The position numbers and the translations under genes were made by a program. 64,000 nt of DNA from Oceanospirillaceae bacterium (lineage in GTDB: Bacteria > Pseudomonadota > Gammaproteobacteria > Pseudomonadales > Balneatricaceae), in assembly GCA_013215505.1 (NCBI GenBank), contig JABSQZ010000012.1, positions 62,001 to 126,000 on the forward strand, given 5' to 3'. Of the stretch, positions 1 to 64,000 are shown piece after piece; position 1 is the first letter of the stretch; every line of letters starts with the position of its first letter. The notes under the pieces were generated by a model. It was not told the origin of the DNA. It saw nothing but the letters and a program-made list of their open reading frames with translations, and did not search any database.

Positions 1-206
1 GCTGCCCTCCCCGTCCTGAAGCGCTGCTGTATGGGCTGACAATTTTACAAGAGGCCATTAAGAACGGAGACGCGAAACAGCGTCGGCCGCTGGGAAAAGT
101 AGTTACAGCAGAGCAAATCGAAGCTTTCGCCTGCCGCAATTTACGTGATGAAAAAAACGCCCAGCGTATCGCGATGACACAAATAGACAGTCCCGATGGA
201 GTATAG
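1..206 (+). CDS. nuoB: NADH-quinone oxidoreductase subunit B, 3' end (NuoB, partial)
   Basis: The reading frame enters from the left edge and ends with TAG at 204-206. The visible residues start with CPPRPEALLYGL, the NuoB motif that carries the last cysteine ligand of the N2 [4Fe-4S] cluster, and finish with QRIAMTQIDSPDGV, which resembles the end of E. coli NuoB. NuoB belongs to the peripheral arm of complex I, where N2 passes electrons to quinone. It lies 6 bp before nuoCD on the same strand, so this is the upstream part of a nuo operon. The N-terminal two thirds and nuoA are outside the window. Confidence 0.93.
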   Translation, partial: CPPRPEALLYGLTILQEAIKNGDAKQRRPLGKVVTAEQIEAFACRNLRDEKNAQRIAMTQIDSPDGV

Positions 207-212
207 AGGTCG

Positions 213-1973
213 ATGATGACAGAGGGTTCAGACAAAAAACAACAACTATTGTCAGCAATTACTCAGAAATTTGGCGAGCAGTTTATCACTGAGCAGGTAG
301 GCTGTGGTAGGGTCCTGACCTTTTGGGTCGCACAGACACAGCTGCAACAAGTACTGTGTTATCTACGCGATGGACCAGATAAATATCTGATGTTAGTGGA
401 CCTTTACGCCGTAGATGAAAGGCTGCGTCAGCACACCAGCGATCAGCCTAACTGCGATTTTAGTATTATCTATCAACTGTTATCGGTGCAGCACAACTTT
501 GATATCAGGATAAAGCTGGCACTGATAGGTGATTACCCTACCGCTGCCAGTATCTCAACACTGTGGCAAAACGCCAATTGGTACGAGCGGGAAATATGGG
601 ACATGTACGGTATTGTCTTCACCGGACACCCACTGCTGAAGAGAATTTTGACCCCACCCACTTTTGTCGGTCACCCGCTGCGCAAAGAGTTCCCCTGTCG
701 CGCCACTGAACAACCGCCCTTTAGCATGAACGAAGAACAACTAGAAGCAGAACAGCAGGCACTTAAGTTTGACCCGGCTGACTGGGGCATGAGTCGCCAA
801 TCGGCGGACTCAGATTTTATGTATTTAAACCTCGGGCCCAACCACCCCAGTGTGCATGGGGTATTTCGCATAGCCTTGCAGCTCAACGGCGAGCGCATCA
901 TAGATGCAGCTCCCGATATAGGTTATCACCATCGCGGCGCGGAAAAGATCGCTGAGCGCCAGACCTGGCATGGTTTTATTCCCTACACCGATCGCATCGA
1001 CTACTTAGGTGGGGTGATGAACAACCTGCCCTATGTATTAGCCATAGAACAGATGGCCAAGATTGAGGTTCCCGAGAGAGCGCAATGTATCAGAGTGATG
1101 TTGTCAGAGTGTTTTCGGATTCTCAGTCATATGCTGTTTTACGGCACTTTTGCTCAAGATCTGGGCCAGCTTTCGACTATTTTCTACCTGTTTATCGACC
1201 GTGAAAAACTGTTCGGCATCATCGAGGCCATCACCGGGGCGCGTATGCACCCAAGCTGGTTCAGGATAGGGGGTGTCGCTCAGGATTTGCCTCAGGGTTG
1301 GGATAAAATGATCCGTGAATTCATCGATTATTTTCCCGCCCGTTTAGACGAATACGATGTACTGACCATGGAAAACTCCATCATAAAAAAGCGTACTGTC
1401 GGCATCGGTCAGTACAGCAGCAAAGAAGCTCTGGAATGGGGAGTCACAGGTGCAGGTTTACGAGCGACAGGTATGGATTTTGACTTGCGTAAAGCCCGTC
1501 CCTACAGCGGTTACCAGCAATATGAATTTGAAATCCCCACTGCCGACAACGGTGATTGTTACGACCGCTGTTGGGTGCGGGTACAGGAAATGCGCCAGAG
1601 CTTAAAAATTATCCGACAGTGCTTAGATAACATGCCAGCAGGTGCATATAAAGCCTCACATCCACTAACCACTCCGCCAATGATAGATAAAAGTAAGCAA
1701 GATATAGAAACTCAGATTCAACATTTTCTGAATGTCAGCTGGGGACCTGTGATGCCCCCAGCAGAATCCTTTGTCGCTGTGGAGGCCACTAAAGGGATTA
1801 ACGGTTATACCTTGTACAGTGATGGCTCCAATACCAGCTACAGGACTCGCATCAGAACACCTTCGTTTCCCCACTTGCAAATGATACCTCATCTGTCACG
1901 TGGGGTTTTGCTTCCAGACTTGATCGCTATTATTGCCAGTATCGATTTTGTTATGGCTGATGTAGACAGGTGA
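213..1973 (+). CDS. nuoCD: NADH-quinone oxidoreductase subunit C/D fusion (NuoCD)
   Basis: 586 residues. Roughly residues 1-175 are the NuoC (30 kDa) domain, with [12 protein letters not shown] and [10 protein letters not shown]. Residues 195-586 are the NuoD (49 kDa) domain, with [23 protein letters not shown] and the C-terminal [11 protein letters not shown]. The fused form is the arrangement seen in E. coli and many Gammaproteobacteria; separate C and D genes are usual elsewhere. NuoD and NuoB form the quinone site. Two ATGs stand side by side at 213 and 216, and a GAGG just upstream could serve either. NuoE follows after 4 bp. Confidence 0.97.
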
Positions 1974-1977
1974 CTTA

Positions 1978-2550
1978 ATGAAAAATGACCTTGTAAACCA
2001 ACAGCAGATACAAACTGACAAGCAGCAGTTGCAACAACTATTGTCGGTACAGGAAAAAAGCGAAATAGATCAGTTACTGGCTCACTATCCTCAGCCAGGA
2101 GGCGCCTGTATCGACGCGTTGGCGATAGTGCAAAAGTATCGCGGTTGGGTCAGCGATCAGGCCATCGCTGCACTGGCAGAACATATGGGTATTTCTCTGT
2201 CCGAGCTGGAATCGGTGGCCACTTTTTATAATCTGATTTTTCGCCTGCCAGTGGGCAGAGTGCTGATGCACCCCTGCAATGGCATCAGTTGTCAGTTATT
2301 AGGTTATAAAAAAATCCAACAGCAACTACAGACAGCACTGCAGATTCAAGAGGGTGAAACCTGTGCAGACGGACAAATTACTTTGATATCCCTGCCCTGT
2401 TTAGGAGCCTGCGATAAAGCCCCGGTGATGTTGGTCCGCGAAGCCATGGTCGATGGCCTGCCAGGCACTAGCAGCGAGAGTTTGCTGGTTAATCTGCACT
2501 GTTCAGAACTCGAACTGTTATTACAACAATTCAAGGAGAGTGCCGTATGA
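1978..2550 (+). CDS. nuoE: NADH-quinone oxidoreductase subunit E (NuoE)
   Basis: 190 residues, slightly longer than E. coli NuoE (166). It has the thioredoxin-like [2Fe-2S] fold of the NADH dehydrogenase module. The four ligands are visible as C100 and C105 (HPCNGISC) and C141 and C145 (LPCLGAC), holding cluster N1a. It pairs with NuoF. The start lies 4 bp after nuoCD, and the stop overlaps the nuoF start as ATGA, which suggests translational coupling. Confidence 0.95.
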   Translation: MKNDLVNQQQIQTDKQQLQQLLSVQEKSEIDQLLAHYPQPGGACIDALAIVQKYRGWVSDQAIAALAEHMGISLSELESVATFYNLIFRLPVGRVLMHPCNGISCQLLGYKKIQQQLQTALQIQEGETCADGQITLISLPCLGACDKAPVMLVREAMVDGLPGTSSESLLVNLHCSELELLLQQFKESAV

Positions 2551-3833
2551 ATGTCACTCAAGCGCCCTCTCTGCCGCTTACTCAGCATCTTAACCTACAG
2601 CAACCGTTGGATTTATCCGCCTACCGAGAACAGGGAGGCTATCTGGGATTCAGTGCTGCACTAGAGCAGAGCAGCGATGCTGTTTTGCAGATTATTAAAG
2701 ATTCAAACTTGCGTGGTCGCGGCGGTGCCGGATTTCCCACCGGTATGAAATGGAGTTTTGTACCCACAGTAACCGATAGCTCTGAGCCCAGATATTTAGT
2801 GGCAAATGCCGACGAGATGGAACCTGGTGCCTTCAAGGATCGCTGGTTAATGGAGGGGGCTCCGCATCAGCTGATCGAGGGTATGTTAATCGCCGCGCAC
2901 ACTATCGCGGCCAATGTCGGTTATATTTTTTTACGCAATGAATACACAATAGCGGCCAAACGCTTGCAACAAGCAATTGATGAGTGCAGAAGCGCCGGCT
3001 TACTGGGAAATAATATCCAAGGTTCAGCCATGAACTTTGATTTGCATATACACACCAGCGCCGGCCGTTATATCTGCGGAGAAGAGACAGCTTTAATTAA
3101 TGCCTTAGAAGGCAAACGTGCCATACCCAGAGCTAAGCCTCCTTTTCCGCAAGTGGCCGGGCTCTGGGGCAAACCCACCATCGTTAACAACGTGGAAACG
3201 TTTTATAACTTGCCCAACATAGTGTTATTTGGTGCCCAGTGGTATCAGTCGCTCGGCGCCCATGAAGATGCTGGCACTAAAATTTACGGAGTCAGTGGTC
3301 GGGTGAAACATCCAGGCCTATGGGAGCTGCCAATGGGCACTAGCTTGCGCGAGATTATTGAGCAACGCGCCGGAGGCATGAGCGATGGCTATCAATTACG
3401 GGCATATCAGCCAGGGGGCGGCTCCACGGACTTTTTGTTGCCTGAGCATTTGGACACACCGATGGACTACAACAGTATCAGCGCGGTAGGCAGTCGCATG
3501 GGCACCGGCACTGTAATTGTCTTAGACGATAAAAATTGCCCCATAGATATGATCTTGAACTTAGTCTCGTTCTTTGCACAGGAGTCCTGCGGCTGGTGTA
3601 CCCCTTGCCGGGAGGGCTTACCCAGTGCCAGTTATCTACTCTCGGAGATAGAAAATGGCCGGGGGAAAATGTCTGATTTAGATTACCTGGAAGATATTCT
3701 GCAACTGGTCAGTTTTGGTAATACTTTTTGTGCACTGGCCCCAGGGGCGGCAGAACCTCTACAGAGCGGACTGAAGTTTTTTCAGCGCGAGTTTGAACAA
3801 CACATCCAGCAGCAATGCTGTCCATACAAATGA
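2547..3833 (+). CDS. nuoF: NADH-quinone oxidoreductase subunit F (NuoF), NADH/FMN-binding
   Basis: 428 residues, close to the family length (E. coli 445). The N-terminal half has the glycine-rich FMN/NADH signature RGRGGAGFPTGMKW. The C-terminal half carries the N3 [4Fe-4S] ligands C348, C351, C354 (SCGWCTPC) and C395 (FCALAPGA). It takes electrons from NADH through FMN into the iron-sulfur chain. The ATG at 2547 overlaps the nuoE stop and is preceded by AAGGAGAG at about 2532. A 71-bp gap separates it from nuoG, one of the larger gaps in the operon. Confidence 0.96.
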   Translation: MNVTQAPSLPLTQHLNLQQPLDLSAYREQGGYLGFSAALEQSSDAVLQIIKDSNLRGRGGAGFPTGMKWSFVPTVTDSSEPRYLVANADEMEPGAFKDRWLMEGAPHQLIEGMLIAAHTIAANVGYIFLRNEYTIAAKRLQQAIDECRSAGLLGNNIQGSAMNFDLHIHTSAGRYICGEETALINALEGKRAIPRAKPPFPQVAGLWGKPTIVNNVETFYNLPNIVLFGAQWYQSLGAHEDAGTKIYGVSGRVKHPGLWELPMGTSLREIIEQRAGGMSDGYQLRAYQPGGGSTDFLLPEHLDTPMDYNSISAVGSRMGTGTVIVLDDKNCPIDMILNLVSFFAQESCGWCTPCREGLPSASYLLSEIENGRGKMSDLDYLEDILQLVSFGNTFCALAPGAAEPLQSGLKFFQREFEQHIQQQCCPYK

Positions 3834-3904
3834 GTCATGGTCATGGCATTTACATAGATAGTGACCAAAGTAAAAGTTAGTTTCTTAAATCATGGGGTTG
3901 AAGC

Positions 3905-6670
3905 ATGCCAGAGATCAACATAGACGGCAAAACTTACCAGGTTGCAGCAGGAAAAAACCTGCTGCAGGCTTGTCAGGAGTTAAAATTGCAGCTGCCCTAT
4001 TTTTGTTGGCATCCAGCGTTAGACTCTGTTGGCTCCTGTCGTCAATGTGCCGTGTTAATGTTTCAAAACGATGAGGATACCCGCGGTCGTATCACTATGG
4101 CTTGTATGACCGCCGTTGCCGACGGACAAAGGTTTTCCATTGAGGCAAGCAAGGCACAAAAGTTTCGTCAGCTCTGTATAGAAGCCACCATGACCGGACA
4201 CCCTCATGATTGCCCGGTATGCGAGGAAGCCGGCGAATGTCATTTGCAGGACATGACCTTGATCAGTGGGCATATAGAACGTCGCTTTCAGGGGCCTAAG
4301 AGAACCCATAAAAACCAATATCTCGGCCCTTTCATCAATCATGAAATGAATCGCTGTATCGCCTGCTACCGCTGCGTGCGCTATTACCGGGACTACTCTG
4401 GCGGCACTGACTTGAATGTATTTGCCAGTCGTAACAACGTCTATTTTGGTCGCGCCGAAGCGGGAATATTGGACAGTGAGTTCAGCGGTAACTTAGTGGA
4501 AGTTTGCCCTACCGGTGTGTTCACCGACAAAACTTATAGCCAGCACTACTCACGCAAGTGGGATTTGCAATCTTCCCCGGCTGTCTGTGTGCACTGCAGT
4601 GTCGGCTGCAATATATTCCCTGCAGAGCGCGATGGCATTCTTAGAAGAGTAACTAACCGATATCACCCGGATCTCAACGGGCATTTTCTCTGCGACAGGG
4701 GGCGTTTCGGCTATGATTTTGTCAACCATGCAAAGCGCACTGAGCACGCCTGGCAGCGCAATAACAGCAGCCAAACTACCGAACAGTTAACTAGCCAACA
4801 GGCTCTGGATAGCTTTAGCTCTTACCTGGGAAATACCGAACAGCTCCTAGCTATAGGTTCCTCGCGCAGTTCATTAGAAAATAATTTTTGTCTGCAGAGC
4901 TTAGTCGGCGCTGAGAATTTTTACTCGGATAATAGCGCTCAGCTAGAAACACAATTACACAACTTGTTGTGTTACTACCGAGATATTCAGCCGAGTTCAG
5001 ACTTGAAAAAATTGGAGGCCAGTGACGCTGTTTTATTAATAGGCGCAGACGTCACCCAGAGCGCACCGCGTATTGCATTGTCGATCCGGCAGATGATTAA
5101 GAACGCCGGCATAGCCAAAGCAGCCACTATTGGCGTGGCTTATTGGAGTGCCGCTGAAGTACAAAATATCAGGCAGGATCTCAAATCGCCACTGCATATA
5201 ATCAGCAACCACAGTACCCGCTTAGACGATGTTGCCTGCAGCATCGATAACAGTCACCCTGCGCAACAACTTGCCTTAATCAATAAAATTTGCAGTTATT
5301 TGTCTGAAGATAAGTCCAGCGATGCTGAAGTTTCTATACAGGAAAACTCCATTGCAGCCAGAGCTAAGGCTATTTCTCAGGATCTGTTGCGGGCAGAAAA
5401 GCCCTTTATCGTCACCGACATCCATGCTGGTCAATCTGTTGAGTTGTTTGTGGCCAGCTTGAAATTGTCTGCAATTCTCTATCGACAGAATAAACATGCC
5501 GGGCTGATCTGTGCTGTTCCTTGGGCCAACAGTTTGGGTTTGGCGCTACTCAATAGCCGCCAGCAAAATTTAGATTCTGTGCTGCAAAGGTTAGAGCAGC
5601 GAACAGTAAAGACCTTAGTCATTTTAGAAACTGATCTGTATCGCTATTGCCCGACAGAAAAGATGGACCTATTACTGGCCGATGTGGCCAATATTATTGT
5701 CCTGGATCACTTGATCACCCCCAGCGCCGAACAGGCAGATTTACTGCTGCCTAGCGCCAGTTTCGCCGAGCAACACGGTAGTTGGGTCAATTTTGAAGCG
5801 CGATTACAAAACTCAGTAAAGTGTTTCACACCCGCGAAACAGCGACGCCCGGCCCATAGATGGCTGACAGCGAACACCCCTTTTCACAGTATCGTTAAAG
5901 ACTTATCGGGTGTTGCTGATTGCCTGAGTGATCTACCGTCTCTGTACTCAATTCAATCTGCAGATTTTCACAGCGCCCGCAAAACAGTCCGCGAATCCGG
6001 ACGAACTGCATTACACTCTTATATAGATATCAAAGATATACAGCCAGAAATTGATCTCGATTCTAATTACCAGCACTCTCAGGAAGGGGTTGCCAGTAAT
6101 CTTGATGCCAGCCAATCACCGGCCTATATCTGGTCTCCGGGCTGGAATTCCAGCGAGTCCCTGAACCAGTTTCAGCACAGCGTATCAGGTGCGATACAAG
6201 GGGCCCACCCTGGGTTGCTGCTCTTTGCTAAGGGCCAAGCAGATAGCACTTGTGTCGCAGAAAACCAGCCGGCTGACTCAATCAAAGATCCGCCAGCGGA
6301 CAGTAAAAGCCTGCTCAGAGCATTGCCCTATCAACATATTTTTGCCGATGAAGAACTTTCCAGTTACGTCGCCAATATCAAGCAGCTCAGCCCAACAGAT
6401 AGCATTAAAATCAATGCTTTGCAGGCACAGCGTTTAGGACTTGTCGCCAACCAGCTGCTGGATTATTGTTTTGCCGCTGCCAACGGATCATTGATTGAAA
6501 ACAATCAGACACAGCGCACAGCTGCATTGCCATTATCGATCGACGACAGTATTGCCACTGGCGTTGTATTACTGCCCGCACTGCTATTGCAGCGCGCGGC
6601 TGTCAGCGGTGATTGTTGGCTTAAATTGGCAGCTATCGACAGCGCTGCCGAGGAGTCCGCTGATGCATGA
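3905..6670 (+). CDS. nuoG: NADH-quinone oxidoreductase subunit G (NuoG)
   Basis: 921 residues (E. coli 908). All iron-sulfur ligands can be placed: [2Fe-2S] N1b at C34, C45, C48, C67; N5 at H99, C103, C106, C112; N4 at C151, C154, C157, C201; and the off-path cluster N7 at C228, C231, C235, C263. N7 is absent from many NuoG proteins but present in E. coli. The rest is a molybdopterin-oxidoreductase-like fold without evident cofactor use; residues 640-921 are poorly conserved. The last codons overlap the nuoH start by 8 bp. Confidence 0.95.
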   Translation: MPEINIDGKTYQVAAGKNLLQACQELKLQLPYFCWHPALDSVGSCRQCAVLMFQNDEDTRGRITMACMTAVADGQRFSIEASKAQKFRQLCIEATMTGHPHDCPVCEEAGECHLQDMTLISGHIERRFQGPKRTHKNQYLGPFINHEMNRCIACYRCVRYYRDYSGGTDLNVFASRNNVYFGRAEAGILDSEFSGNLVEVCPTGVFTDKTYSQHYSRKWDLQSSPAVCVHCSVGCNIFPAERDGILRRVTNRYHPDLNGHFLCDRGRFGYDFVNHAKRTEHAWQRNNSSQTTEQLTSQQALDSFSSYLGNTEQLLAIGSSRSSLENNFCLQSLVGAENFYSDNSAQLETQLHNLLCYYRDIQPSSDLKKLEASDAVLLIGADVTQSAPRIALSIRQMIKNAGIAKAATIGVAYWSAAEVQNIRQDLKSPLHIISNHSTRLDDVACSIDNSHPAQQLALINKICSYLSEDKSSDAEVSIQENSIAARAKAISQDLLRAEKPFIVTDIHAGQSVELFVASLKLSAILYRQNKHAGLICAVPWANSLGLALLNSRQQNLDSVLQRLEQRTVKTLVILETDLYRYCPTEKMDLLLADVANIIVLDHLITPSAEQADLLLPSASFAEQHGSWVNFEARLQNSVKCFTPAKQRRPAHRWLTANTPFHSIVKDLSGVADCLSDLPSLYSIQSADFHSARKTVRESGRTALHSYIDIKDIQPEIDLDSNYQHSQEGVASNLDASQSPAYIWSPGWNSSESLNQFQHSVSGAIQGAHPGLLLFAKGQADSTCVAENQPADSIKDPPADSKSLLRALPYQHIFADEELSSYVANIKQLSPTDSIKINALQAQRLGLVANQLLDYCFAAANGSLIENNQTQRTAALPLSIDDSIATGVVLLPALLLQRAAVSGDCWLKLAAIDSAAEESADA

Positions 6671-7604
6671 ACTAGTGACACCAGTGATTATATTGCTGAT
6701 TCTGCTGCTCAGCGCCGCCACATTGACCTGGGTTGAGCGGCGTATTTTGGGTCTGTGGCAGGACAGGTACGGACCCAACCGGGTTGGCCCTTTTGGCTTG
6801 CTGCAAGTAGTTGCGGACATGATCAAACTATTTACCAAAGAGGATTGGATACCCCCCTTTGCCGACAAAGTGATTTTTGTTATCGCCCCTATGATAGTCA
6901 TGATCATGATGTTGCTGGGGTTCGCGATTATCCCCTTTAGTCCGCAGTTGCAAATTGTCGATTTTGATAATGGTCTGCTGTTTTTTCTGGCAATCAGCTC
7001 ACTGTCTGTATACAGCGTAATGCTGGCAGGCTTTTCCTCCAACAGCAAATATGCATTATTTGGTGCGCTGCGAGCCACCGCGCAGATGATTAGTTACGAA
7101 GTGTTTATGGGGCTGTCAGTGATGGGCGTGGTTATTTTGAGTGGCAGTTTCAGCTTGCGTGAGATAGTCGAAGCACAATCGGAACAATGGTTTTTTATCC
7201 CGCAGATAGTCGCGCTGGGGATTTTTATCATCGCCGGTATCGCCGAGAGCCACCGCGCTCCCTTTGACCTTCCCGAGGCGGAGCATGAGATTGTCGCCGG
7301 TTTTCACACTGAGTATTCCAGTATGAAATTTGGCATGTTCTTTATCGGTGAGTATTTAGGGGTGATATTGATCTCGGCGATGATAGTGACTTTGTTTTTC
7401 GGCGGCTGGCAGGGCCCTTTCCTGCCGCCAATACTGTGGTTTTTATTAAAGACCAGTGTCTTTGTGCTGTTCTTTATTTTGCTGCGCGCCGCAACGCCCA
7501 GACCCAGATACGATCAGTTAATGTCTTTCGGCTGGAAGTACATGCTGCCGCTGGCGCTGCTTAATCTATTGCTGACCGGGGCCTATCGCTTATGGACCCA
7601 ATAA
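6663..7604 (+). CDS. nuoH: NADH-quinone oxidoreductase subunit H (NuoH)
   Basis: 313 residues with about eight membrane helices. NuoH is the membrane subunit that forms the quinone-entry channel. Diagnostic stretches are WVERRILGLWQDRYGPNRVGP, KEDWIPPFADKVIF, the acidic loop RAPFDLPEAEHEIVAGFHTE and RPRYDQLMSFGWK. The open frame extends upstream to 6495, but ATG 6663 is chosen because it gives the family's N-terminus (MHELVTPVII), has GAGGAG about 10 bases upstream, and leaves only an 8-bp overlap with nuoG. Confidence 0.95.
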   Translation: MHELVTPVIILLILLLSAATLTWVERRILGLWQDRYGPNRVGPFGLLQVVADMIKLFTKEDWIPPFADKVIFVIAPMIVMIMMLLGFAIIPFSPQLQIVDFDNGLLFFLAISSLSVYSVMLAGFSSNSKYALFGALRATAQMISYEVFMGLSVMGVVILSGSFSLREIVEAQSEQWFFIPQIVALGIFIIAGIAESHRAPFDLPEAEHEIVAGFHTEYSSMKFGMFFIGEYLGVILISAMIVTLFFGGWQGPFLPPILWFLLKTSVFVLFFILLRAATPRPRYDQLMSFGWKYMLPLALLNLLLTGAYRLWTQ

Positions 7605-7631
7605 TATTACCCGATATGTGGAGTTTGACAC

Positions 7632-8147
7632 ATGAAAAGTCAACTTAAGACACTGGCCAAGGTTTTAAAACACAGCTTTAGCTCATTAGATACAGTGCAA
7701 TATCCGGAGCAACAGCCCTACCTGGCACCGCGCTATCGCGGCAGAATAGTTCTCACCAGAGATCCCGACGGCGTGGAGCGCTGCGTCGCCTGTAATTTAT
7801 GCGCCACAGTCTGTCCGGTTGATTGCATCGCCCTGCAAAAAACCGAACTGGAAGATGGCCGCTGGATCGCACAAACCTTTGATATAAATTTTGCCCGCTG
7901 CATTATGTGTGGTTTTTGTGAGGAGGCCTGCCCTACTCACGCTATCCAACTGACCCCAGATTTTGAAATGGCCGAATACGATCGACAGAACTTATTGTAC
8001 CGCAAAGAGCATTTACTCATCGATGGCACCGGCAAGTATCACGATTACAATTTCTATCAGATCAGTGGCAAGCAAATAGCGGGGAAAGCTAAAGGTGCAG
8101 CCGACAACGAGTTACCGCCGGTTGATATCAAGAGCCTGCTACCATGA
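7632..8147 (+). CDS. nuoI: NADH-quinone oxidoreductase subunit I (NuoI), 2x[4Fe-4S] ferredoxin
   Basis: 171 residues (E. coli 180). Two four-cysteine motifs hold clusters N6a and N6b: C51, C54, C57, C61 ([11 protein letters not shown]) and C90, C93, C96, C100 ([11 protein letters not shown]). The subunit carries electrons from NuoG to N2 in NuoB. An amphipathic N-terminal stretch probably lies on the membrane. The stop overlaps the nuoJ start as ATGA. Confidence 0.96.
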
Positions 8148-8662
8148 TTGATACTCTGTTTTATATTGCCGCAGCGGTTGCTCTACTAGCGGCAGTGCTC
8201 ACGGTCACGCGGCATAATGCGGTGCACGCCTTGCTGTACTTAGTGATTACTATGCTGGCGATATCACTGATTTTCTTTTTACTCGGTGCCGCCTTTGCCG
8301 CAGCGCTGCAAATCATTGTCTACGCTGGCGCGATCATGGTGTTGTTTGTATTTGTCACTATGATGTTGCATCAAGGTGACCTGAGTATTCGCCAAGAGGC
8401 GCAATTATATCGACCCTCCCAGTCATTTGGCGCCATCTTATTGAGCTGTATTCTACTACTGGAAACTTTATATTTACTGGCCCCGGTGCTATTTGCACAA
8501 CAGGCAGCTGCCAATGCATTAAATATAATCGGCGCTAAACAAATAGGGTTGCAACTTTTTGGTCCCTACCTGCTACTGGTAGAAATAGCAGCGCTATTGT
8601 TACTGACTGCATTGATAGGTGCTTTCCATATAGGAAGACGCCACCAGGAGAGTCCGACATGA
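8144..8662 (+). CDS. nuoJ: NADH-quinone oxidoreductase subunit J (NuoJ)
   Basis: 172 residues, five predicted membrane helices. It shows the ND6-family stretches [20 protein letters not shown] and [21 protein letters not shown]. It is a proton-channel membrane subunit of complex I. The start overlaps nuoI (ATGA). Its own stop overlaps an ATG at 8659 that belongs to a duplicated copy of the nuoJ/nuoK junction (see 8585-8766), so the authentic nuoK start is 101 bp downstream rather than directly overlapping. Confidence 0.94.
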
Positions 8663-8766
8663 TTTTTCCAGTGCAGTTGAGGGTACCAATAGCAGCGCTA
8701 TTACTACTGACTGACTTAACAAGTGCATTTCATACAGGAAGACGCCACCAGGAGAGTCCGACATGA
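8585..8766 (+). repeat. Diverged tandem duplication of the nuoJ 3' end and nuoK start site (period 104 bp)
   Basis: 8585-8662 and 8689-8766 are direct repeats offset by exactly 104 bp. Both begin atagcagcgctatt, and both end in an essentially identical stretch of about 30 bases that holds gacgccacc, the ribosome site AGGAG and the ATGA start/stop overlap. The middle parts have diverged by scattered substitutions. Copy 1 is the real nuoJ end; copy 2 lies directly before nuoK and supplies its ribosome site. Weak similarity extends some 20 bp further upstream. Confidence 0.9.
8659..8766 (+). CDS. Putative 35-residue mini-ORF made by the nuoJ/nuoK junction duplication
   Basis: The duplicated ATG at 8659 opens a 35-codon frame. 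Its last 25 residues (ending [12 protein letters not shown]) copy the NuoJ C-terminus ([12 protein letters not shown]) with few changes. The frame ends in TGA overlapping the nuoK ATG, so an unbroken chain of ATGA couplings nuoJ, mini-ORF, nuoK is kept. The start has the same AGGAG site that serves nuoK. It may be translated only as a coupling device. No function is known, and expression is inference. Confidence 0.4.
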   Translation: MIFPVQLRVPIAALLLLTDLTSAFHTGRRHQESPT

Positions 8767-9068
8767 TCCCCTTAGAACACATACTGATTTTCAGTATTAG
8801 CTTGTTCGTCATTGGTGTGTTTGGAATTTTAGTACGCCGCAACTTACTGTTTATTTTGATTTCCATCGAAATAATGCTCAACGCCGTTGCTGTGCTGTTC
8901 GTGGCTGCAGGCAATTATCACAATAATGCCGATGGTCAGATTATGTATTTATTGATTCTTACCTTAGCCGCCTCAGAAGTCGCTGTAGGTCTGGGATTGG
9001 TGATTCAAATGTATCGGCGCACGCTGTCTCTGGATGTCGACCAGCTGGCAAGCATGAACGAGCAATAG
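8763..9068 (+). CDS. nuoK: NADH-quinone oxidoreductase subunit K (NuoK)
   Basis: 101 residues, three membrane helices, matching the family length. It has the ND4L signature RRNLLFILISIEIMLNA with the conserved membrane glutamate, and a second glutamate in LTLAASEVAVGLGL; both lie on the proton path of complex I. The start ATG at 8763 has AGGAG 8 bases upstream, inside the second copy of the 104-bp repeat. nuoL follows after 13 bp. Confidence 0.95.
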   Translation: MIPLEHILIFSISLFVIGVFGILVRRNLLFILISIEIMLNAVAVLFVAAGNYHNNADGQIMYLLILTLAASEVAVGLGLVIQMYRRTLSLDVDQLASMNEQ

Positions 9069-9081
9069 TCAGGAGATAAAA

Positions 9082-10953
9082 ATGCAAGATCAATATTTAT
9101 CACAGTTGTTAATGGCAGTAGTACTACTGCCATTATTGAGTGCAACACTGTTGATGCTTGCGGCGCTGTTCTCTGTCAGTTTGAAAAATGTTTTGGTAGC
9201 CACTTTAGCAGTAGGTGCTATTGGGGGCTCGGCTATTTGCGTCATATTACTCAATTTACAACTGGCAGACGCCGGCAACTTTAGTTTTAGCTATGTCTAT
9301 GCCAACTGGTTAAAGGTCGGCAGTTTCTCGGCGGTATTTGGTGTCTACCTGGACGGCCTGTCACTGGTGATGATCTCCATCGTCAGCGGCGTCGGTTTCC
9401 TGATTCACCTCTACTCTGTTGGTTTTATGGCTAAAGACCAGGATTTTCAGCGATTTTTTATCTACTTGAATCTATTTGTTGCCGCAATGTTAGTGCTAGT
9501 GTTAGCAGATAACTTGCTGATGTTATTTTTGGGTTGGGAGGGGGTTGGACTCTGCAGTTATCTACTGATTGGTTTCTGGCACCAAAAACATGCCAACAGC
9601 CTGGCCGCCAATAAAGCCTTTATCATGACCCGTATCGGCGATACCGCCATGGCCATCGGTCTGCTGTTACTGTTCATGCTGCTGGGAACTCTAGATATTC
9701 AACAAATCCAACTTCAGGCAGAGCAGCTTTGGCCACTACAAAGTGATCGGGGGCCCGCGTTTGATAGCGTCACTATTTGCGCGCTACTATTGCTGGCAGG
9801 CGCGGTCGGTAAATCCGGGCAGTTGCCACTGCAATCCTGGCTGCCAGATGCAATGGCGGGCCCAACTCCAGTCAGTGCGCTTATCCATGCTGCGACTATG
9901 GTGACCGCCGGGGTCTATTTGGTTGCCCGTTTTCATCAACTATTTTCACTCTCGCCACTGGCAATGCAGGTAGTGGCGGCAATAGGTGCCATTACCCTGA
10001 TTCTTGCCGCAACTGCAGCGCTGGTGCAACGAGATGTGAAACGTATCTTGGCTTATTCTACCATCAGCCAAATTGGCTACATGTTTTTAGCGCTGGGGGC
10101 CGGTGCCTATTCTGCGGCGGTCTTTCATTTAATGACCCATGCCTTTTTTAAGGCGTTATTATTCCTGGCCGCCGGCGCACTCATCTATTCCATGCAGCAT
10201 CAACACAATATTTTTCGAATGGGCGGGCTGCGCAGTAAACTGCCGTTCATTTGTGTCTGTTTCTTTTTTGGCTGTGCGGCCCTGGCAGCTCTGCCATTGA
10301 TGTCAGGCTTTTTCAGCAAAGAATTAATTTTGCAAAAGTTATTAGACAGAGAAATGTACGGCTTTTGGCTAGTGGCTCTTAGCGGGGCTTTTATCACCGC
10401 CTTCTATAGTTTCAGATTGTTCTTTGTGGTCTTCTTTGGCAGTACTGGGCAATTACCTGATGCTAAACCAACGACTAACATGAAAATTGCCTTGTCAGTA
10501 TTAGTGCTGCTGACTATTTTTGGCGGCATTGCACCGAGCGGGCTCAGTGCAGTCTTTGCAGAGTCAGAGCTGGCTAGTGATCACAACCTGGCCATTATTT
10601 TATTCACTATTGCCGTACCTCTTAGCGCTATCGCTGTATGTTGGTTTATCTTCAAAAAACAATTGTTTAACATCAGTATCAAGTCTGACAAGCTCAAGGG
10701 GCTACACAACTTTCTGTACAGCGGCTGGGGCTTCGATCAACTCTATAACGCTCTGTTTGTCCGACCTTTTATTAAAGCGACTCACAGTAATAAAAAAGAT
10801 TTTATCGATAGTTTCTACACTGGCTTGTGCCAAATTAGCCAGCTCAGCCATCAATACTTAAATAAACTGCAAAATGGCCAACTTAGATGGTACAACGCCA
10901 GCTTAGTACTGTTCAGTATCGCAGCAATGACATTTTTATTTACCGGACAGTAA
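9082..10953 (+). CDS. nuoL: NADH-quinone oxidoreductase subunit L (NuoL), antiporter-like
   Basis: 623 residues (E. coli 613). It contains the proton-translocating antiporter-like core: LMLFLGWEGVGLCSYLLIGFW with the key glutamate, GAVGKSGQLPLQSWLPDAM with the key lysine, and LIHAATMVTAGVYL. The C-terminal part corresponds to the long lateral helix and last anchor. The ribosome site caggag is 8 bases before ATG 9082. Its last bases and the following gap are the start of the repeated junction at 10957-11280. Confidence 0.96.
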   Translation: MQDQYLSQLLMAVVLLPLLSATLLMLAALFSVSLKNVLVATLAVGAIGGSAICVILLNLQLADAGNFSFSYVYANWLKVGSFSAVFGVYLDGLSLVMISIVSGVGFLIHLYSVGFMAKDQDFQRFFIYLNLFVAAMLVLVLADNLLMLFLGWEGVGLCSYLLIGFWHQKHANSLAANKAFIMTRIGDTAMAIGLLLLFMLLGTLDIQQIQLQAEQLWPLQSDRGPAFDSVTICALLLLAGAVGKSGQLPLQSWLPDAMAGPTPVSALIHAATMVTAGVYLVARFHQLFSLSPLAMQVVAAIGAITLILAATAALVQRDVKRILAYSTISQIGYMFLALGAGAYSAAVFHLMTHAFFKALLFLAAGALIYSMQHQHNIFRMGGLRSKLPFICVCFFFGCAALAALPLMSGFFSKELILQKLLDREMYGFWLVALSGAFITAFYSFRLFFVVFFGSTGQLPDAKPTTNMKIALSVLVLLTIFGGIAPSGLSAVFAESELASDHNLAIILFTIAVPLSAIAVCWFIFKKQLFNISIKSDKLKGLHNFLYSGWGFDQLYNALFVRPFIKATHSNKKDFIDSFYTGLCQISQLSHQYLNKLQNGQLRWYNASLVLFSIAAMTFLFTGQ

Positions 10954-10956
10954 CAG

Positions 10957-11280
10957 GCAGGCAAACAGCTAATAAAAATATAAGGATAGATGGATGTTAA
11001 CGGCGTTGATTTCAATTTTACTCTACAGACTGATGCCCTGCTTGCCTTGATCAGTGGATCACAGCACTAACATTTTTATTTTCCGGATTGTAATAGTCGG
11101 GGAAACAGCAAAAAATATAAGGATAGATGGATGTTAATGGAGTTGATTTTAATTTTACTCTACAGACTGATGCCCTGCTTGCCTTGATCAGTGGATCACA
11201 TATTACAATCCGGAGTCGGGGAAACAGCCAAAAAATATAAGGATAGATGGATGTTAACGGAGTTGATTTCAATTTTACTC
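10957..11280 (+). repeat. Three tandem copies of the nuoL/nuoM junction
   Basis: A unit containing a nuoL 3'-like tail, the ribosome site ataaggatagatgg and the first codons of nuoM occurs three times, with ATGs at 10994, 11131 and 11251 (spacings 137 and 120 bp). Copies 1 and 2 differ by only a few bases over about 90 bp; copy 3 is the functional nuoM start. In copies 1 and 2 the NuoM-like frame (MLTALISILL, MLMELILILL) hits TGA after 18 codons. A shifted frame from 10990 and 11127 stays open for 26 and 37 codons. An inverted segment is also present: 11082-11095 and 11201-11214 are exact reverse complements. Confidence 0.92.
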
Positions 11281-12714
11281 ATAGGTGCCCTACTCGCCTG
11301 GATCAGTGAATCACTGCAACTGCAGCTGCCTAAATGGATTGCTATAGCAACTTTGCTTAGTGCATTTTACCCACTGCGTCAGCTGCTAATGGAACTTGAT
11401 ACTGGTTCAATGCAGGTATGGCTGGTAAACGAGAGCATTGAATGGATCCCCAGATTTAACATCCGTTTCCACTTAGCCTTAGATGGGCTAAGTCTGTTGT
11501 TGGTTTTATTAACTCTTTTAATGGGTCTGATTGCCGTGTTAGCGGCCTGGAAAGAAATTAGCTATAAACCCGGATTTTTTTACTTTAATTTGCTCTGCTC
11601 GCTGGCTGGCGTAATTGGCGTATTCTGCGCCTTAGATCTGTTCCTGTTTTTTGTCTTCTGGGAGGTCATGTTAGTCCCTATGTACCTGCTGATAGCGGTT
11701 TGGGGCTACGAAAATCGTCGCTATGCGGCGATGAAGTTCTTTCTCTTTACCCAAGCCGGTGGTTTGATCATGCTGTTGAGCATTTGCGCACTGGTATTAC
11801 TGCACTACCAAAACAGTGGCGAAATCACCTTTAACTATTTTGCATTGATGCAACACCAATTGTCTGAACAAGCGGCGTTCTGGGTGATGCTGGGCTTTTT
11901 TATTGCCTTTGTTATCAAACTGCCGATTGTACCTTTCCACAATTGGCTTCCCGATGCCCATACTGAGGCACCGACTGCAGTCAGCGTTATCTTAGCCGCG
12001 GTACTGCTTAAAACTGGCGGCTATGGATTACTGCGCTTTGTATTGCCGCTGTTCCCTGATGCCTCTGTCGAGATTGCCCCGGTGGTCATGGCCATTGCTG
12101 CTATCAGCATTATTTACGGCGCTCTGATGGCCTTTTCACAGCAAGACTTAAAAAGACTCGTTGCTTACTCCAGTGTCTCACATATGGGATTTGTACTTCT
12201 GGGATGTTACGCATTCACGGCGCAAGCCTGGCAGGGAGCGGTGTTGCAAATGCTAGCTCACGGTGTCAGCACCGCCGCGCTGTTTGCCTTAGTGGGGGCG
12301 ATACAGTATCGCTACCACACTCGTGATTTAGCGCAATTGGGCGGACTCTGGCAATGTCTTCCCAAGCTCAGTGGCATGTTGTTATTTTTTGTTGTCGCCT
12401 CTCTGGGTATGCCCGGTCTGGGTAATTTTGTCGCTGAGTTTTTAGTTCTGGTGGGCAGTTTCAGTACGTACCCGAAATTGACCATGATGGCGGCAACAGG
12501 GTTGATATTGGCGGCAATTTACTCACTTAAAATTGCCCATCAAACATTGTTTGGCACACTCAAACTACAACCTAGTATTGATCTGGATCGCAGAGAAGTG
12601 TTGATGATGTTTTCAATGGTGGTGCTGCTGATTTGGCTGGGATTGCATCCCCAGCCAATAATAGACTTGGCACAACAGAGCTTAAACCAGTTATCTATAG
12701 GAGCTAAATTATGA
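11251..12714 (+). CDS. nuoM: NADH-quinone oxidoreductase subunit M (NuoM), antiporter-like
   Basis: 487 residues (E. coli 509). ND4-family features are FFVFWEVMLVPMYLLIAVWG with the conserved glutamate, FVIKLPIVPFHNWLPDAHTE with the channel lysine, and KRLVAYSSVSHMGFV. The frame is open back to 11191, but ATG 11251 is chosen because AAGGA lies 9 bases upstream and the N-terminus (MLTELISILLIGALL) matches the family. The two upstream copies of this start region are non-productive. The stop overlaps nuoN (ATGA). Confidence 0.94.
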   Translation: MLTELISILLIGALLAWISESLQLQLPKWIAIATLLSAFYPLRQLLMELDTGSMQVWLVNESIEWIPRFNIRFHLALDGLSLLLVLLTLLMGLIAVLAAWKEISYKPGFFYFNLLCSLAGVIGVFCALDLFLFFVFWEVMLVPMYLLIAVWGYENRRYAAMKFFLFTQAGGLIMLLSICALVLLHYQNSGEITFNYFALMQHQLSEQAAFWVMLGFFIAFVIKLPIVPFHNWLPDAHTEAPTAVSVILAAVLLKTGGYGLLRFVLPLFPDASVEIAPVVMAIAAISIIYGALMAFSQQDLKRLVAYSSVSHMGFVLLGCYAFTAQAWQGAVLQMLAHGVSTAALFALVGAIQYRYHTRDLAQLGGLWQCLPKLSGMLLFFVVASLGMPGLGNFVAEFLVLVGSFSTYPKLTMMAATGLILAAIYSLKIAHQTLFGTLKLQPSIDLDRREVLMMFSMVVLLIWLGLHPQPIIDLAQQSLNQLSIGAKL

Positions 12715-14165
12715 TTGCCGCTGTGCTACCTTGGATAGTCATCAGTGCGACAGCGCTGATAGTGATGTTATTGACTGCGATCAAGCGCGATCATTTATAC
12801 ATTAGTATAATTACCTCGCTAGGTTTATTCATTGCCATGATAGTTCAGACAATCAAAATTGAAACAACAGCTTACGAAAATAATTTAATATCAATTAACA
12901 GTACTGTAGCACTGTTGTCGGCGCTGTTAATACTGCTGGCGCTACTACTGAGTAGCTTGCTCTATCCCTGGCTAAAAAAAGCCCAGGAACCCAGTGAAGA
13001 ATATTACCTGCTGTTTCTGCTGGCAACTCAAGGGGCTTTAATCGTTGCAGCCAGTAGCCATTTCGCCAGTTTCTTTTTGGGTCTGGAGCTAATGAGTTTG
13101 TCACTGGTTGCTATGGTCGCGTACGTAGATAAGAGCAGCAAAGCACTGGAGGCGGGGATTAAGTACTTTGTGCTTTCGGCACTGGCTTCAGCCTTTATGT
13201 TAATGGCCATCGCCATCATCTACCTCTACAGTGGCACTTTAAATTTCAGTGAGATATTAACCCAGTTGAGCTCAAATCAAGTGGTTGCCGAAAATGGCAA
13301 TAACCTTGTCCTCAGCACCGCCATTGTTTTACTGTTAGTTGGTGTTGCTTTTAAATTATCACTGGCCCCCTGCCACTTATGGGTGGCAGACTTGTTTGAG
13401 GGAGCACCTCTGGCCAGTGCGGCATTTTTGGCAACACTGGCCAAAGCGGCCATTTTTATTCTGCTAATCAGGCTCTTCGAAGACACCCATTGGTATCAGC
13501 AGAGCTCAGTGATCACTATTTTATCAATGATCGCAGCGGCATCGATGCTGATCGGAAACTTGTTGGCGCTGTTACAAAATAACATTTTACGCTTACTGGC
13601 CTATTCCTCTATTGCGCACTTTGGCTATATTTTACTGGCGTTACTGGCTATAGCACCCAGTTCACCGCTGGCAGAACAAAACAACTTGAGCAATGAAGCC
13701 GCCATCTTTTACTTAATTGCCTACTTAGTCACTGTGTTAGGCATCTTTGCAATACTGATGTTACTGATTGATAACCAGCAGCTAAAAGATTTTAAAATCT
13801 GCAGCTTTAAAGGCTTATTTTGGCACAGCCCAGGTACTGCTATGGTGTTGGCAGTGTTACTGCTATCGTTGGCAGGAATCCCGTTAACTATTGGTTTTGT
13901 AGGAAAATTCTATTTGACTTTAGCAGCGGTTAACAGTCAGTTGTGGTGGTTATTAGCAGTATTAATCGTCAGCAGCATTATCGGCTTATTTTACTATTTA
14001 CGGATTATTTTAAGCATGCTGGAAAAAACAGAGCAGCAGGGTAATACCGCGCCTGCCTCGATATTGAATATTGCCATTTTAGCACTGATTTCTTTAGCGG
14101 TGATCGGACTCGGGGTGTTTCCAGGACAGATGGCACTGGTTATTCAGCGCATCGTTGTTTCCTAG
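12711..14165 (+). CDS. nuoN: NADH-quinone oxidoreductase subunit N (NuoN), antiporter-like
   Basis: 484 residues (E. coli 485), about 14 membrane helices. ND2-family features are FFLGLELMSLSLVAMVAY with the conserved glutamate, FKLSLAPCHLWVADLFEGAP with the channel lysine, and LRLLAYSSIAHFGYILL. It is the last nuo gene. Its start overlaps nuoM by 4 bp, and nhaD follows 58 bp downstream on the same strand. Confidence 0.95.
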   Translation: MIAAVLPWIVISATALIVMLLTAIKRDHLYISIITSLGLFIAMIVQTIKIETTAYENNLISINSTVALLSALLILLALLLSSLLYPWLKKAQEPSEEYYLLFLLATQGALIVAASSHFASFFLGLELMSLSLVAMVAYVDKSSKALEAGIKYFVLSALASAFMLMAIAIIYLYSGTLNFSEILTQLSSNQVVAENGNNLVLSTAIVLLLVGVAFKLSLAPCHLWVADLFEGAPLASAAFLATLAKAAIFILLIRLFEDTHWYQQSSVITILSMIAAASMLIGNLLALLQNNILRLLAYSSIAHFGYILLALLAIAPSSPLAEQNNLSNEAAIFYLIAYLVTVLGIFAILMLLIDNQQLKDFKICSFKGLFWHSPGTAMVLAVLLLSLAGIPLTIGFVGKFYLTLAAVNSQLWWLLAVLIVSSIIGLFYYLRIILSMLEKTEQQGNTAPASILNIAILALISLAVIGLGVFPGQMALVIQRIVVS

Positions 14166-14223
14166 CAACAGCCAGAGCAATTAACCAAAGCGCATTTTTC
14201 AGAACATCTAAAGGTCAGAGTCC

Positions 14224-15615
14224 ATGAAGTACTTTTTCTTTAGCGCAATCATACTATTGCCAACACCCGTGGCGGCCAACCCGGGCGACACTGAACAGTG
14301 GCTGGATCTCACTGCGCACTGGGCGGGATTAGTTTCACTGTTGATCTTTATCACTGCTTACACACTGGTTATCGCTGAAGAATTTTTACATTTAAGAAAG
14401 TCAAAACCGGTGATGTTAGGAGCGGGTATTATCTGGGCTATTATTGCCTTTATCTATGCCAGTAATGGCTTGACCCAGTCGGTTGAGGCTGCTGTCAGGC
14501 ACAATTTACTTGAATATGCAGAATTGATGCTGTTTTTATTGGTTGCTATGACTTACATCAATAGCATGAAAGAGCGCGGGGTTTTTGACAGTTTAAGGTC
14601 CTGGCTGGTGGACAAGAACTTTGATTACAGACAACTGTTTTGGATGACCGGTATCTTAGCGTTTTTTATCTCCCCTATTGCTGACAATTTAACCACTGCC
14701 CTATTAATGTGTGCTGTGATAATTGCAGTGGGCAATGGCAATAAGCCATTCATCTCCCTTGCCTGCATCAATATCGTGGTTGCGGCTAATGCGGGGGGAG
14801 CATTCAGCCCTTTTGGCGACATTACTACCTTGATGGTATGGCAAAAAGGAGTGATTGAATTTCAGACTTTTTTTAGTTTAATAGTACCTTCCGTGGTCAA
14901 TTATATTGTGCCGGCAATCATCATGAGTTTTTTTGTACCTAGAACAAAACCCGCGGCAATCCATTCTTCTGCAACAATGAAACGCGGAGCTAAACGAGTC
15001 ATAATATTGTTTTTAATCACTATAGCCACCGCCGTCAGTTTTCATAACTTTTTACATTTGCCGCCGGTAATAGGGATGCTGACCGGACTGTCACTGCTGC
15101 AATTGTTTGGCTACTACCTTAAAAGGACCCATCTGCCTGGGGTTGCGAAAGTAGATGCAAACGCAGAGACAAAGCCGTTCGATATATTTTCCAGAGTCGC
15201 CGAAGCCGAGTGGGATACACTGTTGTTTTTCTATGGGGTGATACTCTGCGTCGGTGGCCTGGGATTTATCGGCTACCTGAGCATGGTCTCAGAGCTTATG
15301 TATCAGCAGTGGGGCCCTACGAATGCAAATATCGCCGTCGGCATAATCTCGGCCATTGTCGATAATATACCGGTTATGTTTGCAGTCCTGACTATGATGC
15401 CACAGATGTCCGAGGGCCAGTGGCTATTAGTGACACTGACTGCCGGTGTCGGCGGTAGCTTGTTGTCTATAGGCTCGGCTGCCGGGGTGGCGCTGATGGG
15501 GGCTGCGCAAGGTAAATACACTTTCTTTAGCCATCTAAAATGGACCCCGGTGATAGCCTTGGGTTACTTTGCCAGCATTGTCACGCACCTGTGGATTAAC
15601 AGTCATTATTTTTGA
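14224..15615 (+). CDS. nhaD: Na+/H+ antiporter, NhaD type
   Basis: 463 residues. A signal-like N-terminus (through PTPVAAN) precedes about 12 membrane helices. Conserved NhaD/ion-transporter-superfamily stretches include FFISPIADNLTTALLMCAVI, NIVVAANAGGAFSPFGDITT and AIVDNIPVMFAVLTM. Members exchange sodium or lithium for protons at alkaline pH and are common in marine and halophilic bacteria. ATG 14224 is preceded by aaaggtcagagtcc. The close position behind nuoN suggests co-transcription with complex I, so proton pumping and sodium extrusion could be made together. Confidence 0.9.
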   Translation: MKYFFFSAIILLPTPVAANPGDTEQWLDLTAHWAGLVSLLIFITAYTLVIAEEFLHLRKSKPVMLGAGIIWAIIAFIYASNGLTQSVEAAVRHNLLEYAELMLFLLVAMTYINSMKERGVFDSLRSWLVDKNFDYRQLFWMTGILAFFISPIADNLTTALLMCAVIIAVGNGNKPFISLACINIVVAANAGGAFSPFGDITTLMVWQKGVIEFQTFFSLIVPSVVNYIVPAIIMSFFVPRTKPAAIHSSATMKRGAKRVIILFLITIATAVSFHNFLHLPPVIGMLTGLSLLQLFGYYLKRTHLPGVAKVDANAETKPFDIFSRVAEAEWDTLLFFYGVILCVGGLGFIGYLSMVSELMYQQWGPTNANIAVGIISAIVDNIPVMFAVLTMMPQMSEGQWLLVTLTAGVGGSLLSIGSAAGVALMGAAQGKYTFFSHLKWTPVIALGYFASIVTHLWINSHYF

Positions 15616-16774
15616 GCGCTGCATAAGATACAGCGAATAATTTAAATACGCCTGTGGCCTACAGAGCCTGTCTCAAACTAAATATCAGCTACAGCAAAGC
15701 TGACTAGCTGGTAAATTGATGACGACCAGGTAGCAATGCTTTGCCCTTCATCAATCAGCTGCATTGTTATGCTATTCAGTGAGAACCCTGATTAGGCTAA
15801 GTTATCTTGTGCGCAACAGCACACCTTATCTCCTGTTGAGAAAAGATCAGACTTATGCGCAAGTCCCTCTTTCTGAGCGATGACTTACCATGAAGACTGG
15901 TTTCACATGCAGCACACAGATTCAGTTTTCAGCCCCGCATTTATCACTGGCTAACTTGCTGATCTGAGCCAGTGATACATTGAATCAACTCGATTGAAAG
16001 TAAACCAAAGCCTAGTTACTTCGCCTTCATCTGGACTGAGATTGCATAATTACAGCATTACTTGGTCTGACAATTATCAGCTATCAGAGCTGCTTTTTCG
16101 GCTTTCAAATATCGTACTAACACCCTTTCTATTGACCTTTCGGCCCATATTCAGCGTTTTAAATGAGTATTCGAATTCTCAGCCAATTTAACATAATAAT
16201 TATTATACGAAGTTTGATATTTACTATAAATTCCTCTATATAGCCTTTGCACCAGCAGCTAGCACTTACCTTGTTTAAGATTTTAATGAATATAACAAAC
16301 TAGATTGTGCGGCAAACCAGCCATATTCAGGGCTGCAGTCTTTATCACCGACTAACGACTATCAGAGTGTGCAGTACGCGAGAAAATCTACTGCACTATT
16401 AACGCCCCTGGGAATTAAAAACCATTGCGCCTTTCAACCAGCCACACATACCATTAGCTTAAAGCCCCCGAGAAAATCCTGGATTGATTCCTGTACTCTC
16501 CGACTTAACTAGCGGCAATAAAGGTCTGATCGCTGTCAGATTATCCCGGCAATTTCTCTGCATTAACCTATAATTTTCAGCACTGCAATAGCAAATAACA
16601 GCTCCGCCCCTCCCCTCTCTTGCGCTGTAAGCTATTTATTAGCCATAATAGGGGGAACTAAATGACACTAGTCGCTTTTAGATAACAAATTGTCACTACG
16701 GGTCGGTATGATGCAATTTTTGTCGACATTCAGAGACAATATTTAAATGTTTAAGCAATAATAAGAGAAACGTA
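15616..16774. other. Gene-poor 1.16-kb gap between nhaD and fadL
   Basis: No convincing gene is visible. The only open frame of note (65 codons at 15994-16191) resembles nothing recognised and has no good ribosome site. The sequence is AT-rich, especially around 16180-16320. A weak hairpin follows nhaD directly (cgctg at 15619, cagcg at 15633, then an AT run). The last 150 bp must hold the fadL promoter, but no clear -35/-10 pair stands out. It could be the remains of lost genes. Confidence 0.5.
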
Positions 16775-18043
16775 ATGATAAAAATAAACAGAATGAATAA
16801 AGGGGGCGCAGTCCTGGGATCTGTTGCTCTGCTAATTGCAGCGACAAGTGTCCAAGGCGCAGGTTTCCAGTTAAAAGAGCAAAGTGCTGAGGGTCAGGGA
16901 AATTCATTTGCCGGACAGACGGCAAAGGCTGTAGATGCCAGTACTATCTTCTTTAATCCGGCCGGCATGACCATGATTGAAGGCAATCATGTGCAGACCA
17001 ATCTATCTTATATTGCACCTAGTGCTGAATACAGCCATGGCAGTTCTACTTCCTTTGCTCCATTGTTCTCTAGAAGCTCAGGTATCGACGGGGGCGAATC
17101 AGCTATAGTGCCCGCTGCTTACGCTCTCTGGGATTATAACCAGCAAGTTAAATTAGGCATCAGTATCAACGCCCCTTTTGGCCTCTCGACTAAATTTGAT
17201 GAAGATTGGGTAGGTGCTCAGTACAACGTATTCAGTGAGATAAAAACCATTAACATTGCCCCCTCTGTCGCCTATCGGGTGAATGAAAAGCTGTCTGTGG
17301 GTGGCAATCTGCAGTTTCAAAAAATTGAAGGCAAACTGACTAATAGAAGTGTGGTAGGCGCAGGTGTTGATGCCCTGACCACGCTCAAGGCCGATGATAC
17401 AGGTTTTGGCTATGCCTTAGGTTTTCTCTATGAATACAGCGACAACGGACGGGTTGGTTTTAATTACCGATCGCAAATTAAACATACTTTAGAAGGAGAT
17501 GTATTTACTACAGGGGTCGGTGGTTTTAATGCTAAAGCCGATGTCACTATGCCCGCTGTAGCCTCTGCCGGTGTCTATCATCAAGTATCAGACCAATGGA
17601 CCCTACTGGGCGATGTAGCTTGGACAGATTGGTCGGTGTTTGACAAGCTGCAAGTGGTTAATACTGATTCTAATAGCAACTCAAGCCTTACTACATACAA
17701 CTGGGAAGATACTATTTTTGTTGCTCTTGGAGCCAATTATCAATACAGCGATAAATTACAATTAAAATTTGGCGTGGCTTACGATCAGGGCGCGGCCAAT
17801 GATGAAGATCGTACCGCAGGTATTCCAGATGCTACTCGCTATTGGGCTTCAGTCGGCGCCAGTTACCAGTTAAACAAACAATCTACAATCAATATAGGCT
17901 ATTCGCACATAGAGGCACAGACAGCCAAAATTTCAGAGGATAGCAAGCTCAGTACTCCTGCACCTACCCTAGGAAGTGATTATGAAGGTTCATTTAATCC
18001 TAAAGTAGATATTATCAGCATCGGCCTGGACTACCAATTCTAG
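16775..18043 (+). CDS. fadL: FadL/OmpP1 family outer-membrane long-chain fatty acid transporter
   Basis: 422 residues. A signal peptide ends at about VQG, leaving a mature protein that starts AGFQLKEQSAEGQGNSFAG, the family's hatch-domain start. IFFNPAGMTM follows, and the C-terminus DIISIGLDYQF ends in an aromatic residue as expected for an outer-membrane β-barrel. It lets hydrophobic compounds cross the outer membrane. Start 16775 has AAGAGA 7 bases upstream; the alternative ATG at 16793 lacks a ribosome site. It precedes the β-oxidation cluster by 514 bp, which fits fatty acid use, but the exact substrate cannot be read from sequence. Confidence 0.9.
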   Translation: MIKINRMNKGGAVLGSVALLIAATSVQGAGFQLKEQSAEGQGNSFAGQTAKAVDASTIFFNPAGMTMIEGNHVQTNLSYIAPSAEYSHGSSTSFAPLFSRSSGIDGGESAIVPAAYALWDYNQQVKLGISINAPFGLSTKFDEDWVGAQYNVFSEIKTINIAPSVAYRVNEKLSVGGNLQFQKIEGKLTNRSVVGAGVDALTTLKADDTGFGYALGFLYEYSDNGRVGFNYRSQIKHTLEGDVFTTGVGGFNAKADVTMPAVASAGVYHQVSDQWTLLGDVAWTDWSVFDKLQVVNTDSNSNSSLTTYNWEDTIFVALGANYQYSDKLQLKFGVAYDQGAANDEDRTAGIPDATRYWASVGASYQLNKQSTINIGYSHIEAQTAKISEDSKLSTPAPTLGSDYEGSFNPKVDIISIGLDYQF

Positions 18044-18557
18044 CTTGTGAAAAATTTTACCAACAGGGAATATACCAGCAAATTCAATACCCGTTACAAG
18101 GCATTTGAAGAAGTCAGATAGGCCCCCAAGATTAAGCTAAAGAAATCCTCAGTTCTGCCTACAGGGATGTAGGCGGAACGGGCTACTGTAAGTCAGGTAA
18201 TTTTACAAAGACGCGTCACTTTCTGAAATAATCGCCCGTCATCTGAATAAATTATAGCGCGCGAAAACACCTGTTTTATTGCCCTCTTTCCTTTGCGAAT
18301 TACACAGCCCCCTACTGCCTTCCAGCCATTACCCGCCAAGACCAAAAAACTAGCAATATTTCAGTTCTTCAACTATATTGAAACTAAACAATATCAATAT
18401 GTTATTGGCACTTCTACACTTCAACAGCAGCAATGTTCTGTAAACATTACAAAGCTACTTTCAAGAATTACAAGCCCTTCAACCTATCGCTGCCGATAGC
18501 AGCTAAAATATTAATCAGTACTACACTACACATAGACCAAGATAACGGAGATCTGGC
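18044..18557. other. Intergenic region between fadL and the β-oxidation cluster
   Basis: 514 bp with no supported gene. It contains one strong inverted repeat at 18152-18179, described separately. The rest is AT-rich and should include the promoter for the thiolase operon. The ribosome site for the thiolase is aacggagatctggc before ATG 18558. Confidence 0.5.
18152..18179 (+). terminator. Strong hairpin after fadL, possible terminator without U-tract
   Basis: gttctgcctaca and tgtaggcggaac form a 12-bp stem (one G-U pair) closed by the loop ggga, about 110 bp after the fadL stop. No run of T follows, so it may be an mRNA-stabilising stem or an operator instead. Confidence 0.45.
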
Positions 18558-19682
18558 ATGAACAATGCGGTAATAGCAGCTTACACTCGCTCCCCTTTTC
18601 ATTTAGCCAACAGAGGAGAACTGGCTAACGTTCGCCCGGATGATCTACTGACCAATACAGTGCGCGGCTTGCTGCAACAGACTGGAATTGCAGGCGGTGA
18701 CATAGAGGATCTCATCTGTGGCTGCGCATTTCCCGAGGGCGAACAAGGATTCAATATTGCCCGATTGGTGGTCTTTATGAGCGGTTTGCCCAATAGCGTC
18801 GGTGGCTCAACCATTAATCGCTGGTGCGGCTCTTCGATGCAAGCGGCGCATATGGCTGCTGGTAGCATTGCCCTGGGCGCTGGTGATGCCTTTATTTGCG
18901 CCGGTATCGAAAGCATGTCGCGTATTCCGATGATGGGCTTTAACCCTATGCCCAACCCGGACTTATATGCAAAATTCCCCAAGGCATTGATGAGTATGGG
19001 CGACACCGCCGAAGTGGTGGCTAAAAAATACCATATTTCCCGCAGCGCTCAGGAAAAATTTGCCATGGCCTCCCAGCTCAAAGCTGCCAATGCCCGCAAC
19101 AGCGGACATTTTAAAGATGAGATCATTGCTATTAATGGCATTACCGAGGATGGCTGTATCAGAGCTGAAACCAATTTAGCGCAGTTGGCCACCCTCAAGC
19201 CTGCCTTTGACCTCAATGGCACAGTCACGGCTGGTACTAGCTCGCCGTTAACGGATGGCGCCGCAGCGCTGCTGGTCTGCTCAGAGCAATACGCCAGCAC
19301 CAACAAAATCAAACCGTTGGCGCGGATTGTTGCAGTGGCGATTTCAGGATGCGATCCGCAGATAATGGGCATGGGACCGGTAGCGGCAACCAACAAAGCG
19401 CTGCAGCGGGCCGGTTTAAAAATCGATGACATTGATATCGTTGAACTCAACGAGGCCTTTGCCGCGCAATCTCTGGCCTGCATCAACGAGCTGGGAATAG
19501 ACCCGAACAAAGTTAATTTAGACGGCGGAGCCCTTGCGCTCGGTCACCCGCTGGGAGCCAGTGGTGCACGCATCTTAGGTAAAGTGGCCTCGCTACTAAA
19601 GCGCGAGGGTAAAAGATATGGGCTGGCAACCCAATGTATTGGAGGTGGACAAGGTATAGCAACTATTGTGGAGGCTATCTGA
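18558..19682 (+). CDS. Acetyl-CoA acyltransferase (3-ketoacyl-CoA thiolase)
   Basis: 374 residues, thiolase family. The nucleophile C90 lies in NRWCGSSMQA, the active-site H330 in ALGHPLGASGARI and the second cysteine C360 in TQCIGGGQG. It cleaves 3-ketoacyl-CoA with CoA to give acetyl-CoA in the last step of β-oxidation; biosynthetic thiolase activity cannot be excluded from sequence. The stop overlaps the next start as TGATG, so it is coupled to the FadN-like gene. The set thiolase, FadN type and acyl-CoA dehydrogenase recalls the Bacillus fadNAE operon. Confidence 0.92.
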   Translation: MNNAVIAAYTRSPFHLANRGELANVRPDDLLTNTVRGLLQQTGIAGGDIEDLICGCAFPEGEQGFNIARLVVFMSGLPNSVGGSTINRWCGSSMQAAHMAAGSIALGAGDAFICAGIESMSRIPMMGFNPMPNPDLYAKFPKALMSMGDTAEVVAKKYHISRSAQEKFAMASQLKAANARNSGHFKDEIIAINGITEDGCIRAETNLAQLATLKPAFDLNGTVTAGTSSPLTDGAAALLVCSEQYASTNKIKPLARIVAVAISGCDPQIMGMGPVAATNKALQRAGLKIDDIDIVELNEAFAAQSLACINELGIDPNKVNLDGGALALGHPLGASGARILGKVASLLKREGKRYGLATQCIGGGQGIATIVEAI

Positions 19683-22009
19683 TGAACAATATCGACAAGG
19701 TCTGCGTCATAGGCGCCGGGGTGATGGGCGCCAGTATAGCCGCTCATATCGCTAACGCCGGATACAAAGTATTACTATTAGACAGAGTTCCACAAGGTGC
19801 TCAAAATCGTAATGTTATCGCCGAACAAGCGGTACAAAAATTGCTGAAATCAAACCCTGCCGCCCTCACCCACAAGCGCAACGTCAAATTAATTACTCCG
19901 CTTAATATCGAAGATCACTTAGCAAAAATTGTCGAATGCGACTGGATTATTGAAGCGATTGTTGAGCAACTAGAGATCAAGCAGCAGTTGTATAAAAAAA
20001 TTGATAAGGTGCGCAAGCCGGGCTCTATCGTCTCTTCAAATACTTCAACGATTCCGTTAGCGTCATTAACCGCCGGTATGAGTGATAAATTTTCCGCGGA
20101 TTTTTGCATCAGTCACTTTTTCAACCCGCCCAGGTACATGCGTCTTTTGGAGCTGGTAAAAGGTGATCTCACCCGGCACAGCGCTATCGATGCCCTGAGT
20201 AATTTTGCCGATCATCAGCTGGGAAAATCCATAGTACACTGCAAAGACCGGCCGGGTTTTATTGCCAACCGTTTGGGGATTTACTGGATCTATTGCGCCT
20301 TAACCGAGGCGATGGATTGTGGCCTGAGTATAGAAGAAGCCGACGCAATCCTCTCTAAACCTTGTGGCGTACCTAAAACCGGAGTGTTTGGCCTGATAGA
20401 TTTAGTCGGCCTGGATCTGATGCCTAATATCTTAGACTCACTGCTGCAGCTTTTAGACGCTGACGACCCCTTAGTGAAGCTGAAACGAGAGCTACCGCTG
20501 TTGCAGAAGATGATTGAGACCGGTTATACCGGCCGCAAAGGTAAAGGCGGCTTTTATCGACTCAATCGTCAGCAGGGCAACAAAGTCAAAGAAGCCATTG
20601 ATTTACACAGCGGCGAGTATCACCGCGTCGCTAAGGTTGATTTAGCCAGCGCCAAAATAAAAGTTAACAATATCCGGCAACTATTTGAAACTAATGACAA
20701 AGGCGGTAATTATGCGTGGCGGGTAATGTCAAAAACGCTGACCTATGCGGCGCAACTGGTTCCAGAAGCTGCCGACCAGATCAGTACCATTGATGAGGCG
20801 ATGCGCCTGGGTTACAACTGGAAATACGGCCCTTTCGAGTTAATCGACAAGCTTGGGGTCGATTGGTTTATCGACCAACTAAAAGCGCAAGACCAGCCAA
20901 TTCCAGCCGTATTATCAGCGGCGGCAGGACAGTGTTTCTACATTGAAAACAAAGGTGTGCGCCAATATCTTAGCCAACAGGGTGAATACCGGACGCTGAG
21001 CAGGGCAACCGGAATGCTGATGCTCTCGGACATAAAACTAAACAGCAGTCCGATTATTAAAAATGCTTCAGCGGCACTCTGGGACATAGGTGACGGGGTG
21101 GTCTGTTTTGAATTTACCTCAAAGATGAACTCCTTAGATGCACAGACAATGCAATTGTTGCAGCAGAGCATTGCACTGGTAAAGAAAAGCTACCTGGCCA
21201 TGGTTATTTACAATGATGCTGAGCATTTTTCGGCGGGCGCCAATTTGGGACTGGCGATGTTTGCCGCTAACATCGCCGCCTGGTCCGAGATAGCCAAGCT
21301 AGTCGAAGCGGGTCAGCAGACATATCAAGCGTTAAAATACGCCCCCTTCCCGGTGGTCAGCGCCCCCAGCGGTATGGCCCTTGGCGGAGGCTGTGAAATA
21401 CTACTGCACAGTGATGCGATCCAGGCACACATAGAGACTTACACCGGTTTGGTAGAAGTTGCCGTTGGCTTAGTGCCCGCCTGGGGTGGTTGTAAAGAGA
21501 TGCTCAATCGCTGGATTAACAACCCTAAATACGCCAAAGGCCCTATGCCCGGCCCCAGTAAGGCCTTTGAGTTGATCTCAACTGCCGCTGTTTCCAAGTC
21601 CGCCGAAGAGGCAAAAAGCAATTTAGTCTTAGGTAGCACTGATGGCATTACCATGAACCGCTACCGCTTACTCAGTGATGCCAAACAAAAGGCACTGTCC
21701 ATGGCCAGTGACTACAAGCCCCCAAAACCGCCAGTATTTCATTTGCCCGGCCCCAGTGGCAAAGCCGCTTTTACGATGGCAGTTGAAGGCTTTGTGCGCA
21801 GTGGCAAAGCCACCACTCACGATAGAGTTGTATCATTGGCCGCCGCCGATATCCTCAGTGGTGGGGCATTGGCTGATCCCAACACTGAACTGACTGAAGA
21901 GGATGTTCTCAAATTAGAGCGTGATGCTTTCATGAAAATCATTCGCCATCCCGATAGTTTAGACCGGGTCGAGCACATGCTGCTGACCGGCAAACCTTTG
22001 AGGAATTAA
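19682..22009 (+). CDS. fadN: 3-hydroxyacyl-CoA dehydrogenase / enoyl-CoA hydratase bifunctional protein (FadN type)
   Basis: 775 residues. The N-terminal half is the NAD-dependent dehydrogenase: VIGAGVMGASIAAHIANAGY binds NAD, and SHFFNPPRYMRLLELV carries the catalytic histidine. The C-terminal part, from about residue 470, is a crotonase domain: HFSAGANLGL, then GMALGGGCEILLHSD and VEVAVGLVPAWGG hold the two hydratase glutamates. This domain order is the reverse of E. coli FadB and matches Bacillus FadN. ATG 19682 is used because it overlaps the thiolase stop and gives the expected Rossmann N-terminus; the frame itself is open further upstream. Confidence 0.92.
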   Translation: MNNIDKVCVIGAGVMGASIAAHIANAGYKVLLLDRVPQGAQNRNVIAEQAVQKLLKSNPAALTHKRNVKLITPLNIEDHLAKIVECDWIIEAIVEQLEIKQQLYKKIDKVRKPGSIVSSNTSTIPLASLTAGMSDKFSADFCISHFFNPPRYMRLLELVKGDLTRHSAIDALSNFADHQLGKSIVHCKDRPGFIANRLGIYWIYCALTEAMDCGLSIEEADAILSKPCGVPKTGVFGLIDLVGLDLMPNILDSLLQLLDADDPLVKLKRELPLLQKMIETGYTGRKGKGGFYRLNRQQGNKVKEAIDLHSGEYHRVAKVDLASAKIKVNNIRQLFETNDKGGNYAWRVMSKTLTYAAQLVPEAADQISTIDEAMRLGYNWKYGPFELIDKLGVDWFIDQLKAQDQPIPAVLSAAAGQCFYIENKGVRQYLSQQGEYRTLSRATGMLMLSDIKLNSSPIIKNASAALWDIGDGVVCFEFTSKMNSLDAQTMQLLQQSIALVKKSYLAMVIYNDAEHFSAGANLGLAMFAANIAAWSEIAKLVEAGQQTYQALKYAPFPVVSAPSGMALGGGCEILLHSDAIQAHIETYTGLVEVAVGLVPAWGGCKEMLNRWINNPKYAKGPMPGPSKAFELISTAAVSKSAEEAKSNLVLGSTDGITMNRYRLLSDAKQKALSMASDYKPPKPPVFHLPGPSGKAAFTMAVEGFVRSGKATTHDRVVSLAAADILSGGALADPNTELTEEDVLKLERDAFMKIIRHPDSLDRVEHMLLTGKPLRN

Positions 22010-22011
22010 CT

Positions 22012-23796
22012 ATGCAGATCTACAGTGCGCCAATTCGCGATATGCAATTTGTACTTTACGAGTTACACGACGCGGCAGGACTGACGGCACTCGACAGTTT
22101 TTCTGAAGTCAGCCGTGATCTGGTTGACCCGGTATTAGCAGCGGCCGCGAAATTTAGCAGCCAAATACTGCAGCCGCTAAACCTCAGTGGTGATCAGCAG
22201 GGCTGTAAACTTACAGCATCTGCTGTCAGTACCCCGGATGGCTTTAAACAAGCCTATCAACAGTTTTGTCAGGGAGGATGGACGGCATTTTGCTGCGACC
22301 CAGAATACGGCGGCATGGGCATGCCTAAAAGCATTCACTCAATGGTCGAGGAAATGTTCTGTTCTGCCAATCTCTCTTTTGGCATGTACCCCGGCCTCTC
22401 TTTTGGCGCCTATCATGCTTTACACAGCTTTGCTTCGCAGCAGATAAAAGATAAGTACTTAGCCAAACTGGTCGATGGTAGTTTCTCTGGCACTATGTGC
22501 CTGACTGAGCCGCAATGCGGGACCGATTTGGGCTTGTGCCGCACCCAAGCTATCCCCTGCGAGGATGGCAGCTACCTGATTACTGGAAACAAAATATTTA
22601 TCTCCGCCGGTGAACACGATCTGAGCGAAAACATCATTCACTTAGTACTGGCACGCACCCCAGAATCCCCGGCCGGGATCAAGGGCATTAGTCTGTTTGT
22701 GGTGCCTAAACTACTGGACGATGAACAGGGGCAAGCCAGTTTAGCGAACAATGTGCTTTGCACATCCATAGAGCAGAAAATGGGCATTAAAGCTTCAGCG
22801 ACATGCTCGATGAGCTTTGAGCAGTCCAGGGGCTGGTTAGTCGGTGAACTGAACAAAGGTATGCAAGGCATGTTTGCGATGATGAATCGCGCCCGTCTGG
22901 CGGTCGGTGTGCAGGGGCTAGGCCTCAGTGAAGTCGCCTACCAGGCGGCAACTGCCTATGCTAAAGAGCGCTTGCAAGGGCGCTCTTTAGCAGGTGCAAA
23001 ATACCCGGAGCAAGCTGCTGATCCTATTATTGTGCATCCAGATGTACGACGTATGCTGCTGACCATGCGCGCCTATACCCAAGGGTGTCGGGCTTACGGG
23101 GCCTGGGTATCACAAGAGTACGATTATTCTAATCATCATCCCGATAAAAAACGTCGCCAGGCTGCCGATGAATTTGTCCAACTGAGCACCCCTATTGTTA
23201 AATCCTTATTTACTGATTTAGGTTTTGAATGCACCAATTTAGGCATGCAAGTACTGGGCGGGCACGGTTATATTCACGAGTCGGGTCTTGAGCAATATGT
23301 CAGGGATTGTCGGATCACCCAAATATATGAAGGCACTAACGGCATTCAGGCGCTGGATCTGATTGGCCGTAAATTACCTTACCAGGCGGGCCGCTATTTA
23401 CGGCGCTTTTTTCACCCAGTACAAGAGTATATCGAGGCCAATATAGAAGATCCCGAGCAGGCAGAATTTGTCCAACCGCTGGCCAAAGCTTTCAGCAGAC
23501 TACAACAGGCGACCGGCAGACTTGCGCAAGTCGGACTGTCGGATCCAGAGCAAGCTGCCGCAGTCGCCAGTGAATATCTGCGTTTGTTTGGCTTAGTCGC
23601 ACTGGCATTTATGTGGTGTCGTATGACAAAAATTGCCGTTGCTAAAGTCAATGATGATACAACCGGCTTCTATGCGGCAAAACTGACCACTGGGCGTTTC
23701 TATATGCAAAAAATTCTGCCGCAAAGCAGTGCTCTGTTTGCCTCTATCATGGTCGGCGGCGAGGTCTTGATGGCCTTAGATGAAGAACAGTTCTAG
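22012..23796 (+). CDS. Acyl-CoA dehydrogenase, DmdC-like with C-terminal extension
   Basis: 594 residues, longer than the usual 380-residue acyl-CoA dehydrogenase. It matches the subfamily of about 600 residues that includes DmdC (3-methylmercaptopropionyl-CoA dehydrogenase) and many fatty acyl-CoA enzymes. The FAD/substrate stretch TMCLTEPQCGTDLG and the catalytic glutamate in QIYEGTNGIQALDLIGRKL are present; the last 120 residues form the extra helical domain. It performs the first oxidation of β-oxidation. It starts 2 bp after the FadN-like gene. The actual chain length or sulfur substrate cannot be told from sequence. Confidence 0.88.
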   Translation: MQIYSAPIRDMQFVLYELHDAAGLTALDSFSEVSRDLVDPVLAAAAKFSSQILQPLNLSGDQQGCKLTASAVSTPDGFKQAYQQFCQGGWTAFCCDPEYGGMGMPKSIHSMVEEMFCSANLSFGMYPGLSFGAYHALHSFASQQIKDKYLAKLVDGSFSGTMCLTEPQCGTDLGLCRTQAIPCEDGSYLITGNKIFISAGEHDLSENIIHLVLARTPESPAGIKGISLFVVPKLLDDEQGQASLANNVLCTSIEQKMGIKASATCSMSFEQSRGWLVGELNKGMQGMFAMMNRARLAVGVQGLGLSEVAYQAATAYAKERLQGRSLAGAKYPEQAADPIIVHPDVRRMLLTMRAYTQGCRAYGAWVSQEYDYSNHHPDKKRRQAADEFVQLSTPIVKSLFTDLGFECTNLGMQVLGGHGYIHESGLEQYVRDCRITQIYEGTNGIQALDLIGRKLPYQAGRYLRRFFHPVQEYIEANIEDPEQAEFVQPLAKAFSRLQQATGRLAQVGLSDPEQAAAVASEYLRLFGLVALAFMWCRMTKIAVAKVNDDTTGFYAAKLTTGRFYMQKILPQSSALFASIMVGGEVLMALDEEQF

Positions 23797-23854
23797 TTTT
23801 TGGCCCTATCTGCAACAGTGACTGAAATCACTGATCTATTTTCGAGGTTGTCAA

Positions 23855-24673
23855 ATGAGTTCACTGCAGGGAAAAACCTTATTTATCACTGGCGCCAGTC
23901 GTGGCATAGGCCTAGCAATAGCCAAAAAAGCAGCCCTGGACGGCGCCAACATTGTTATAGCGGCTAAGTCGATAACTGCCCATCCGACCCTGCCAGGTAC
24001 AATATATAGCGCCGCCGAAGAGATACAAGGTCTGGGTGGAAAAGCGTTGGCACTGCAGGTAGATATCAGAGACGAGCGGCAAATCACAGCGGCGGTAGTA
24101 GAGGCAGTGAAAACCTTTGGTGGTATTGATATCTGTATTAACAATGCATCTGCGATCAGTTTAACTGACACTGAAAACACCAGCTTGAAGCGCTTCGATC
24201 TAATGCATCAGGTCAATACCCGCGGTACTTATGCGGTCTCTCAAGCTTGTCTGCCACAGCTGTTAAAAGCTGATAATCCACATATTCTTAACTTAGCCCC
24301 GCCTTTAAATATGGATCCTAAATGGTTTAAAAACCACGGCGCTTACACTATCGCCAAATACGGCATGAGTTTATGTGTATTGGGAATGGCGGCGGAATAT
24401 GCCGACAGAGGAGTAGCCGTGAATGCGCTCTGGCCTAAAACAGTTATTTACACTGCGGCACTGGCAGCCCTGGGCGACTTAGTTAATAAGGAAAACTGTC
24501 GAACGCCACAAATAGTCGCCGACAGCGCCTATTGCATACTCACCAGAGACGCCAGAGACTGTAGCGGTAACTTTTTTATCGACGAGGAAGTGCTGCTGCA
24601 AGCAGGCGTCAGCGATTTTGACCAGTATGCCGTAGTGCCAGGTAAACCGCTGTTACCAGATCTGTTTTTATAA
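23855..24673 (+). CDS. Short-chain dehydrogenase/reductase, HSDL2-like
   Basis: 272 residues. The NAD(P) motif TGASRGIG (about residues 11-18), INNAS and the catalytic YTIAK are clear. The stretch KSITAHPTLPGTIYSAAEEI and the APPLNMDPKWFKNHGAYTIAKYGM region are typical of the hydroxysteroid-dehydrogenase-like protein 2 group, which is linked to fatty acid metabolism. It lies 58 bp behind the acyl-CoA dehydrogenase on the same strand, with a gaggttgtca ribosome region, and probably belongs to the same operon. Its substrate is unknown. Confidence 0.85.
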   Translation: MSSLQGKTLFITGASRGIGLAIAKKAALDGANIVIAAKSITAHPTLPGTIYSAAEEIQGLGGKALALQVDIRDERQITAAVVEAVKTFGGIDICINNASAISLTDTENTSLKRFDLMHQVNTRGTYAVSQACLPQLLKADNPHILNLAPPLNMDPKWFKNHGAYTIAKYGMSLCVLGMAAEYADRGVAVNALWPKTVIYTAALAALGDLVNKENCRTPQIVADSAYCILTRDARDCSGNFFIDEEVLLQAGVSDFDQYAVVPGKPLLPDLFL

Positions 24674-24694
24674 ACCAGTGACAACCCAGAATGC

Positions 24695-25096
24695 TTATTG
24701 GTCGTATTTTCTAATCTCTACCTCATTGCCATCCGGATCGTTGATGTAAATAGCCGTGGCGTCCCCCTGAGCACCCCAGTAAACACCAGGACCGCGTATG
24801 ATCTCAATCTCCTGTTGTTGCAATGACTCATAAATAGACTGCCACTGGTCGATAGCAACAGCAAAACAGAAGTGATTGATATTGTTTGCGCTGCAATCAG
24901 ACTTTTGCTGCTGCCACATTGCCGGTGGAAACATATCGATGACAAAAGTGGCTGAGACTCTGACGCTGGGGAACTTCAGCAGACCTTTTTCATAAGCCTG
25001 CCAGTTTTCTACACTGGCACTTAATAAATTTTGATAAAAATCAACAGAAGCTTTAACATCAGTGACATTTAGTACTATGTGGTCGAGATATATCAT
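24695..25096 (-). CDS. VOC (glyoxalase/dioxygenase superfamily) protein
   Basis: 133 residues. It has the two βαβββ modules of vicinal-oxygen-chelate proteins: MIYLDHIVLNVTDVKASVDFY at the N-terminus with the first metal histidine, NHFCFAV in the middle, and AIYINDPDGNEVEIRKY at the C-terminus with the metal glutamate. The family includes glyoxalase I, extradiol dioxygenases and antibiotic-binding proteins, and this one cannot be assigned further. It is convergent with the SDR gene, 21 bp away. Confidence 0.8.
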   Translation of the reverse strand: MIYLDHIVLNVTDVKASVDFYQNLLSASVENWQAYEKGLLKFPSVRVSATFVIDMFPPAMWQQQKSDCSANNINHFCFAVAIDQWQSIYESLQQQEIEIIRGPGVYWGAQGDATAIYINDPDGNEVEIRKYDQ

Positions 25097-25228
25097 AAAA
25101 ACCCTTAATTAATATACAGATAGACATTAAAGTTGATAACTATGCTGTCGCAAGACAATTTTCTATGCAGGTATTATCCGCCTAATAAACTGTAAAATAG
25201 CAATGCAAACCCAGAGGCAATACCCAGT

Positions 25229-25684
25229 ATGATAACAAAACTTATAAATTCGAATGACGAAATTGCCAAGCGAATTTATACTATTTTTCAAAATTCTTAT
25301 AAAGTTGAAGCTCAACTTATTGGCGTGGTTGATTTTCCTCCACTATTGCGAAGTGTTAAAGACATCGTTTATGCAAAAACTGAATTTTATGGTTTCAGTG
25401 ATAATAATTGTCTCGCTGCAATTATTGAGCTAGCAAGCGAAGATAAACACATAGAAATTAATAGCTTAACTGTCGACCCCAAGCATTTCAGGAAAGGCAT
25501 TGCAAACAAATTGATAGGCTATGTTTTAGCTAGCTTTGATTGTACAGAAGTCATTGTAGAAACAGCGGTTGTAAATAAACCAGCCATTAATTTATACAAG
25601 AAACATGGCTTTGTGGAATTTAAACGATGGACACCCGCACATGGTATTGAAAAACTAGCAATGTCGGTTGTATTGGCTCGCTAA
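25229..25684 (+). CDS. GNAT family N-acetyltransferase
   Basis: 151 residues. The acetyl-CoA binding region is visible as INSLTVDPKHFRKGIANKLIGYVL, followed by VNKPAINLYKKHGFVEFKRW, the typical last strands of GNAT enzymes. The acceptor is unknown. Its codons are more AT-rich than the neighbouring genes, and AT-rich spacers of 130 and 260 bp flank it, so it may be a later arrival. It stands alone between genes of unrelated function. Confidence 0.8.
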   Translation: MITKLINSNDEIAKRIYTIFQNSYKVEAQLIGVVDFPPLLRSVKDIVYAKTEFYGFSDNNCLAAIIELASEDKHIEINSLTVDPKHFRKGIANKLIGYVLASFDCTEVIVETAVVNKPAINLYKKHGFVEFKRWTPAHGIEKLAMSVVLAR

Positions 25685-25948
25685 ATTCGAGCTCAGCAAA
25701 GTTATGCTCCCTCTGGATTTCAAACCCATATGTTTTGTAGAAACAATAAACCTTACAAACAATTACTTGTAAACAATAGTTAATGTTATATGTTTAAGAT
25801 ATAGAACAATTTTCCGCTAGTTTTTATCTGTTAACACTAATGAATTCTTGTAAATAATTACACTGGCCGACCAATAAGCAATAATATCTGCCCTGAATTT
25901 TTGTACAATACACATTACCGACAAATACTTAGAGTTAACTTTAGTCAC

Positions 25949-27379
25949 ATGTTACCGATCTATTTTCTTACTCCCGATCAACCGGTGGAAGCTATCTACC
26001 AACAGCAACTGGATAGTTTAACGGCATCTGATCTGCAACAAACCCAATCGCTGCAATTTGCTGTGCATTATTCATACCGGCAATATTATCTGGATAACGC
26101 CCCAGAGCTGAATTTGTACGCCATCTTTCATCTGCAGCGCCAGGGTGCCAACACCCACAGTTACTGCACTATCATTCAGGAGTGCTTTGGACTAAGCGTG
26201 GAAATTGGCCAACTGGATGCCTCACTCGCACAGCTTCAGCAACTGGCTGAAAAGTACAGCTGCCCGCTGCTAAATTTACAGCAACCTCTGATGCTGCAGC
26301 CCGTGCATATAGCCAAGCCCTGGGGGCAGGAAGTGTGGTACAGCGGTATTGAACGCCGGGGCCAATCCAAAGTGGCAGCAGATCTCGGCGGACAAGCTCG
26401 CTCTCCTCTGCCCTGGCTATTAGATTTATTGCCTGAAACATTGACCGCCAACTTAAACCAGCAATTAATCCTCTTAAAAATATTAGATCCGCTGGCAGAA
26501 GAAGTCTTTGGTGATCTGTATTTTGAAATGCATCAACGTAAACAAGAAGTATATGTAGTGACACATATAGACGCCGATGCCTGGCCAGATGGCGTAGGAA
26601 AGATACGTTTCGGTTTTTGTGCTGATAAAATCGCTGAGTACTCTGATCTGGATACTTTCAAAAACGCCTTTGTTAAAGCCGCTGGCGAATATGAAGAAAC
26701 CCGTGCGCGCATTGACGGGTTACTGGATCAGAAAAAAATGCGCTTGAACATTGGCAAAGATCAACCAGTAGCAGTGACTTTAATGCAGCGCTGGCTGTTA
26801 GAAATTCCTGCTCAACTATCGGCAATAGAGCTGCAACAACGCACTGAATTGGATAGCTTCAGCGGCCATAGATCCTTACGTGTGGGCGACGTGCTGAAAG
26901 TACCTTGCTTTACCCCGCACTCCCTGCTGCACGGCGTGCGCACCATAGAGTTTCAAACTCCGGTCTACGAGCGGATGATTCTGAGCTTCGGGCAAAAAGT
27001 ACTCACCCAGGATCACTGGGATACCGCCGAGGCTATGCAACTGGTTGATTGTCATCCAACACAACCTGAGGAAAACCAATGTCTTTTGCAAACAGAGCAA
27101 GTGAGTATTGATGTTGTTGTCGATTACCCGCAGTTCAAGGTCAACAGATATAAGTTACAAGCGGGCGCACACATACAGCTAGAGACCAGTGCAGATTATA
27201 ACTTATTGATTTGTATCTCGGGTACAGCACAACTCAATCAGCAGCTATTAACTGCTGAGCAGGCCTGTCTGTTGCCGGCGAGCATGAGCGAAAGGATATT
27301 GCACAATACTGGCACTACCCCGGCGCTGATATTGCTGGCAGTGCCACAGCAGCATGGTGAGGATCTGCCAGTCTGTTAG
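25949..27379 (+). CDS. Phosphomannose-isomerase-like cupin protein, function unknown
   Basis: 476 residues. From about residue 110 the architecture follows class I mannose-6-phosphate isomerases: KPWGQEVWYSG near the start of the domain, possible zinc ligands H195 and E200 in FEMHQRKQEVYVV, GDVLKVPCFTPHSLLHG with H324, and a final cupin barrel ending in LILLAVP. Residues 1-100 match nothing I recognise. A longer frame begins with TTG at 25901, but ATG 25949 is preferred. No sugar genes lie nearby, so an isomerase role is only inferred; it could be a lyase or isomerase acting on another acid or sugar. Confidence 0.6.
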   Translation: MLPIYFLTPDQPVEAIYQQQLDSLTASDLQQTQSLQFAVHYSYRQYYLDNAPELNLYAIFHLQRQGANTHSYCTIIQECFGLSVEIGQLDASLAQLQQLAEKYSCPLLNLQQPLMLQPVHIAKPWGQEVWYSGIERRGQSKVAADLGGQARSPLPWLLDLLPETLTANLNQQLILLKILDPLAEEVFGDLYFEMHQRKQEVYVVTHIDADAWPDGVGKIRFGFCADKIAEYSDLDTFKNAFVKAAGEYEETRARIDGLLDQKKMRLNIGKDQPVAVTLMQRWLLEIPAQLSAIELQQRTELDSFSGHRSLRVGDVLKVPCFTPHSLLHGVRTIEFQTPVYERMILSFGQKVLTQDHWDTAEAMQLVDCHPTQPEENQCLLQTEQVSIDVVVDYPQFKVNRYKLQAGAHIQLETSADYNLLICISGTAQLNQQLLTAEQACLLPASMSERILHNTGTTPALILLAVPQQHGEDLPVC

Positions 27380-27394
27380 TGAATAAAAGTGTCA

Positions 27395-28348
27395 TTACTT
27401 TTCAAGGGTCAGCATTTGCTCAGTGGCACTGAGCAAATGGTGTTTAGTATTCGTCTCTGAAGATGCATGTCCTGAAGCTTCACTGACAATTAATTGCGCA
27501 TTGGTTAATTGTTGCTTCAATAGCCAGGCATTATCAAAGGGACAGACAATATCGTAGCGGCCGTGCACAATAATTGTCGGTATATGTTGAATTTTATGGC
27601 AATTATCGAGAATTTGATTCTCGCTTATAAAGCAATCATTGACCATAAAGTGAGCCTCGTGCCGAGCCAGTGTCCAGCACTGATCGTCATTAGTCGCCGC
27701 CGCGACAAAAGCGGCATCCGGCTTTAAAGTACAACAGCGAATTTCCCACAATCCCCAGGCTTTCGCCAGGTTTTGTGCGGCTGCTTGATCAGGCCCGGTT
27801 AAAATCTGGTAAGCCAACTGCAGTGTGGATTGACCTTCCTCAACGGGCAGAGCACTAATATATTCACTCCAGTAATCCGGGTACAAACGCGAGGCACCAC
27901 CGCCATCAAAAGTCCAGTGGGTATCTTGCTCGCGGGCTAAAAATATACCCCGTAACACTAAGCTACTTACTACTTGAGGGTGGCTCTGGGCGTAGACCAA
28001 AGCCAGTGTAGAGCCCCAGGATCCACCAAAGACATGCCATTTGGCAATGCCCAACTCGGTTCGGATCAACTCAATATCTGTAACTAACGCCTGGGTATTG
28101 TTATTCTCTAAACTGCCAAAGGGCAGAGATCTGCCGCAGCCTCTTTGATCGAATAAGATGATTCGGTATTGCTGCGGGTCAAAAAAACGTCGATCTTTAG
28201 TGCTGCAGCCTCCGCCTGGCCCCCCATGTAAAAAAACCACTGGCTGACCATTGGGGTTACCACACTGTTCTACATATATCTGATGGCCACTATCAACATC
28301 GAATAAAAAGCTATTGTAAGGCTCAATTTCTGGATAAAACTGCTTCAT
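27395..28348 (-). CDS. pip: Prolyl aminopeptidase (proline iminopeptidase)
   Basis: 317 residues, α/β-hydrolase fold. HGGPGGGCSTKDRRFFDP forms the oxyanion region, FDQRGCGRS follows, and the nucleophile serine lies in VFGGSWGSTLALVYAQ; the catalytic aspartate is probably in HGRYDIVCPF and the histidine in EASGHASSE. It removes N-terminal proline from peptides in the cytoplasm and matches the family length of about 315. AGGA lies 8 bases before the ATG. A perfect 12-bp inverted repeat sits inside its last codons (27413-27439). Confidence 0.93.
   Translation of the reverse strand: MKQFYPEIEPYNSFLFDVDSGHQIYVEQCGNPNGQPVVFLHGGPGGGCSTKDRRFFDPQQYRIILFDQRGCGRSLPFGSLENNNTQALVTDIELIRTELGIAKWHVFGGSWGSTLALVYAQSHPQVVSSLVLRGIFLAREQDTHWTFDGGGASRLYPDYWSEYISALPVEEGQSTLQLAYQILTGPDQAAAQNLAKAWGLWEIRCCTLKPDAAFVAAATNDDQCWTLARHEAHFMVNDCFISENQILDNCHKIQHIPTIIVHGRYDIVCPFDNAWLLKQQLTNAQLIVSEASGHASSETNTKHHLLSATEQMLTLEK
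27413..27439 (+). terminator. Perfect 12-bp hairpin inside the 3' end of pip, possible bidirectional terminator
   Basis: catttgctcagt and actgagcaaatg are exact reverse complements around the 3-base loop ggc. The element lies 34 bp after the stop of the cupin gene and inside the last codons of the convergent pip gene. No long T-run follows on either strand. Confidence 0.5.
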
Positions 28349-28486
28349 CGGTTACATCCTGCGGGGTGAAATTTATCTGCTGGTATAAAGATTTGTAATA
28401 CTAAGCAGTTGCTATTACCCATGATAATAGCAACGGCAAAGTCTTTATAGATCAATCCGATAAATATTTTTCTTGCGCAGGAAAGA

Positions 28487-29695
28487 TCAAAACAATTCCA
28501 CTTCGCCTTCATCCATATCATGCTGAGCGACGGTCCGGCCGGTATTTCTGTCTTTGGCCTTAGTATAGATGCTTCGACACTCTTCAATGCAAGTCGTTAA
28601 TGCCTGGCTATCTACTGTTCCCTGGGGGGTATAAATAGTACTCAGCAATGAGGCTATTTGCTGCAGTGAATTAACATTGTGATGCATTGAACCCAGCGCC
28701 TGTGAGGCAATGTCTTCAAATTGTAACGAGCGCACGGCGTCACCTACTGCACTGCTAAGCTGATTGCCGACACTGGAAATTTGTTCCATTTTAGCGCAGA
28801 CAATATCACTGCTTTCGGCCATGCTTCCAAGCATTGTCGACATCCGCTCTTTCGCTCTGATAGTGTCATTCAGATCCTGAGAAGCCGTCTTGCCTACTTT
28901 GTCTCTCAGTACATCTATGGTCTGTTTTGCGATCGATATATTGTCTTTTATCTGCTCATTAAAACTCGATGATTCCTTAGAGAGAGAGCGCACTTCAGCG
29001 GCGACCACCGAGAATCCCCTGCCCGCCTCCCCAGCTCTGGCGGCTTCAATACTGGCATTAAGTTCTAATAAATTGGTCTGATTGGCCAGCCCCTCGACGC
29101 TTTCAATCAGGGAAAAGATACCGTCGAGCTTTTCTACCATGTCATCTATGTAATGCACTATCTCCATACTGCTTTTACTGCCTGTTACCATGACTTGTAC
29201 AAAATGGTCCAGAATAGCACCGGTCTCGTCGATGAACTGATGCATTTTACTTTGGTGCTGAGTATCGGACTCGCCATCGTTTTCCTGGGCCATAACATCT
29301 GCTGTTAACTCCGACTGTTGATCAGATAATTGATGAATCTGCTGAAAACTGGCGCTCATTAAACTGCTGGCCTCACTGATTAATACATCGACTCGGGTGA
29401 TTTCCTGATTAATAATGGTCGATTCATACTCCAGAGTCCCGGATACTTCATTCATGGTTTCCCGCAACCCCTGATGGTTGCTAGCAGAATCTATTGCTAT
29501 TTTGTCTGCTGCTTTTGCTGACCCTCCCTCTGACCACAGAGATCGATTCAGCAGAACAGCCAGCGCCAATTGCGCCAACAGCAAACTCGCCAAAACACCC
29601 CAGATTATGCTTTGTTCCAAGCTCACAAACTGCTGCAAGGTCAAGGCTAAAGTCAGGGACAGCGAAGCACCTAACAACATATTGTTATATTTCAT
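28487..29695 (-). CDS. Methyl-accepting chemotaxis-type protein, membrane-anchored, no sensory domain
   Basis: 402 residues. One or two hydrophobic segments lie within residues 5-50. A signalling coiled coil follows, with [36 protein letters not shown] at about 200-240, the hairpin-tip signature of chemoreceptors. There is no periplasmic loop or PAS domain. The C-terminus is DEGEVELF, the same five residues that end CheD in this cluster. It is the last gene of the leftward che operon, 15 bp after cheB, with GGGAGAG before the ATG. It may be an adaptor receptor or a phosphatase-like accessory protein. Confidence 0.8.
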
Positions 29696-29710
29696 ACTAC
29701 TCTCCCTTTT

Positions 29711-30775
29711 CTAACTGGCACTGGCCAAGTGCTGCATTAACTTAGGGGCAATTTTATGCAGATCGACCACTACTGTCGCCGCCCCTTGATTGACTGCCGC
29801 TTTGGGCATGCCCCATACCAGAGAACTGGCCTCGTCCTGAACGATAGTGTGCGCCCCGGCATCTAACAATTTGCGCATCGACTTTGCGCCATCATCTCCC
29901 ATGCCGGTTAACATAATGGCCACTACCTGAGTGGGATCAATCTTCAGCAGTGAGTTAAACATCACTTCCACTGAGGGCTGGTGCCGATTGACTGGGCCCC
30001 TATTATCGAGGCGACACTTAAGTTGATTACCGTGTTTTTTTACCACAATATGGTGTGAGCCCGGGGCAATGTAGACATGCCCGGGTTTTAATATCTCGCC
30101 GTTTTTTCCCTCTAATACCGTCAACTTTGACTGCTCATTCAGCCTGGCGGCAAACCTGGCACTGAAACTCTCGGGAATATGTTGAGTAACAATTATTGGC
30201 GGTAAATTCTCCGGCAAATCACGCAATACATCCCGGATTGCTTCAGTGCCGCCAGTGGAGGCGCCTATAGCGATAATGTTATAGCCAAATAGTTTGCTGT
30301 CCGGAATCCGCCTATTGCTATGCCCCGCTGGCAGCGTATTTTTAATCACTTTCTTAAATTTTAGATTGTGCTGCGACATTGCGGCTGCTTTAACTTTGTT
30401 GACTAATTCATGCTGAAAATGCAGCAAGCTACTGTCTGATGCTGTTACTTTTGGTTTTGCCATAAAATCTACGGCACCAATTTCCAGCGCTTTTAAGGTT
30501 TCTTCCGCCCCCGCGTGGGTCAAGGTAGAGATCATCACCACTGGCAATGGATTTAATTTCATTAGATTTCGTAAAAATGAAATACCGTCCATTTTCGGCA
30601 TTTCAATATCCAGCGTTAGCACATCTGGTTTCAGCTGCTTGATTTTGGCCCTAGCATCTATAGGATCAACGGCAGTCCCCACGACAATAAAAGCATTGTC
30701 CGCCGCCAGAATTTCCGACAGCACATCGCGGATCACCGCTGAGTCATCAATGATCAATACCCGAATTTTATCCAC
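29711..30775 (-). CDS. cheB: Chemotaxis protein-glutamate methylesterase/glutaminase CheB
   Basis: 354 residues. The N-terminal receiver domain has phosphate acceptor D56 (LTLDIEMPKMDG). The C-terminal methylesterase has the catalytic serine in IGASTGGTEAI, the histidine in VTQHIPESFSARFA and the aspartate in LTGMGDDGAKSM. It removes methyl groups from receptors and deamidates glutamines. The start is GTG at 30775 with AGGA 9 bases upstream. It lies 14 bp after cheD. Confidence 0.95.
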   Translation of the reverse strand: MDKIRVLIIDDSAVIRDVLSEILAADNAFIVVGTAVDPIDARAKIKQLKPDVLTLDIEMPKMDGISFLRNLMKLNPLPVVMISTLTHAGAEETLKALEIGAVDFMAKPKVTASDSSLLHFQHELVNKVKAAAMSQHNLKFKKVIKNTLPAGHSNRRIPDSKLFGYNIIAIGASTGGTEAIRDVLRDLPENLPPIIVTQHIPESFSARFAARLNEQSKLTVLEGKNGEILKPGHVYIAPGSHHIVVKKHGNQLKCRLDNRGPVNRHQPSVEVMFNSLLKIDPTQVVAIMLTGMGDDGAKSMRKLLDAGAHTIVQDEASSLVWGMPKAAVNQGAATVVVDLHKIAPKLMQHLASAS

Positions 30776-30789
30776 TGTAACATTCCTTA

Positions 30790-31404
30790 TTAAAACAGCT
30801 CTACTTCCTGAGCATCGAGCTGATGATCCGTTTCATTGCGGTAATCCGACTCTTCTTTAATCAGACGCTGATCTTGGCGATGGCTTATTTTATTGACCAG
30901 CATTCTGCCGCTGGCGGGGAAAAAAGCCACTCTTCTTGCCTGGTTTCCACCTGTATCTGATGAAACTAAGTGCAAGTTTTCATCGGTGATAAATGTTTCT
31001 ATAAAGTCAATGTTCTGCTGGCCAATATCTAAAGTACCCGCCAACATATTTCCACCGCCAGCAATTTTTAACTGCAAATTGGCACAACTGCTGCCCTGCT
31101 TCATCAACTGGTTTATCAGTTGCTCCATGGCAAATATTCCGTAGCGTAAACAACGTACCTGGTTGTCCTGGTCAGCCATATGCGGCAACATAAAATGATT
31201 CATACCACCAAACCCTGTGCTCTGGTCATAAACACAAGCAGCTATGCAAGAGCCCAGTACCGTAGTGATCACTATGTCCTGGTTGGATACATAAAATTCA
31301 CCGGGTTTGATCTTCAGTGCATGGCATTGCCACTTATCATTCCAGTAACTTTGCTGCGCGGTAAAATTGCAGAAATCACCTGGTGCTGCCAGCCTATCGA
31401 CCAC
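30790..31404 (-). CDS. cheD: Chemoreceptor glutamine deamidase CheD
   Basis: 204 residues. The catalytic cysteine lies in VLGSCIAACVYD and the histidine in GFGGMNHFMLP; the core also shows NLQLKIAGGGNML and SDTGGNQARRVAFFP. It deamidates receptor glutamines and can bind CheC/CheX-type partners. The GTG start at 31404 overlaps the cheR stop by 11 bp. The C-terminal tail beyond the core ends in EVELF, identical to the tail of the receptor-like protein at 28487-29695. Confidence 0.93.
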   Translation of the reverse strand: MVDRLAAPGDFCNFTAQQSYWNDKWQCHALKIKPGEFYVSNQDIVITTVLGSCIAACVYDQSTGFGGMNHFMLPHMADQDNQVRCLRYGIFAMEQLINQLMKQGSSCANLQLKIAGGGNMLAGTLDIGQQNIDFIETFITDENLHLVSSDTGGNQARRVAFFPASGRMLVNKISHRQDQRLIKEESDYRNETDHQLDAQEVELF

Positions 31405-32245
31405 CCTGACTGTCCTTTTGGTAGATGGTCTTACCGATCAACTTAAAGTGGCTGTCATGGCGCGCCAGCGCTTCCGAGTGGCCGACAAATAAGTAGCCAT
31501 CCGGTTTCAACAGTGCTGCCATCCTCTCTAGCAACTTTCTCTGAGTGTTTTTATCAAAGTAAATCATCACATTGCGACAAAAAATGAAATCAAAGGGACC
31601 TTTGAGTGGCCACTGCTCCATCAAGTTCAAATATTTAAAGGTAATCATTTCCATCAGTTCAGCCCCAACTTGGACGTTACCGGCACTGCAGCCCTTACCT
31701 TTAAGAAAAAATTTCGGTAAATAACCTTTGGGTAGTACCCCCACTCGGTCCTGAGGATAGACTCCCAACCTGGCTTTGTTTAAAACATCAGAGTCAATGT
31801 CCGTCGCCAATATACGCACATCCCAGTTACTGATATCCTGGCCACTACTCAGTAGTGTCATCGCCAGGCTATAAGGTTCCTCTCCCAGAGAGCAACCAGC
31901 GGACCAGATACGTAAACGTCGCTTACCTGATAGTGCAACCTGAGGAATGATAGTCTTACTGATAAAATCAAAATGATGGCTCTCGCGAAAAAAGGCCGTC
32001 AGGTTTGTGGTCATCGCATTGATGAACTGAGAAAACTCACCAATATCACTCTCGATATCTTCTAAATACTGGTCAAAATTCTGCAAATTTAATTCTCTGA
32101 TTCGTCTCACTAACCGGTTGTAGGCCATATCTTGTTTATTATCCGCCAGCAAGATACCGGCGTGGGCATAAAGTACAGTTTTAACTCTTTTAAAATGCGC
32201 GTCGGTAAAGCAAAACTCGCGTTGTTGAATGGGGTTAGAATGCAT
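31394..32245 (-). CDS. cheR: Chemotaxis protein methyltransferase CheR
   Basis: 283 residues. An N-terminal helical domain is followed by the SAM-binding domain with IWSAGCSLGEEPYSLAMTLL, LATDIDSDVLNKAR and FDFIFCRNVMIYFD. It methylates receptor glutamates. A plausible target, the PAS-MCP upstream, ends in the tethering-type pentapeptide EWNEF. GGAGAAG lies 7 bases before the ATG. A hairpin at 32332-32353 lies between the MCP and this gene. Confidence 0.95.
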   Translation of the reverse strand: MHSNPIQQREFCFTDAHFKRVKTVLYAHAGILLADNKQDMAYNRLVRRIRELNLQNFDQYLEDIESDIGEFSQFINAMTTNLTAFFRESHHFDFISKTIIPQVALSGKRRLRIWSAGCSLGEEPYSLAMTLLSSGQDISNWDVRILATDIDSDVLNKARLGVYPQDRVGVLPKGYLPKFFLKGKGCSAGNVQVGAELMEMITFKYLNLMEQWPLKGPFDFIFCRNVMIYFDKNTQRKLLERMAALLKPDGYLFVGHSEALARHDSHFKLIGKTIYQKDSQGGR

Positions 32246-32331
32246 CGAGAACTTCTCCGGGAAGCACTTAGTAACAGCAGGGACGCTAATAGACTAGACA
32301 AAATAAACAGTGCATAGATAAGAAGAATGGT

Positions 32332-32353
32332 GGCGGTAGCTTTTGCTACCGCC
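32332..32353 (-). terminator. Hairpin between mcp and cheR
   Basis: ggcggtagc and gctaccgcc form a perfect 9-bp stem with a 4-base loop, 14 bp after the MCP stop. On the minus strand it is followed by a pyrimidine-rich stretch (accattcttctta) rather than a strict U-run. It probably acts as a partial terminator or mRNA-stability element that lowers cheRDB expression relative to the receptor. Confidence 0.55.
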
Positions 32354-32366
32354 GGGTTTTGCTTAA

Positions 32367-34754
32367 CTAAAACTCATTCCACTCTTCAGTACTACTGTCT
32401 GCCTTGGCTATCACAGCCTCTGGCACAGATTTTCCTTTAGCTGCTTTTTTCTTTTTACTCACTTTGGCTGATTTACCGCTTTGCTGGGCGGCCATTTTGC
32501 GAATCTTTTGCACATCCGGAGCCGCCGCTTGAGCTTTACTGGCAGGTGCTGATTCTGCCCCTTCGCCGTCGTTGACAGTGAAGACACTGACCAGACGCTG
32601 CAATTGAGCGGCCTGTTCATCCAGTGATGAAGACGCCGCCGCAACTTGCTCTACCAGAGCCGCGTTCTGCTGGGTACCCTCATCCATCTGTGTCACTGCT
32701 ACATTGACCTGCTCAATACCGCTGGCCTGCTCACGACTTGCCGAGGCTATTTCGCTGACAATGTTAGTTACATTGCTGATTGAATCCATAATTTCTGATA
32801 GCGCCTCTCCGGATTCTTTAACGTAACCACTGCCCTCCTCGACTTTTTTGACACTGTCATTGATCAGTTCTTTGATCTCTTTGGCGGCCCCGGCGCTGCG
32901 CTGCGCTAAGCTGCGCACTTCAGAGGCAACCACTGCAAACCCTCTGCCCTGTTCTCCTGCTCTGGCGGCCTCTACCGCTGCATTCAATGCCAGCAAGTTA
33001 GTTTGGAAAGCGATCTCATCGATAACTCCGATAATTTCGGAAATTTTAGTGGAACTGGCACTGATATCAGCCATAGAGGTAACCACTCGAGTGGATATCT
33101 CGCCGCCTTTTTCCGCCATCTTTTGTGCATCGGAGGCCAAGTTGCGCGCCTCCTCGGCATTTTCGGCGTTTTGCTTGACGGTACTGGTCATTTCTTCCAT
33201 GCTGGCGGCCGTCTCTTCTAAGCTGGCTGCCTGGCTCTCGGTGCGCTGACTCAAAGTAGCGTTGCCGGTAGAAATTTCTGAAGCCCCAGTGGTAATACTG
33301 GAACCGGTAGTGCGGATCTCGTTGATCATGTTCGATAAATTACCGATGGACAAGCTCAGAGCATTATTCAGCTCCTGAAACTCACCGTGGAACTCACCAT
33401 TCATTTCCTCGGTCATATCTCCTTCTGCCACTGCCTCCAATACCCGTTTGACTTCTTTCAATGGCCCGACCACAGCATCCAACATCTGGTTGACACCTCC
33501 GGCGATAGTCTTCATGAAACCTTCGTAAAGCTCTGTCTCTAAACGCTTTTCAAGTTCTCCTCGGGTCGCTCCTTCGATTAAATCCTGAACCGCCTGCTCG
33601 GCATTTAACTGATCCGTAGTATCTGCCCACTCGACCACTGTTCCCAACCTGACCTTCGCCTCGTCGACTACCGGATTGGCGATCAGTTTAAAGGTACGAA
33701 TGCCCACTTTTATACTGCCGTTGAACTGGGTTTTCAGGCTCTCCAGCATATTTTGCTGATGCGCCGGATTCTTATGGAATATATCGTAGTTAGAACCAAC
33801 CAGAGCTTCGGCATCAAAGTTAGGTAGCTGCACACGAACATCTTCCTGAGCGTTACGCATCATCTGGATAACCGCGTCATTGGCATAAATTATCTCGCCT
33901 CGGGCGTCTGCCAACATGATGTTAGAGGAGACTTTATCCAGTGCCACTTTAATCCGCTGGGAACGTACAAACTCTTGCTTAGTATCGTTAATTTCAAAAC
34001 CGAGTTTAATCCCGAGCATTTTAATCTCGCGCTTAATACCCCCCAATTCACCGGGCTCATCCACCGGAATATCGGCTAAGTACTTGCCCGACGATACTTC
34101 CTGTAAATGCTCACGCACTTGTTTTAGCTGATTAATAACATTTTGCTTGATAAAACTTTGCGCGCCAATAAAAAGTACCAAACAGGCCGCGACTGGTCCT
34201 GCCATCAAGGCAATATCTGGCATGCCGAGAAAATACAGTGCCGCATTAATCACCACTGCAGCGACCGCGGCGGTACCAGCATTTTTGACTAATCCCTGGC
34301 TGAGATTTCGCTCGGGCACAGATTCAGGCTCTGCCAGCGTCACTTCCTCTTTACGCAACTGGGCGTAGAGTTTAGTGGCCCCCTCAATTTCAGCTTCGGT
34401 CGGCCGGGTGCGCACCGACATATACTCAACCATCTCACCGTTGCGAAACACCGGTGTAACATGGGCTTTAACCCAGTAGTAATCGCCGTTTTTGCAGCGG
34501 TTTTTTACCAGCTTTGACCAGGGCCTGCCGAGTTTCAAAGTGGACCATAAATCTTTAAAGGCCTGGGTCGGCATATCCGGATGGCGGACAATATTGTGAT
34601 TTTGCCCCATCAATTCCCCTTCACTAAAGCCACTGATTTCAATAAAGGCGAGGTTGATAAAGGTTAACACCCCGTTCAGGTCGGTTTTAGTCACTAGCTC
34701 CTGGCCGTTAACTAATTTAATTTCGTGGTCTGTTACTGGCTCATTAATTCTCAT
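32367..34754 (-). CDS. PAS-domain methyl-accepting chemotaxis protein (Aer-like) with CheR-binding tail
   Basis: 795 residues. An N-terminal PAS domain (about 15-125; [33 protein letters not shown]) is of the Aer type. Two adjacent hydrophobic segments at about 165-205 suggest a membrane hairpin without periplasmic domain. A second PAS-like region spans about 265-385. The signalling domain has the tip [38 protein letters not shown], and the C-terminus is EEWNEF, a CheR-tethering pentapeptide type. It probably senses redox or energy state. GAGGAAAT precedes the ATG. Confidence 0.9.
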
Positions 34755-34776
34755 TATATTTCCTCACATCCCTGTG

Positions 34777-35301
34777 CTACTTAACATTTGATAGTGCTGG
34801 CACATCGATTGCCAGTTCATCCGAGTTCATTAGTTCATCGATATCCATTAAGACAATCATTTTGTCGTCTTGCGCTACTAGCCCCGTTATGAATTCCGAG
34901 CTTATTCCACCGCCAATTTGCGGTGGCGGCTGTATCTGATCTTGAGTCAGCGAGTAAGTTTCTGCCACTGCATCGACGATTATTCCCATAATTCGCTCTT
35001 TACTGCCACTGTCGACTTTAATCACTATCACAACAGTGGTGGGCCCGTAATCTTTTTCCGGTAAGCCGAAACGTCTGCGCAAGTCCACCACCGGTATAAT
35101 CGCGCCGCGTAAATTCAGCACTCCTTTAATGTATTCCGGCATATCCGGCACCGGAGTGACTGGCGTCCAGCCCCTGAGCTCTTGCACCCTTAATATATCG
35201 ATGCCATATTCTTCTTCGTCTAAGACGAAACTCAGAAATTGCTGCCCCTCTGAGTTATGTTGATTTTCTTCGGCTTGCTGCTGCCAATTTTCTGTACTCA
35301 T
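34777..35301 (-). CDS. cheW: Chemotaxis coupling protein CheW
   Basis: 174 residues with a single CheW fold: FLSFVLDEEEYGIDILRVQELRGW, then YIKGVLNLRGAIIPVVDLRRRFGL and a C-terminal VLMDIDELM. It links receptors to CheA. Its ATG overlaps the cheA stop by one base (TAATG), so the two are coupled. Residues 1-20 are a short polar extension. Confidence 0.95.
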   Translation of the reverse strand: MSTENWQQQAEENQHNSEGQQFLSFVLDEEEYGIDILRVQELRGWTPVTPVPDMPEYIKGVLNLRGAIIPVVDLRRRFGLPEKDYGPTTVVIVIKVDSGSKERIMGIIVDAVAETYSLTQDQIQPPPQIGGGISSEFITGLVAQDDKMIVLMDIDELMNSDELAIDVPALSNVK

Positions 35302-37658
35302 TACAGATACCCCTGAGTCCGTTCATTTTTTAAGTGGTTACGACTTTTTACTGCACTGGCCACTTCGAAATTCAAGCCCCGTTGTATTAACCCCGCCACA
35401 TCCAGGATTAATGCAACACTACCATCGCCCAAAATTGTCGCTCCAGACAAACCTTCTACACGTTTGAAATTCACTTCCAGGCTTTTAATCACGACTTGCT
35501 GTTGTCCGTATAACTCATCGACTACCAGTCCGACTTTTTTACCGGCGTTTTCCACGATGGCCACTAAAGTTGTATCGGTACTCGCCGCTGATTCTGCACC
35601 GGGCAAATGAAACAGTTTTTTCAGATCCAGATGAGAGATGTACTCATCGCGAAAGTGTAATAACTTTTGTTCGCCGGCTATGGGATTTTTTGCCTCTTTG
35701 GGCACCACGATGGTTTCGACTATCGATACTAGTGGAATCACATAAGTGTCTTCATGTACCCGTACTAATTGACCTTCGAGAATAGCTAAAGTAAGCGGCA
35801 ATTTGATACTAAAAGCCGACCCCTTACCCGCCTCCGATTTAACGGTGACCTGGCCACCTAATGATTCAATATTACGTATCACCACATCCAGGCCAACGCC
35901 TCGTCCGGACAGGTCGCTGACCACATCGGCGGTTGAGAATCCCGGTTTAAAAATCAATCCGTTAATTTCATCCTCGCTGAGCTGCTGCTCGGCTGTGATC
36001 AGGCCTTTTTCCAGTGCTTTGGCGCGAATTTTTTCTGTATTTAAGCCGCGGCCATCATCAATAATATCGATCACCACAAAGCCACCTTGATGGTAGGCAT
36101 TTAATTTCACAGTACCTAGTTCCGGCTTGCCGGCGGCGATCCTCTCTGCCGGTTCCTCCAGGCCATGATCTAATGAGTTGCGCACTAAGTGCACCATCGG
36201 ATCACCTATTTTTTCCATCACTGTCTTGTCTATTTCAGTCTGTTCGCCCGTAATAATTAGTTGAACTTTCTTCGACAGTTTGCCACTGACATCGTGCACT
36301 AGACGCGGGAAGCGATTAAAGACAAAACTTACCGGTAACATCCGCACCCGCATCACATCTTCCTGCAAATCACGGGTATTGCGCTCCAATTGTTCCAGGC
36401 CCTTCTGTAGACGTTCGGTATCGACTCCGGCGACATCGGCCAGGTCATCACCCACTTGGCCAAGCATCGCCTGAGTGATCACCAGTTCACCGACCCGGTT
36501 AATCAGTGAGTCTATCTTGTCAGTATCAACCCTGATTGAACTGCTCTCTACCGCTTTACTTTTACTTGCCTTAGCTTTATCGCTACTGTCTTTTGTGCTT
36601 TCAGTTGCGTCTTGATCTGAGTTTTGCGTGTCAGTTCCCAAAGCTTGTTGTTGCTCTGCAGTGCTGGCTAATTCTGATATCTGCAGTTCACACAAATCAT
36701 CTACCCATTCAAATATGTCGGCAATTTCTGCCTTTTCACAATCTGAAACTAAAGTCAGTTGCCAGGATATATTCAGTAAATCGGGCTGCTGGTCATCTAG
36801 CGATAGTAACTTTTCGGTATGCGCTTTCACCGCTAGATCACCCAGCTGTGCCAGCGCTGAAAACATCAACGCGGGCTCATTGCCAGTACTGAGTAATTCT
36901 TGGTTGGGCACAAAGTTTATCTGCCATGTCCGTGAGGCACGTTGTTCAAACTCGACCTGGTTCATCTCCAGAGTGCACTCATCTTCAACCCATTCAAACA
37001 CTTCTTTAATCTGTGATTCTGTACAATCGAAAGTGCAGTCAATGCGCCAACTCAGGTATAACAGCTGTGGATCATACTCGGCTAATGGCGGTAGCGAACT
37101 TGTGTCAGCGACCACTTTCAGCGGACCAATATCGGCCAGTGCTGCAAACATCAACGCCGGTTCATGGCCGTTTTCTAAGATCTCTGGATTGGCTGAAAAA
37201 TTAATTTTCCAGCAGTATTTTTTATTGCCCGATGGACTTTCAGCATTTTGTTCGACATTTTCATCGCCCGGTTCACTGGCGACAATAAAGGCTTCCAGCC
37301 GCTGTTTCACATCCTCAATCTGCTGCTGATCAGCTTGGGGACCGTCCTGGGCAGCGCCAAGCAATCCTTTGATGCAATCGACAGATTCCAGGAATAAATT
37401 GACGAGATCAGCAGTGATGTTTTGTTTGCCACTTCTAACCTCTTCTAACAAGGTCTCCACTACATGAGTGAAATTTGCCACCTCATCAAAGCCGAAAGTA
37501 CCTGCTCCTCCTTTTATCGAGTGGGCGGCACGAAAAATCACATTGATGGTTTCGTCATCTTCTGAATCGAGATTCAGAAGACTCGTCTCCATAATGTCGA
37601 TTCCTTCGTAGCTCTCTTCGAGAAATGTTGCAATAAATTGCGAGAGATCAATACTCAT
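35301..37658 (-). CDS. cheA: Chemotaxis histidine kinase CheA with duplicated middle domain
   Basis: 785 residues. The phosphotransfer domain holds H46 (AAHSIKGGAGTFGF). Two similar modules follow at about 149-232 and 244-327; each has W-x-I-N-F near the start, G-x-EPALMF-x-ALA, SW-x and FEWV-x-D at the end. A linker rich in Ser, Asp and Lys (332-375) leads to the dimerisation helices, the kinase domain (HLVRNSLDHGLE, DDGRGLN, GRGVGLDVV) and a CheW-like domain. It autophosphorylates and passes phosphate to CheY and CheB. The module is known singly in many CheA proteins; here it occurs twice. Confidence 0.94.
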   Translation of the reverse strand: MSIDLSQFIATFLEESYEGIDIMETSLLNLDSEDDETINVIFRAAHSIKGGAGTFGFDEVANFTHVVETLLEEVRSGKQNITADLVNLFLESVDCIKGLLGAAQDGPQADQQQIEDVKQRLEAFIVASEPGDENVEQNAESPSGNKKYCWKINFSANPEILENGHEPALMFAALADIGPLKVVADTSSLPPLAEYDPQLLYLSWRIDCTFDCTESQIKEVFEWVEDECTLEMNQVEFEQRASRTWQINFVPNQELLSTGNEPALMFSALAQLGDLAVKAHTEKLLSLDDQQPDLLNISWQLTLVSDCEKAEIADIFEWVDDLCELQISELASTAEQQQALGTDTQNSDQDATESTKDSSDKAKASKSKAVESSSIRVDTDKIDSLINRVGELVITQAMLGQVGDDLADVAGVDTERLQKGLEQLERNTRDLQEDVMRVRMLPVSFVFNRFPRLVHDVSGKLSKKVQLIITGEQTEIDKTVMEKIGDPMVHLVRNSLDHGLEEPAERIAAGKPELGTVKLNAYHQGGFVVIDIIDDGRGLNTEKIRAKALEKGLITAEQQLSEDEINGLIFKPGFSTADVVSDLSGRGVGLDVVIRNIESLGGQVTVKSEAGKGSAFSIKLPLTLAILEGQLVRVHEDTYVIPLVSIVETIVVPKEAKNPIAGEQKLLHFRDEYISHLDLKKLFHLPGAESAASTDTTLVAIVENAGKKVGLVVDELYGQQQVVIKSLEVNFKRVEGLSGATILGDGSVALILDVAGLIQRGLNFEVASAVKSRNHLKNERTQGYL

Positions 37659-37666
37659 ATCAGCGA

Positions 37667-38029
37667 TTACCTTACGACACGTTTAATGGTACTGAGCAAT
37701 TTCTCGGGATTGAAAGGTTTAACTAACCACCCCGTAGCGCCAGCAGTTTTGCCTTTTTCTTTCATCTCAGGGGAATTTTCTGTGGTAAGTATCAATATCG
37801 GAGTAAATTTAAAAGCGGCTTCTTTGCGTAGTGCCGCACAAAAAGTAATTCCGTCCATTCTTGGCATGTTGACGTCGGTCAGCACTAAATCGAACTTAGC
37901 ACCTTTCGCCTTGCTCAGTGCCTCCTGACCATCCCCCGCTTCTACCACATCAAAACCTTCATTTTTCAAGGTGAAAGTCACCATATTGCGCAGTGAAACT
38001 GAGTCGTCAACGACTAAGATTGTCGCCAT
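37667..38029 (-). CDS. cheY: Chemotaxis response regulator CheY
   Basis: 120 residues, a single receiver domain. DD at residues 8-9 and the phosphate acceptor D52 (LVLTDVNMPRMDG) are present, with the conserved lysine in GATGWLVKPFNPEKL. The frame is open upstream to 38134, but ATG 38029 is chosen because it gives the standard N-terminus MATILVVDDS and has GGGAGAA about 8 bases upstream. It lies 8 bp before cheA and 26 bp after the STAS gene. Confidence 0.93.
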   Translation of the reverse strand: MATILVVDDSVSLRNMVTFTLKNEGFDVVEAGDGQEALSKAKGAKFDLVLTDVNMPRMDGITFCAALRKEAAFKFTPILILTTENSPEMKEKGKTAGATGWLVKPFNPEKLLSTIKRVVR

Positions 38030-38055
38030 AATCTGTTCTCCCAAAGACTGTATCT

Positions 38056-38340
38056 TTAATTGCAATCCAATAGTTGTTGCTTGAGTCCGAGCTGCTCGGC
38101 GGTTGACTGCAAAGCATCGGAACAGCTCTGCCATTCAACTTGCTTGCCGTTGGCAATCACTTGCCTGACAAAAACCACCAATAACTGCACCCCTGCGGTA
38201 TCGACACGACAGAGTTTCGATCCATCGAGGGTTATCACAGAGGAAGAAGTTTCAAGATGCTCAATCAGCAAATCTTTATATTCACTGATATTATCGATTG
38301 AAAGCTCATTAGGTAGCGAGAGTATAGTATCTGAGGTCAT
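38056..38340 (-). CDS. STAS-domain protein at the head of the che operon
   Basis: About 94 residues, one STAS (anti-anti-sigma-like) domain: VITLDGSKLCRVDTAGVQLLVVFVRQV. The position normally phosphorylated in SpoIIAA-type proteins is a threonine here (DTAG). Genes of this kind often begin Pseudomonas-type che clusters, with unclear function. Two ATGs are close together (38346 and 38340); GGGA directly abuts the first and sits 6 bases before the second, so the second is preferred. Confidence 0.85.
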   Translation of the reverse strand: MTSDTILSLPNELSIDNISEYKDLLIEHLETSSSVITLDGSKLCRVDTAGVQLLVVFVRQVIANGKQVEWQSCSDALQSTAEQLGLKQQLLDCN

Positions 38341-38764
38341 GGTCATTCCCGGTTGCTATGCAGTACGGCTAATTGTGTCGCGGTTATGACACCGCTAACA
38401 ACAACAAGTTATTGTGAATAAACTGTAGTCCAGATATTTAGAAAAACCGAAAAGAAAGCAAGAATATTTTATGCAGCTATCTGTGCGGATTAAAACAGCT
38501 GTTTAAATCTGCTGCAGAAATTTGAAAATAGACTAAAGTTAGCTGATAGCTGATTTTGAGTGGAGTTCTGACAACTATGCAAATACACAGTTCTATATCA
38601 ATAAGTGATAGTAAATCAGTATTTTATAGGTTTTTTGAAAGGCTGTGATAATTGCAGGAAGGTCGCGGAAATTGCTTTTATATGAGAATAAATTTTTCTT
38701 CTTGTTACTGCTAATTGATGCAGAACAGCGCTAACTGCCCTGCATCAAAATTGCCATTTGTGTA
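38341..38764. other. Intergenic region between the che and ama clusters
   Basis: About 420 bp without a supported gene. It should contain the leftward promoter of the che operon; no clear sigma-28 (FliA-type) motif was recognised. The right end holds the hairpin at 38715-38748 that follows the aldehyde dehydrogenase. Confidence 0.5.
38715..38748 (-). terminator. Hairpin after the aldehyde dehydrogenase
   Basis: ttgatgcag and ctgcatcaa form a 9-bp stem around a 16-base loop that can itself fold on agcgct. It lies 17 bp after the aldehyde dehydrogenase stop on the minus strand. The U-tract is poor, so the terminator call is tentative. Confidence 0.45.
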
Positions 38765-40276
38765 TTACAAATCCCCAAAATCAAACTTAATCCCTTGAGC
38801 TAGCGGTAGCTCTTTAGAGTAGTTTAAGGTTGAAGTCATACGCCGCATGTAAACTTTCCAGGCATCCGAGCCACTTTCACGACCGCCGCCGGTTTCTTTT
38901 TCACCGCCAAAAGCGCCGCCAATTTCGGCACCTGAGGTACCAATATTGACGTTGGCAATGCCACAATCGCTGCCACTTTCACTGGTGAATATTTCAGCTT
39001 CCAATACATCTCTGGTAAAAATGGCCGAAGATAGGCCTTGAGGCACATCGTTTTGCCGGGCAATTGCCTCGTCCAAATCAGTATATTTAAACACATATAA
39101 GATCGGTGCAAAGGTTTCTAGCTGAACGTTGTCAACGCTGCCCTGCATCTCTACCAGTGCCGGTTTTACATAGTAGCCGTCGCGGTACTGCTGCACTAAA
39201 GTGCGCTCACCACCGGTTATCAGCCCGCCGTTTTCACTCGCGAGCTGCAGCGCGCTCTGCATATTGTCATAGGCCTGCTGATCGATTAACGGCCCCACTA
39301 AGACATTTTCATCCAGTGGGTCGCCAATCTTTATTTGCCCGTAAGCACGCTTAAGTTTTGGCACTAACTCATCATAGACATCGCTGTGCACAAAGATACG
39401 TCGGGTAGAAGTACAGCGCTGACCACAAGTGCCCACTGCGCCAAATAAGATCCCCTGAAATGCGATATTCAGGTCTGCAGAAGGTGCCACAATAATAGCG
39501 TTGTTACCGCCGAGTTCCAGCAGTGAGCGGCCAAAGCGCTCTGCCACTTGAGTACCGACTATCTTGCCCATAGCACTGCTACCTGTGGCACTAATCACTG
39601 GTACTTTTTTACTGTTGACCATTTGCGCACCCGCCTCGCGCTCGCCGACTATCACTTGGGATAGATTAGCCGGGGCATCTTCACCAAACTCAGCCATCGC
39701 CTGATCAAATATTTTCTGACAAGCCAAGGCTGTTAGTGGGGTTTTCTCTGATGGCTTCCAGATAACACTGTTACCACAGACCACCGCTAAGGCGGTATTC
39801 CAGGACCATACTGCAACCGGAAAATTAAAGGCAGAAATAATGCCGATAGGCCCCATTGGCTGCCAGTATTCACGCATTTTATGACTCGGGCGCTCCGATG
39901 CGATAGTTAAGCCGTACAACTGACGGGCCTGACCCACCGCAAAGTCACAAATATCGATCATTTCCTGAACTTCGCCCAGCCCCTCTTGATAAATTTTTCC
40001 ACACTCCAGGCTAACCAAAGACCCAAGCGCCTGTTTTTTATCGCGTAAAATATTACCTAAGAGTCGAATCAGCTCACCTCTTCGCGGCGCTGGCACATTG
40101 CGCCACTGCTTAAACGCCATCACAGAGTTGTCAATTTTCTGCTCAATCTCTGCGCTGCTGTCAATCTTGACGCTGGCGATCTGGGCGCCGTCGATCGGGC
40201 TGAAAACCTGTAGAGTACCGCTGTTTATCTGGGCGTCATTGAGCCCTAATTGTGAAAAGATTTCATCAATATTCAT
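38765..40276 (-). CDS. amaB: Aldehyde dehydrogenase, AmaB/ALDH7 type (2-aminoadipate semialdehyde dehydrogenase)
   Basis: 503 residues. NAD-dependent aldehyde dehydrogenase with the catalytic glutamate in LELGGNNAI and the catalytic cysteine in CGQRCTSTRR. The N-terminal third (SPIDGAQIASV, YWQPMGPIGIISAFNFPVAVWSWN) and the C-terminal GGEKETGGGRESGSDAWK are typical of the ALDH7/antiquitin family. In Pseudomonas this enzyme (AmaB) oxidises 2-aminoadipate semialdehyde from pipecolate during lysine breakdown. An AmaA-like oxidase is next upstream, which supports that role. Confidence 0.85.
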   Translation of the reverse strand: MNIDEIFSQLGLNDAQINSGTLQVFSPIDGAQIASVKIDSSAEIEQKIDNSVMAFKQWRNVPAPRRGELIRLLGNILRDKKQALGSLVSLECGKIYQEGLGEVQEMIDICDFAVGQARQLYGLTIASERPSHKMREYWQPMGPIGIISAFNFPVAVWSWNTALAVVCGNSVIWKPSEKTPLTALACQKIFDQAMAEFGEDAPANLSQVIVGEREAGAQMVNSKKVPVISATGSSAMGKIVGTQVAERFGRSLLELGGNNAIIVAPSADLNIAFQGILFGAVGTCGQRCTSTRRIFVHSDVYDELVPKLKRAYGQIKIGDPLDENVLVGPLIDQQAYDNMQSALQLASENGGLITGGERTLVQQYRDGYYVKPALVEMQGSVDNVQLETFAPILYVFKYTDLDEAIARQNDVPQGLSSAIFTRDVLEAEIFTSESGSDCGIANVNIGTSGAEIGGAFGGEKETGGGRESGSDAWKVYMRRMTSTLNYSKELPLAQGIKFDFGDL

Positions 40277-40362
40277 GTTTTTACCTTTAATGTTTAACGT
40301 CTATCTATTGGATATTCAGGCCAGATACAAACAAACCGGTGCGCCTCCGGCTTGTTTGTATC

Positions 40363-41634
40363 TCACCTAAGCATATGATCACTCAGATGCGATAACTGAC
40401 TACCTAGTTCATAGGCAACAGCGCGCAGCTGATTGAAACTGATTTTATTTGCGTTATTGAAGGGAATGGCCAGCTGTTGCTGACTGATTTCCCCGGTTAA
40501 GTATTTAGCTAATTCTCTGCCACAGACTGTGGCACCGGCTATGCCGCGGCCGCTGTAGCCCATTATTTGCACTACATTGTTCTCAATTTCCAGCAGTTGC
40601 GGGATATTATTACTGCTCTTGGCGATGCGACCCGACCAGGCGTATTGATACTGCAGTGGCCCGATTTCCACAAAGGTCTTAGCCACTACATGTTGACACC
40701 AACGCTTAAAGTGGCGAGCGTCACCGGTGTGAATATCTCCCACTGTGCCGATGATTAATCGCCCGGCGGCATCGGTGCGAAAAGAGCGCATCACTGCACC
40801 GCTATCCCAACAGCCATTGTTATCCGGCAGGCACCTCTGGCGCTGTTCAGCCGTCAGCGGCGCACTGGCAAATTGACAGTAATATAAGGGGGTATAGTAA
40901 GCTCGATTGTGAGTTAGATTATGTTCGTAAGCATTAGTTGCTAATACAATTTTCTCTGCAACTACGCTGCCCTTTAAAGTATTTGCCTGCACTTTATCAG
41001 CGCTTTTTTGCAAGCCAGTGACCGGGCTGTGAGTGAATATTTTAACCCCCGCCTGCAGCGCCAACTGCGCCAGTCCCCGACAGTACTTAAGTGGCTGTAA
41101 AGTGCCTGCCCGGCGATCAAAAAGCGCGCCGTAATAACCTTTTGCACGGGTTTTGTTATAAGTGGCGTCTGCGTCTAACAATTGCAGTTGAGCACCATAG
41201 CTACTCAGCTGTTCTGCCCGACGGGTTAAATAGTCAATCGCTGAAGCTTTGTGGGCCAAATGCAAAGTGCCATTGTTCAAATAATCACAATCTATCTGCG
41301 CCTCGGTGATCAATTGCTGTACATACAGCGGCGCATCGATCAGTAATTGGTTTAAGGCCCGGCCCCTTTCAATGCCGAGATGCTGCTGGGTCTGTTCCGG
41401 CATGATCCACAGCCCGGCGTTAGTCAAACCTACGTTGCGACCCGAGGCGCCATAGCCGATTTCCTGTGCTTCAAGTACCACCACATTGACCCCGGACCGG
41501 GCCAAGTGCAGCGCCGTTGACAGACCACTGAAACCTGCTCCCACCACTAACACATCGGCCTGCAAATTCTCAGCTAATGGCTCGCAGCGCAGTTCATTGT
41601 CTACCTGATGCCAGAGATTGTTTTTGTTATTCAA
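40363..41634 (-). CDS. amaA: FAD-dependent amino acid oxidase, AmaA-like (L-pipecolate oxidase)
   Basis: About 423 residues. An N-terminal dinucleotide fold (VLVVGAGFSGLSTALHLARSG) and a C-terminal GYSGRGIAGATVCGRELA place it in the DAO/GlcD-like family. Pseudomonas AmaA oxidises L-pipecolate; the adjacent AmaB-like gene supports the same step here. The start is uncertain: the frame is open to a GTG at 41682 inside the upstream gene, but TTG 41634, 10 bp after that gene's stop and behind TAGG, gives a more usual N-terminus. Confidence 0.75.
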   Translation of the reverse strand: MNNKNNLWHQVDNELRCEPLAENLQADVLVVGAGFSGLSTALHLARSGVNVVVLEAQEIGYGASGRNVGLTNAGLWIMPEQTQQHLGIERGRALNQLLIDAPLYVQQLITEAQIDCDYLNNGTLHLAHKASAIDYLTRRAEQLSSYGAQLQLLDADATYNKTRAKGYYGALFDRRAGTLQPLKYCRGLAQLALQAGVKIFTHSPVTGLQKSADKVQANTLKGSVVAEKIVLATNAYEHNLTHNRAYYTPLYYCQFASAPLTAEQRQRCLPDNNGCWDSGAVMRSFRTDAAGRLIIGTVGDIHTGDARHFKRWCQHVVAKTFVEIGPLQYQYAWSGRIAKSSNNIPQLLEIENNVVQIMGYSGRGIAGATVCGRELAKYLTGEISQQQLAIPFNNANKISFNQLRAVAYELGSQLSHLSDHMLR

Positions 41635-41644
41635 TGGGATATGC

Positions 41645-42688
41645 CTAGTTAAAACGATTGATAACAGTGACACCTGTGCCACTAAAACTATTCATGTGCG
41701 TCAATTGCAACAGTGACTGTTCTAAACTGATAGTGCTGCCTATGAGTTTTTGTGGCTGTAATTTTCCGCTTTTTATCATCGCCAATAATTGCGGATAGCG
41801 ATGCGCCTGCATCCCGTGACTGCCCATTATTTGTAACTCTTTGGCGATCACTTTATCCATGGGGATCACCGGCTGCTGATCAGCTGCCGCCATTAGCCCC
41901 ACTTGCACATGCCGGCCCCGGGTGCGCAAGTTGGCAATAGAGTTAAAACAGGTCTGGGTACTGCCGAGTGCATCAATGGACAGATGAGCGCCGCCCTGGG
42001 TGATATCGAGAACGCGGGCAACAACATCTGTATCCGCCTGTGCGTTAATGCCTATGACTGCGCCGATACTTTTGGCAAAGGCCAGCTTCTGATCGCAGAT
42101 ATCTACCGCGATAACATTGGCCCCCAAGGAGCTGGCAATCATTATCGCCGACAAACCAACCCCGCCACAGCCGTGCACGACCACCCATTCACCGGCCTGC
42201 ACTTGCCCCTGATCAACGATCGCCCGAAAAGAGGTGACAAAGCGGCATCCTAAGCTGGCGGCCGTTTCAAAGCTTAGCTCATCGGGCAACTTCACCAAAT
42301 TATTCTGCGCATAGTCAATCGCCACATACTCAGCGTATGAGCCCCAGGCGCTAAAGCCCGGCTGAAACTGATTGTCACAGACCTGCTGGTTACCACTGGC
42401 ACATTCACCGCAACTACCACAACCACAGACAAACGGCAGTGTCACTCTATCGCCAACCCGCCAGCCACTGACATTTTCCCCCACAGCTTCAATAGTACCG
42501 GCGAGTTCATGCCCCGGCACATGTGGCAGGCAAATATCCGGATCATGTCCCATCCAGCCATGCCAATCACTGCGACACAGCCCGGTCGCCCCTACTTTAA
42601 CCACAACTCCGTCATTACTGGGGCTCGGATCTGCAACATTTTCAATCGTCAATGGCTGTTTGAACTGGGTGTAAATTGCAGCTTTCAT
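41645..42688 (-). CDS. Zinc-dependent alcohol dehydrogenase, MDR family
   Basis: 347 residues. Catalytic zinc ligands are visible in [10 protein letters not shown] and PGHELAGTI, structural zinc cysteines in [17 protein letters not shown], and the NAD motif in [13 protein letters not shown]. The substrate is unknown. It is the first gene of a leftward group with the AmaA- and AmaB-like genes, so a role in lysine or pipecolate breakdown or with a related amino alcohol is possible but unproven. The ribosome region is tggagctagattt before the ATG. Confidence 0.85.
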
Positions 42689-42806
42689 AAATCTAGCTCC
42701 ATAGGGGATGTTTAGGGGCTCTAAATTATTAAACTTTCAGCTTTAAAGCAATAAAGATAAGCAATTGCGCTGCTTAGTTTTCCTATAGGGGGTATAGGGA
42801 AAGGGG

Positions 42807-42841
42807 GAAGTTGGAAGTTGGAAGTTGGAAGTTGGAAGTTG
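42807..42841. repeat. Five tandem copies of a 7-base unit
   Basis: gaagttg is repeated five times without change. It lies in the intergenic region between the thioesterase terminator and the alcohol dehydrogenase promoter side. The unit is a microsatellite likely to vary in copy number. Confidence 0.85.
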
Positions 42842-42913
42842 GATAGCATAAACGAGTGATTTATTATTGTAAAAGTTGTGCACAAGAGCATATATAAATA
42901 ATACAAACTGCTG

Positions 42914-42951
42914 GATGAAAAAGGCACAAAGCGACTGAACTGCCGCTTTGT
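42914..42951 (-). terminator. Intrinsic terminator after the thioesterase gene
   Basis: On the minus strand the stem acaaagcg/cgctttgt (8 bp) with a 10-base loop is followed by tgcctttttcat, a U-rich tract. It starts 17 bp after the stop of the PaaI-like gene and ends the leftward transporter/ligase cluster. Confidence 0.75.
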
Positions 42952-42967
42952 TTAAATGCTGTTTGTT

Positions 42968-43450
42968 TTAACTCTGCATAGTCGCGGGCATTTTTATGGC
43001 GATCACCTGCCCTGTTACGCAGAGCACGCCATTGGCTGACAGTTCAATCTCAACCACAATTTTGCGCTCTTTTACTTGGCTAAAACGACCCACAAGTCGC
43101 AACTCAACTCCCATAGGGGTCGGTGCTTTAAAACTGACATTTAGTGCACCTGTAACAAAGCGCAGTGCCGGTACTGATCCCAGCTCCCTGTGGTCCATTT
43201 TGTAGGCCATGGCCGAGGCGCTGCCAGTGCCGTGGCAATCGATCAGGGATGCCAACAGGCCGCCGTAGACAAAGCCGGGGATGGCTGTGTGGTAAGGCTC
43301 TGGGGTAAAGTGCGCAATTGTCGTCTCGGACTCGTGCTCCTGTTGATGCCAATAACTTTTTAATTGGTGCCCCTGCGGGTTGTTTTTACCACAGCCAAAG
43401 CAGTGCGATAAATCATCCGGGTAGGCGTCTTGAAAGGCTCTTTGACTCAT
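42968..43450 (-). CDS. PaaI-family (hotdog) thioesterase
   Basis: 160 residues. The core PGFVYGGLLASLIDCHGTGSA is the hotdog-fold active-site helix of PaaI-type acyl-CoA thioesterases, and the N-terminal HCFGCGKNNPQG, a motif common in this subgroup, is present. It would hydrolyse an acyl-CoA or aryl-CoA. It is the last gene of the leftward cluster with the acyl ligases and ABC transporter, 17 bp after the PaaK-like gene, so it may act as a release valve for CoA esters. Confidence 0.82.
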   Translation of the reverse strand: MSQRAFQDAYPDDLSHCFGCGKNNPQGHQLKSYWHQQEHESETTIAHFTPEPYHTAIPGFVYGGLLASLIDCHGTGSASAMAYKMDHRELGSVPALRFVTGALNVSFKAPTPMGVELRLVGRFSQVKERKIVVEIELSANGVLCVTGQVIAIKMPATMQS

Positions 43451-43467
43451 CTTTTTCTGTACCTCCT

Positions 43468-44730
43468 CTACGCCAATTCGCGTATATCATCGATGACTTT
43501 GCCGTCGTCCTGTAAACTGTCAGTTGCCACCAGTTGTACTTTTCCATTGAGTTTAGTGATGTTTTTCAAACTGATAGCAATCAGTGCTGTTAACTGTTCT
43601 GCGGTATCTGCAGCCCCTTCTTCGGCCAGTACAGCACTGTCTACTTCGCAGAGCAATAACATCTGATCCTGGAATTGATGCTGGCTTACTACTAACCTGA
43701 CCTTGTTAATGGCGCCATGTTGCAGCCGTACTTTTTCAACTTGCTCGGGGTGCACAAACATGCCTTTGACTTTGGTGGTTTGATCGGCGCGGCCCATCCA
43801 GCCTTTAATGCGCATGTTGGTTCTGCCGCAGGCACTAGTGCCCTCAAGCTCCGCCGACAAATCCCCGGTGGCGAAGCGAATCAATGGATAATCGCGGTTA
43901 AAGCTGGTCACTACCACTTCACCGACTTCCCCTGCAGCCACCAATTGATTAGTCCCGGGGCGCACTATTTCCACTAGGATGTCCTCGGCGATGATCAATC
44001 CCTGATGGGGATCAGATTCATAAGCGATCAGGCCTACATCGGCTGTGGCATAAGCTTGCAGTGCTGTGATCCCCGCCTGTTTAAATTGCTCTCTTAGCTG
44101 CGGCATATAGGCTTCGCCGGTCACCAGCGCCTTGCGGATACTGGATATATCGCGGTTATTGGTCGCAGCTTTCTCCAATAAGATTTTTAAAAATGAAGGG
44201 GTGCCGCAATATCCCTCTGGGCGCAAACTTTCAATCACATCCAGTTGCTGCTCGCTCTGCCCCGGACCCGCGGCAATAACCACACAGCCGCAGGCGCGGG
44301 CACCGGAATCGAGAATAAAGCCACCGGGGGTTAAATGATAGGAGAGACAGTTTTGTACTTTATCTTTGGATCGAAAGCCCGCGGCATAAAACGCGCTGCC
44401 CATCCGCCACCAATCTTCAGTGGTGCTCTCCGGCTCATTAATCGGCCCGGGAGATTGAAAAAGCCGCCCTATCACCGCTGATGCTGCAGTCATCCCGGCA
44501 AGTGGCGCTCGTTCGGCCTGCAGCTTAATTAACGCGGATTTGCGGGTAACCGGGAGTGTAGCCAACATCTGTCGAGAATTTATCTCGCTGGCCTCTATAT
44601 CAGCTAAGGTTTGCGCGTAGTAGTCGCACTGTGTTTTTGCATATTGGATAAAGTCTGCAAGGCGCGAACACAAATTTTTTTCGCGATCACTGCTGTTTTG
44701 GTTTTCTTTACTGCTAAAAAATTGACTCAT
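43468..44730 (-). CDS. PaaK-like AMP-dependent acyl-CoA ligase
   Basis: 420 residues, phenylacetate-CoA-ligase family. Visible regions are LPVTRKSALIKLQAERAPLAG, SPGPINEPE in the P-loop position, YATADVGLIAYES, and RFATGDLSAELEG near the hinge with GWMGRADQTTKVKGMFVHPEQV. It would join a carboxylic acid to CoA. Position in a transporter cluster suggests the imported acid as substrate; its identity cannot be read from sequence. Confidence 0.82.
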   Translation of the reverse strand: MSQFFSSKENQNSSDREKNLCSRLADFIQYAKTQCDYYAQTLADIEASEINSRQMLATLPVTRKSALIKLQAERAPLAGMTAASAVIGRLFQSPGPINEPESTTEDWWRMGSAFYAAGFRSKDKVQNCLSYHLTPGGFILDSGARACGCVVIAAGPGQSEQQLDVIESLRPEGYCGTPSFLKILLEKAATNNRDISSIRKALVTGEAYMPQLREQFKQAGITALQAYATADVGLIAYESDPHQGLIIAEDILVEIVRPGTNQLVAAGEVGEVVVTSFNRDYPLIRFATGDLSAELEGTSACGRTNMRIKGWMGRADQTTKVKGMFVHPEQVEKVRLQHGAINKVRLVVSQHQFQDQMLLLCEVDSAVLAEEGAADTAEQLTALIAISLKNITKLNGKVQLVATDSLQDDGKVIDDIRELA

Positions 44731-44787
44731 AGTCTCTCTGATACTCTGGCACTTAGCGGGTAGACTTTAGTTATTGATTGCTCTGGT

Positions 44788-45609
44788 TTATAACCAGCGC
44801 TTACGGCGCTTGTAGGATTTTAAATTCTTAAAGCTTTTACGCTCCTCGTTGCCGCCGCCTAAATAGAATTCTTTAACATCTTCGTTGTTCATCAACTGCT
44901 CGGCATTGCCATCCAGGACGATTTTACCCGACTCCATAATGTAGCCGTAATCCGCCGCGCGTAGCGCATAGTTGGCATTTTGCTCGACCAACAACATGGT
45001 GATGCCCTGATCCTTATTGATCTTTTTGATAATGCCAAAAACTTCTTTGACCAGCAGTGGTGACAACCCCATGGAGGGTTCATCCAGGCAGATCATTTTT
45101 GGCCTGGCCATTAAGGCCCGCCCTATCGCTAACATTTGCTGCTCACCGCCGGACAAATAACCGGCCAATCCAGTGCGCTCTTTTAATCTTGGAAAGTAGT
45201 GAAACACCATCTCGATGTCTGACTTTATGTTGTTATCATTACGGGTGTAGGCACCGAGTTTTAAATTTTCGATCGAGGTCATGTCCTCAATGATGCGCCG
45301 CCCTTCCATTACCTGGAAGATGCCGGTGCGGACAATTTCATCGGCCATTTTTTTGTCGATGCGCTCGCCCATAAAATGAATATCACCGCGAGTCACTTCG
45401 CCATTTTCAGTTCTCAACAGCCCTGAAATCGCTTTTAGGGTAGTCGATTTACCTGCGCCGTTAGGTCCCAACAAAGTGACTACCTGGCCTTCAGGTACTT
45501 CCAGTGAGACCCCGCGAAGCACTTGAATCACTTCATCATAAACCACTTCAATATTGTTAACGGTTAATAGCGGCGTTGCGCTCTGTGCTTTAATAGCGGC
45601 TTTTGACAT
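44788..45609 (-). CDS. ABC transporter ATP-binding protein, LivF type, with basic C-terminal tail
   Basis: 273 residues. Walker A GPNGAGKSTT, signature YLSGGEQQML and Walker B MICLDEPSMGLSP are all intact. It matches LivF of branched-chain amino acid systems, but the last 20 residues form an extra tail ending in SYKRRKRWL, strongly basic and absent from classic LivF. It is separated from the binding-protein gene by 125 bp with two hairpins, so it may have its own expression level. Confidence 0.88.
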   Translation of the reverse strand: MSKAAIKAQSATPLLTVNNIEVVYDEVIQVLRGVSLEVPEGQVVTLLGPNGAGKSTTLKAISGLLRTENGEVTRGDIHFMGERIDKKMADEIVRTGIFQVMEGRRIIEDMTSIENLKLGAYTRNDNNIKSDIEMVFHYFPRLKERTGLAGYLSGGEQQMLAIGRALMARPKMICLDEPSMGLSPLLVKEVFGIIKKINKDQGITMLLVEQNANYALRAADYGYIMESGKIVLDGNAEQLMNNEDVKEFYLGGGNEERKSFKNLKSYKRRKRWL

Positions 45610-45628
45610 AAATACTCCGTTTTTCTTA

Positions 45629-45668
45629 GATAAAAACTGCCGCTAAATCCCATCTGCAAATAGCGGCA
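45629..45668 (-). terminator. Intrinsic terminator between the binding-protein gene and the livF-like gene
   Basis: On the minus strand the stem tgccgcta/tagcggca (8 bp) is followed directly by gtttttatct. It lies about 67 bp after the substrate-binding protein stop and 20 bp before the next start. It would cut most readthrough and leave the binding protein more abundant than downstream products. Confidence 0.7.
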
Positions 45669-45693
45669 AGTTTCTTAACACTGTCATTCTCTA

Positions 45694-45718
45694 CGACTGC
45701 CCGTTAATTGGGCAGTCG
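45694..45718 (-). terminator. Hairpin directly after the substrate-binding protein gene
   Basis: cgactgccc and gggcagtcg form a perfect 9-bp stem with a 7-base loop, 16 bp after the stop. No U-tract follows, so it is more likely an mRNA-protecting stem than a terminator. Confidence 0.55.
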
Positions 45719-45734
45719 CCTGGGTCACTCGCTA

Positions 45735-47012
45735 TTAATAACCTAACCAGTCATCGCGACGGGCTAAGGTAACGGTAGTCACTTTATCGATCTTCACTTC
45801 TCCACCGTTAAAGTTACCTTTGTAGATATTTACCTGGTTGATGCCGCGATGATCTTCTGCGGTCCAGTTAGCTGCCAGACAAACCCCTTCAAGACCTTTT
45901 GGTACCCAATCAGATTTAGCGTACATGCCTTTCTTGACGTTTTCACCGGTAATACCGCCATTCGCATCCGCCCACTCCATCGCCTCTTTCATGAAGTAAG
46001 TTGAGCAAACTCCACGCATGTAGTGATGCAAGCGTGCTTTTTCACCGCTCTTATCAGACATCTTAGAGATCTCACGCACTAACTTCATTCCCGGGGCAGT
46101 GTCATTCCAAAATGGCGTCATTGCCGGGAAAATGTAATCCTTTATGCCCTCGCCCGCTGCGGCAAAGGTTTTTCTATCGCCACCCCAGATGTTGGACATG
46201 AACTGGATTTTAGTGCCCACTGTGTTACAAGATTTAATCAGTGACAGTACCGAACCACCTAAGTTACCGATGTAGCCGTAGTTAGAACCAGAACTTTTGA
46301 TACTCAGACACTGGGCTTTGAAGTCACCCGGTTTCATCGACACTACCACGGGGGATTGCACATCAAATCCCAACTCAGTGGCATATTCAGCACACGCTTT
46401 CTTAGGCGCGTTCGGGAAAGGATGGTTGGCGCCTATATGGGTAAATTTAGGTTTGCCCGCTGCGCCTTTAGTTTTCCAGTCAGCAGCTGCCCACTGCACT
46501 AACCCGCGACAGGCATCCGAGTAAGAGGCGCCGTAGAAAAAGTTGTAGGGTGCAGGCTTCTTAGTATTCGGGTTCTTACCGGTAGGATCGGTTAAGTGCC
46601 CCGAGTAAGAGGCAGAAAACACAGGAGTTTTGTCTTTTGCAACAAAAGAGATCAAAGCTTCAGTATCTGCGGTACCCCAACCTTGCATCACCACCATGTT
46701 CTTACGTGATTTCCACTTTTTATAAGCGGCGATCGCCTGGGGAACTTTGTAGGCGTAATCGATAGTTTCGTACTCTAAAGTGGTGCCATTGATACCGCCA
46801 TTAGCATTGATGTAGGCCAGAGAATCGCGGATACCGTTGGCATACACTTTACCGATAAAGGCGGTGGGACCGGACATGTCGGCTAAGTGGCCAACAAACA
46901 CGGACTCAGCCGCGCTCACCCCAGTGCTGACGCTGAGCACCGCTGTGGCCAGTAGTGTAGGTAACAATATTTTATGTTGTCTAGCTGCTTTCATAGTTGT
47001 TTTTTTCATCAC
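45735..47012 (-). CDS. ABC transporter periplasmic substrate-binding protein
   Basis: 425 residues. A Sec signal peptide ends at about VSAAES; the mature part starts VFVGHLADMSGPTAFIGKVYANGIRDSLAYINANGG, the LivJ-like periplasmic-binding fold. The frame starts GTG-ATG; AAGGA lies 8 bases before the ATG at 47009, which is the likelier start. It binds the imported compound in the periplasm. Association with acyl ligases rather than amino acid enzymes suggests a carboxylic or aromatic acid as ligand, which is inference. Confidence 0.87.
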   Translation of the reverse strand: MMKKTTMKAARQHKILLPTLLATAVLSVSTGVSAAESVFVGHLADMSGPTAFIGKVYANGIRDSLAYINANGGINGTTLEYETIDYAYKVPQAIAAYKKWKSRKNMVVMQGWGTADTEALISFVAKDKTPVFSASYSGHLTDPTGKNPNTKKPAPYNFFYGASYSDACRGLVQWAAADWKTKGAAGKPKFTHIGANHPFPNAPKKACAEYATELGFDVQSPVVVSMKPGDFKAQCLSIKSSGSNYGYIGNLGGSVLSLIKSCNTVGTKIQFMSNIWGGDRKTFAAAGEGIKDYIFPAMTPFWNDTAPGMKLVREISKMSDKSGEKARLHHYMRGVCSTYFMKEAMEWADANGGITGENVKKGMYAKSDWVPKGLEGVCLAANWTAEDHRGINQVNIYKGNFNGGEVKIDKVTTVTLARRDDWLGY

Positions 47013-47135
47013 AAGCTTCCTTCATAAAGAGTGGCGATTCGCCATTTTCTGTTGGTTTTCTGCCAGCTATGCTGCCGGCCGGTTTTTACTACTTTTTAAT
47101 CTGTTAGTCCCTCTGTCCCCTGACCATTATCTGAA

Positions 47136-48209
47136 TCAGTAAGAGAAAGGGTAAAACTTCCAGTAATTCTTGATTTGTGCCCAGCGATGCGCCAGTCCCT
47201 CCGGTTCGAAAATCAAAAAGCCGATGATCACTAAGCCAATCGCCATTTCTTTTATGTATGCAAGACCGTCGACCACCATCGGCACATTGCCCCAGTCAGT
47301 ATCTTTCAACACAGACACTGCGCTCTCCAGCACTTCCGGTAAAAACACCATGAAGATCACCCCCATTAAAGTACCTTTTACCGAGCCCAAACCGCCGATG
47401 ATGATCATGGCTAAAAATTGAATAGATAAGAATATGGTGAAGCCTTCAGCGGAGACATAACCCAGATAGTGGGCGTACAACGCACCGCCAATACCAGCGT
47501 AAAATGAGGAGATACCAAAGGACAACAAACGGTATTTGTTCAGTTTTATGCCCATTATTTCCGCCGACAGATAGTGGTCGCGGATCGCCACAAACGCACG
47601 CCCATCTCGGCTGCGCAGTAAGTTACAGGCCCAGATAAACATAGTCACTAAAGCAAACAGTGCCACATAGTAGAAACTCTGATCTGTATCAAAGACAAAA
47701 CCAAACATACTCAGTGGCTCAGCTGCAGCCCCATAAGAACCCCCGGAGAACCAGTCGGCACGGGCGAAAAAGTCTTCGATAATAAACTGTGAGGCCAGTG
47801 TTGCTATGGCCAGATACAAGCCTTTAATGCGCGCTGCGGGCAATCCAAACATCATGCCTACCGCCATGGTCATAAAACCTGCCAGTGGTATACTCAGAAA
47901 CACCGGGATCTGGAAACTGGTATTGAGCCAGGCCGAGGCAAATGCACCGAAGCCAAAGAAAGCACCGTGTCCCAGAGATATCTGACCGGTGTAGCCGACC
48001 AGAATATTCAAGCCCAGTGCCGCAATCCCCAGGTAGGAAATCTGGATGCACAAGGTTAACAAGTAACCATCCAGAAATAGCGGTGCGGTACATAACACTA
48101 AGATGGCGATGATCGCCATCCGGCGAATGGTTTTAGTCTCAAAAATTGTATTATCTTGTTTATAGCTGGTGCGGAAATCTCCGCACGGGCGCAAGGCTAA
48201 ACTAGACAT
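47136..48209 (-). CDS. ABC transporter permease, LivM type
   Basis: 357 residues with about ten membrane helices. NILVGYTGQISLGHGAFFGFGAF and MIIIGGLGSVKGTLMGVIFM are the conserved LivM regions, including the loop that contacts the ATPase. An N-terminal cytoplasmic extension of about 30 residues is present. It lies between the LivH-like permease and the binding-protein gene. Confidence 0.9.
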   Translation of the reverse strand: MSSLALRPCGDFRTSYKQDNTIFETKTIRRMAIIAILVLCTAPLFLDGYLLTLCIQISYLGIAALGLNILVGYTGQISLGHGAFFGFGAFASAWLNTSFQIPVFLSIPLAGFMTMAVGMMFGLPAARIKGLYLAIATLASQFIIEDFFARADWFSGGSYGAAAEPLSMFGFVFDTDQSFYYVALFALVTMFIWACNLLRSRDGRAFVAIRDHYLSAEIMGIKLNKYRLLSFGISSFYAGIGGALYAHYLGYVSAEGFTIFLSIQFLAMIIIGGLGSVKGTLMGVIFMVFLPEVLESAVSVLKDTDWGNVPMVVDGLAYIKEMAIGLVIIGFLIFEPEGLAHRWAQIKNYWKFYPFSY

Positions 48210-48271
48210 AAGTCACTCCTAAAAATTATAAAGTCAGCCGCATTTAAATCAAACACCCTGCGGCTGTCAGA

Positions 48272-49165
48272 TCAAATACGTTCTATGTCTTTAGTACCAA
48301 ATAGGCCATAGGGCTTGAACCACAAAATCACCAGCAGTACATAGAAAGGGGCAATGTCATACATATTGCCGATTTGCAGATACTGGCTGTCGACAAATTC
48401 TGCAACGTTTTCCAGCACCCCGATAATCACCCCACCAACAATCGCGCCGATGATTGAATCCAGTCCTCCTAAAATCACTGCCGGGAATACTTTAATACCC
48501 ATAATAGAGAGCGAATCGGAAACCCCATTGACCATGCCCAGTACTACCCCTGCAGTGGCCGAGACAGTAGCGGCAATTGCCCAGCTCATGGCAAAGACAT
48601 TTTTAACCGATATACCTAAGCTCTGTGCCACTTGCTGATCGAAAGCGGTGGCGCGCATTGCCAGGCCGTGTTTTGAGTATTTGAAGAAGAAGTAGAATGC
48701 CAGCATGATCACTAGTGCGATCACCGTACTCATCAAATAGGCCATCTCAATGTTCAGACCTAATATATTAATATTCTGGGTATCAAATACCTGCGGGTAA
48801 CTCTGCGGTGATACGCCGAAAATCCATTTCATCAGCGACTGGAAAAAAATCGACAGACCAATAGTAATCATGATCACCGAAATAATCGGTTCTCCTATCA
48901 TCGGCCTGAGCACAATCATTTGCAGCAACATGCCAAAAGCGGCCATAAAGCACATGCTTAACAAGAAACCGAGGAAGAATGGCAGTTGCAGATAGACCAG
49001 CGCTGCCCAGCAGACCCAGGCACCGATCAGCAGGAACTCGCCCTGGGCAAAATTGACAATCTTGGTGGATTTGTAAACCAGTACAAAGCACATGCCAATC
49101 ACTCCGTACAACAATCCAACGATCAGGCCATTGACGATTAACTGCGTCAACAATTCAAAGTTCAT
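48272..49165 (-). CDS. ABC transporter permease, LivH type
   Basis: 297 residues with about eight membrane helices. LVYKSTKIVNFAQGEFLLIGA and FPAVILGGLDSIIGAIVGGVIIGV are the LivH-family signatures. It forms the membrane channel with the LivM-like permease. Its start overlaps the acyl-CoA synthetase stop by 4 bp, showing that the ligase is part of the same transcript. Confidence 0.9.
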   Translation of the reverse strand: MNFELLTQLIVNGLIVGLLYGVIGMCFVLVYKSTKIVNFAQGEFLLIGAWVCWAALVYLQLPFFLGFLLSMCFMAAFGMLLQMIVLRPMIGEPIISVIMITIGLSIFFQSLMKWIFGVSPQSYPQVFDTQNINILGLNIEMAYLMSTVIALVIMLAFYFFFKYSKHGLAMRATAFDQQVAQSLGISVKNVFAMSWAIAATVSATAGVVLGMVNGVSDSLSIMGIKVFPAVILGGLDSIIGAIVGGVIIGVLENVAEFVDSQYLQIGNMYDIAPFYVLLVILWFKPYGLFGTKDIERI

Positions 49166-51114
49166 GATGCTCTCCTGTGAAGTTTTTGTGGCTGCTGCGC
49201 TGTAGCCGTTGCTTCAATCAGCGTCTCGACCTTTAGCTGGGTTTGGATTCTGGAGTTGCTGCCATCCTGAAAGGTAATTACCGTGTCTATATCCACTACT
49301 TCGCGATGATCATAAAGCGCATTGATAATCCCAGCATATTTGTCGGCAACCACTGAGCGACGCACCTTACGAGTACGGGTTAGCTCTCCATCATCGGCAT
49401 CTAACTCTTTGTACAAGAGTACAAATTTATGGATTTTTTGCGCCTGGGGTAACGTTTCGTTAACACTGGCGACTTCAGCGGCAAGCTTGGCGTAAACCTC
49501 GGGCTGGGCGGCTAAATTAGTGTAATTAGTAAAAGCTAATCCCTGCTGTTCAGCCCATTTGGAAACGATCGAAAAGCGTATGCAGATAATGGCACTGAGG
49601 AAAGGCTGGTCTTTACCCAGAATCACTGCCTCGCCGATAAAAGATGAGAATTTAAGCTTGTTTTCAATGTATTGTGGTGAATATTGAAGTCCATTACTGG
49701 TCTTTGCTAAGTCTTTAATACGGTCAATTATCACTAAGTGACCCGACTCTTTAAAGTAACCAGCGTCTCCGGTATGCATCCAGCCTTTTCTAACATCTTC
49801 ATCGTACGCTTGTTGGTTGTCTAAATAGCCGCTGAACATCCCGACGGTTTTAGCGATGACTTCCCCTACCCCTTCACTGTCAGTGTTAATCACTTGAACT
49901 TGGGCGCTGTCAAAGCTCACTCCGACACTGTCGTAGTCGATGTCATCTGCAGCGTGCACTGTATAGGCCCCACAGAGCTCAGTTTGACCGTACAACTGAC
50001 GTAGCGGTACGCCGATAGTTTGAAAGAAACGGAAGGTATCAGGTCCCAGTGCCGCGCCACCGGTGGCGGCGGACTTTAAGAAGGTAAAACCGAGGCGGTC
50101 ACGTAGCGCTTTCATTAGCAGTATTTCTGCCAGCCAGGACTTGCGGCCCAACTGCTGCGCTTGCTCGGCATGCGCCAAGGCGAAATCGAACAGCTTTTGT
50201 TTCAACGGTGTCGAATCCATCATCCGCGCTTTCACATCTGCCAGAATTCCCTCCCACACTCTGGGGGCTAGCAGTACAAAGCTGGGGCCGATTTCCCGCA
50301 AATCTGCCATCATAGTCTCTTGTTCTTCGACAAAATTCACTACCTGCCTGGCGATCAGCGCCTGCCCAACTGCGTATACTTGCTCCATAATCCAGGGCAG
50401 CGGCAACACTGATACATAGTTGTCGCCAGGATCTCTCGGGTCTGCCCGCAGATAAGAACTGCAGTGTTTAACAAAATTACCGCCCGCTAACAGCACGATT
50501 TTAGGTTTGGATGTAGTGCCTGAAGTGGTGCAGTAAATAGCCGTTTCATCGGCCTTGGTAGCATCCACATAAGTGTCGTAGAGCTCAGGTGACAAGCTAT
50601 CGATCTCTCGTCCCTGGGCGTATAGGTCTTCGATGCTGATCAGTCGTGGATCGTCGTACTTGCGCATACCTCTGGGATCACAGTAGACGATGATTTTGAC
50701 CTGTGGGATTTGATCGGCCAATTCCATTAATTTATCGCACTGTTCTTCATCTTCTGCGATCACCACTGTGGCTTTACTTTTATTCAGTAAATACACAACT
50801 TCTTCATGCAGTGAGTCTTGAAAAATGCCGATGGAATAACACTGCATCGCATGGGCGGCAATCTCGCCCCATACCCACTCGGGGCGGTTGTCTCCCAATA
50901 AGGCAATGGCATCTTTTGCATTAACCCCCAACTTCACCAGCGCCAGAGACAACCATTTGACTCGATTTTGGTAATCGCTCCAGCTAAACTCGCTCCAGAT
51001 ACCAAACTCTTTTTCACGCATGGCAATATCATTGGGCCAATTTTTGGCATTGTGCCTGAGTATCTTGGGAAAAGTATCAAACTCTCCCATCTCGAAATTA
51101 GTTGCCGCATTCAT
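49162..51114 (-). CDS. AMP-dependent long-chain-type acyl-CoA synthetase
   Basis: 650 residues. The P-loop IYCTTSGTTSKPKIV is present, with a serine where glycine is usual; LYGQTELCGAYTVH and GWMHTGDAGYFKESGHLVIIDRIKDL are the later conserved motifs. It resembles the FadD/long-chain group that carries an N-terminal DNRPEWV. It overlaps both neighbours (livG-like by one base, livH-like by 4 bp). Activation of the transported acid with CoA is the simplest role. Confidence 0.88.
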   Translation of the reverse strand: MNAATNFEMGEFDTFPKILRHNAKNWPNDIAMREKEFGIWSEFSWSDYQNRVKWLSLALVKLGVNAKDAIALLGDNRPEWVWGEIAAHAMQCYSIGIFQDSLHEEVVYLLNKSKATVVIAEDEEQCDKLMELADQIPQVKIIVYCDPRGMRKYDDPRLISIEDLYAQGREIDSLSPELYDTYVDATKADETAIYCTTSGTTSKPKIVLLAGGNFVKHCSSYLRADPRDPGDNYVSVLPLPWIMEQVYAVGQALIARQVVNFVEEQETMMADLREIGPSFVLLAPRVWEGILADVKARMMDSTPLKQKLFDFALAHAEQAQQLGRKSWLAEILLMKALRDRLGFTFLKSAATGGAALGPDTFRFFQTIGVPLRQLYGQTELCGAYTVHAADDIDYDSVGVSFDSAQVQVINTDSEGVGEVIAKTVGMFSGYLDNQQAYDEDVRKGWMHTGDAGYFKESGHLVIIDRIKDLAKTSNGLQYSPQYIENKLKFSSFIGEAVILGKDQPFLSAIICIRFSIVSKWAEQQGLAFTNYTNLAAQPEVYAKLAAEVASVNETLPQAQKIHKFVLLYKELDADDGELTRTRKVRRSVVADKYAGIINALYDHREVVDIDTVITFQDGSNSRIQTQLKVETLIEATATAQQPQKLHRRAS

Positions 51115-51914
51115 TAGCTGGCCTCCTGAATTTCTTCATCTTCAATGCCTAAATAGGCGCGTTTTACATCGGGATCAGCCATCACTTCATCCGGTAACCC
51201 ACAGATCAGTTTTTTACCAAAATCCAGTACCATGACTTCATGGGAGATATCCATCACCACCCCCATATCGTGTTCGATCATCACCACAGTGATATCAAAT
51301 TCTTCATTTAAATCCAGAACATAACGCGCCATGTCCTCTTTTTCTTCAAGGTTCATACCGGCCATGGGTTCATCCAGCAAAATCAATTTTGGGTTTAGTG
51401 CCATGGCCCTGGCCAGCTCTACTCTCTTGCGCAATCCGTAGGACAAAGTACCGGCAATTGACTTGCGAATATGGGATATTTCCAGAAAGTCGATCACCTC
51501 TTCGACTTTACGACGATGCTGCAGTTCTTCATTTTGAGCACTGGACGCCCAGTACAAGGGACCGGTGATCCAATTATTTTTCAGCAGATGATGGCGTCCG
51601 ACCATGATGTTATCTAACACTGACAGATGCCCGAACAATGCCAGATTTTGAAAGGTACGACCCATGCCTAAATCGGCCCGATCGTTAGGCGCTAAGTCAG
51701 TAATCTCGTCACCCTGGAAAATAATCTTGCCACTGTTCGGTTGGTAGCGGCCAGAAATGCAGTTCAGCATAGAAGTTTTACCGGCGCCATTGGGGCCGAT
51801 AATGGAAAAGACTGATCCTTTTGCAACTTCAAAACTCACATCACTGAGCGCTTTAACGCCGCCAAAGGCCAGTGAAACTTGCTCTATTTTGAGTATCGAC
51901 TCAGTCATACTCAC
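51114..51914 (-). CDS. ABC transporter ATP-binding protein, LivG type
   Basis: 266 residues. Walker A IIGPNGAGKTSMLN, a variant signature LSYGLRKRVELARAM, and Walker B LILLDEPMAGMN are intact. It belongs to the LivG group and is the first gene of the leftward cluster. TTAGGAGTGTGAGT precedes the ATG, a strong ribosome site. The promoter lies in the 488-bp gap shared with crbS. Confidence 0.9.
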   Translation of the reverse strand: MSMTESILKIEQVSLAFGGVKALSDVSFEVAKGSVFSIIGPNGAGKTSMLNCISGRYQPNSGKIIFQGDEITDLAPNDRADLGMGRTFQNLALFGHLSVLDNIMVGRHHLLKNNWITGPLYWASSAQNEELQHRRKVEEVIDFLEISHIRKSIAGTLSYGLRKRVELARAMALNPKLILLDEPMAGMNLEEKEDMARYVLDLNEEFDITVVMIEHDMGVVMDISHEVMVLDFGKKLICGLPDEVMADPDVKRAYLGIEDEEIQEAS

Positions 51915-52402
51915 ACTCCTAATATTCAGTTAATACTATGTCGCCGCGGATCAACCGCAGGGCGAAAAAAATGACAGGGGCCCTGTCGGCAAACCGTATC
52001 GCCGATCCAAGCCCCTATCTAAAAAAGTAGCAATGAGGATGCTACCGGACATCCTATCCTCGTCTGCCTGCTGTCCTGTTCAGTCACAGCTTAGTGGCTA
52101 TGACTGGCAGATCAGCGACAATCTTCCATCATCATAAAACAGTGAGGTTTAGCCGCAATCGGCAATAGGGATTAGCACTTCAGGTGTAGCGCTAAAGAAT
52201 TAGTCCTTTAGGACTAAGGCTTTAGGACTAAGAATTGCCGGCGAGAGTCAAAGATCTTTATTGGCAGTAGATATGTGCTAGATTAAGGAAAAATTATAAT
52301 TAGGAACATGTAATCAAGTCCAAATTTTCTCTGCGGGCTTAAGCGCATGCACCTTTTCCAGAACGCGTTTTCGCCGTTGTACTGCAGTCTTTAGAGAGTA
52401 TT
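51915..52402. promoter_or_regulatory. Divergent control region between the transporter operon and crbS
   Basis: 488 bp with no gene. It must hold promoters for both directions. Two palindromic elements are visible: gacaggg-g-ccctgtc at 51973-51987, and a cluster at 52200-52232 described separately. No confident -35/-10 or sigma-54 site was identified. Confidence 0.6.
52200..52232. promoter_or_regulatory. Palindrome plus direct repeat, candidate operator
   Basis: 52200-52217 is an inverted repeat (ttagtcct, 2 bases, aggactaa). tttaggactaag occurs twice, at 52207-52218 and 52221-52232, 14 bp apart. The arrangement, 171 bp upstream of crbS, looks like tandem half-sites for a dimeric regulator. 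Confidence 0.5.
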
Positions 52403-55400
52403 ATGTTTTCAAATTGGTTACTGGTCAGTGTCAGCATAGGCTATATAAGTTTGTTGTTTTTAATCGCCTATTTAGGGGGAAAATACCGGCACAAACTCGC
52501 GGCCTCGCAACATACTATTATCTATGCATTGTCTCTGGGGGTGTACTGTACTTCCTGGGGTTTTCTCGGCACTGCAGCTCAGGCGGCCAATAACTCATTC
52601 ACCTACATCTCTCTTTATCTGGCGCCTATTCTACTGTTTGTATTTGCCTGGCCGTTCATTCAGCGGATTATTAAAACCAGTCTGCAACTGAAGATCACCT
52701 CAATTGCCGACTTGTTGTCGGCTCGCTTTGGAAAATCACAAAAACTGGCGATCATCATCACTTTAGTCGCCTTAATCGGCACTATGCCCTACATCGCCCT
52801 GCAGCTTAAAGCGATTGTCTATTCTTATAAAATTCTACAGAAAAATCAAGATCTTCCGGTATGGCAGCTGGGGTTGATTGTCAGTATTATACTGGCCGGT
52901 TTTACCATTATTTTTGGGGTCCGTACTATAGATATCAGTGAGCGGCACCCGGGAGTAATGATTGCCATTGCCTTCGAATCTCTGGTCAAACTTATTGCCT
53001 TTTTAATGGTTGGTATGTTTGTGTCTTTTTACATTTATGACTCTCCATTAGAAATCGTCAATTTATCCTGGGACTATATTGATATTGAGCAACAGCTGAG
53101 CAGCTCCAGTTTGATTGGCATGTTTGGTATGCTGATCATAGCCACTTCGGCTTTCTTGTGTCTGCCGCGCCAATTCCAGGTGATGTTCGTCGAAATCAAA
53201 GAGTCACGGTTTTCCACACTGTCACGCTGGCTAATACCCCTGTATGTATTCATCTTTGCCTTTTTTGCCGGCCCCATTGGTCTGGCAGGCCATCTAAACT
53301 ACGGTAACTCTATGCCAGCAGACGCCTACGCGCTGTTCCTGCCCGCCTACAATGGCCAGTTATGGTTATCGTTATTCGCTTTTTTAGGAGCCGTTTCCGC
53401 GGCCAGTTCTATGGTTATCGTATCGACTATTGCACTGAGTACCATGCTCAGTAACGAGATAGTTTTTCCGATGATCTTTAAATACTCCCGGCGCCAACAC
53501 CATGATTTCAAACATTTCCAGGCGCAATTATTATTGATTCGCAAAGCCCTGGTGTTATTAGTCATCGCCCTGAGTTTAGGTATGCTGCTGCTGTCCCCGC
53601 CCGATACCTTATCGTCACTGGGAGAAGTAGCCTTTGGCGCCATCGCTCAGATCGGACCGGTGCTGGCAGCCGCTTTCTTTTGGCGCAGGGCCACTCTCAC
53701 GGGTGTTATCTGCGGAATCAGCAGCGGTTTTAGCATCTGGGCGCTGTTTAATTTTTTACCGCAATTAGGGCTCTACGCACATCCGCTACAGGGATCGGAG
53801 CTGCCGGGAACCACCGTAGTCACACTCAGCGGTCTGTTTGTCAACATTTTAGTAATGGCTGTGGTCTCGCTGGCCACCCGTCAAAGCCTGCGTGAACAGA
53901 TGCAGAGTAAGTTCTTCTACCCGCAGCGCAAACCGACCCAGTGGAGTTTGCCCAAGCAGCCAAAGGTAGATATTCATGAATTAGAGTTTCTGGTAGCACG
54001 CTTTATCGGCGTGGAAAAAGCCGCCCACTCCTTTAAACTGTTCGCCAATAAAAACAGTTTTTTGAAAGCTAAAGAATACGATGAAGCACTGATTTTCCAC
54101 GCCGAGACAATTCTGGCGGCAGTACTGGGCTCTGCCTCGGCGAAACTGGTTACCTCCTTTGCCACAGGCGGTAATGAAATGGTTTTTGATCAAGTGGCGC
54201 AGCTGGCAGAAGACAACTCCAGCCAGCAGCTGGAGTTTTCTCGTACTGTGTTACAAAGCGTTATTGAAAACGTCAGTGAAGGCATTTCTGTGATCGACAG
54301 TGAGCTGCAGCTGGTGGCCTGGAACCAGCGCTACCTGGATATATTTAACTTCCCAGAAGAATTCATCTACATAGGCAGTCCGATCAGTCAGTTGATCCAT
54401 TACAACTTAAGTCAAAGACCCGAATACGCCGACTCTATCAACCAACAAGTGCAGAAACGGCTGGAGTTTTTCCGCCAGGGCAGCAGGCACAGCTCAGAGC
54501 GTAAACTGGACAACGGCATGACCATCCGCACCGAGGGCAATCCGATTCCCGGAGGCGGGTTTGTGATGATATTTTCCGATATCACTTCCTACCGCCAGGC
54601 GGAAAAGTTCTTAAAAGAGGAAAACTACGACCTGGAGAGCCGGGTACTGGCGCGCACCACTGAACTGGAGCAAGCCAACCGAGAACTGGAACAGGCCAAC
54701 AGCGAGCTGGCACTGGCCCGGGAAAAGGCGGAACAGGCACATTTCAAAAAGAGTCAGTATTTAAAGGCCTGTAGTCATGATTTGCTACAGCCACTGTCTG
54801 CGGCTCGGCTGTTTTCATCAGCAGTCAGCCTCAGCCCTAAAGTATCGGCGCAAGAGCGACTACAGATTCAGCAGATAGACACTTCCCTGGAAATCGCCAA
54901 TAACTTACTGTTGGATTTAAATGAGATAGCCAGAATCGAAAGCGGCAATATTACCCCGGTGATAAAATCGTTGCCGGTGACCCAGCTGTTTAGCTTATTG
55001 AGCGCTGAATTTAGCGCCCAGACTAAGCAATTTGACATAGACTTCAGCTCTAAAAACAGCAAGTTATACATTAATAGTGATTTGACATTATTGACCAGAA
55101 TTGTACAAAACTTCCTCAGTAATGCCTTTAGATACGCTGGCGGCGGGAAAGTGTTATTGGGCTGTCGACGCCAGGGAGAATATTTATCCATTCAAGTACT
55201 GGATAACGGACCGGGCATACCAAAAGACAAGCAGCAGGCGGTATTTGAGCAATTTACCCAGCTGTCCACAGTGACAATAGTCGGGCCAAAAGGCCTGGGG
55301 CTAGGGCTAAATATCGCCCAAAGTTTAGCGGCGCTGTTAAGCCACCCCATCGACCTCAAGTCGCAATTAACCAAAGGCTGTCTGTTTAGCATCTCAGTTC

Positions 55401-55933
55401 CCATAGAGCGCACTCCCGTCAGGAAAATACAGCCAGCCTCACCGAGCGTCAGTACCTTGCAGGGAGTGAAAGTATTGTGCATAGACAACGAGCAGGCAAT
55501 TTTAGCGGGGATGGAGGATTTATTGAGCGCCTGGAAATGTGATGTATACACTGCACAGAGCGCCGAGCAAGCGCTGGAAATATTTAGTCAACAGGAAAAC
55601 CAATTTGATATCGTATTGGTAGATTATCAGCTGCAAGAGCCGTCATTTAAACCGGGTCTGCACAGTACAAAGAAGCGTTTTAACCCCAACACTGCCAGAG
55701 ATTATGCAGCAGACGGCATTACCTTGATCGCCCTGCTGCAACAACTCAGTAGCTACCCCCTGCCCGCTATCTTAATCACTGCGACCACAGATGCGGAAGT
55801 GTTAATCAGAGCCCAACAGGCAGAGATAGGCTATTTGCGTAAGATAGTAAAACCTATAGCACTGCGGGCATTGATGAGCTCGCTATTAGCTAAAAACCTG
55901 GAGAAGAATTATGCCCACCAGGATTTCAGGTAA
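52403..55933 (+). CDS. crbS: Hybrid sensor histidine kinase with symporter domain (CrbS/MxtR type)
   Basis: 1176 residues. Residues 1 to about 500 form a sodium/solute-symporter (SLC5) membrane domain with about 13 helices. A STAC-type linker follows at about 525-590 (LEFLVARFIGVEKAAHSFKLF), then a PAS domain (about 625-735), a coiled coil, the HisKA box with H792 (ACSHDLLQPLSAARL), the ATPase domain (NFLSNAFRYAGGG, DNGPGIPKD, GLGLGLNIA) and a receiver with D1074 (VLVDYQL). This architecture matches CrbS of Vibrio and MxtR of Pseudomonas, which control acetyl-CoA synthetase and acetate use with CrbR/ErdR. The crbR-like gene is convergent, 132 bp away. Confidence 0.82.
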   Translation: MFSNWLLVSVSIGYISLLFLIAYLGGKYRHKLAASQHTIIYALSLGVYCTSWGFLGTAAQAANNSFTYISLYLAPILLFVFAWPFIQRIIKTSLQLKITSIADLLSARFGKSQKLAIIITLVALIGTMPYIALQLKAIVYSYKILQKNQDLPVWQLGLIVSIILAGFTIIFGVRTIDISERHPGVMIAIAFESLVKLIAFLMVGMFVSFYIYDSPLEIVNLSWDYIDIEQQLSSSSLIGMFGMLIIATSAFLCLPRQFQVMFVEIKESRFSTLSRWLIPLYVFIFAFFAGPIGLAGHLNYGNSMPADAYALFLPAYNGQLWLSLFAFLGAVSAASSMVIVSTIALSTMLSNEIVFPMIFKYSRRQHHDFKHFQAQLLLIRKALVLLVIALSLGMLLLSPPDTLSSLGEVAFGAIAQIGPVLAAAFFWRRATLTGVICGISSGFSIWALFNFLPQLGLYAHPLQGSELPGTTVVTLSGLFVNILVMAVVSLATRQSLREQMQSKFFYPQRKPTQWSLPKQPKVDIHELEFLVARFIGVEKAAHSFKLFANKNSFLKAKEYDEALIFHAETILAAVLGSASAKLVTSFATGGNEMVFDQVAQLAEDNSSQQLEFSRTVLQSVIENVSEGISVIDSELQLVAWNQRYLDIFNFPEEFIYIGSPISQLIHYNLSQRPEYADSINQQVQKRLEFFRQGSRHSSERKLDNGMTIRTEGNPIPGGGFVMIFSDITSYRQAEKFLKEENYDLESRVLARTTELEQANRELEQANSELALAREKAEQAHFKKSQYLKACSHDLLQPLSAARLFSSAVSLSPKVSAQERLQIQQIDTSLEIANNLLLDLNEIARIESGNITPVIKSLPVTQLFSLLSAEFSAQTKQFDIDFSSKNSKLYINSDLTLLTRIVQNFLSNAFRYAGGGKVLLGCRRQGEYLSIQVLDNGPGIPKDKQQAVFEQFTQLSTVTIVGPKGLGLGLNIAQSLAALLSHPIDLKSQLTKGCLFSISVPIERTPVRKIQPASPSVSTLQGVKVLCIDNEQAILAGMEDLLSAWKCDVYTAQSAEQALEIFSQQENQFDIVLVDYQLQEPSFKPGLHSTKKRFNPNTARDYAADGITLIALLQQLSSYPLPAILITATTDAEVLIRAQQAEIGYLRKIVKPIALRALMSSLLAKNLEKNYAHQDFR

Positions 55934-55963
55934 CAGTATATTTATCGACATAGGCTCCATAAC

Positions 55964-55991
55964 ATTGCCCTCAAGCACAGCAGCGGGCAAT
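55964..55991. terminator. Weak hairpin between convergent crbS and crbR
   Basis: attgccc and gggcaat form a 7-bp stem with a 14-base loop, followed by ttcttc on the plus strand. It lies 30 bp after the crbS stop and could end transcription from that side. Confidence 0.4.
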
Positions 55992-56065
55992 TTCTTCACA
56001 GCGGTAGTTAACGAAGACAGCCGCCAGCTACTGAATCAATAACTTCTCAAAGCCTGCCTCAACAG

Positions 56066-56722
56066 TTATTTAACGCTGGAGGGGCCAAAGCAAGTTTGCG
56101 CCTGGATTATTTCATTTAAGGCAATTACCGCCTGGGTTCTGTTTCTCACCCCCAGCTTGAGGAAGATGGTGCTGGCATGGCTTTTAATGGTCGACTCTGC
56201 CAGGCCCAAGTCGAAGGCAATTTGTTTATTGAGCAAGCCATCAGCGAACATCAATAGAATTTTATGCTGCTGCGGAGTCAGGGATTCAAGTCGCTCATCG
56301 ACCGCTAAATCCACCGCTTGATTGCAGTCCCCTGCCGGGGTCCAGAGATTGCCATTAAAGACTTCGCGGATAGCCAGTACCATGTCACTGACTGGGGTTG
56401 ATTTGGGAATAAAACCTGCGGCACCGTGCTGCATGGCCTTGTTAATGGTATCAGGGTCTTCGATTCCGGAAATAATCACCACGCCCATTTGCGGATACTG
56501 GGCTCTGATGTTAATCAGAGTATTGAAGCCATTAGCGCCGGGAATATCTAAATCCAGTAGCAACAAATCCACCGGGTCAGTTAACAACAATTGCTCTAAA
56601 TCGGGAATACTCTGCGCTTCTAACAGCTCTGCACTGCTAAAATGGGATTGCAGCATAATAGCTAACGCCTGGCGAAACAGTGGATGGTCGTCTGCTATTA
56701 TTATTTTCTCTGCGCTGGACAT
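56066..56722 (-). CDS. crbR: LuxR-family response regulator (CrbR/ErdR type)
   Basis: 218 residues. The receiver domain has DDHPLFRQAL at the N-terminus and the phosphate acceptor in DLLLLDLDIPGANGF. The LuxR-type DNA-binding domain is LTPQQHKILLMFADGLLNKQIAFDLGLAESTIKSHASTIFLKLGVRNRTQAV. It is the probable partner of the CrbS-like kinase, which lies convergent to it. Known members activate acetyl-CoA synthetase genes; whether the neighbouring transporter operon is a target is untested. Confidence 0.82.
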   Translation of the reverse strand: MSSAEKIIIADDHPLFRQALAIMLQSHFSSAELLEAQSIPDLEQLLLTDPVDLLLLDLDIPGANGFNTLINIRAQYPQMGVVIISGIEDPDTINKAMQHGAAGFIPKSTPVSDMVLAIREVFNGNLWTPAGDCNQAVDLAVDERLESLTPQQHKILLMFADGLLNKQIAFDLGLAESTIKSHASTIFLKLGVRNRTQAVIALNEIIQAQTCFGPSSVK

Positions 56723-57084
56723 TATAAATACTACCTATTATTTGCCACAAGTTGCACTGGTAGCATTTTTTATTTTCAATAATATTAACAAACTAAACTT
56801 CAGACTAAAATCAGATAATGGGAAAATTGCTATTATCTTGTCCAGCCAGAAAAACCTCTGTTCAGTCTTAGCTGCAACAGACAAAGTGCATTTTTTGACG
56901 CCCAATATTACGGCTTACAGTGCTATCAGTTCGCAAGATGGCTGCTGTTATGCGGCTAAACCAAGACAAATGCCGATGTTAGCAGGTCTAAGTGTTGGTG
57001 ATTTACTTCTGTATTGATGTGAACCGGAGTGTCACTGATGTGACTTGAAGGTTTTACTTGTTGAAAATACTATCGATAGAATAA
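56723..57084. other. Intergenic region upstream of crbR and downstream of the cyclase
   Basis: 362 bp. A long frame antisense to crbR runs into it but has no family resemblance and is treated as chance. The crbR promoter should be near 56740-56850; AT-rich stretches occur there. Nothing else was recognised. Confidence 0.45.
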
Positions 57085-58188
57085 TTAAGCCAGCTTAGCC
57101 GCTAAGCTTTCCTCAACTGCGTACATAACCCGGCTCTTACCTGCAGCTTTGGCGATGTATAACATTCGATCAGCGTCCTGAATTGCCGCCTCGGCAGATG
57201 CAAAGTCATTCAAGCTGCTGATACCGGCACTAAAAGACACCGGGATACTGCTTTCATTATAGTTAAGCGGCCTGGCATTTAAATTCGCCAGAGCGCGTTC
57301 AATGACGCTTTTAGCCTGCAGGGGTGAAACGCCAATTAACAGTGCCAGGAACTCTTCCCCTCCCCAGCGCGCCAAATGATCAGTACCGCGCAAGTGCTGT
57401 TGCAAACCTTTTGCAACATGCACTAACACCGCATCGCCGCCAGCGTGACCAAAGCGGTCATTAATCACTTTAAAATCATCCAAGTCCATCATCACTAATG
57501 TTGCCGGAGTATTAAACCTCAAACTACGTTGAAATTCCGTCTCAATAATGTGGCTAATAGCGCGACGGTTAAGTAATCTAGTTAAAAAATCATTGTATGC
57601 CTGACGGCGCAGCAACACTGTTGATCGATGTATCATATAGCCAATCAGAATGGAGCTTAGGAAGAAGGCAAAAGCGTTGATAAAATCGACACTGACATTC
57701 CAGGGGTGATCAAAATAATATCCACCGACAAAACCAATCAGCAAATACAGGCAAGCGAGCAGTAAACTTAAAACTAATGAGTAGTAAAAACTGGAATAGG
57801 CAAACAAAAGTGACATGACCATCATTGCACAAATCAAAGTAACAGGGCGCATGTCGACCATAAAAAAACACCAGAACGAAAATAACATAACCCAACTAAT
57901 AACCTGAATTGACTGCATTTTATCAGAATATATTCTGCTGATTTGCGAGGGCTTTATCCAGCAATAAATGATGCTTAAGTTGCTCAGATAGACCATCAAT
58001 AAAAGATAATTGAAAGGGGTAGCGCTGTAGTAACTAATACCAAACCAGACAGAGATATAAGCCATTAAAAGGGCTATATGGTAAGCCAGCATAGAGAACA
58101 AGAAGTTCCGCAAGATGACTTTTTTAGACTTGTGCAATTGTTGATAGAAACTTGGCGGCTGCAGCTTAAATTTATAGATACCCAGCAC
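57085..58188 (-). CDS. Membrane diguanylate cyclase (GGDEF domain)
   Basis: 367 residues. Six hydrophobic segments lie between about 25 and 190. The GGDEF domain follows, with MDLDDFKVINDRFGHAGGDAV and the active-site loop GGEEF at 276-280. An RxxD product-inhibition site (R267-D270) lies five residues before the loop, so the enzyme is probably active and feedback-inhibited by c-di-GMP. The start is unclear: GTG 58188 directly abuts AAAAAGGA with no spacing. The signal sensed by the membrane part is unknown. Confidence 0.85.
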   Translation of the reverse strand: MLGIYKFKLQPPSFYQQLHKSKKVILRNFLFSMLAYHIALLMAYISVWFGISYYSATPFNYLLLMVYLSNLSIIYCWIKPSQISRIYSDKMQSIQVISWVMLFSFWCFFMVDMRPVTLICAMMVMSLLFAYSSFYYSLVLSLLLACLYLLIGFVGGYYFDHPWNVSVDFINAFAFFLSSILIGYMIHRSTVLLRRQAYNDFLTRLLNRRAISHIIETEFQRSLRFNTPATLVMMDLDDFKVINDRFGHAGGDAVLVHVAKGLQQHLRGTDHLARWGGEEFLALLIGVSPLQAKSVIERALANLNARPLNYNESSIPVSFSAGISSLNDFASAEAAIQDADRMLYIAKAAGKSRVMYAVEESLAAKLA

Positions 58189-58398
58189 TCCTTTTTATGC
58201 GCTAATTATTATTTTTATTCAGTTTTTATCAAAGCTGCTATTTTCTCTAAGCTTGAAAAATCTGCGCTGTATCATGGAAAGCCTACTCGACTCGCTCCCC
58301 GTGCTGTAAAAACATACTCAAGTTTTATGTAACTTATTGCATGCTCCCTACTGCTAAACTATGGCTTTGCTGGACAACTGCATTACAGTTGTCGCCAG

Positions 58399-58656
58399 CT
58401 AAGGCATTTTTAAAGAAGACCTGACCAAAATACACTTTTCGTCCCAATACAGACGATTCAGTTGTTTACGTGTCTGCCCTGAATAGCGTGAATAACCACT
58501 AATGTTAGCACCGCGCTCACGCTCTCTGGCATGACCAATGGCCAGGTTAATTTCATTGCAGATGCCAATTTTTTGCGCTTTTTGTTTTTCAGTCAACGCC
58601 GCCTGCGCTGAAAACGATCAGACTAACAGCAGTGGCCCAATAACAGAAAGTTTCAA
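58399..58656 (-). pseudogene. Small secreted protein gene interrupted by a TGA in its signal peptide
   Basis: A frame of 85 sense codons starts at TTG 58656, with AAGGA 7 bases upstream. It encodes a signal-like start LKLSVIGPLLLV, meets TGA at 58618-58620 (codon 13), and continues in the same frame as SFSAQAALTEKQK to the end KCILVRSSLKMP. The mature part is a paralog of the protein at 59111-59455: ALT near the start, one cysteine early and the shared tail KCILVRSxLKM. The single nonsense codon suggests recent inactivation. The family is not known to me. Confidence 0.6.
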
Positions 58657-59110
58657 CAGAATATCCTTATACAACAATTTATTAGCCTGGATACTAATAT
58701 CTCTTTGTTGTTCAAGCTAGATATAAATCCATTTGCAGCGAGAAAACAGCTGACAAATCATCCAAACAAACGACTTTATCGCTCCATTAACAGACCCAAA
58801 ATAAGGTCGCTAATTTTAAATTACATACAATACATATCAAACGGTATGTATTTTGTATTTTTAATATTGCAAAATCAGAATTATTGAGCACAATATAGAC
58901 AGATGATTCAGCTCGGTTGATGTCGCTTTTATTGAAATCGTCTTTTTCTTTGATACCCTTACACAATCCGGGCAATTTTCTGGCCAGATTCATCAACACA
59001 AAGGCAACTATGTTTTTTTCTGCCAAGGCAATGCAATAGCAATGCAAAAGTGCGTCACAGCAGCACAGGACTGCATGCCAAGTAAAAGACTTGCCGACAG
59101 CGCATACAGC
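58657..59110. other. AT-rich spacer between the two small secreted paralogs
   Basis: About 450 bp. A minus-strand frame of 86 codons at 58787-59047 is present but has no ribosome site or recognised similarity. The segment could be a further decayed paralog, but I could not align it convincingly to the two tail-sharing proteins. Confidence 0.4.
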
Positions 59111-59455
59111 TTAGAGCATTTTTAATTTTGATCGGACTAAAATGCATTTATGTTCTGAATACTCATCATCCAGTGCATAAACTTTCAAACGCAGTTTTTC
59201 CATTCTGGTCGCAGTGCCCCCTGCCCTGCTGGCAAGTTTGGTATTTTTGATCTTGGCATTAATTTTGTCACAACGCTTTATCAGTTGTTGTTCTTCAGTC
59301 ACCGTCAGCGCCGAGACATTTGTTGCAACCAATACCAATGGCAGATAAATAACACTGAGCAATATAATAGACCCGAGCCCAGAACCGGTATTCTGGCCGG
59401 CAATTGAATGTGGCCAACACTCAGATGTAGACATGTCTAATGGTAGGTTTCTCAT
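59111..59455 (-). CDS. Small secreted protein of unknown family, paralog of the broken gene at 58399
   Basis: 114 residues. A polar 28-residue start leads to a hydrophobic segment (SIILLSVIYLPLVLVA) and a likely cleavage after NVSA. The mature region of about 65 residues is rich in Lys and Arg, has two cysteines (CDKIN, KCILV) that could form a disulfide, and ends in KCILVRSKLKML. AGGAG lies 6 bases before ATG 59455. It shares its tail and overall spacing with the neighbour at 58399-58656. Function is unknown; a periplasmic or extracellular basic protein is the most that can be said. Confidence 0.65.
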   Translation of the reverse strand: MRNLPLDMSTSECWPHSIAGQNTGSGLGSIILLSVIYLPLVLVATNVSALTVTEEQQLIKRCDKINAKIKNTKLASRAGGTATRMEKLRLKVYALDDEYSEHKCILVRSKLKML

Positions 59456-59485
59456 GGCTATCTCCTGTTCGTCATGATATATGAA

Positions 59486-59513
59486 CAGAAGATAAACTAC
59501 CGCCGAACGGTAG
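59486..59513 (-). terminator. Intrinsic terminator after the AIM24-family gene
   Basis: On the minus strand the stem ctaccg/cggtag around ttcgg is followed by tttatcttctg, a U-rich tract. It lies 26 bp after the stop of the AIM24-like gene and upstream of the small secreted protein gene. Confidence 0.65.
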
Positions 59514-59538
59514 CTGTAGTCAACTATTTTTCGTGCTG

Positions 59539-60288
59539 TTACTCTTCTCCTATACTACCTCCGCTGATGCTAGGTGCACTTTGAATAATTCGGTCTGCAA
59601 GGCGCGAAAATGGCATGCTTTGTAACCACACAGTTCCATGTCCTGAAAGGGTAGCCAGAAACAGCCCCTCGCCGCCAAATATCATAGATTTCAAACTACC
59701 CGCGCGCTCAATATCGTAGTTTATTCCCTCGGTAAACCCCACCAAACAGCCAGTATCTACTCTTAGAGTTTCGCCCTTTAGCTGTTTTTTAATCAAGGTT
59801 CCGCCGGCGTGGATAAACGCTTTACCATCACCTTCTAAGCTCTGCAAAATAAAACCTTCACCGCCAAAAAAACCCGCACCTAGCTTTCTGTTAAAAGTAA
59901 TTGATATTTTGGTACCCAGGGCAGCGGCCAGGAATGAATCTTTCTGACAGATTACTCGCCCGCCGAGCTCTGCCATATCTAGTGCCACAATGCTGCCTGG
60001 GTAAGGCGCTGAGAAAGCCACCCGCCTCTTACCTGACCCATTGTTGGTAAAGTGGGTGATGAACACAGATTCACCGGTAAGCTTGCGCTTGGCGGCACCA
60101 AACATCTTTGACATCAATCCCTCATCAGGATTTGAGCCATCGCCCATTTTAGATTCAAAATCTATGCCCTCTTCCAGGTAGTTCATAGCGCCCGCTTCTG
60201 CTATTACCGTCTCACCTGGATCCAGTTCTATTTCCACTAATTGGCAAGCTTCACCGATAATCTCATAATCAACTTCATGGCTTTTCAT
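59539..60288 (-). CDS. AIM24/TIGR00266 family protein
   Basis: 249 residues. The β-rich fold is recognisable from [69 protein letters not shown] and [30 protein letters not shown]. The family is widespread in bacteria and is related to yeast mitochondrial Aim24; its biochemical role is not settled. No signal peptide is present. It stands alone, between terminators on both sides. Confidence 0.88.
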
Positions 60289-60408
60289 AGCAATTCTCCG
60301 TGTATATTTCAGTGTCAGTGCTGATCAACAGATTTTTAACTCACTGCTGAGCATTTAAATTAGGTATTTCCAATAGCAAACTTTAGTCGCTAATCAGCTT
60401 TTTAAAGC

Positions 60409-60438
60409 AAAAAAAACCAGCTCTAGGCTGGTTTTTTT
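60409..60438 (-). terminator. Intrinsic terminator of htpG
   Basis: ccagc and gctgg with loop tctag are flanked by a run of eight A and seven T, so the structure works as a terminator on either strand. It begins 12 bp after the htpG stop. Confidence 0.88.
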
Positions 60439-60450
60439 GTCTGATTTCTT

Positions 60451-62379
60451 TTACTTGCTAAGCTCTAGCAACAACTTGTTAAGACGTGCTACATAGCTAG
60501 CAGGATCGTCTAACTGACCGCCTGATGCCAGATTGGCCTGGTCAAAGATGATGTTAGCCAGATCATTGAAGCGATCTTCGTCGCTCTCGCTATCCATCTT
60601 CTGAATTAACGGATGCTCGACGTTTACTTCAAAGATAGGTTTAGTATCTGGAGCTTCCTGGCCAGCGGCCTCCATGATAGCGCGCATCTGTGCACCCATA
60701 TCGTAGGCATTTAAAACCAAACAAGCTGGAGAGTCAGTTAAGCGATTAGTTACACGCACTTCAGAAACTTTCTCGGCTAAGCATTCTTTTAAACGCTCAG
60801 TTAAACCTTCCGCTTCTTTAGCAGCTTCTTCCTGCGCTTTCTTTTCCTCTTCGTTATCTTTATCACCTAGATCCAATTCGCCTTTAGCGACATCCTGGAA
60901 AGATTTTCCATCGAAGTCGAAGATATGACTCATCATCCACTCGTCGATACGCTCCGTCAGTAACAGTACTTCGATACCTTTCTTGCGGAAAATTTCCAAG
61001 TGCGGGCTGTTTTTAGCGGTATTGTAGTTCTCAGCTGTCACGTAGTATATTTTTTCCTGACCTTCCTGCATACGTTCAATGTAGCTAGCCAGAGAAACGC
61101 TTTGGGCATCAGAATCATTGTGCGTAGAGGAGAAACGCATCAGTTTCATAATCTTTTCACGGTTGGCAAAATCTTCCGCCGGCCCCTCTTTGATTACGTT
61201 GCCAAATGCCTTCCAAAATGTCAGGTACTTGTCTTCGTCCTTGCTCAATTTAGCTAACATATCTAGAGAGCGCTTAGTTAAAGCACTGGCCAATTTCTCT
61301 GCACTTGGATCTTTCTGTAAGATCTCGCGAGAGATATTCAGTGACAAGCTGGCTGAATCCACCACCCCTTTGATGAATCTTAAGTACATAGGCAAGAATT
61401 CATCGACTTGATCCATGATGAAAACACGCTGGATGTAAAGCTTCAAACCACGGGGCGCTTCACGGTTCCAAAGATCGTGAGGAGCATTGGTCGGAACATA
61501 TAAAAGGCTAGTATATTCTTGCTTGCCCTCTACACGGTTGTGGGTCCAGGTAATCGGATCAGTGTGATCGTGAGATACATGTTTATAAAATTCGCTGTAA
61601 TCTTCTTTAGATATATCGGATTTGTTACGTGTCCACAGGGCAGAAGCTGCGTTAACTGTCTCATCTTCAAGTACTATTGGCTCTACTTCTTGGTCTTCTT
61701 CTCCCTCAGCTACAGGGGGTACAAAAGGCGCTTCTTGCTGCATGATAATAGGCAGTGCGATGTGATCCGAGTACTTGCGAATCAAGTGACGCAGACGACT
61801 GCCATCGGCAAACTCTACTTCGTCGTCTTTAAGATGCAAGACAATCTGGGTGCCGCGCTTGGCTTTCTCAACGGTACCTAAAGTGAATTCACCCTGACCT
61901 TCAGAGCTCCAGTGAACACCTTCGCTGGCGTCGCTACCGGCTTTACGAGTAAATACTTCTACGGATTTTGCAACGATAAATGACGAGTAGAAACCTACGC
62001 CAAACTGGCCGATTAGCTGACTGTCTTTAGACTCATCACCGGTCAATTGTCCCAAGAAACTCGCCGTTCCAGATTTGGCTATAGTCCCTAAGTGCTCAAC
62101 CGCTTCCTGACGGGTCATGCCAATGCCGTTATCTTCAATAGTGACGGTCTTAGCATCCTTGTCAAAACTAATGCGAATGTTTAAATCGCCATCCCCTTCG
62201 TATAAATCCCCATTTTCCAGCGCTTCGTATCTAAGCTTTTCAGCAGCATCAGACGCGTTAGAAACCAACTCTCGTAAAAATATTTCTTTGTTAGAGTATA
62301 AAGAGTTGATCATTAAGTTCAGTAACTGTTTAACTTCCGTTTGGAAGCCTAAAGTTTCTTGCTGGGTTTCAGTCGTCAT
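60451..62379 (-). CDS. htpG: Molecular chaperone HtpG (bacterial Hsp90)
   Basis: 642 residues (E. coli 624). The N-terminal ATPase domain has [45 protein letters not shown] and [12 protein letters not shown]. The middle domain has [13 protein letters not shown] and the catalytic-loop arginine region [11 protein letters not shown], and a C-terminal dimerisation domain follows. An acidic and lysine-rich insert ([20 protein letters not shown]) lies at about 510-530. It helps fold client proteins under stress. A sigma-32 promoter lies 78-103 bp upstream, and a clear terminator follows. Confidence 0.97.
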
Positions 62380-62456
62380 TTAAGTTTGATCCTGTGCTAC
62401 AGAATAACAGTCGATCACTGCTAATCTATTTATTAATTCGATACCTGTGAGCAGAA

Positions 62457-62482
62457 ATGGGGGCAGTGAGATTATATTCAAG
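62457..62482 (-). promoter_or_regulatory. Sigma-32 (RpoH) heat-shock promoter of htpG
   Basis: On the minus strand CTTGAAT (62482-62476) and CCCCAT (62462-62457) are spaced by 13 bases. This agrees with the enterobacterial RpoH consensus (CTTGAAA and CCCCATnT, 13-15 bp apart). Transcription should start about 70 bases before the htpG ATG. Confidence 0.88.
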
Positions 62483-62578
62483 GGGGATAATTAAGTTATT
62501 TGTTTAGATTTATAGGCTGGCACTACTAGCAGTGAAGTTAACAGCCACTGAATGCTTGCGCAAGTGGCTGTAAAAAAG

Positions 62579-63337
62579 TCATATATCGCTCTTGCCGGGT
62601 TTCTTTTTGTCTAAACTTATCTTGCCGATATCACCTAAATTCATCATCAAGTTTTGCAGTGTCTCAGAGCGAAACTCCCTGCGATAGAGAATTAGCGTGA
62701 CAAAAGCAGAGCTGAACATAAATAATAGCGGACTGATAAACCAAGCCAACATAGACACCGCAAAGTAATAGGTGCGCAGTCCTAAATTGAAATTGCCGGC
62801 CGCTTTAGAGCACATAAGCGCGATCCGTTGCGCGTGAAATTTTTTGCCCTGATCCGAGCAGTTATCCGCGGGAGCGGGCGCACTACCGACCATCACCGAC
62901 AAAAACCCGTACTGACGCAAACTCCAGGTGAACTTAAAAAACGCGTACAAAAACACTACAATCAAGGAAATAATCTTAAAGGTCCAGCCCTGAGTCTGCG
63001 ATGAAAGAACCGATATATCCGCTAATACTTTACTGACTATGTCACTTGATCCCAACAGTGTTATCAGGCCGGCAATGATTAATATAGTCGTAGAGGCAAA
63101 GAAAGAGACACTGCGCTCTAGGTTCGCAATAGTCGTTTCATCGGCGATCCGCACTTCTCGCTCTAACATATGCATCATCCACTCATAGCGATACTTGTGT
63201 AATACATTGGCCAGACAGGGAGTGTCGTAACTTTTATATTTGGCATAATAGATATAACCTTTGAAACAGCACACAAACCAAATCAGGGCGATTAAATCCC
63301 AGCCACTATGGATAATAAAGTCAATCATCAGCTGCAT
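62579..63337 (-). CDS. DUF599 family membrane protein
   Basis: 252 residues with four to five hydrophobic segments (about 12-30, 80-98, 118-140, 190-225). RYEWMMHMLEREVRIADETTIANLERSVSFFASTTILI and GNFNLGLRTYYFAVSMLAWF are the conserved stretches of the family. No function is established. It sits alone upstream of htpG on the same strand but beyond the heat-shock promoter. Confidence 0.82.
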   Translation of the reverse strand: MQLMIDFIIHSGWDLIALIWFVCCFKGYIYYAKYKSYDTPCLANVLHKYRYEWMMHMLEREVRIADETTIANLERSVSFFASTTILIIAGLITLLGSSDIVSKVLADISVLSSQTQGWTFKIISLIVVFLYAFFKFTWSLRQYGFLSVMVGSAPAPADNCSDQGKKFHAQRIALMCSKAAGNFNLGLRTYYFAVSMLAWFISPLLFMFSSAFVTLILYRREFRSETLQNLMMNLGDIGKISLDKKKPGKSDI

Positions 63338-63728
63338 GTTGTTACTTCGTCCTTCACTATAAAATTTAATGATACAAACACTTTGTTACTGTTTAACTAA
63401 GATACCAATACGCCGAGTATCTTCTGCCAAAGCAGCAGGCATTTCTAACTTATACTGCTGCTTCTAAGTAACCCGCTCTATGATGGACAAATCCCGTTAA
63501 TTGCGCCAGCTCAATCTATTGCCAAGCTAATTTAAGCTGTTTTTCGGCGACATTTGGCGGGCCCAACCACGGAGCGTAACACCCAGTACTACAACAGAGC
63601 GTTGTTGTAATTGAATAAATGGCTGTTTTATTTATCCCAATGACAAGCTTTGCTTGTCTTGTCAGTTAATGGTGATAATCTAGCAGCTTATTTTTATCCC
63701 CATTACTACTCGTTCATTCGGTAAATAC
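63338..63728. other. Intergenic region between the DUF599 and DUF3301 genes
   Basis: 391 bp with no gene seen. It separates divergent genes and should hold both promoters. A perfect hairpin gacaagc-ttt-gcttgtc lies at 63642-63658 and a smaller one (acaac/gttgt) near 63591-63608. Confidence 0.5.
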
Positions 63729-64000
63729 ATGTACTTTGAATTGTTTGATGTTTTCGTAGTTACTCTACTCTGCTTAGCTATTTTCTATTGGATTAATGGA
63801 CAAAAAATTCGTGAACTGGCCCTTATTGCCGCCAGAGCCGAGTGTAAAAGACTGGATTTACAACTACTGGATGGCAGTGTCAGTTTAAAGAAAATCCGTC
63901 CAAAACGCGGTGCCAGTGGTCAATTAACGCTTAGACGAGAATACCATTTTGAATTCTCGGCCACCGGCGACGAACGCTACCAGGGGAAAGTGATCTTAAT
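63729..64000 (+). CDS. DUF3301 family protein, 5' part
   Basis: 90 residues are visible before the right edge. A single N-terminal membrane helix (ELFDVFVVTLLCLAIFYWING) is followed by the DUF3301 pattern IRELALIAARAECKRLDLQLLD, SVSLKKIRPKRG and LTLRREYHFEFSATGDERYQGKV. These are small, membrane-anchored cytoplasmic proteins of unknown role found in Gammaproteobacteria. The family is about 100-130 residues, so most of the gene is here. Confidence 0.8.
   Translation, partial: MYFELFDVFVVTLLCLAIFYWINGQKIRELALIAARAECKRLDLQLLDGSVSLKKIRPKRGASGQLTLRREYHFEFSATGDERYQGKVIL

Follow-up and report, generated by a model that had tools for sequence, protein, structure and literature searches.

What purpose, if any, is served by a gene junction that presents the start site of the same gene three times? 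This question is raised by the boundary between nuoL and nuoM in the 64-kb window studied here (the window being the whole stretch of DNA that was analysed), and a second duplicated junction, that between nuoJ and nuoK, is present in the same gene cluster. The window, whose positions are used throughout, belongs to the genome that we designate G000 and contains what we take to be the nuo operon nuoCD-E-F-G-H-I-J-K-L-M-N (213-14165); the names of nuoCD to nuoI are assumed by us from gene order and sequence, and Pfam matches were obtained for the products of the five genes tested, NuoJ, NuoK, NuoL, NuoM and NuoN. Four genes, all on the plus strand, frame the two junctions: an intact nuoJ (8144-8662; PF00499), nuoK with 101 codons (8763-9068; PF00420), an intact nuoL (9082-10953, stop codon at 10951-10953; PF00361/PF00662), and nuoM with 487 codons (11251-12714; PF00361). 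Just within nuoL, a perfect 13-nt inverted repeat without a loop is found (9110-9135); elsewhere in the window (42806-42843), the motif GGAAGTT is repeated 5.4 times without error.

The stop codon of nuoL and the ATG of nuoM (11251) are separated by 297 nt. An earlier note, made from the sequence alone, had placed repeats of this junction in the region 10957-11280; the repeats are real, but the array is wider and reaches from about 10918, where the last 36 nt of nuoL (10918-10953) form the start of the repeated region, to about 11320. Likewise, the junction had been described as present in three copies, which holds for the ribosome-binding site and nuoM start (10974-11063, 11111-11200, and 11231-11320, all direct repeats on the plus strand with the spacings of 137 and 120 bp that had been given) but not for the nuoL tail, which occurs only twice (10918-10953 and 11058-11093, plus strand). 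The near identity claimed for the first two junction copies amounts to 97% over 90 nt. As the note had also stated, the ATGs at 10994 and 11131 lead into frames that end after 18 codons with a TGA (decoy ORF 1, 10994-11050; decoy ORF 2, 11131-11187; both plus strand), and only the third ATG opens nuoM. An insertion of 5 nt in each decoy shifts the NuoM frame; at a distance of 120 nt, decoy 2 alone keeps the register of nuoM, decoy 1 (257 nt away) being out of register.

The two nuoL-tail copies, aligned from 10918 and 11058, are 79% identical over 58 nt, and the frame of the second copy has none of the usual start codons. The nuoL tail is absent before the third start; in its place stands a 14-nt inverted remnant (11201-11214, minus strand), the exact reverse complement of positions 11082-11095. 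The same AAGGA motif and start context are present at all three sites, each of which, including that of the real nuoM, also has a second ATG in another frame 4 bases upstream. From the stop codon of decoy 1, 80 nt follow before the next nuoM-type ATG, and from that of decoy 2, 63 nt before the ATG of nuoM, distances that are 4 nt shorter if the out-of-frame upstream ATG is counted. With two tails and three starts enclosed by a complete nuoL and a complete nuoM, both matching their Pfam families, the locus has the make-up of a tandem junction duplication.

When the tail of each of the 11 nuo genes was compared with up to 400 nt of its own downstream region, only nuoL (score 27.5) and nuoJ (score 61) were found to have a copy; the remaining genes scored 9.0-11.5. 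As a chance control, 709 ORF tails were each paired with ten downstream regions of other ORFs, and no mismatched pair reached a score of 22. A mobile or dispersed repeat was rejected as the source of the array, the best of 26 other matches in the same genome having E = 0.09 and the plasmids giving no match. An RNA element was rejected as well: the region 8500-11500 matched no Rfam family at E values of up to 1, and the three nuoM-type starts (81-nt stretches) folded no better than shuffled sequences (z = -0.01, -0.40, and 0.94).

Related genomes, each species being represented by one, allowed the copies to be placed in time. NuoL matches were found in all seven genomes of the genus; close matches (at least 66% identity) occur in G000, in G003 ('Osedax' symbiont bacterium Rs2_46_30_T18), in G006 (Osedax symbiont Rs2, ASZI01000086.1), in G002 (Oceanospirillaceae bacterium DT_75, JABSRB010000054.1), and in G005, and the best matches in G001 and G004 are 29% identical. 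In G003, nuoJ, nuoK, the duplication between them and most of nuoL lie on one contig (C24, MABF01000013.1), and the end of nuoL together with nuoM lies on a second (C288). A tree of the NuoL, NuoK and NuoJ proteins groups G000 with G006 (support 0.62), in conflict with the DNA identity of nuoL, which pairs G000 with G003 (0.880 vs. 0.833).

A single decoy is found in G003, again of 18 codons and with the 5-nt insertion seen in G000, together with one additional nuoL tail. This decoy is 88% identical to decoy 1 of G000 as compared to 77% to the real nuoM start of G003 itself. Since the copy and its insertion are shared, one duplication is older than the split between G000 and G003. One nuoL/nuoM duplication is therefore inherited, and the other is seen only in G000 among the genomes compared. 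The 155-nt nuoL/nuoM spacer of G006 (L020 3101-3360) has no decoy and no detectable resemblance to the copies of G000 and G003, so that G000, G003, and G006 have 2, 1, and 0 decoys, respectively. A remnant of the duplication in G006 was considered and dropped, as nothing was detectable by shuffle-tested scores in searches of its spacer for a tail copy (score 9.0; 414 of 1000 shuffles scored at least as high) or a head copy (8.0; 782 of 1000), or in comparisons with the spacers of G000 (12.0; 87 of 1000) and G003 (11.5; 78 of 1000). Single nuoL/nuoM junctions without decoys, with gaps of +60 and +38 nt, are present in G002 and G005. Exchange between the copies within a genome was also considered, but the differences in spacer identity are too slight for a conclusion (36/42 for the two spacers of G003, 35/43 columns for the first two of G000, and 31-33 with 1-4 gaps across species).

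Taken together, these data make it quite probable in our judgement that the nuoL/nuoM array is tolerated debris of tandem duplication rather than a regulator. It would have been produced by two or more tandem duplications of 120-140 bp of DNA spanning the gene junction. A duplication of this kind would be flanked by an intact upstream gene on one side and an intact downstream gene on the other, so that its cost would be low and drift could keep it; because both genes remain whole, junctions should tolerate duplications that most gene interiors do not. The inner copies would then decay, and the 5-nt insertion, the early stop, the loss of one nuoL-tail copy, and the inverted 14-nt scrap are what such decay would look like. 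Synthesis of NuoM would accordingly begin at the third start, the first two yielding peptides of at most 18 residues, and neither decoy start appears to have a conserved regulatory role. Two observations sit less easily with debris and could hint at use: the decoys are 18 codons long in G003 and in both copies of G000, and no other stretch of the copies is as well conserved as the part containing the ribosome-binding site and start. Since the AAGGA motif of the real start recurs at the decoys, ribosomes probably bind the decoy starts, and with a ribosome-binding site and start nearly the same as those of nuoM the decoys could possibly compete with it for ribosomes, as judged from the sequence.

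These same features are the ones that speak for regulatory decoys, as the earlier note had suggested, at which ribosomes would initiate, make 18-residue peptides and then either reinitiate at nuoM or be lost, thereby lowering or tuning NuoM synthesis: the AAGGA motif and start context are identical in kind at all three sites, and the 18-codon length is common to the decoy of G003 and both copies of G000. Against this stand the decoy numbers of 2, 1, and 0 in three close relatives, the decoy-free spacings in G002 (+60 nt) and G005 (+38 nt), and starts without structure beyond that of shuffled sequences; at none of the three (81-nt stretches) was the ribosome-binding site found to be held in a structure. 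Both decoy stop codons lie farther than about 20 nt from the start that follows, and a stop-start distance of about 20 nt already nearly abolished reinitiation in the six pairs from E. coli and H. volcanii described in the relevant passages of PMC10666635, as against 80 and 63 nt here. Given the lack of conservation of the architecture and the excessive distances, we reject regulation by the decoys as the main reading and regard it as unlikely; the proposed tuning of NuoM by reinitiation finds no support in these data.

Two further explanations concern the origin of the copies. A single junction could have been tripled by mis-assembly, and G000 is indeed a draft genome of 52 contigs, just as the assembly of G003 breaks inside nuoL (C24 ends at residue 568, and C288 resumes at residue 566). 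Nevertheless, the G003 assembly, which is a separate one, contains the older nuoL/nuoM duplication (C288) and the nuoJ/nuoK duplication (C24), and the copies differ from each other by substitutions, indels, and an inverted piece, so that an assembly error carries the least probability of all the explanations considered here, a very slight one. Moreover, the G000 stretch lies within a contig of 187,539 bases, and each repeat unit is shorter than ordinary sequencing reads. The extra copies could instead be foreign DNA, acquired from a relative by homeologous recombination rather than duplicated in place, a notion to which the second nuoL-tail copy lends some colour by reading as a plausible variant of the NuoL end. 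This copy, however, resembles by eye both the nuoL tail of G003 and the copy in that genome, as expected if it was inherited, and tail copies occur at several unrelated junctions; we hold a foreign origin to be very unlikely. Duplication in place followed by decay is thus the reading that we retain for the nuoL/nuoM array.

The second duplicated junction, to which the earlier note had also pointed, is real: positions 8682-8767 repeat positions 8578-8663 with 86% identity, giving two copies each of the nuoJ tail and the nuoK start. The view that this operon underwent two separate junction duplications, one of which recently acquired another copy, is thereby borne out, and the related genomes help to date them, the nuoJ/nuoK duplicate being the older. 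The nuoJ/nuoK duplicate forms a 35-codon ORF (8659-8766, plus strand) that begins with NuoK-like residues and ends with a NuoJ-like tail. It is present in G000, G003, and G006 (none of 1000 shuffles reached the score in any of them), is open in all three (35, 34, and 35 codons, respectively), and is joined to its neighbours in the same manner in each: its ATG overlaps the TGA of nuoJ, and its TGA overlaps the ATG of nuoK, by 4 nt (ATGA) in both cases. The motif AGGAG precedes both the start of the duplicate frame and that of nuoK in these three genomes. G002 and G005 have no duplicate; there, nuoJ and nuoK overlap by 4 nt at a single junction.

The distance thus inserted between nuoJ and nuoK is unusual. 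In a survey of 49 loci (48 distinct; 30 from the order, five from the genus, and 14 from the family, with starts chosen by rule), gaps of 97-100 nt were found only in G000, G003, and G006, among the 48 distinct loci and the order matches listed (244 genomes of the order sampled, 66 matched, 30 loci listed). A gap of more than 90 nt occurs in four of the 48 loci, namely the three of this clade and that of a distant member of the order (L232, G248; about 300 nt), and the remaining gaps range from -11 to +42 nt.

One explanation of the duplicate is that it encodes a functional small protein, for example an additional piece of complex I. The 34-35-codon frame is kept in three genomes, it has by origin a NuoK-like start and a NuoJ-like tail, and two of its three dN/dS values fall below 0.6. 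These values (0.56 for G000-G006, 0.41 for G000-G003, and 0.97 for G006-G003, over 34-35 codons) are, nonetheless, far above those of nuoJ (0.055-0.087) and nuoK (0.037-0.061), the amino acids are poorly conserved, and the best-kept end is the one that overlaps the ribosome-binding site of nuoK. Selection for a small protein is weak by dN/dS, and we consider such a product highly improbable, marginally more so than a foreign origin of the nuoL/nuoM copies. Under neutrality, simulated on a star tree from three guessed ancestors and at assumed indel rates, with the last 18 nt and the initial ATG held constant, the probability that all three sequences stay open and in frame was 0.088-0.185 without indels (three sequences, compared post hoc), and 0.026-0.058, 0.0098-0.0194, and 0.0044-0.0078 at 0.02, 0.05, and 0.1 indels per substitution, respectively. 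These figures are suggestive, and no more, of a frame kept for the passage of ribosomes rather than for its product.

The nuoJ/nuoK duplicate may act as a ribosome relay that preserves translational coupling. In the passages of PMC10666635 on sequence requirements, the final 15 nt of the upstream gene were enough for reinitiation in two E. coli pairs, so that a copied overlap would carry all that is needed to pass ribosomes on twice; one pair is described there as still reinitiating well over 14-15 nt. We tentatively put forward a proposal that we judge to be possible, though rather less probable than its failure: copying a junction with a 4-nt overlap would create, in a single event, a short frame that has a site for reinitiation at both ends; the nuoJ/nuoK "relay ORF" would rescue coupling across an otherwise prohibitive 100-nt gap as its amino acids drift; and the copy of the nuoL/nuoM junction, which is non-overlapping in the outlying congeners, would be free to decay. 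The inner copies of a non-overlapping junction would decay, and the frame of an overlapping one would be retained. We infer the translation of the short frames at both junctions, their coupling and the reason for their retention from their sequences.

The occurrence of such copies was surveyed in 1.264 Mb of G000 (the window and 60 stretches of 20 kb), in G003 (20 contigs and the two nuo stretches), in G002, and in G008 by comparing the last 120 nt of each ORF with the 400 nt downstream (score of at least 24). Tail copies were found for 11 of 1040 ORFs in G000, two of them being the window cases that had drawn our attention, and a control with five mismatched pairs per ORF passed 1 of 5200 pairs (0.2 expected per 1040). 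G003 had four of 118 (one of them nuoJ, and three on one contig), G002 none of 319, and G008 one of 336. Copies of ORF heads upstream numbered 8/999, 0/116, 0/302, and 4/316 in G000, G003, G002, and G008, with 0.2, 0, 0, and 0.6 expected. The genes upstream of the G000 tail copies include, by Pfam, those for CobN, pyruvate kinase, a 2-oxoacid dehydrogenase acyltransferase, SAICAR synthetase, a NUDIX protein, and an EamA transporter. Additional tail duplications of G000 are at L174, L096, L101, L181, L088, and L080:16741-17643, and the 18-kb contig C4 of G003 (L190) carries three.

Junction duplication is general in the G000 genome; its restriction to junctions and its enrichment in this lineage are unproven. 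Pieces taken from the middle of genes in G000 (one per gene of at least 900 nt) gave no copy among 459 at a score of at least 24, and one at 22 (tails 11/1040 vs. mid-gene 0/459, Fisher p = 0.022). In an ungapped scan, 13 of the 18 repeat segments of G000 (800 kb) were at boundaries or intergenic and five intragenic, the intragenic share being 3/12 in G002 and 4/19 in G008; boundary repeats numbered nine in 800 kb of G000, one in 400 kb of G002, and five in 400 kb of G008. Enrichment in the lineage is not established by comparisons with G002 and G008 (p = 0.077-0.50): for tails, p = 0.077 against G002 and 0.31 against G008, or 0.12 against G002 without the window (9/992 vs. 0/319), and for heads, p = 0.50 against G008. 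Pooling G000 with G003 (15/1158) and G002 with G008 (1/655) gave p = 0.015, in a pool that includes the window, the nuoJ copy of G003 and three hits on one G003 contig.

Another copied junction of G000 is that of cobN/cobQ (L075:18397-18652, corresponding to G000:C1:198397-198652, minus strand), recognized by tail and head matches. The frame running from the copied start to the copied tail is open for 33 codons in G000 and 31 in G006 (L147) and does not overlap the start of the next gene. In G004, G002, and G005 only about 37-55 nt separate the tail match from the head match, leaving no room for a copy; G001 was matched by the head only, and G003 by neither. A general contrast, in which coupled junctions keep their frames and uncoupled ones decay, is clouded by this open, non-overlapping frame in G000 and G006. 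At L080:13247-13480 (minus strand), the start of a gene that we presume to be hydantoinase-like is duplicated upstream of itself in G000; the flanking matches overlap in G003, which has no second copy, and are 33 nt apart in G006 and 119 nt apart in G000.

Of the two junctions in the nuo operon, that of nuoJ/nuoK is the more interesting, the nuoL/nuoM array being most likely debris. The latter cautions against assuming that start sites repeated within an operon have a regulatory function. Should the nuoJ/nuoK frame prove to be a relay, it would show how ribosome hand-over between the genes of an operon survives an insertion, and how neighbouring genes can give rise, ready-made, to short intergenic ORFs that are retained because they are translated rather than for what they encode. 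In that case the operon would amount to a natural experiment on how coupling constrains spacer DNA, and would reveal a route to small intergenic ORFs.

Tandem duplication followed by decay is a general notion for close direct repeats in bacterial genomes, and the nuo copies resemble it in being arranged head-to-tail, in diverging, and in having suffered deletions. They differ from plain tandem repeats in that each unit extends across the boundary between two operon genes, with the result that a ribosome-binding site and a start were copied too, and in that one inner nuoL/nuoM copy has an inverted scrap in place of the nuoL tail. None of the papers among the matches listed in our literature search describes a junction duplication in the nuo operon, which does not imply that none exists, and the passages on small intergenic ORFs in PMC11188072 do not treat an origin from junction duplication. 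Translational coupling by termination-reinitiation at 4-nt overlaps is described in passages of PMC10666635 and PMC6728339. The overlap of nuoJ and nuoK by 4 nt in G002 and G005 is of this type, and the duplicate keeps a 4-nt overlap at both of its ends; unlike the known coupled pairs, nuoJ and nuoK have between them a short third frame, recognized here by its sequence, that is itself a copy of the junction. In the mgtCBRU operon of Salmonella, the intergenic mgtQ of 8 codons frees the mgtB ribosome-binding site from an inhibitory stem-loop, according to the passages of PMC8092293 on this element. Like the nuo frames, mgtQ is a small ORF between two genes of an operon, one that those passages describe as translated and as affecting the downstream gene; in contrast to it, folding of the nuoL/nuoM starts (81-nt stretches) revealed no such structure, and the nuo frames arose as copies of their neighbouring genes.
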